From positions 1-20,401 of IMG/VR virus record IMGVR_UViG_3300042891_001178: a DNA stretch of 20,401 nucleotides; one strand, 5' to 3'. Source of the stretch: a virus. The notes beneath the pieces are model-generated. The model was not told the origin of the DNA and did no database searches. It worked only from the letters and a program-made list of their open reading frames with translations. The position numbers were made by a program, and so were the translations under genes. Of the stretch, positions 1 through 20,401 are shown piece by piece. Positions within the stretch are counted from its first letter, which is position 1. The number at the start of each line of letters is the position of its first letter.

Positions 1-317
1 TCATTCCACAGCGAAACATAGTCCTCGGGCGAGGTCCCGGGCTGGCCGGTGAACGCCAGCGCCGCGTTGTACGACATGGCGCCGATCAAGCCGAAGTTGT
101 AGACGTCCAGGCTCGGAAAGGCGAGCGCGCGGACGCCGACGTGGATCTGCTGGTTGCCGTCCAGGCCGGGCGCGCGGAGGATCAGCTCGTTGTTCGACCA
201 GCGTAGCTGCTGCCACTGCCGGCCGGCGCTGACCAGGTCGCTGTTGGAGGTCAGGAAGGTGCGCAGCTTGTCGAGCAGGTCGGTGTAGCTGCTCGCCGTG
301 CCTTCGACGTAGGCCAT
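1..317 (-). CDS. Phage tail protein downstream of tape measure (partial, C-terminus cut off)
   Basis: This is the first 105 codons of a gene that runs off the left edge. It begins [20 protein letters not shown]. The ATG overlaps the tape measure stop in an ATGA junction, so translation is probably coupled. No signal peptide or membrane segment is seen. The gene right after the tape measure in B3- or D3112-like transposable siphophages is a tail-tip or virion protein, and the start here (a short helix, then the WQQLRW segment and an aromatic-rich stretch near VYNFGLIGAMSYNAA) looks like that group from memory. The role in the distal tail is inferred from position. The rest of the protein and the tail-tip genes lie outside the window. 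Confidence 0.75.
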   Translation of the reverse strand, partial: MAYVEGTASSYTDLLDKLRTFLTSNSDLVSAGRQWQQLRWSNNELILRAPGLDGNQQIHVGVRALAFPSLDVYNFGLIGAMSYNAALAFTGQPGTSPEDYVSLWN

Positions 318-3300
318 CAGTTGATCCCCAGCAGTTGCTTGAGCGTCTCGGTGTTGCGCCCAGCGTGGAAAAGGAACGACTCTTCGCCGACCTCGCTCTT
401 GAGCGCGGCGGGGATGCGGTTGGGATCGTCGACAACGACAAGGCGCAGGCGCTGGTTGAGGCTCGAAGAGCCCCCGCCCTTGGGCATGCCGCCAGCGCCG
501 TAGCGCGGCGCGGGGCTGTCGTAGATCGGCGTCGAACCGCCGACCAGTCCGCCGTTGGCGTAACCACGCCAGTCGTCCACGGCGGCCCAGCCACGGGCGT
601 TGACGTCCAGGAGAAAGGGGAGCATCGCGGGCTGGCGAGTGATCTTCTTCCGGATCACGACCTCGTCGCGATGTACGACGCCCGCGACGTCATACATGCC
701 GCCGGGGCCGGTCCAGCCGCCCGAGGCGTAGCCGGTCGTGCTGCCGGCCACGTTGGCCACCAGCATCGCCTGCGCGGCCTGCCACAGCTGCAGCGCGGCC
801 TGGATGACCGCCGATGCACCTGGCGACAGTCCGCCGGCGGCGGTGGCCAGCTGCACAGCGCTCTGCCCGATCGCGGTCGCGCCGGCGTTGACCGAGTCGC
901 CGGCGCCCTGCATCGCGGCCGCATCGGTCGCCAGGCTCTCGCCGCTGCCACCCTGCCAGCCAGGCTGCGGCGCGAAGGCGCCCCAGCTCGAGCCGGCCGC
1001 CGCGCCGCCTGTGCTGGCGCCGGCGATCGCGCCGGCCACGGTGTTGCCGGCGGTGACGATAGCCTGCGCCGCGGTGGTGCCCGCGGTGGTGATCGCCGCG
1101 GCGCCAGTGTCGCCCTGTCCCTGGGCCTCGCCACCCAGGAAGTCGCCGAACTTGCCCTTGGCCCAGTTGCCGACTTTCTGCGACAGATCCTGCGCGGACC
1201 ATTCGGCCCAGCCCTTCAGCAGCGTGCCAAGGAAGGATTGCACCGCCTTGTCGAGCGTGATCGTGCCGTTGATCAGACCATCCAGCGTGCTGTTGAGCGA
1301 CTGCTGGAACGTGGTGCCGAACGCCTGCTCGATGGCGTTCGTCGTGGTCTCCATCTCGCGGAGCTTGACCTCGATCGCCTCCACGTTCGCCAGCGCGGCC
1401 TTGCCGGCGTCGCCGCCCAGCGCCAGCGCCGCTTCGCGCATCTGCGGCACCAGGTCCTTCAGCACGCCCAGCTTGGACCGATACAGATCCACGATGCGCT
1501 GCTGGGCGTCGGCTTCGGTGATGAACCCGGCCTGCTGCTCGATCTGGATGCGCTGGATCTCGATCGAGATCTCGCCCATGACCTGGTCGTAGGACTGCTT
1601 GAGGTTCTTCAGGTCCGTCTGGGCTTGCTGGAGCCCCAGCAGCTTAGAGACGACGGCAGCGTCGTCATTCTTCCCGAGCTTCACCAGGTCCGACTGAAAG
1701 AGCTCGAGCTCCCGGCGCGCCTTGGCCAACGCCGCATCTTCGCCACCGCCCTGTAACCCAAGAATCTGCTCCCTGACCGCGACCATCTTCCGATCCGCGT
1801 CGGCCCGTGCAGTCGCCGCATCAGCAAGACTGGCCTGGTCACGCAACTGCTGTTTGATCGAGCTGTCCGCCAGCTTGTAAGCGCCCTGCGTAACCTCAAA
1901 ATCGATCCGAGCTGCTTCGGTCGCTTTGGTCCGCCCGTCAGTCAACGAGTCCTGCAGGACTGACATCTTTTGCAGGTTCTCCAGCTCGCGCAGCGCGGCT
2001 TCGTTGTCCTTCTGCGCCTCGGTTTTTGGCCCCTTGGGAGTCTTGGGGAGGCTTTCCTCGTAGCGGGCCCTGGCGGCAGCGATCTCGCTGTCGATCTCGA
2101 CTTGGGTCCTGCCCGCAGCAAGCCCAACCTCCTTGATCTTGTTGATCTCCTCTTGGAGCTTCTGTTCCTTGGACAGGTTGGAGAGGTGCAGCCTGTCCCA
2201 CTGGTCCGTATCGGTGCCCTTGTACTGATCCTGGATCTGTTTGAGGCGCTTTGCATACGCGCCCCCGGACACGCTGCCATCAACGCCGAAGTTGACGCCA
2301 GCCAGCAGCGGGTCATCCTTGCCACTGGCCTGGGCGGCCTTGCGCAGATCCAGGAACTGGCGCTTCAGCTCGGCTGTGGCCTTCGCCAGCTTCTCGGTCT
2401 TGCTGGCGCCGTCATCCAGGCCTTTATTGATCGCGGCCGCCGCGGTCACGCCACGGTCCTGCACCTGCTGGCGCTCCATCTCGGCCGTCGCGGCCTTATG
2501 TAGCGCGTCGACCTCTGCCTGCAGCTGCTTGATGCGTGCTTCTTGCTGCTGCGCCTGCTGCGGCGTGAAGAATCGCAGGTTCGCGGGATCACGCATGTTC
2601 GCCAAGGCGGACTGGGCTGCCGCCAGCTCTGCTTCGGCATCCGTGCGCCCGATGCTCTTTAGCGAGTTCCAGACACCGGCGATCGTCTTACCCAACGACT
2701 CCCAGCTCTGTTCGAGCCATCCGGCACGCTCGTGCGCCTCGCGCACGCGCTGCTCGTGGATCTTGGCGAACGCCTCCACCGCAGCCCCTGCGGCGTCCTC
2801 TGCATCGCCCTGCGCCTCCAGGGCACGCACATGCTCGAACACCTCTAACGTCAGGAAGTGATATTGCTCGTTGAGCTTCAGCAGCGTGGCGGTGGGCGAC
2901 TCGGCCAGCGCGATGATCTTCTGCGTCGTCGAGTCGATCGAGTCGCCTGTCAACGTGGCCAGGTTGACTGCCGCGCTGGTCGCAGCCTCAAGGCTTGCGC
3001 CGGTCAGCTTGCCGCTGGCGGCCAGCGCCTGGGAGGCCTGCTCGGCCTGTGAGTACTCGCCGGTTGCATCACCGACGCGGTCGGCCATGTCGACCAGCTG
3101 GCCGGCCGTGGTGCCGGCGATGTTGCCGGTGGAGATCAGACCGCGCTCGAGCGCCTGGATCTCCTGATACCCCTCGATTGCCGCCTTGCCGATCAAGGCA
3201 AAGGCCGCAGCGCCGGCTCCCAGTCCCACCAGCATCGGCGAGATGGCACCGGTCACCGCGACTGCAGCGGCCCTGACGCCGCCGAACGAATCCTTCAGCT

Positions 3301-3793
3301 GGCCGCCCTGCTGCATCAGCACCATGAAGGGCGACTGGCCGGTGGCCAGGCCCGAGACGATGTCGGTCATCTGCATGGGCAGCTGCCGCATCGCCTGCTT
3401 GTACTGCGCATCTGAGATGCCGTTGGCGCCCGAGGTGGACGGCGTCTTAGCCGCTTCCTGGTTCTGCTGCTTGCGCGCCCTGGTGTTTCGCTCGCGCGCC
3501 TTGGTCTCGCGCTCCGTCGCCTGCGCGGTCTTGTCCGCGGCCGCGGACTCCTTGGTGCCAGCATTGGCCGAGGCGTCGGCAGCCTGGGCGGCTTCCTTCG
3601 TCGCCGCGGCGGCCTTCTTGGTCTTGGCGGCTTTGCGATCCGACGCAGCCGCTGCGGCGTCTAGCGCTTGGCCCTCTGCCTTGGCTGCATCAGCGCCCGC
3701 GTCGAGGGCGTCCTTCAGGTCGTGCATCGCCTTCGCGCCGTCGGCGACATCGGCTCGAACCCGCAGGGCGAAGTCAAGGGTCCGGGTGTTCAC
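317..3793 (-). CDS. Tail tape measure protein
   Basis: This 1158-residue protein sets tail length in long-tailed phages and sits inside the tail tube. Residues about 20-120 are Ala/Lys/Glu-rich and likely coiled coil. Residues about 135-205 carry the conserved block [20 protein letters not shown] followed by a hydrophobic Ala/Gly-rich helix, typical of the TMP_2 family of lambda gpH-like tape measures. The C-terminal part has Gly/Ala-rich repeats and the block GGWTGPGG...VVHRDEVVI common near the end of these proteins. The start is GTG at 3793, preceded by GGAG seven bases upstream. It overlaps the frameshifted chaperone product by 20 bases, as expected for the gene following a gpG/gpGT-type pair. 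The size predicts a tail in the range of lambda-like siphophages. Confidence 0.95.
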
Positions 3794-4444
3794 GCTCGAT
3801 CTCCTGCAGTTCTCTCAGCAGCTTCTCGGCGTGCCGACCGCCGGCGAAGGCCGCGTTGTTGTCACGGATGCGCTGCTGGTTCAGGCGGCGCTCGTGGGCC
3901 TGTTCCTGCCGCCAGAACAGCTGGATCTGGCGCCAGGTCAGGCGGCCGATGTCGGCGGGGGTGCGTCCGTAGCCGGCCCGGATGAGGTCGGCGTAGATGC
4001 GGGCGATTCCGACCGCTTTGCGCGCATCGCCACGACGGCCGCGCGCAGGGCGCGGCGGACGAAAAAAGGGGCGTTGGCCGACCACCAGACGGCAACCAGC
4101 AGATCCCCGTCCGCTTCGCCGAGCGACTCGACCCAGGCCGGGTCGAGATCGGCGGCCTGCGCGACCAGCCGCGGGAGCAGATCCACATGCCGCACCAGCA
4201 GCGCCTGGATGGCCTCAAGGTCCGGCACCGAGGCCGCGCCCATCAGCGCGGCCAGGTCATCGACGAACGGCTTGGCCCACACCAGCACGCGCAGCCCTTC
4301 GATATAGCCGTACTCGCGCATCACCACGCTGCGCCCGGCGATGACCAGCTCGCGCTCCGGGTGCAGGATCTCCGCCTCCGCGGCATCCGCGCTCTGCCCG
4401 GGGGCAGGCGCGGATGCCGCGGCGCTGGATACGCGCACCGCCAC
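3774..4444 (-). CDS. Tail assembly chaperone, -1 frameshift fusion (gpGT-like)
   Basis: A second reading frame overlaps the end of the 168-residue chaperone gene and runs to 3774. A -1 shift at 4061-4070 joins residues 1-128 of the first frame to 95 residues of the second, giving about 223 residues. The second frame holds well-ordered helical sequence ([20 protein letters not shown], then [14 protein letters not shown]), more protein-like than the end of the zero frame. In lambda and many other long-tailed phages such a shift makes a minority long chaperone that bridges tape measure and tail tube protein. An independent start at GTG 4085 is possible but lies just 15 bases before the slip site with no clear ribosome site. 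The slip site itself is listed separately. Confidence 0.72.
3938..4444 (-). CDS. Tail assembly chaperone, unshifted product (gpG-like)
   Basis: This 168-residue protein lies between the major tail protein and the tape measure, the standard place for the tail assembly chaperone. It starts at GTG 4444, one base after the major tail stop. No in-frame ATG lies near; the next Met is residue 52. The middle (about residues 25-115) is a helical, acidic/hydrophobic domain with [14 protein letters not shown] and [13 protein letters not shown]. The tail after residue 128 is Arg/Ala then Pro/Ser/Thr-rich and looks like filler sequence, as expected if the functional long form is made by frameshifting at codons 126-128. 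No family is recognised by sequence; the role is inferred from position and from the frameshift site. Confidence 0.8.
   Translation of the reverse strand: MAVRVSSAAASAPAPGQSADAAEAEILHPERELVIAGRSVVMREYGYIEGLRVLVWAKPFVDDLAALMGAASVPDLEAIQALLVRHVDLLPRLVAQAADLDPAWVESLGEADGDLLVAVWWSANAPFFVRRALRAAVVAMRAKRSESPASTPTSSGPATDAPPPTSAA
4038..4070 (-). promoter_or_regulatory. Programmed -1 ribosomal frameshift site with stimulatory hairpin
   Basis: Read on the minus strand, 4070-4061 is CCCTTTTTTC. In the zero frame it reads C CCT TTT TTC, giving two overlapping X XXY YYZ slippery heptamers, CCCTTTT (4070-4064) and TTTTTTC (4067-4061). Four bases after the second (seven after the first) comes a perfect 7-bp all-GC hairpin: GCCGCGC (4056-4050), loop CCTGC, GCGCGGC (4044-4038). 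Heptamer, 4-7 base spacer and stable stem form the classic -1 frameshift layout. The -1 frame continues open to 3774. The site is seen directly; that it works is inferred. Confidence 0.75.
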
Positions 4445-4445
4445 G

Positions 4446-5204
4446 TCAGGCCGCCGCGTCGATCAGGATGATGCGGGCGTACGGGCCCCACTTCGGATCG
4501 GCCTGGCGCACCGGGTCGACCTTGGCCAGGCCCTTCAACGGCAGCTCGCCGAAGTTGTCCTGGATCAGGCCCAGGGTCTCGGCCGCGTCGAAGTTGATCT
4601 TGTGCACCTCGCCGCGGCAGCGCTTGACCGTGCCGTCCACGGTGTTGAGCCCGTCGAAGAGCACGTAGTGATCGGGCGAGCCACCGTTAGCCAGCGTGAC
4701 CAGGCTGTAGGCGGCGTAGCTGTAGGAGCTGGCCTTCACGCCGGTCTTGGTGGTGAGGAACGTCACGAAGCCGGTCTCGGGGTGCAGGGTGTAGTCCGTG
4801 CCGTCCACCAGCGCGGCGGAGGTCCCGTCCACCAGCGACAGCGCGCTGATCGCGGCATAGTTCAGCGCGACGACGTCGCCCGCCTTGACGTCGCCGATGA
4901 GCTCGTCGGTGACCGTGCCGCTGGCCTGCTCGACGATCGCGCCCTCGGTGGCCAGGGCCAGGTTGTCGGTGTTGAGCTGACCCAGCGTCACGCTGACCTC
5001 GATGGTGCGCTTGGAGGTCATCGTGGCCGCGGTGCCGCGCTCGCCCGACCAGGACTCGGTCTTCTCCTCGCGCGTCTTGCTCTGCGCCAGCGAAAGCGTG
5101 CTGGCGTCGTAGACCCAGCGGGCCGGCGCGCGCGTGCCATTGGCATTGCGCAGGCCGATCATGACCCGGCCCTGCATGCTGAAATACTCGGCGTTCTCGC
5201 TCAT
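4446..5204 (-). CDS. Major tail (tube) protein
   Basis: This 252-residue protein starts MSENAEYFSMQGRVMIGLRN at ATG 5204, three bases after the previous stop. It is beta-rich, with no membrane segments. A first part up to about residue 100 (WVYDASTLSLAQS, the SKRTIEVSVTLGQLN strand pair) and a second part with VDGTDYTLHPETGFVTFL and DHYVLFDGLNTVDGT fit the tail tube fold of long non-contractile tails. Its place, after a terminator-like protein and before the chaperone pair and tape measure, is the standard one. There is no sheath gene between it and the chaperone, so the tail is not the contractile Mu type. Product assignment is from context plus general resemblance to tail tube proteins of Mu-like siphophages. 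Confidence 0.87.
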   Translation of the reverse strand: MSENAEYFSMQGRVMIGLRNANGTRAPARWVYDASTLSLAQSKTREEKTESWSGERGTAATMTSKRTIEVSVTLGQLNTDNLALATEGAIVEQASGTVTDELIGDVKAGDVVALNYAAISALSLVDGTSAALVDGTDYTLHPETGFVTFLTTKTGVKASSYSYAAYSLVTLANGGSPDHYVLFDGLNTVDGTVKRCRGEVHKINFDAAETLGLIQDNFGELPLKGLAKVDPVRQADPKWGPYARIILIDAAA

Positions 5205-5207
5205 GGC

Positions 5208-5390
5208 TTACTTAGCCTCCGACTTGACGGCCTTGGCCGCGGTGGTGTCCGCAGGGGTGGCGATGACGCCGGCCTGCTGCAGGAACGCTTCCTGCGCGGC
5301 GTCGACCTCGATCTGATCGCCGGCTTTGCAGGGCCTGCCCTTGTGTTCGTGGCCCTCTTTGAGCAGGGTCACCTTCTTCATGTCGCTCAC
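5208..5390 (-). CDS. Small phage protein, DUF7210-like
   Basis: This 60-residue protein has the core MKKVTLLKEGHEHKGRPCKA followed by GDQIEVDAAQEAFLQQAGVI. That pattern (beta strand, His/Gly turn, GD-I-EVD, then a helix ending in a Gly-Val) is the short domain often called DUF7210 in Mu-like prophages, by recall. I chose GTG 5390, which overlaps the upstream stop as GTGA; an in-frame ATG follows three codons later at 5381. The C-terminal 20 residues are Ala/Lys/Thr-rich. It lies between the tail terminator-like gene and the major tail gene, so a role in the head-tail joint or in tail assembly is possible, but no function is known to me. Confidence 0.75.
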   Translation of the reverse strand: MSDMKKVTLLKEGHEHKGRPCKAGDQIEVDAAQEAFLQQAGVIATPADTTAAKAVKSEAK

Positions 5391-5857
5391 GGCGTGATCT
5401 CCGGTTTGATGATGTGTTGCGTGGTCCAGTAGTCCACCCACAGGGCGGTGCTCTTGTCGTAGTCCGCCAGGTCACCGCGCAGCAGCTGCATGGCGCGGCC
5501 ACCGTTGACCGGCGGGGTCCAGCCCAGCAGCGGCGCGCGCACCTGGCCAACGAATCCGAGCAGCTCTTCGCGCAGCTGGTCGCCCCTCTGCTCGCGGTAG
5601 TTGCGCGCGACCACCACCACGCCCAGGACCACCTGCATCTGCTGCGCGATCGGGCTCTGTTTGCCCGGCAGGCTCATGCCCGACTTGGTTTCGACGCCAG
5701 TCTCGGCCGCGGTGTAGACGAAGACCTCCGGCGGCGTGAAATCCAGCAGGCTGGTCACCGCGGCGTAGTCGGACACGCCGCGGACCTGGCGCAGGTCCTG
5801 GACCTTGTCCCGGATACGCGCGATGACCGGCGACGGATCGAAGGGCGCCAGGCTCAT
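5387..5857 (-). CDS. Mu gp37-like protein, probable tail terminator
   Basis: This 156-residue protein starts at ATG 5857 and overlaps the upstream gene by ATGA. The N-terminal helix (SPVIARIRDKVQDLRQVRGV) followed by YAAVTSLLDFTPPEVFVY, then a strand-rich middle (QMQVVLGVVVVARNYREQRG), matches the Mu gp37 and tail terminator type of protein that caps the tail tube at the head-proximal end. A short conserved block, LLGWTPP, sits near residue 110. The position between the gp36-like connector and the major tail gene supports this. Assignment is moderate, from fold-like features and gene order rather than from a signature motif. Confidence 0.75.
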   Translation of the reverse strand: MSLAPFDPSPVIARIRDKVQDLRQVRGVSDYAAVTSLLDFTPPEVFVYTAAETGVETKSGMSLPGKQSPIAQQMQVVLGVVVVARNYREQRGDQLREELLGFVGQVRAPLLGWTPPVNGGRAMQLLRGDLADYDKSTALWVDYWTTQHIIKPEITP

Positions 5858-6381
5858 ACGCCGTAGTCCTTCAGGGTGTCAGCGGTGAATTGCCGCTCCG
5901 GCGCGCACCACTGCGGCGCGCCCGAGCTGGGCGCCGGCTGCGGATCGTCGGCGCCCAGGCTGAACTTGCCGTCGCGCGTGAGCTCCAGGAAGCGCAGCGC
6001 TTCCTTGTAGTCGCGCACGACCGGGTCGGTGGTCTCCTGCGTATTGACCCGGTCCTTGTGCAGCAGGTAGCGCGCGATCCAGCGCGCCCAGGTGGCCACG
6101 ATGCCCGGCACCGGGTCGAGCGGGACCACGTAGGGCACCGGCTTGCGCATGACCAGGTAGCCGTTGATCAGGCCGTCCGCGTCCTGCAGGGCGCGCTCGA
6201 TCACCACCAGGGCCGCATCGGCGACCGCGATGTCCGGCGCCGACCAGCTCGACCGATCGCCCCCACGCAGCGTGGCCTCCATGAGCGCGGCATCGACGAT
6301 GCGAAAGCGCTCGGGCGTGGCTACCTGGGCCAGCTCCTGGGCGAGCTTCGCATCGGCGAGCAGGATGGTCGTGCAGTACAT
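5854..6381 (-). CDS. Mu gp36-like head-tail connector protein (DUF1320)
   Basis: This 175-residue protein starts MYCTTILLADAKLAQELAQV at ATG 6381. The features of the DUF1320/gp36 family are visible: an all-helical fold, the middle segment ALQDADGLINGYLVMRKPVP leading into a proline-rich turn, IARYLLHKDR and VVRDYKEALRFLELTRDGKF. In this family the protein docks on the portal side of the head and forms part of the connector. About 30 C-terminal residues after FSLGADD are Pro/Ser-rich and probably flexible. It overlaps the next gene by ATGA and follows the 76-residue gene after a 2-base gap. Confidence 0.88.
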   Translation of the reverse strand: MYCTTILLADAKLAQELAQVATPERFRIVDAALMEATLRGGDRSSWSAPDIAVADAALVVIERALQDADGLINGYLVMRKPVPYVVPLDPVPGIVATWARWIARYLLHKDRVNTQETTDPVVRDYKEALRFLELTRDGKFSLGADDPQPAPSSGAPQWCAPERQFTADTLKDYGV

Positions 6382-6383
6382 GG

Positions 6384-6614
6384 TCAGGTCGCCGGCTCGA
6401 ACGTCAGCAGGTACTCGGCGCCGGGGGTGAAGGCGCCGAGGGCGTCCTGGTTGGTGATGGTCATGGTGACCTCACCCTGCGGCGTGTACTTCGACCAGGT
6501 CTTGTTCTCCTCGGTGTCGGCGGTAACGACGCCGAGCAGCACCTGCTCGGCGCCCTCGCTGCGCAGCACAGACTTGCACCGCATCTTCGCCACGATCTTG
6601 CGCATGTTGCTCAC
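6384..6614 (-). CDS. Small conserved phage structural-region protein
   Basis: This 76-residue protein starts at GTG 6614 in a GTGA overlap with the previous stop, with an in-frame ATG three codons on at 6605. The pattern VAKMRCKSV, then GVVTADTEENKTWSKYTPQG, MTITNQDALGAFTPGAEYLL suggests a small beta barrel. Proteins of this size and pattern recur in capsid operons of Mu-like and other siphophages, by recall, but I know of no assigned function. It lies between the Ala-rich gene and the gp36-like connector, so a structural or assembly role is a guess from position. Confidence 0.75.
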   Translation of the reverse strand: MSNMRKIVAKMRCKSVLRSEGAEQVLLGVVTADTEENKTWSKYTPQGEVTMTITNQDALGAFTPGAEYLLTFEPAT

Positions 6615-7165
6615 CGTCCCTTCGGGCGCGCTGCGCCCTTGTTCTTGCCTGCGGGGCGGCCCTGGCCAGTCGCCTCGGTCGCTTCATCCGCGACGTCCGC
6701 GGCGGTCTCGGTCTCCTGCTTGGTGTCCTCCGACGAGCTGGACGCCTGAGCCACAGGCTCGCCTTCGGGCTGTTCCTCGCCGCGCGAAGCTGACGCATCC
6801 GTTGCGCCTTCCTGGCCGAGCTCGGTCACCGGCGCAGCCGGGTCCAGCGAGTCGGCCGCGGCGGCCGGTTCCGGCATATCGGCATACGACCCCTGCGCGG
6901 CAGTGGCCGCGGCGGCGACCTCGGCCACCTTGGCGAGGTCACCCAGGTCGGCAGCATCTGCGGGGTCGCTTTCCGGAGCGGGCGGATCTTGCGGCTCGGA
7001 CTCGGGCTGCGGCGTGCCGGCGCCTAAGTAGCCCTTGGCGATCAGCGGCGCCGCTTCATCCTCGCCGAGCGTGAGCACCGCCGGCGGCGCGAAGCGCTGG
7101 CCGCGGAACTTGATGACGGTGAGCACCGGATACAACAGCACGGCGCCCTGCAGGGGTTCGGTCAT
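6611..7165 (-). CDS. Acidic, Ala/Glu-rich capsid-operon protein of unknown function
   Basis: This protein of 184 residues starts at ATG 7165, preceded by GAGGA eight bases before. An upstream in-frame start at 7207 has no such support. Residues 1-50 form a short ordered domain (LLYPVLTVIKFRGQRFAPPA, then LTLGEDEAAPLIAKGYL) that resembles the small GD/gp35-like domains in Mu-type operons. From about residue 55 the protein is low complexity, acidic and Ala/Pro/Glu/Ser-rich, then turns basic at the C-terminus (GRPAGKNKGAARPKGR). The order matches the HI1506/gp35 position downstream of the major head gene. I cannot assign a function. The disordered part probably varies quickly between relatives. 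Confidence 0.72.
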   Translation of the reverse strand: MTEPLQGAVLLYPVLTVIKFRGQRFAPPAVLTLGEDEAAPLIAKGYLGAGTPQPESEPQDPPAPESDPADAADLGDLAKVAEVAAAATAAQGSYADMPEPAAAADSLDPAAPVTELGQEGATDASASRGEEQPEGEPVAQASSSSEDTKQETETAADVADEATEATGQGRPAGKNKGAARPKGR

Positions 7166-7264
7166 GACCTGTCCTCGAAAGATTCGGGCCGTCTCTCCGG
7201 CTGTCACGCCTGGCTCACTGGCGGCGTCCCCTCTCCTCGCGCGCGTTTTGTGTAGGGCGTTGGC

Positions 7265-8221
7265 TTAGCCGCCCGCGACGGCGCCCGCGCCCTGGATCAG
7301 GAAGCCCGCCGTCATGCCCGACAGGACCGGGGACACGTCGTTGCTGACGCCGTAGATCCAGCTATGCGCGTTGCTGTCGTAGTAGGGCTTCTCGACCAGC
7401 GGCATGCCGTCGATGCGGTAGCCGTAGCCATAGCTGGGCTCCTCGGCATTGGCGACGACGCTCGAACCAGGGCTCACATATGCGAGCACCGCAGCGTCGC
7501 TCCACACATCCCCGAAGTCGCCGCTGTCCGAGGCCACCAGGCCGCTGCCGATCACGATGTTCTCGATCTCGAAGATCTCGCGCAGCAGATCCAGGGTGAC
7601 CTTGCGGATGCCGGTGTTGGCCGAGCGGTCGATCAGCTTGACGTGGCGCTTGCAGTTCTTGAACGCCGAGGCCGACAGCATCAGCGTGTTCGGGTAAAGG
7701 CCGACCGAGCTACGCACGGCCTCCTTGGCTTCCTCGACATCGCCCGCCGGATCGGAGTCGGGGCTCGACCAGACGTCGGTACCCGTCAGCGCGATGCGGT
7801 GATTCTCGTCGTAGTTCCCCGGGCTGGTCGCGATCTTGGCCGCCTCCACTTCGTACTCCAGGAGCTGAGAGCGCAGGACAACGTTGACCGCGCGGCTGGC
7901 CAGGTCGATCCCCGGCACCTGGGATGCATCGCGCATGCGCTCACGCGGCACGACCGCTTCCAGCGCGCTGGGCACGATCGCGTAAGGCTTGCCCTGATAG
8001 CCGAAGGTCACGCGCTTGGTCGCCGAACCGGGGGCGCGCTTGGAGTTGTAGAGCTTGAAGGACTCCTTCCCGAACTCGATGACCTGGCCGCCGTAGGTGC
8101 CCACATCGGCGAACGGGAACAGCGCAGGCGCGATGAGCTCGGCCTGGCGATAGCCGCGCGCGTGCTCGGAAAGGATGGGATCGATGACGCGGGTCTGCGC
8201 CAGGTTCTGCTGTCCGGACAT
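7265..8221 (-). CDS. Major capsid protein
   Basis: This 318-residue protein starts MSGQQNLAQTRVIDPILSEH at ATG 8221, with GGAG eight bases upstream. It has no signal or membrane segment. The block ELIAPALFPFADV near the start, then a long central helix-rich part (GIDLASRAVNVVLRSQLLEY) and the P-domain-like stretch PNTLMLSASAFKNCKRHVKL are typical of capsid proteins in prophages of this kind, presumably HK97 fold. The C-terminal part (RIDGMPLVEKPYYDSNAHSW) fits the family. It follows protease and decoration genes, the standard order. The following 99-nt gap (7166-7264) is the longest downstream gap in the tail-side operon and holds only a weak 5-bp hairpin. Confidence 0.9.
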   Translation of the reverse strand: MSGQQNLAQTRVIDPILSEHARGYRQAELIAPALFPFADVGTYGGQVIEFGKESFKLYNSKRAPGSATKRVTFGYQGKPYAIVPSALEAVVPRERMRDASQVPGIDLASRAVNVVLRSQLLEYEVEAAKIATSPGNYDENHRIALTGTDVWSSPDSDPAGDVEEAKEAVRSSVGLYPNTLMLSASAFKNCKRHVKLIDRSANTGIRKVTLDLLREIFEIENIVIGSGLVASDSGDFGDVWSDAAVLAYVSPGSSVVANAEEPSYGYGYRIDGMPLVEKPYYDSNAHSWIYGVSNDVSPVLSGMTAGFLIQGAGAVAGG

Positions 8222-8281
8222 TTCGGGATCTCCAGGCCGGTCGGCCTATGGGTGTGCGAGTGGGTTGAGCCGGCTTGCCGG

Positions 8282-8629
8282 TCAGTTCTGGATGAGGATC
8301 ACTTCGATGACGTCGCCGGCGGCCGAGGCGGTCGCGCCAGGCGCCGCGCGCGCGACGGTCACGCCGCTGGCTTTGGTGACGGCCGTGCCGCCGGTGCCGA
8401 CTTCGATCGCGGCGTTGGCGGCGATCGCGCCGCCGGCGACGACCAGGGCTGTGCCGATCACATCGACCGCCACCAGCTCACCGACCACGCTGGCATCGCC
8501 GCGGGCCACGCCCAGGGTGTTGCCAGCGGCGGCGGCCAGCGCACCGGCGCCGGTGACGAAGCGCTGCCCGACCGCGGTGATGGCGGCGGCGACAGACAGG
8601 GCGAGCAGGCTGATGTTCTGCTGAGACAT
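8282..8629 (-). CDS. Capsid decoration protein (DUF2190 family)
   Basis: This 115-residue protein is Ala/Val/Gly-rich and almost all short beta strands, with tandem strand pairs such as GDASVVGELVAVDVIG and GGAIAANAAIEVGTGGTAVT. It ends DVIEVILIQN. This is the DUF2190 type, sometimes mislabelled as a RecA/RadA-like recombinase, which in phages is a capsid cement or decoration protein. ATG 8629 has GGAG seven bases upstream. Its place between protease and major capsid is the usual one. There is no DNA-repair motif, so I reject the recombinase label. Confidence 0.87.
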   Translation of the reverse strand: MSQQNISLLALSVAAAITAVGQRFVTGAGALAAAAGNTLGVARGDASVVGELVAVDVIGTALVVAGGAIAANAAIEVGTGGTAVTKASGVTVARAAPGATASAAGDVIEVILIQN

Positions 8630-8683
8630 TGCGGATCTCCGAGGAAGGGCGTTGTGCGATGAGGTGGCGCAGGGATCTGGCGA

Positions 8684-9175
8684 TCAGCCGCCGACGGCGG
8701 TGACGGCCTCGATCCAGCTGGCCTTGGGATGCTGCTGCTGGTAGGCCTTGGCCTTCGCGTAGAGCGCCGCGTCGCTGGCGCCGACCGTGGTACCTACCGG
8801 CGCGGCGAAGTTGGCCACGACGCCACCCGGCTGGTCGTACGACTTCTCGGCGTAGTCCACCTGCTTGGGCAGGCTGGTGAGCAGCTCGCGCAGCACGTCG
8901 CCGGCCGGCTTGCTGACGGTGGTCTCGCCTTCGGCGAAGCTCAACGGCGTGCTGGCCGCCGGCTGGACCAGCAGCAGCTCGACGATGGCCGCCTGGTGGC
9001 GCGGCAACAGCTTGCCGTCCTTGACCAGCGACTCGGCGAAGGCGGCGGCGTCGTCGCGGCGGGCCTTGCCCTCGCGCTCGGCCAGCGCCTGTTCGCGACG
9101 TTCCAGCTCCTGGCGGTCGGTGGCGAGCTGCTGCTCGCGCGCGGCGAAGTCGGCCGCGTTGTTCTGTTGGCTCAC
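8684..9175 (-). CDS. Z: Nested scaffold protein inside the protease gene (Mu gpZ-like)
   Basis: An in-frame GTG at 9175, codon 220 of the protease, is preceded by GGAG (9188-9185) nine bases upstream. The other capsid genes use a similar site: GGAGATC before the starts at 8221, 8629 and 3793. The product would be 163 residues starting MSQQNNAADFAAREQQLATD, with the coiled coil first, exactly the scaffold part of the protease. In Mu, gene Z is encoded as an in-frame internal gene of I and is the scaffold. The site is seen in the sequence; that it is used is inferred. Confidence 0.65.
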   Translation of the reverse strand: MSQQNNAADFAAREQQLATDRQELERREQALAEREGKARRDDAAAFAESLVKDGKLLPRHQAAIVELLLVQPAASTPLSFAEGETTVSKPAGDVLRELLTSLPKQVDYAEKSYDQPGGVVANFAAPVGTTVGASDAALYAKAKAYQQQHPKASWIEAVTAVGG

Positions 9176-9832
9176 GGGGATGATCTCCGGGTTGGTATCG
9201 GGTGCGGCATAGGACGCGCTGGCGATGACCTCATCGCTGCGGTTGCGGGTGTAGTCGCCGACCGAGGCGATCGACCACTGGGGGATGACCTGGTTGGCCG
9301 TCTCCAGCCCTTCCTTGTCGATCAGCCAGTCGCGCAGGCCCTGGAACAGGCTCGTCAGCGTCCAGCCCAGCGGCTCCAGCGGTTGGGCGAACTCGACCGT
9401 GCCCTGATCGCCGGCGCTGAAGCGCGCCGGCGGGAGTCCCTTCACCGCCGGCGCCTTGGCACCCAGGAAACCGATGTGGCGCAGGTAGGGCTTGCCCGGC
9501 GTGGGATTGCCAGGCGTATCGGCCAGGTAGATCGAGGCGCTGATCTTCTTCATGCGCCCGGCGTTGACCAGTTCGGCGAACTGCGCCTCGACCTGGTGCG
9601 GCTCGGCGTAGAGCACGCCGTCATGCGCACGCAGCGACTTGGCCCAACCGTAGGCCGGCGCTTCGAGGCTGTCGGGATGGCCGACGACCAGCGGAGCTTC
9701 GGAGAGCGCAGGATCGTAGGTGTCGGCGATGGCCTGGATGTCGGCCTCGCTGAAGGTCAACGTGCGGCCGTCCACGCTGGTGTGCGTGCCGGCCTTGAAG
9801 ATGGCGAGCGAAGCGGTGGGTTTCGAGCTCAT
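8684..9832 (-). CDS. I: Head maturation protease with C-terminal scaffold part (Mu gpI-like)
   Basis: This protein of 382 residues cleaves head proteins during prohead maturation. The N-terminal half carries the Mu I pattern: FKAGTHTSVDGRTLTFSEAD, LVVGHPDSLEAPAYGWAKSL, then MKKISASIYL and LRHIGFLGAKAPAVKGLPPA. The conserved His of GHP and Ser of ISASIYL are candidate catalytic residues, as inferred from the family. From about residue 225 there is a strong coiled coil (REQQLATDRQELERREQALA) and a helical, disordered scaffold-like region. I chose ATG 9832; an in-frame TTG at 9859 extends it by nine residues but lies three bases from the repeated dyad at 9863-9885. An internal start at 9175 probably makes a separate scaffold. 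Confidence 0.88.
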   Translation of the reverse strand: MSSKPTASLAIFKAGTHTSVDGRTLTFSEADIQAIADTYDPALSEAPLVVGHPDSLEAPAYGWAKSLRAHDGVLYAEPHQVEAQFAELVNAGRMKKISASIYLADTPGNPTPGKPYLRHIGFLGAKAPAVKGLPPARFSAGDQGTVEFAQPLEPLGWTLTSLFQGLRDWLIDKEGLETANQVIPQWSIASVGDYTRNRSDEVIASASYAAPDTNPEIIPVSQQNNAADFAAREQQLATDRQELERREQALAEREGKARRDDAAAFAESLVKDGKLLPRHQAAIVELLLVQPAASTPLSFAEGETTVSKPAGDVLRELLTSLPKQVDYAEKSYDQPGGVVANFAAPVGTTVGASDAALYAKAKAYQQQHPKASWIEAVTAVGG

Positions 9833-9862
9833 GGCGGCACTGTGCCGAGCGCCGCTCAACCC

Positions 9863-9885
9863 GTCTCCGAAAAAACCTTTCTCGG
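9863..9885 (-). promoter_or_regulatory. Repeated 23-nt dyad element upstream of protease I (copy 1)
   Basis: On the plus strand it reads GTCTCCGAAAA, four variable bases (AACC), then TTTCTCGG. The copy at 17725-17747 differs only in the four central bases. CCGA...TCGG forms an inverted repeat. It lies 30 bases before ATG 9832. In Mu the late promoter PI lies upstream of gene I, so a late-activator or promoter element is a fair inference. No clear -10 hexamer is visible beside it. Confidence 0.55.
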
Positions 9886-9964
9886 CGACTGCGCGCCATC
9901 CCCGCGCGCGAACCCAGCGGGTGACCCTGACGATACTCCCATCATGGGCGTGAGGCCGCGTGTG

Positions 9965-9980
9965 CGGCGTTATAACGCCG
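9965..9980. repeat. 16-bp perfect palindrome between G and I genes
   Basis: CGGCGTTATAACGCCG is its own reverse complement. It sits in the 200-base gap between the virion morphogenesis gene (stop at 10060) and the protease start, about 80 bases upstream of the repeated dyad. The gap has no gene. There is no T-run after it on either strand, so an intrinsic terminator is unlikely; a protein binding site near a late promoter is possible. Confidence 0.5.
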
Positions 9981-10059
9981 GGTCCGGGCGGCCGGTGGCA
10001 CGGTGGGGGCGCAGCGGCCCCTCATGCGGCTCAAATCGCCGCTGATTCGAAGCGTCCCA

Positions 10060-10635
10060 TCACGGCTTCATCGCCGCGGCGATGTGGTCCTCGACGATCT
10101 CACCGATGCGCACCTCATCCTCGGCCGAGATCCCCAACCACGGCCGGGCCGGCAGCACGGACACATGCGCCTTGGCTTTGACCTCTCGCTCGACATCGGC
10201 TTTCCCGCGCGCGGCGAAGCGATTGCCGATGCTGCCGTCAGGGTTGCGCTTGAAGCGCAGCTTCTGCACGCGCTCGGGTCGCTCGTAGGTGTGCCCGAAC
10301 TGATGCGCGGCGCCGTAGGGCGCATTGGTGCCGACGTACAAGGCGTCGCCGTCGACCTGCCAGGCGAACATGTCGCCGAGCATGTGCCGATCGAATCGCA
10401 GCATCGGCACGCCCGGCCGCTTGCGGCCCTTCCAGCGCTTGTACGCCGGCGAGAGCGCCTTCCAGGGCGTGCCGTCCGGCGAGACCTGGCGATCGGCGCG
10501 CGCTCGGGTCGAGTTGGCCACCGTCTCGCCGATGTGGCTGAGCAGCAGCTCGCGCCCTTCGCCGTCGAGCGCTTCGGCCGCTCTGGCCAGTGCCGGGCTG
10601 GCCCGGTTGTCGATGACGACGCGTGCTCCGCTCAT
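10060..10635 (-). CDS. G: Phage virion morphogenesis protein (Mu gpG-like)
   Basis: This 191-residue protein starts MSGARVVIDNRASPALARAA at ATG 10635, with GGAGGA upstream. The family marks of Phage_tail_S/gpG are clear: RQVSPDGTPWKALSPAYKRW near residues 50-70, MLRFDRHMLGDMFAWQVDGD, GTNAPYGAAHQFGHTY near 105-115, and the C-terminal LPARPWLGISAEDEVRIGEI. In Mu, G is needed for head-tail joining or tail-end assembly. The protein is soluble and basic. It is followed by a 200-base non-coding gap (9860-10059) and preceded by the tRNA-like element. Confidence 0.92.
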   Translation of the reverse strand: MSGARVVIDNRASPALARAAEALDGEGRELLLSHIGETVANSTRARADRQVSPDGTPWKALSPAYKRWKGRKRPGVPMLRFDRHMLGDMFAWQVDGDALYVGTNAPYGAAHQFGHTYERPERVQKLRFKRNPDGSIGNRFAARGKADVEREVKAKAHVSVLPARPWLGISAEDEVRIGEIVEDHIAAAMKP

Positions 10636-10652
10636 GCTGCTATCCTCCGCCG

Positions 10653-10730
10653 GCGCGGTAGTTTCCTAGTGGAAAGGTTGGGGCGGCCCGCACGCCGCGT
10701 CATTATCCGGTTCGAGTCCGGCGCCGCGCA
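10653..10730 (+). ncRNA. tRNA-like element between F and G (opposite strand to late operon)
   Basis: This 78-nt stretch folds like a tRNA. Acceptor GCGCGGT (10653-10659) pairs over 7 bp with GCCGCGC (10723-10729), followed by A and CC, then T, so no full CCA. A D-like stem, TTTCC (10662-10666) with GGAAA (10671-10675), has loop TAGT. An anticodon-like stem, GCGGC (10683-10687) with GCCGC (10694-10698), has a 6-base loop CCGCAC. The T-arm has CCGG, loop TTCGAGT, CCGG (10707-10721). The anticodon loop lacks U33 and seven bases, so a normal tRNA is doubtful. It fills nearly the whole gap between the F stop and the G start. Confidence 0.6.
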
Positions 10731-10732
10731 CC

Positions 10733-12064
10733 TCATTCCAGGCTGCCGCTGATCAGCTGCAGTCGCCCGCCGCGCAGATCCGCGCGCAGATCCTCCAGGT
10801 CGATCAAAGACGCGGTGCGCACCGAGTTGATGACCTCGCGCCCGCTGGCCATCTTGAGGCGGTAGTTCACCGCCACGATCACCTTGCCGGCGCCGCGCCT
10901 GGTCGAGGCATCCACGACGTAGCGCAACGTGCCGTTGGCCAGGTCCAGCAGGACGGCAGTTGGCTTGCGCAGCAGCGAGGGCAACCGCACCAGCTCGTCC
11001 GCCGTCCATGCGATGGGGCGGCTGGCCGCCTGCTTGGCATCGCGCAGCGCATGCAGCGCCTCGGCATCACGCAGTGCGATCGCCGCGGTGGCAGGTTCGT
11101 TGCCGGCGGCCGTCAGCGCATCGACCACGTCCCGCGACATCGCGCCGACCAGGTACGTCCCATTGCGCGGTTGGCCCGTCGCGACCACGGCCTGCAGCCA
11201 GGTGGCATAGCCGCCGTCCAGGGCATCGAGCGCACGTGCCACGCCCAGGATGCGATCAGCAGCAGCTGCTGCAGGCGCGGCGGGCAGCCGGGCAGTGCTG
11301 GCCAGCGCATCCTGCGCCGCGGTCTCCAGGCCACGCTGCAGCGACGGCGGCGTCTGCGGTCCGCCACGCCGCACGGACCAGCTGCTGCGCCCGGGCGCAT
11401 AGCCGAAGCCTGGATCAACACCCTCGGGCGTGAGCACAACCTGCGGCCCACCCGGACTACGCTGACCCACCACGACCTGGACCAGGTTCACCGCCGGCGC
11501 AGTGTCCGGGCCGTCCTTGCCCATGCGCTTGAGATCGCGCTCGCTCACACCCTCGATCCAGCACTGGCAGCCGTAGCCATTGGCGGGGCAATGTGTCAGG
11601 AACCACGGATCGTTGGCCCGCAGTACCAGGTTGTTCCAGGACAGATGCAGCGGCCGAGGATGCCGCACCGAGTCGCTGTGCCGATAGCGCCAGTACGGCA
11701 TGACCTTGACCAGCCGCTGCAGCTGGTCCCATCGCCCCGCGTTGTAGCTCTGGCGCAGGTTGGTCTCGTAGATCACGCGCGAGCGCCAGTTGCGCCCGCC
11801 GTTGTAGTCCCACCCATAGCGCGCCACGATCGAATCGAAGTCGGCGCGGAACTGCTCCAGCGTGCGGCCCTCGGCGATGGTCTTGTCGATCGCCTCGCGA
11901 AAGTCGGCCAGCAGGTCGACCTGGTTGGCGCCGGCGACCATGAAGGCGTGATCGTGCTCTGACTCCCACACGTCCAGGTAGCTGTCCGTCAGGACGCTGC
12001 GCTTGCGGCGGAAAAACTCGATCTGCTCCTTGAACGGCAGCGAGCCGTAGGCGACGGTGGCCAC
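10733..12064 (-). CDS. F: Head morphogenesis protein F fused to a PBECR-type nuclease-like domain
   Basis: This 443-residue protein starts at GTG 12064, three bases after the portal stop. Residues about 1-210 are the Mu F (PF04233) domain: AEGRTLEQFRADFDSIVARY, then YETNLRQSYNAGRWDQL and the Cys-rich signature ending CPANGYGCQCWIEG. F-type proteins act with the portal during head assembly. A Pro/Ala-rich linker follows. Residues about 349-443 form a separate domain: IAWTADELVRLPSLLRKPTA, VLLDLANGTLRYVVDAS, KVIVAVNYRLK, ending in a strand and helix. This resembles the PBECR RNase-like domains often fused to F proteins, by recall. Whether the domain is catalytic cannot be decided by eye. Confidence 0.87.
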   Translation of the reverse strand: MATVAYGSLPFKEQIEFFRRKRSVLTDSYLDVWESEHDHAFMVAGANQVDLLADFREAIDKTIAEGRTLEQFRADFDSIVARYGWDYNGGRNWRSRVIYETNLRQSYNAGRWDQLQRLVKVMPYWRYRHSDSVRHPRPLHLSWNNLVLRANDPWFLTHCPANGYGCQCWIEGVSERDLKRMGKDGPDTAPAVNLVQVVVGQRSPGGPQVVLTPEGVDPGFGYAPGRSSWSVRRGGPQTPPSLQRGLETAAQDALASTARLPAAPAAAAADRILGVARALDALDGGYATWLQAVVATGQPRNGTYLVGAMSRDVVDALTAAGNEPATAAIALRDAEALHALRDAKQAASRPIAWTADELVRLPSLLRKPTAVLLDLANGTLRYVVDASTRRGAGKVIVAVNYRLKMASGREVINSVRTASLIDLEDLRADLRGGRLQLISGSLE

Positions 12065-12067
12065 CGA

Positions 12068-13600
12068 TCAGGCCTCGTCGCTGCCCTGCTGGGCGTCATA
12101 GCGCCCGGCGAGCGTGGAGGCGGTCAGCGCATCGGCCATCGCCGCGGCGTAGTCGTCCAGGTCGGGCGCCAGCTCGGCGACCTGGTCGCGCAGCTGCTCC
12201 AGCGACTCGGCCTTCTCGGCCAGGGCCCGCACCTGGTCGACCCACTGGCCTGCGACCGGCGCCAGCTGCCGGTCCAGCTGACGCGCCATCAGCACCGATG
12301 GATCGGGCGACACACCGGCGCCATCGGCGAACGCCGCCGGATAGTGACGCTGCAGCAGCTGCACGACCGCGCGCGCCGGCTCGGCGAACTGGGGCCCGTC
12401 GATGGCGGTCGGCGGCACCTGGCCCTCGAGCGCCGGCGGTGCCTCCTTCGGCTCGTAGTTGGGGCCGTAGGTCTCCTCGATGTAAGCCTGCTTCGGCTTG
12501 AAGCCCAGGTCGGCGATCTTCTTGTCGCGGTCGGCGATCTTGTCCAGGTCCTCCGGTTCGCTGGTGACCCGATAGACGCGCGGCAGCGCCGCGCCAGGGA
12601 AGTTCCACTCGGTCAGCCAGCGCGCAGGGCCCTGGTTGAAGCTCTCGCACACCAGGTCGGCATCGGCCTTGATGATGTCCCCGCGCACGTCGGACTGCAG
12701 CTCGTCGTTGCCCAGCTTGCCCGCGGTGCCTTGAGTACTCGCAGTCTGGCCCAGGATCACCTTCTGGATCGTGGCGTCCATCTGGTCCTGCAGGGCCTTG
12801 TAGTCGGCGGTGCCGCTGCGGCCGGCCTCCAGCAGCTCGATCTCCATCGCTTTGGGCATGATGATGCCGCTGTCGGTCTGGATGGCACGCACCGCCTGCA
12901 GCAGCTTGGTGCGTTCGCCACCGTCCGCCTCGGGATCGTACTTGCCCACCGCGGTAGGCATGCCGAACTTCTCTAGGAAGATCAGCCAGAACTTGAGCCC
13001 GTTGCGCTTGAACAGCACCGGCCAGTACAGCCAGTGCGCCAGGCCCAGGCCATAGGGCTCATCGTCGTGATCGGCGCCGCAGCAGAAGTTCCAGAAATAG
13101 GGCGCCGGCGCCGGGATGCCCTCAAGCATGTTGCCGTAGGTCAGCAGCCGCAGATCGCCTTCCTTGCCGAAGCGGAACCGGCTGCGATTGCGCACCTTGA
13201 TCGCCTGCAGGCCCACGCGTGCGCCGTCGATCTTGTAGACGACCTCGGCCACGCCGTAGCCATAGAAGACGCCGAACAGCATCTTGGTGGTGACGTTGTC
13301 CCAGCCGATGCCATGCAGCTGCTCGCGCAGGTAGTCGGCAGCCTGGCGATCGATGCGCTTGTCACCGCCTGCCTCGACCTGCCACTCACACTTGGTGACC
13401 GCCAGCTGCCGCTGGCTGAAAGTCGCCTTGACCTCACTATCCGAGAGCACCTGCTCATAGATGGCAAGGTCGTAGCCGCCGCGCGCGCGCAGCACGCTGT
13501 CCAGCGGCGTCAGCAGCGGCCCGGTGTAGCCGCGGGTGATGTCGATGCCATCGGCCGTGGTCGCGATCTCGCGGCCGATCTCGGGGCGTGGGGTGGTCAT
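12068..13600 (-). CDS. Portal protein (Mu gp29-like, DUF935)
   Basis: This 510-residue protein starts at ATG 13600, overlapping the terminase stop by ATGA. The portal ring is the DNA channel and the terminase docking site. DUF935 marks visible in order: PLDSVLRARGGYDLAIYEQV, DSEVKATFSQRQLAVTKCEW, the FGVFYGYGVAEVVYK block, and GLAHWLYWPVLFKRNGLKFW, then LIFLEKFGMPTAVGKYDPEA and QKVILGQTASTQGTAG. Length is normal for the family. The C-terminal 100 residues are helical and acidic and may contact F. Order (terminase, portal, F, G) is that of Mu. Confidence 0.94.
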   Translation of the reverse strand: MTTPRPEIGREIATTADGIDITRGYTGPLLTPLDSVLRARGGYDLAIYEQVLSDSEVKATFSQRQLAVTKCEWQVEAGGDKRIDRQAADYLREQLHGIGWDNVTTKMLFGVFYGYGVAEVVYKIDGARVGLQAIKVRNRSRFRFGKEGDLRLLTYGNMLEGIPAPAPYFWNFCCGADHDDEPYGLGLAHWLYWPVLFKRNGLKFWLIFLEKFGMPTAVGKYDPEADGGERTKLLQAVRAIQTDSGIIMPKAMEIELLEAGRSGTADYKALQDQMDATIQKVILGQTASTQGTAGKLGNDELQSDVRGDIIKADADLVCESFNQGPARWLTEWNFPGAALPRVYRVTSEPEDLDKIADRDKKIADLGFKPKQAYIEETYGPNYEPKEAPPALEGQVPPTAIDGPQFAEPARAVVQLLQRHYPAAFADGAGVSPDPSVLMARQLDRQLAPVAGQWVDQVRALAEKAESLEQLRDQVAELAPDLDDYAAAMADALTASTLAGRYDAQQGSDEA

Positions 13601-15045
13601 AGGTATCCTCCAAAGTCGTTGCCGCCGGGCACCGCGCCGAAACCGGCGTCGCTGTAGACCTCGGCCAGGCCGTCGGCAACGCCGTCGCCCACGTAGGCCC
13701 GGCGCCCGGTGGACTGAAAGTCGATCGGGGCGGCCGGCGTGGCAGCGGCATGCACCGCCAGCGCCAGCGCCCAGAAGCGGTCGGCGTGGCCATCGGGCGT
13801 GCGCTCGGCGGTGAAACGGATGTTGCCGGCCGCGGTGGTCTGCTTGGTCACGCTGCGCAGATCCGAGCGCACGACCGGGTCATAGGGGATGCGCAGCTTG
13901 CGGTCCTGCATGCGCCCGCGCAGCGGGTAGGCCAGCTCCTCCTTGACCTTCGGGGTAAAGGTGACGCCCTCGACGCGGTACTCGCCGAACCGACGCTTTG
14001 CGTCGTCGGTCCAGCCGATGCCCAGGCCGGTATTGTCGAAACAGGTCCGCCGGCACCGGGCGATCCACGGCCAGATGATGGCGTCCTGCTGCGGCTTGGG
14101 CATGTTGAACAACGCCTCCACATGCCGCGTGTACAGCACGTCGCCCAGGCGCTCGACCACCCAGAGCACGGTCAGGTCCTTCTTGCGGCCCACGTCCACG
14201 CCCAGGTACAGCTCGCGCCCCTCGATCTGGCGCCAGTCGATCTGCTGCTCGTACTCGCAGGCCGCGATCAGGTCGTACTCCAGGAACGCCACGTCGTCGT
14301 CGGCCGGGACGCACATGTACTCCTGCAGGAACGACTCTTCGTCTACGCAGCCGGCGCGCACGAAGTCGAAGTACGCGGCCTCATCCATCGCCTGGCGTTC
14401 GTCGTCGGCGGGCAGCTTCTGCTGCAGCTTGTAGAGCAGTCCCTCCTCGAGCGCGTTCTGCAGGGTCACCCGGTGCAGGCTGATGCCTTTGGGGTTGCCG
14501 CCCTCGCGCACCTCGCGGATCAGCTGGTTGAAGAAGTTATGGGTGCCGCGGTGGGTACTGAACGCCTCCAGGCTTCCGCCCCAGGTGATGCCCGGGTAGG
14601 CGATCGCCCAGAGCTTGCGCGGGTCCTTGTGCAGGGCGAACTCGTCCAGCACACGCCCGCCGCGCTTGCCTGCCTGGGCGTCGGGGTTGGACGACATGCT
14701 GTGGATGCTGCGGCTGTTGGCGAAGCGCAGGTCGAAACTGGTTTGCTTGCCGTCCAGCACCTGCTCGCCGAAGTCGCGCGCGCCCAGCTCCAGCACGTCG
14801 GCCCACAGCTTGCAGTCGTCAATGAACAGTCGCGCCTGCATCTCGTCGCGGCTGCTCACCCACTGGTCGTACTTGGCGCCAGCCAGCGCCGTCCGGCGCA
14901 CGCATGCGTAGGCCGTTGTCCAGGACCAGCCGATCTGGCGGGATTTCTCACCCAGCTTGAGGCGGCTGCGGTCGCTGATCCACCGAGACTGCGATGGCAG
15001 GAAGACCGCCTTGGGATCGGCCGGGATGCAGCGGGCGTTGCCCAT
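13597..15045 (-). CDS. Terminase large subunit (Mu gp28-like)
   Basis: This 482-residue DNA-packaging motor starts at ATG 15045 in an ATGA overlap. The ATPase shows a Walker A-like segment GEKSRQIGWSW (residues 32-42) and Walker B RVLDEFAL with D134-E135. The nuclease half has LGVDVGRKKD (D284), DNTGLG (D337) and HADRFWAL (D422), a plausible metal-binding acidic triad. The short Walker A variant with SRQIGWSW rather than GKS/T is common in this Mu-type group. A frame extending upstream to 15171 is not needed; ATG 15045 overlaps the DUF3486 stop. Mu-type terminases package transposed DNA by headful with attached host DNA; that mode is inferred here. Confidence 0.94.
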   Translation of the reverse strand: MGNARCIPADPKAVFLPSQSRWISDRSRLKLGEKSRQIGWSWTTAYACVRRTALAGAKYDQWVSSRDEMQARLFIDDCKLWADVLELGARDFGEQVLDGKQTSFDLRFANSRSIHSMSSNPDAQAGKRGGRVLDEFALHKDPRKLWAIAYPGITWGGSLEAFSTHRGTHNFFNQLIREVREGGNPKGISLHRVTLQNALEEGLLYKLQQKLPADDERQAMDEAAYFDFVRAGCVDEESFLQEYMCVPADDDVAFLEYDLIAACEYEQQIDWRQIEGRELYLGVDVGRKKDLTVLWVVERLGDVLYTRHVEALFNMPKPQQDAIIWPWIARCRRTCFDNTGLGIGWTDDAKRRFGEYRVEGVTFTPKVKEELAYPLRGRMQDRKLRIPYDPVVRSDLRSVTKQTTAAGNIRFTAERTPDGHADRFWALALAVHAAATPAAPIDFQSTGRRAYVGDGVADGLAEVYSDAGFGAVPGGNDFGGYL

Positions 15046-15593
15046 CAGACCACTCCCTGCAGGCGCGCGTCGATCGCTGCCAGCGTCTCCTCCGATACGC
15101 CGGCACCAGCCGCCAACTTGCGCACGTCGGCCGCGGCGGCCTCGACCTTGCTGCGCACTTCCACCGCCCATTTGTTGCGGTTCACGCTGGCGCGGCTGAG
15201 CGTGGCGATGTTCTTGGCCGCCTTGCCCAGCAGCGTGATGCGCTTCGCGGGGTCCATCGACTCGTCGTCCTCGGCGACCTCCTGCAGGGCGAGGATCGCG
15301 TCGAAGATCTCGGTCTGGACCAGGCTGATGATCGCGTTACTGCGATCGTCCGCATCGTCCGGCGCGGCTTGAGTGATCAGGCGTGCGGCCTGGGTGCTGG
15401 CCTTCACCGCGGCCAGGCGCCGCTCCAGCTTCTGTCCGTAGGCGCCCACCGCGCTCTTGCCGATGCTGTAACCCTGCTCGGTCAGCCACTCGGCCATTCC
15501 GACATAGCCGCCGAAGCCGGACGCAATCAGCTTGCTGTCCAGCGCGGCGCGCACGTCCTCCGGCAGTTGGTCGATCTTGCTGGCAGGAGGCAT
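15045..15593 (-). CDS. DUF3486 family protein (Mu gp27-like), likely small-terminase role
   Basis: This 182-residue protein starts MPPASKIDQLPEDVRAALDS at ATG 15593, four bases after the previous stop. The pattern SKIDQLPEDVRAALDSKLIA, then GYVGMAEWLTEQGYSIGKSA, is the HTH-like N-terminus of DUF3486; the rest is a long helical/coiled-coil region (LERRLAAVKASTQAARLITQ...). It ends in an ATGA overlap with the terminase large subunit. The DNA-recognising small terminase role is inferred from the HTH-like start and adjacency, and is usual for this family's position in Mu-like phages. An upstream in-frame extension to 15668 is within the neighbouring gene and I reject it. Confidence 0.87.
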   Translation of the reverse strand: MPPASKIDQLPEDVRAALDSKLIASGFGGYVGMAEWLTEQGYSIGKSAVGAYGQKLERRLAAVKASTQAARLITQAAPDDADDRSNAIISLVQTEIFDAILALQEVAEDDESMDPAKRITLLGKAAKNIATLSRASVNRNKWAVEVRSKVEAAAADVRKLAAGAGVSEETLAAIDARLQGVV

Positions 15594-15597
15594 GGGC

Positions 15598-15906
15598 TCA
15601 CCAGTACTTTTCGGGCCGGCCGATGCCGGGCTCGCAGACGACGGTGTACTCGACGATGTCGGTCCCATAGCGCGTCAGGTCGGCCCACCACCGATTCGTC
15701 GGTTCCTTACGCAGGCTCACCAGGCGTCGGTCCTCCAGATAGTCCAGCACGCGCCGCAGCTCCAGCGCGGTCGCATCCGGATACATGCCTTGTGCGGTCG
15801 CCAGCAGCACCTCTTCGTAGGCGCCATAAGGTGCAGCGTGGCTGAGCGCCAGCAGCACGATCCATCGCAGCTGCTCACGGCGCAGCTTGTCCATATCAAG
15901 TTTCAC
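15598..15906 (-). CDS. VpaChn25_0724-type phage protein (Mu gp26-like)
   Basis: This 102-residue protein starts at GTG 15906; AGGGGG lies six bases upstream, while the alternative ATG 15894 has no good site. Its pattern, REQLRWIVLLALSHAAPYGA, YEEVLLATAQGMYPDATALE, LRRVLDYLEDRRLVSLRKEP then WWADLTRYGTDIVEYTV, looks like a winged helix and matches the small family named after VpaChn25_0724, by recall. It overlaps the DUF2730 gene by 11 bases. The function is unknown; it is regularly found between DUF2730 and DUF3486 genes in Mu-like operons. A DNA-binding or packaging accessory role is a guess from the fold. Confidence 0.82.
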   Translation of the reverse strand: MKLDMDKLRREQLRWIVLLALSHAAPYGAYEEVLLATAQGMYPDATALELRRVLDYLEDRRLVSLRKEPTNRWWADLTRYGTDIVEYTVVCEPGIGRPEKYW

Positions 15907-16210
15907 GTCGCGCCCCCTGGATCTGTACGTTCTTCAGCTCGCTCGAGATCGCATCCAGCTTGGCCTCGATCACGGTCTGGCCCCGGATGTAGTCCTCTCG
16001 TCGGACGTAGCGCTCGGCCAGCTCGGCCCGTAGTTCCAGGATGCTGCGATCGGTCTCGCGCCATCCTTTGCTCTCTTCGGACAGGGTTCCGAAGCGCTCG
16101 TCCATTTGCCGCTGGAACTGCAGCAGGAGCAGCTTCCCCAGCCCAGTGAACGCGCCGGCCAAGCCCAAGGCGAGGCTGATCACGTGCCACAGCTCCAGCG
16201 TCACTTTCAT
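15896..16210 (-). CDS. DUF2730 family membrane protein (Mu gp25-like)
   Basis: This 104-residue protein starts MKVTLELWHVISLALGLAGA at ATG 16210, overlapping the o-spanin stop (ATGA), with AGGAAG just upstream. One N-terminal transmembrane helix (about 7-30) is followed by a coiled coil (QFQRQMDERFGTLSEESKGW onward to ELKNVQIQG). This is the DUF2730 plan. The family sits after the lysis genes in Mu-like phages and has no settled function; since no separate holin is seen in this lysis cassette, a membrane role in lysis cannot be excluded. A longer frame from 16333 is not supported because it lies inside the o-spanin gene. Confidence 0.83.
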   Translation of the reverse strand: MKVTLELWHVISLALGLAGAFTGLGKLLLLQFQRQMDERFGTLSEESKGWRETDRSILELRAELAERYVRREDYIRGQTVIEAKLDAISSELKNVQIQGARRET

Positions 16211-16557
16211 CTTCCTGACTCCGAATCTCGCGTATTGAGATCGCCGGCCGGCAACGGCTGGCCAGACAGCGCTCGCGTGGTCGCACGGTCTTCGTTCGCG
16301 CGGCCCAGCAGCTTCTGCCACACGCCGAGCCACAGCAGGCCATCGAGGGCGCAGACAACAGGCATACCGCCGAGGGTGCAGAGGGCTGCGGGCGGCGCGG
16401 GTTCGGGCAGCGGGTCGGTCAGCGCGGCCGGCACGCTGACGTAGCGCTCGACCGGGACTTCGACCAGCTCAGTCCTTACCAGCGGCTTGCGCGCCCCACA
16501 GCCCGTCAGCGACAGCAGCGCAGACAGGCAGGCGGCGTAGTGCATCGCAGTTCGCAT
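16207..16557 (-). CDS. Rz1-like outer-membrane spanin lipoprotein
   Basis: This 116-residue protein starts at ATG 16557 with AGGA about nine bases upstream. It has a signal sequence ending in the lipobox LTGC, so Cys20 is the lipidated residue, followed by KPLVRTELVEVPVERYVSVP and a Pro-rich stretch DPLPEPAPP. It overlaps the Rz-like gene end (16469-16557) in another frame, the typical Rz/Rz1 arrangement. It is unusually long for an Rz1: about 60 residues follow the Pro-rich stretch, with LGGMPVVCALDGLLWLGVWQ and an acidic/basic tail. Outer-membrane fusion with the inner-membrane spanin ends lysis. Confidence 0.82.
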   Translation of the reverse strand: MRTAMHYAACLSALLSLTGCGARKPLVRTELVEVPVERYVSVPAALTDPLPEPAPPAALCTLGGMPVVCALDGLLWLGVWQKLLGRANEDRATTRALSGQPLPAGDLNTRDSESGR

Positions 16558-16876
16558 CCTGGTCGATCCTCTTGAGCATGGTGGTGTGGCGGCGCTGGGC
16601 TTCACGCTCCAGCGCGGCGATGCGATCGCCGCGGCGCGTCAGCTCCTCTTGGGCCTTGCGCGCTTGCGATTCCCGCTCGGCCTTGGCTTGGCGGATGGAA
16701 GCCTTGAGGCCGCTCACCGTGGCGTTCGCGCCTTCGGCCTCGCGCATCTTTTCGTTGCGCTGCGCGACCAAGGCGGCGACTTCGTCGTTGCGCGAGACGT
16801 GGCCCCAGATGAAGCCGGCGCCGACCAGGCCGGCGATCACCAGCAGGACGCCGAGGACCTGGCCGGCCGGGTTCAT
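16469..16876 (-). CDS. Rz-like inner-membrane spanin
   Basis: This 135-residue protein starts MNPAGQVLGVLLVIAGLVGA at ATG 16876, in an ATGA overlap with the lysozyme stop. One N-terminal transmembrane helix (about 7-25) is followed by a long periplasmic coiled coil (VAALVAQRNEKMREAEGANA... to LEREAQRRHTTMLKR). The C-terminal part has two Cys (DANCDALRRLPVCAAV), compatible with disulfide-linked dimers. This is the i-spanin plan. It pairs with the overlapping Rz1-like lipoprotein. A longer frame extending to 17434 is only a shadow of the lysozyme gene. Confidence 0.87.
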   Translation of the reverse strand: MNPAGQVLGVLLVIAGLVGAGFIWGHVSRNDEVAALVAQRNEKMREAEGANATVSGLKASIRQAKAERESQARKAQEELTRRGDRIAALEREAQRRHTTMLKRIDQDANCDALRRLPVCAAVADGLWGAQAAGKD

Positions 16877-17598
16877 GGGGTGACCGCCTTCCGCGCCCGG
16901 CGCAGCCGCCACCAGGCGTAGAGGCTGGCGCACACGCTGACCAGTACCGCCAGCGCGGCGACGGCACGCAGCCACGACGGCAAGGCCGTGGTGGACTGCG
17001 CCACCGCGTTTGCCTGCTGGATCGCGGGCAGCACCTGCTGGGTGGCCGAGGTGAACTGCTGGGCCATCTCGACCAGCGCGGCCCCGCCACCGGCGGTGGC
17101 GGCGGTCACGGTGGCCACGGTGGCGACCTTGGGCGTGGCCACCAGCGGGGCGCCGTCTGTGCGCACCACGCCGGCCAGGCGCAGGCCTTCCTCCAGCTGG
17201 TCGCTGGTGTAGGGCTGCTGCCCGTTCTCGTGGCGGATGATCGCCTCGACGATCGGGCGCAGGCGCCGGTACTCGTGGAGATTGATCCAGGAGTCGGCAC
17301 CGACACCGGCGGCGCCGGCCACCTGGGCGACATAGGCCTCGGTATCGTTCTCGTTCGGCGGCGCCCAGCGGGTGATGATCTTGCGCACGGTGTCGCAACC
17401 GTGGCGATCGAAGTAGTTGATCAGCAGCACGCACAGCGCCCGGATGCCCCAGGCCGGCGATGCGAACACCTCGAAGCGCTTCTCTTCGCGCTGCTCGGCC
17501 GTCATCTGCTCACGCGGCATGCGCCCTTGCCACTTGTTGGTGGCGCTGCGCTCGATGTTGCCCGGGTTGTTGTTGCGAATTCCGCGCGGCGTGGCCAT
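16873..17598 (-). CDS. P5-like lysozyme with C-terminal transmembrane anchor
   Basis: This 241-residue protein starts at ATG 17598 with AGGAG about eleven bases upstream. The family signature is clear: RGIRNNNPGNIE at the start, W.GRM, then RFEVFASPAWGIRALCVLLI and IITRWAPPNENDTEAYVAQV. This is the P5-like peptidoglycan-degrading domain of many Mu-like prophages (about residues 1-140). No N-terminal signal is seen. A Pro/Ala/Val-rich region leads to a C-terminal transmembrane helix (WLRAVAALAVLVSVCASLYA, about 206-227) followed by WWRLRRARK. It is the first gene of the late operon; the 23-nt dyad lies 126 bases upstream. No separate holin is seen nearby. Confidence 0.88.
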   Translation of the reverse strand: MATPRGIRNNNPGNIERSATNKWQGRMPREQMTAEQREEKRFEVFASPAWGIRALCVLLINYFDRHGCDTVRKIITRWAPPNENDTEAYVAQVAGAAGVGADSWINLHEYRRLRPIVEAIIRHENGQQPYTSDQLEEGLRLAGVVRTDGAPLVATPKVATVATVTAATAGGGAALVEMAQQFTSATQQVLPAIQQANAVAQSTTALPSWLRAVAALAVLVSVCASLYAWWRLRRARKAVTP

Positions 17599-17703
17599 GT
17601 CCGTTCCGGCTCCTGAAGAAGGTGGCCGGCGGACAACGTGAGGACGGACGCTGCCCGCCGGCCGACGCCTCCCCCACGGCGGCGTCTGATCGGCAGGGCA
17701 ATG

Positions 17704-17723
17704 GTCAGGGCGTAGCGCCTGAC
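17704..17723 (-). other. Hairpin adjoining the late-operon dyad
   Basis: On the minus strand GTCAGG (17723-17718) pairs with CCTGAC (17709-17704), with loop CGCTACGC that can add two more pairs. It begins one base after the repeated dyad. There is no T-run, so I do not call it a terminator. The rest of the 180-base gap 17599-17778 holds no gene. Confidence 0.4.
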
Positions 17724-17724
17724 A

Positions 17725-17747
17725 GTCTCCGAAAATTAGTTTCTCGG
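17725..17747 (-). promoter_or_regulatory. Repeated 23-nt dyad element upstream of lysis/late operon (copy 2)
   Basis: On the plus strand it reads GTCTCCGAAAA, TTAG, then TTTCTCGG; 19 of 23 positions equal the copy at 9863-9885, and all four differences are in the spacer between the arms. It lies in the 180-base gap between the secreted protein gene and the lysozyme, the place of Plys in Mu. A binding site for a late activator is inferred; no start site is visible. Confidence 0.55.
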
Positions 17748-17778
17748 GTGGCTCGCGCGCGCGCGCAGCGAGACTGCA

Positions 17779-18129
17779 TCAGCCGGGCGGAAGCGGGATT
17801 CCTTGGGTCAGGCAGACGGAGCGAGTGGCTTCCGGAGAGTCTAGCCCGATCACGGCCGCAGCTTGCTTACCTTCGATCTTGAACACCATTCCGCCGATCG
17901 GTGTGTATCCGGCATAGGCGCCATAGCTGTTCTTCGAGTTGACCAAGCCACAGAAGTGGTCCCCCTTGACGCGGACATCCTGAAACTTCGCGCTGGACGC
18001 GTCTTTCAACTTGGTCTCGAGATCAGCCTTGATCGCTGCAATCTCCTTTGGCGTCGCCTCGCGCAACTGCTCCTGAGCGTGAGCTGTGAAGCCCACCAGC
18101 ACCAATGCAAACAAAATTCTTCCCTTCAT
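17779..18129 (-). CDS. Small secreted protein coupled to repressor (candidate lysogenic moron)
   Basis: This 116-residue protein starts at ATG 18129, overlapping the repressor stop (ATGA). An N-terminal signal peptide (MKGRILFALVLVGFTAHA, then QEQ) is clear. The mature part has a helix (ATPKEIAAIKADLETKLKDA), the block SAKFQDVRVKGDHFCGLVNS, then NSYGAYAGYTPIGGMVFKI and a second Cys near the end (RSVCLTQG); the two Cys may form a disulfide. It would be made with the repressor in lysogens and act in the periplasm. Superinfection exclusion or host alteration is inferred from context only; similar small proteins without known function occur in prophages and bacteria. Base composition is visibly less GC-rich than the late operon. 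Confidence 0.8.
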   Translation of the reverse strand: MKGRILFALVLVGFTAHAQEQLREATPKEIAAIKADLETKLKDASSAKFQDVRVKGDHFCGLVNSKNSYGAYAGYTPIGGMVFKIEGKQAAAVIGLDSPEATRSVCLTQGIPLPPG

Positions 18130-18569
18130 CACTTGCTCTCCTTGGTTGACGGCGTCTCCGCCTGCTGTGCTCTCACGACTACGTAGCGCTCGATCGCAGC
18201 TTCGATGATCTCTGGCTTGTTCCAAGCGTGGCCTAGGAGCACGTCCCTGATCAATTCTCCCTTCTGCAGGTCCTGTGTCAGCTCCAGCGACCGAGCGGTC
18301 ATTGCTTTGAGGGCGTCCAAGGCGTGCGTGAACTTTTCAGGCCCAGGCCGGCTTGGCGTGCCGGTCAGGATGTAGTCCACATCGACGCCCTGGCTCGCAA
18401 GGGCCGCCAGAACCTTCGCGCCGGGCTGTGCCCCTGCCTCGTACTTGGCCCACATCTCACGCCGCACCCCGACGAGATCCGCAGCTGCCTGCTGCGACCA
18501 GCCGCGCGTCTCCCGCAGCGATCTAAGGCGCCTGCCTCGCTCCAAACCTGCTTGATTACTTTGATGCAC
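18129..18569 (-). CDS. HTH-type phage repressor
   Basis: This 146-residue protein starts at GTG 18569 with AAGGGG five bases before. A longer frame to 18683 would run through the operator and the opposite gene. Residues about 9-65 form an XRE-type helix-turn-helix (LRSLRETRGWSQQAAADLVG, VRREMWAKYEAGAQPGAKVL), followed by GVDVDYILTG, a common end of this domain in phage repressors. The C-terminal half is helical (LDALKAMTARSLELTQDLQK) and probably oligomerises; there is no Ala-Gly/Ser-Lys self-cleavage pattern, so RecA-type cleavage is not expected. It is divergent from the early genes across a 100-base control region. Confidence 0.87.
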   Translation of the reverse strand: MHQSNQAGLERGRRLRSLRETRGWSQQAAADLVGVRREMWAKYEAGAQPGAKVLAALASQGVDVDYILTGTPSRPGPEKFTHALDALKAMTARSLELTQDLQKGELIRDVLLGHAWNKPEIIEAAIERYVVVRAQQAETPSTKESK

Positions 18570-18578
18570 AGACACCCC

Positions 18579-18607
18579 TTGACTTGTGCATTCCAATGCA
18601 CAATTCT
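18579..18607 (+). promoter_or_regulatory. Possible early promoter overlapping the operator
   Basis: TTGACT (18579-18584) matches five of six bases of the -35 consensus. Seventeen bases later AATTCT (18602-18607) is only a weak -10. The spacer is almost entirely the inverted repeat at 18584-18603, so a bound repressor would block it. Read-out would be toward the Ner-like gene. The promoter for the repressor on the other strand cannot be placed. Confidence 0.45.
18584..18603. promoter_or_regulatory. Operator-like 9+2+9 inverted repeat between repressor and early genes
   Basis: TTGTGCATT (18584-18592), CC, AATGCACAA (18595-18603) is a perfect inverted repeat. Related half-sites lie on both sides: GATGCACA at 18563-18570, at the repressor start, and TTGTCACAA at 18608-18616. 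This is the pattern expected of an operator for the repressor and/or the Ner-like protein. Confidence 0.7.
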
Positions 18608-18670
18608 TTGTCACAAGGAAGCCGGCTTTGGCGCCGCCTACCGAAACAAGCCCGAGAGGATACACACCCC

Positions 18671-18886
18671 ATGAGCACCCCAAACCCCGGCCTCGATTTG
18701 CACCGGCAAGTCCGCGCCGCCTTCGTGGCCCAGGGCACCAGCCTGCGCGCCTGGAGCTATGCGAACGGCGTCCGTCCCAGCAATGTGCGCGATGCCCTGA
18801 TCGGCCGCTGGAACGGCCCCAAGGGCATCGCCCTGCGCCAGCGCGTGGTCAAGGCCGCCGGCGTCAAGGCCGGCGCTCACGCATGA
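18671..18886 (+). CDS. Ner/Cro-like small early regulator
   Basis: This 71-residue protein starts MSTPNPGLDLHRQVRAAFVA at ATG 18671, with AGAGGA about nine bases upstream. One compact helical domain fills it: QVRAAFVAQGTSLRAWSYAN, then GVRPSNVRDALIGRWNGPKG and RQRVVKAAGV, an HTH of the Ner/Nlp-like kind found divergent from repressors in BcepMu-like phages. The helix with RPSNVRDAL is the likely recognition helix. Such proteins shut down repressor and early transcription during lytic growth; that role is inferred from fold and place. It ends in an ATGA overlap with the next gene. Confidence 0.82.
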   Translation: MSTPNPGLDLHRQVRAAFVAQGTSLRAWSYANGVRPSNVRDALIGRWNGPKGIALRQRVVKAAGVKAGAHA

Positions 18887-19104
18887 GCCGGCCCTGCGTC
18901 CCGAGCCGCCACCAGGTGCGGCACGTCCAGCGCCTCGCTCGCCTGTGTGAGCACCATGCGCGCTACGCGGCTGGCTGCCTTCAGGCCGGAAAGCCAGGCG
19001 CACATCTGCTGCACGACGGGCTCGCTCGCGACTACTCGCGCGATGCCTTTGCTCTGGCAGAGCGCGTGGCCCTGGCAGCGGCCGACTGCGGGGCCGGCGC
19101 ATGA
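18883..19104 (+). CDS. Hypothetical small early protein
   Basis: This 73-residue protein starts at ATG 18883 in an ATGA overlap and ends in another ATGA overlap with the winged-helix gene, so it is embedded in the early operon. It is rich in His, Cys, Arg and Ala (RHQVRHVQRLARLCEHHARY, then AAGCLQAGKPGAHLLHDGLA). The Cys/His residues are not spaced like a zinc finger. No family is recognised. The tight overlaps and the open frame between them are the evidence that it is real. Confidence 0.6.
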   Translation: MSRPCVPSRHQVRHVQRLARLCEHHARYAAGCLQAGKPGAHLLHDGLARDYSRDAFALAERVALAAADCGAGA

Positions 19105-19394
19105 GCGAGCAAAGCATCTACGCCCGCCTGCTGTTCGGCCTGGCGGGCCACAGCCGCCACGGCCTGCGGCTCAAGCCGCTGGCCGAAGGCATCGGCGAAT
19201 CCCCAAGCACGACGCTGCGCAACCTGCAGCGCATGGCCGAGGACGGCCTGGTCGAGCGCTCCCCCTACGACGAGGACAACTGGCGGCTGGCGCCGCGGGT
19301 GGTCCAGATCGCGCTCGCCCACCAGGAGGAAGTGACCAAGGAAGAGCGCGACCTGCACGAATTCAAGCAGCGGTACAGCCGCAAACCCACCTGA
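19101..19394 (+). CDS. IclR/MarR-like winged-helix early protein
   Basis: This 97-residue protein starts MSEQSIYARLLFGLAGHSRH at ATG 19101. The winged helix is plain: SIYARLLFGLAGHSRHGLRL, LKPLAEGIGESPSTTLRNLQ as the helix-turn-helix, and RMAEDGLVERSPYDEDNWRL as the wing, then APRVVQIALAH. This is the IclR-type N-terminal fold without the ligand domain; the last 25 residues are charged helix. Such small proteins recur in the early region of BcepMu-like prophages by recall. A DNA-binding role in early control or transposition is inferred. It is coupled to the previous gene and followed after 13 bases by the DUF3102-like gene. Confidence 0.8.
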   Translation: MSEQSIYARLLFGLAGHSRHGLRLKPLAEGIGESPSTTLRNLQRMAEDGLVERSPYDEDNWRLAPRVVQIALAHQEEVTKEERDLHEFKQRYSRKPT

Positions 19395-19407
19395 TCGAGA
19401 GGACGAC

Positions 19408-20331
19408 ATGGCAACACGCAACGACAAGACCCCCAGCAGCAAGGGGCGCAAGGCTCTGGCCCCGGTCACGCCCGTCGGCGTCGACCTGGACCCGGACAAG
19501 CTGACCGAGCGCGGCCAGGAGCTGATGGTGATGGGCGAGCACCACCAGCAGGTGGTGGAGCAATTCGGCGACGGCCTGCCCTGGAATCCGGACCATTACG
19601 AAGCCGCGATCCGCAGCGAGCTGCGCCGGGGCTGCGAGGCGTTCCTCAAGGCCGGGCGCTACCTGATTGTGGCCCGGGAATGCGCGGCCCACGGCGAATG
19701 GCAGGGCATGCTCGACCGGCTGGGAATGGGGCGCGACCAGGCCAGTCGCATGATGGAGGCCGCGCGCAGGGTCTCGGCGCTCCCAAATGTTGCGACGTCG
19801 CAACATTTGATCTCGACCGCCAAGACGGAAAGCAAGCTGATCGAGCTGCTGTCCCTGCCGGAGGACCAGTTCAGCGAGCTGGCGATCCAGGGCGAAACCC
19901 AGGGCCTGACCATCGACGATGTCGAGAGCATGACGGTGCGCGAACTGCGCGCCGCAGTCCGCGAGGCGCGCGCCGACCTGGATGCCAAGGACCAGCGCAT
20001 CACCAAGCTTTCCGAGGACCTGAACAAGGCCGAGGAAAAGACCACCAAGGCCCAGCGCAAATGGAAGTCCTCCACGCCCGACGAGCAGCAGGTGACCCTG
20101 GAGCAGCGGGTGACGGCCGCGCGCCTGGAGATCATCGCCACTATCGGCACAGATAAGGTCGGGCTGGTCGCCGCCCTGGTGGAGCTGGCCGAACACTGCA
20201 ATGCGCACGACCTGGAATGCGCCACGTTCGTGGGCGACACGCTGGACGAGCTGATCGCCGCGGTACGCCGCGTCCGGGACGACTACGACTACGGGTTCAA
20301 CGTCGATCTGGCGATCGACGCGAGGGCCTGA
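19408..20331 (+). CDS. DUF3102-like early protein with coiled coil
   Basis: This 307-residue protein starts at ATG 19408 with GAGAGGA upstream. Residues about 65-125 carry the DUF3102-like pattern: AFLKAGRYLIVARECAAHGE, WQGMLDRLGMGRDQASRMME, an HTH-like segment, then the conserved NVATSQHLISTAKTESKLIE. A helical middle (LTIDDVESMTVRELRAAVRE) leads to a long coiled coil (about 175-230, DLDAKDQRITKLSEDLNKAE) and a C-terminal helical domain. It probably binds DNA and works in the early/replicative part of the cycle; no enzyme motif is seen. A perfect 26-bp palindrome lies inside the gene at the NVATSQHL codons. Confidence 0.77.
   Translation: MATRNDKTPSSKGRKALAPVTPVGVDLDPDKLTERGQELMVMGEHHQQVVEQFGDGLPWNPDHYEAAIRSELRRGCEAFLKAGRYLIVARECAAHGEWQGMLDRLGMGRDQASRMMEAARRVSALPNVATSQHLISTAKTESKLIELLSLPEDQFSELAIQGETQGLTIDDVESMTVRELRAAVREARADLDAKDQRITKLSEDLNKAEEKTTKAQRKWKSSTPDEQQVTLEQRVTAARLEIIATIGTDKVGLVAALVELAEHCNAHDLECATFVGDTLDELIAAVRRVRDDYDYGFNVDLAIDARA
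19784..19809. repeat. 26-bp perfect palindrome inside the DUF3102-like gene
   Basis: The half-sequence CAAATGTTGCGAC (19784-19796) is followed by its exact reverse complement, GTCGCAACATTTG (19797-19809), with no spacer. It codes for PNVATSQHLI. On RNA it would form a long hairpin with a tight turn; on DNA it could bind a dimeric protein. The next base pair outward does not match. Confidence 0.8.
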
Positions 20332-20333
20332 TC

Positions 20334-20401
20334 ATGGCAGCGCCGCTGAGCATTCGCATGGCACTCCATCACGCGAGGCGTGGCGGGTCGGCTTGGCAGA
20401 C
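20334..20401 (+). CDS. Start of next early gene (partial)
   Basis: ATG 20334 follows the previous stop after two bases, with GAGG about nine bases upstream. The 22 visible codons begin MAAPLSIRMALHHARRGG and are cut by the window edge. The operon position would fit the transposition genes of a Mu-like phage, but 22 residues are not enough to assign it. Confidence 0.55.
   Translation, partial: MAAPLSIRMALHHARRGGSAWQ

Follow-up and report, generated by a model that had tools for sequence, protein, structure and literature searches.

Introduction

In type III toxin-antitoxin systems such as ToxIN, CptIN and TenpIN, a small structured RNA neutralises an endoribonuclease encoded beside it, the RNA repeats lying upstream of the toxin gene and running in the same direction. 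The tRNA fold also serves non-decoding ends, for example in the tRNA-like structures of plant RNA viruses and in tmRNA. MuF toxins have been described from temperate phages, with small downstream ORFs as their likely immunity determinants, and the accessible part of that study leaves open whether the C-terminal extensions of proteobacterial MuF proteins are toxins (Jamet et al., 2017; PMC5576092). BECR RNases, as defined in the accessible part of a second study, carry a histidine in the N-terminal helix and a serine or threonine in strand 4; MuF-C is placed in this group, with an inactive copy in Mu and RNase activity predicted for intact orthologues (Iyer et al., 2017; PMC5512222). Between them, the accessible portions of these sources predict that such tails are RNases, that they are delivered with the virion and that immunity to them is needed (Jamet et al., 2017; Iyer et al., 2017).

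Here we describe a tRNA-like RNA that lies between two late head genes, F and G, on the opposite strand, in 20,401 nucleotides of viral DNA (IMG/VR record IMGVR_UViG_3300042891_001178, positions 1 to 20,401; hereafter the window). As in type III systems, a structured small RNA is proposed to neutralise an endoribonuclease encoded next to it, inhibition being proposed here from sequence; unlike the type III RNAs, this one is tRNA-shaped, lies antisense behind its candidate toxin, appears to have its own promoter and usually occurs as one copy, and a phage head protein from another protein family supplies the candidate toxin as its tail. In common with the plant-virus structures and tmRNA, the phage RNA puts the tRNA fold to non-decoding use, but it is specified by a small RNA gene in its own right, in a DNA phage, with no coding part and no CCA. 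F resembles the MuF polymorphic toxins and PBECR/MuF-C proteins, as far as the accessible text describes them, in its MuF N-terminus and probably also in a C-terminal toxin-like domain joined to it (Jamet et al., 2017; Iyer et al., 2017). The immunity of MuF polymorphic toxins is attributed there to a small downstream protein ORF, whereas here an RNA from the opposite strand is the partner: no immunity protein ORF lies directly downstream of F in the window, where G comes next and the gap holds the RNA. The accessible portions of both papers make no mention of an antisense tRNA-like RNA, and a literature search whose coverage stopped short of subscription papers and preprints returned no account of such an RNA or system.

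Results

The RNA (positions 10653..10730 of the window, plus strand; class 1) is flanked by F (10733..12064, minus strand), which Pfam identifies as a MuF head protein (PF04233) and which ends in a MuF_C/PBECR-type domain, and by G (10060..10635, minus strand), a virion morphogenesis protein (PF05069). The 5' half of its acceptor stem (GCGCGGT, 10653..10659) pairs with the 3' half (10723..10729) to form 7 bp (GCGCGGU/GCCGCGC), the final pair being U-G; an unpaired A follows at 10730, and CCA is not encoded. Between the two halves lie a D-arm-like hairpin (UUUCC-UAGU-GGAAA, 10662..10675) with a GG that comparison of relatives shows to be invariant, a variable hairpin replacing the anticodon arm (10679..10702), in which a 3-bp base carries GCGGC-CCGCAC-GCCGC with its 6-nt loop, and a T-arm (CCGG-UUCGAGU-CCGG, 10707..10721) recognised from the fold and from relatives. 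An earlier note, made from the window sequence alone, had described a 78-nt tRNA-like unit between head genes F and G on the opposite strand, with a 7-bp acceptor stem, TTTCC/GGAAA and GCGGC/GCCGC stems, a T-arm with a TTCGAGT loop, a 6-base anticodon loop lacking U33 and the 3' end ACCT; sequence, fold and Pfam agree with it on all these parts, the loop being CCGCAC and the terminal A being followed by CCT in place of CCA. Two descriptions needed amendment: the D-like stem exists as a hairpin but, since GUUUCCAACUGGCAAC-type loops occur in part of the family, is better named a tRNA D-arm (GUU...GG...AA.), and the middle stem exists but is really longer, comprising the 3-bp base (UNN/NNA) and the variable hairpin. 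The plus strand of the window RNA folds with -36.6 kcal/mol and the minus strand with -29.9 kcal/mol; taken by itself, the window fold does not reach significance (z -1.65, with an equally good fold in 15 of 200 shuffles), so that relatives had to decide whether the element is real.

Relatives were gathered with DNA patterns taken from the window and from contig L003, and by blastn; RNA copies were found independently of F and G, except in L003 with its near-identical relatives and in L044. The equivalent element occupies an unchanged place and strand in L003, whose F is 63% identical to that of the window, and is present in the F-G gap of Pasteurella phage AFS-2018a, found by blastn, at 36% F identity. 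A covariance model built from ten copies (R1) matches the window RNA at 89 bits and identifies the RNA at more than 40 phage loci and in bacterial prophages, 45 copies (30-95 bits) being used in the alignment. The family has a common order: a 7-bp acceptor stem in which U-G is almost invariably the last pair, then a short linker, the D-arm and its invariant GG, a variable hairpin at the position of the anticodon arm, the AU-AU block and finally a T-arm containing UUCRANU. Its core (GGU-GUUUCC-GG-AA-GGUU and AU-AUCCGGUUCGA) is near-invariant among deeply diverged phages. The window RNA is a member of an undescribed RNA family without an Rfam entry.

Among the 45 aligned copies, 98.5% of cells are paired in an alignment that, being fitted to the model structure, somewhat favours pairing, and in 13 of 21 pairs both partners have changed. 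None of 500 shuffles reaches this covariation on any of the five measures, and sliding the 3' side by 1-3 positions lowers pairing to 34-57%; in a ten-sequence MAFFT alignment, both partners differ already in 11 of the 21 pairs. Changes on both sides affect five of the seven acceptor pairs and five of the six counted pairs of the variable hairpin, the length of which differs greatly among members. The test that the earlier note had proposed, a search for paired changes and for conservation of the F-G gap in relatives, thus gave a positive answer on both counts. We take the element to be real because it is conserved with compensatory changes in 45 copies, and not from the single fold. A chance fold had been a candidate reading of the window-only fold, and was rejected on the covariation of the relatives. 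Read as the plus strand, the RNA pairs contain 33 G-U cells against 3 A-C cells, and the plus strand is more stable than the minus strand in 42 of 45 copies; this asymmetry, together with the lower plus-strand energy, places the functional RNA on the plus strand.

Upstream of the acceptor stem, members carry -10 boxes at the proper distance, often accompanied by TTGAC-type -35 boxes. The mean -10/-35 score in 43 upstream regions is 8.60, compared to 6.25 for shuffles (sd 0.14, maximum 6.58), the boxes partly overlapping the reverse complement of the G start region. This pattern suggests that the RNA of these members is transcribed from its own sigma-70-like promoter. A strict promoter scan of the window found none: the site at which relatives carry TATACT, TACAAT or CATAAT holds only a weak extended -10-like box, TG-C-TATCCT (10638..10646, plus strand), whose TATCCT overlaps the reverse complement of the G ribosome-binding site. 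As to the traits of a moron, an autonomous unit between late phage genes, the sigma-70-like promoter is strong in relatives and weak in the window, and a terminator lies directly behind the RNA in Gilliamella L175, with none found for the RNA in the window. At another locus, L018, F is of the Gilliamella type with KRGH for KRGR, and the RNA is largely gone, as is the promoter box, both of which its relatives retain.

F and the RNA meet at their 3' ends in 45 of 47 loci, with strands opposed and G on the other side; extra DNA separates the RNA from G in three loci, which indicates that the RNA goes with F. The two departures are L105 and L120. By eye, L105 has what is left of the F C-terminus alongside its RNA, next to the major head gene, and RNA and remnant seem to have moved together. 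L120 carries a tRNA-like RNA (L120:471-544) without F, among filamentous-phage-like genes and flanked by repeated structured stretches. Tandem copies of the RNA occur in L097, L100, L119 and L129, and also in L151 and L153; the normal RNA of L097 and L119 is accompanied by a diverged second copy (30-38 bits). Of the weak R1 matches in whole genomes (25-40 bits), some of the ones examined with ARAGORN proved to be ordinary tRNAs, and such matches were counted only if behind F. A related RNA is present in 170 of 5,426 complete genomes of E. coli. Among the matches listed, the E. coli relatives bear the RefSeq label tRNA-OTHER, and both E. coli loci inspected are Mu-like prophages with the RNA between F and G on the opposite strand. 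These RNAs, equivalent in place and strand, are class 2 of the RNA described here, whereas their annotation denotes a tRNA of unknown type and ties it to neither F nor a function.

The N-terminal MuF domain of the window F matches PF04233 at 38.5 bits. Its C-terminal 175 aa (10736..11260, minus strand), a predicted nuclease domain, were modelled by AlphaFold with a pLDDT of 92.8, and the model places the conserved His70 in helix 65-77 and the conserved Thr149 in strand 140-153 (strand 4), the arrangement of histidine in an N-terminal helix and serine or threonine in strand 4 that characterises the BECR/PBECR layout. The predicted catalytic helix with the histidine is encoded by the codons of LHALRDAK (11033..11056, minus strand), a motif that is gone in RNA-less phages. 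Against Pfam MuF_C the window F scores 14 bits, under the 27.6-bit cut-off, compared to 33.0 bits for the E. coli tail and 27.6 bits for the Gilliamella tail, and a profile of window-type tails matches the set containing E. coli and Gilliamella at 99.3%. Foldseek matched the F-tail fold to phage proteins of the polyvalent, minor-capsid and 'nuclease' kinds; the model had no Foldseek match in the PDB, and a sequence search of PDB chains gave nothing convincing for the tail. Judging from the model and these profiles, the C-terminal domain of F is probably a homologue of MuF_C, which others have predicted to be an RNase of BECR type. When profiles of MuF_C-type and PBECR2-type tails were compared directly, no similarity emerged (1.6%), and that the two share one fold rests on the accessible part of Iyer et al. 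(2017; PMC5512222).

Using H..R..K, HAD..KH or K..RH as the catalytic-type motif of the tail, we found a gap/RNA unit behind F in 46 of 46 loci with the motif and in 1 of 11 without it (Mu is among the ten that have none), as raw counts over related loci found in mixed ways and partly circular, most motif-positive loci having been found via the RNA. L193 is without the motif and has a long gap. Surveys that start from the protein give cleaner tests and point the same way. One of them, of 296 Enterobacterales genomes, yielded ten with the domain, a small subset in which the five strong hits all have an R1-type RNA, L175 and L176 (HAD..KH) have a second kind of tRNA-like sequence at the equivalent place, one of them with promoter-like boxes and a terminator, L178 and L179 (motif absent) have no RNA and G begins at once, and the remaining contig is cut off. 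Within the phage collection, Mu, PhiR68_1, JBD67, PM105, phiSHP3 and Bhz63 have neither motif, gap nor RNA; AFS-2018a has both motif and RNA; and phage B3 (L089) has the motif and a gap, whose RNA was missed by R1 and by eye is not tRNA-like. A further gammaproteobacterial sample contained motif-bearing L186 and L188, with structured units behind F, and motif-less L190, with none. The F N-terminus of L004 is 74% identical to that of the window, and motif and RNA are both absent; that of L067 is just 30% identical, and both are present. This comparison shows that the RNA follows the C-terminus of F and not the rest of the protein. Likewise, the F proteins of an E. coli O157:H7 prophage and of Mu are 46% identical in the C-terminal domain; the HADSMKH segment and the RNA occur in the prophage and are absent from Mu. 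The presence of the RNA is linked to the catalytic-type motif of the F tail, and not to F or G as such.

Discussion

Any explanation has to accommodate what is directly established, namely an RNA family with its fold, coding strand, fixed place and promoter-like sequences in relatives, and the link to the motif. The simplest account of that link is that a functional nuclease tail needs the RNA. We consider it probable that the RNA is an antidote, a tRNA-mimic inhibitor of the nuclease tail of virion protein F; inhibition is the most likely role because predicted RNase tails would harm the producer and because the RNA imitates a tRNA but omits the anticodon loop. A small non-decoding tRNA-shaped RNA would be transcribed from its own promoter against the late head operon, and its partner would be the C-terminal tail of F, predicted to be an endoribonuclease of BECR type and of the MuF_C/PBECR kind. 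The RNA may bind this tail as an uncleavable tRNA look-alike whose anticodon loop is swapped for a variable hairpin. The tail would thereby be kept inactive in the F-producing cell and in lysogens; F would be packaged and, as published predictions of virion travel have it, injected with the DNA, and the tail would act in RNA-less cells, presumably on tRNA. If true, this would constitute a tRNA-shaped RNA antidote for a toxin carried in a phage capsid, and would answer whether proteobacterial MuF C-terminal extensions are toxins and what protects their producers. The RNA family, absent from Rfam, also accounts for some 'tRNA-OTHER' annotations. Mu is a natural relative without either half, and the E. 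coli relatives make the pair testable at once.

The RNA might instead partner the F tail otherwise, as a cofactor, as cargo packaged with F, or as a substrate, the cleavage of which serves as a signal or a maturation step. The link between RNA and motif suits any functional partnership, and RNA binding has been proposed for the inactive Mu domain in the accessible part of Iyer et al. (2017; PMC5512222), but a constitutive-looking separate promoter and tandem copies are more immunity-like, and the filamentous-phage-like contig L120 has the RNA without F; we regard such roles as unlikely. A tRNA mimic used in assembly or packaging, as the earlier note suggested, may likewise be accommodated, but does not predict the loss of the RNA upon loss of the nuclease motif. 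That the RNA always lies opposite the late operon and beside F would fit a cis-antisense regulator that damps the late head genes F and G in the lysogen, with the tRNA fold as a stabiliser only. The conserved tRNA core and the absence of the RNA where the F-G order is kept and the F tail is dead or different make this a quite improbable account; of the earlier note's proposal of an RNA antisense to the late transcript, the position therefore stands and the explanation does not, given that the tRNA fold is conserved and that presence tracks the F-tail motif.

We give still less credence to a decoy against a tRNA-targeting host defence, acting in superinfection or as an anti-defence moron independently of F: its own promoter and its place between late genes would be moron-like and L120 carries the RNA alone, but neither the joint loss with the F catalytic motif nor the constant place behind F would be expected of it. 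The RNA can hardly be a decayed or unusual decoding tRNA gene. It has the hallmarks of the cloverleaf (a D-arm with GG, the UUCRANU T-loop and a 7-bp acceptor), its E. coli relatives are annotated as tRNAs, ARAGORN labels the relatives L044 and L094 tRNA-Val, and L176 passes the Rfam tRNA model at 36 bits. However, a 5-bp stem bearing a 7-nt anticodon loop with U33 is missing in the window (6-nt loop) and in most members, the arm varies in length and loop, there is no CCA, the discriminator base is mixed and conservation is strongly purifying; ARAGORN, which the earlier note had suggested running, found no tRNA in the window, and Rfam gave no match there even at E<=10. The earlier note's view that this is no ordinary decoding tRNA but a tRNA mimic is thus supported, the anticodon arm being a variable hairpin, and its suggestion of a decayed tRNA is contradicted by a core that is near-invariant in diverged phages and by stems that co-vary. 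A leader or intergenic structure of the late mRNA on the minus strand would suit an element that has the F stop on one side and the ribosome-binding site of G on the other, but is scarcely credible in view of the G-U excess, the greater plus-strand stability and the upstream promoter-like sites on the plus strand.

The antidote reading could be widened: RNase toxins carried by virions and countered by RNA immunity might form a general class, in which each MuF-fused nuclease family has its own antisense small RNA that is lost when the nuclease dies, although we rate this at somewhat under even chances. Equally tentative is the pairing it would entail, with tRNA mimics for MuF_C and a different, terminator-ended RNA for PBECR2, protecting the producing cell and lysogens.

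Other antisense units were observed in F-G gaps. The gaps of phage B3 (L089) and L186, two sequences and hence too few for calling a structure, have short CCGGGAAATCGCC and GTGGCGT blocks in common, which the B3 gap shares with L186 only; their RNAs are not R1-type and possibly represent another RNA class. Phages in which F ends in PBECR2 (L006-L033, L041, L052 and L054; PBECR2 scores exceed 100 bits in the two F tails tested) have a different antisense unit in the F-G gap. A 2x2 table for these phages (p 0.08) was set aside, the PBECR2 motif regex being unreliable in that some intact-looking members scored inactive. L090 and L037, with a degraded PBECR2 motif, have no gap. The unit of the PBECR2 phages carries a -10-like box, and several have a terminator-like hairpin at the F stop.
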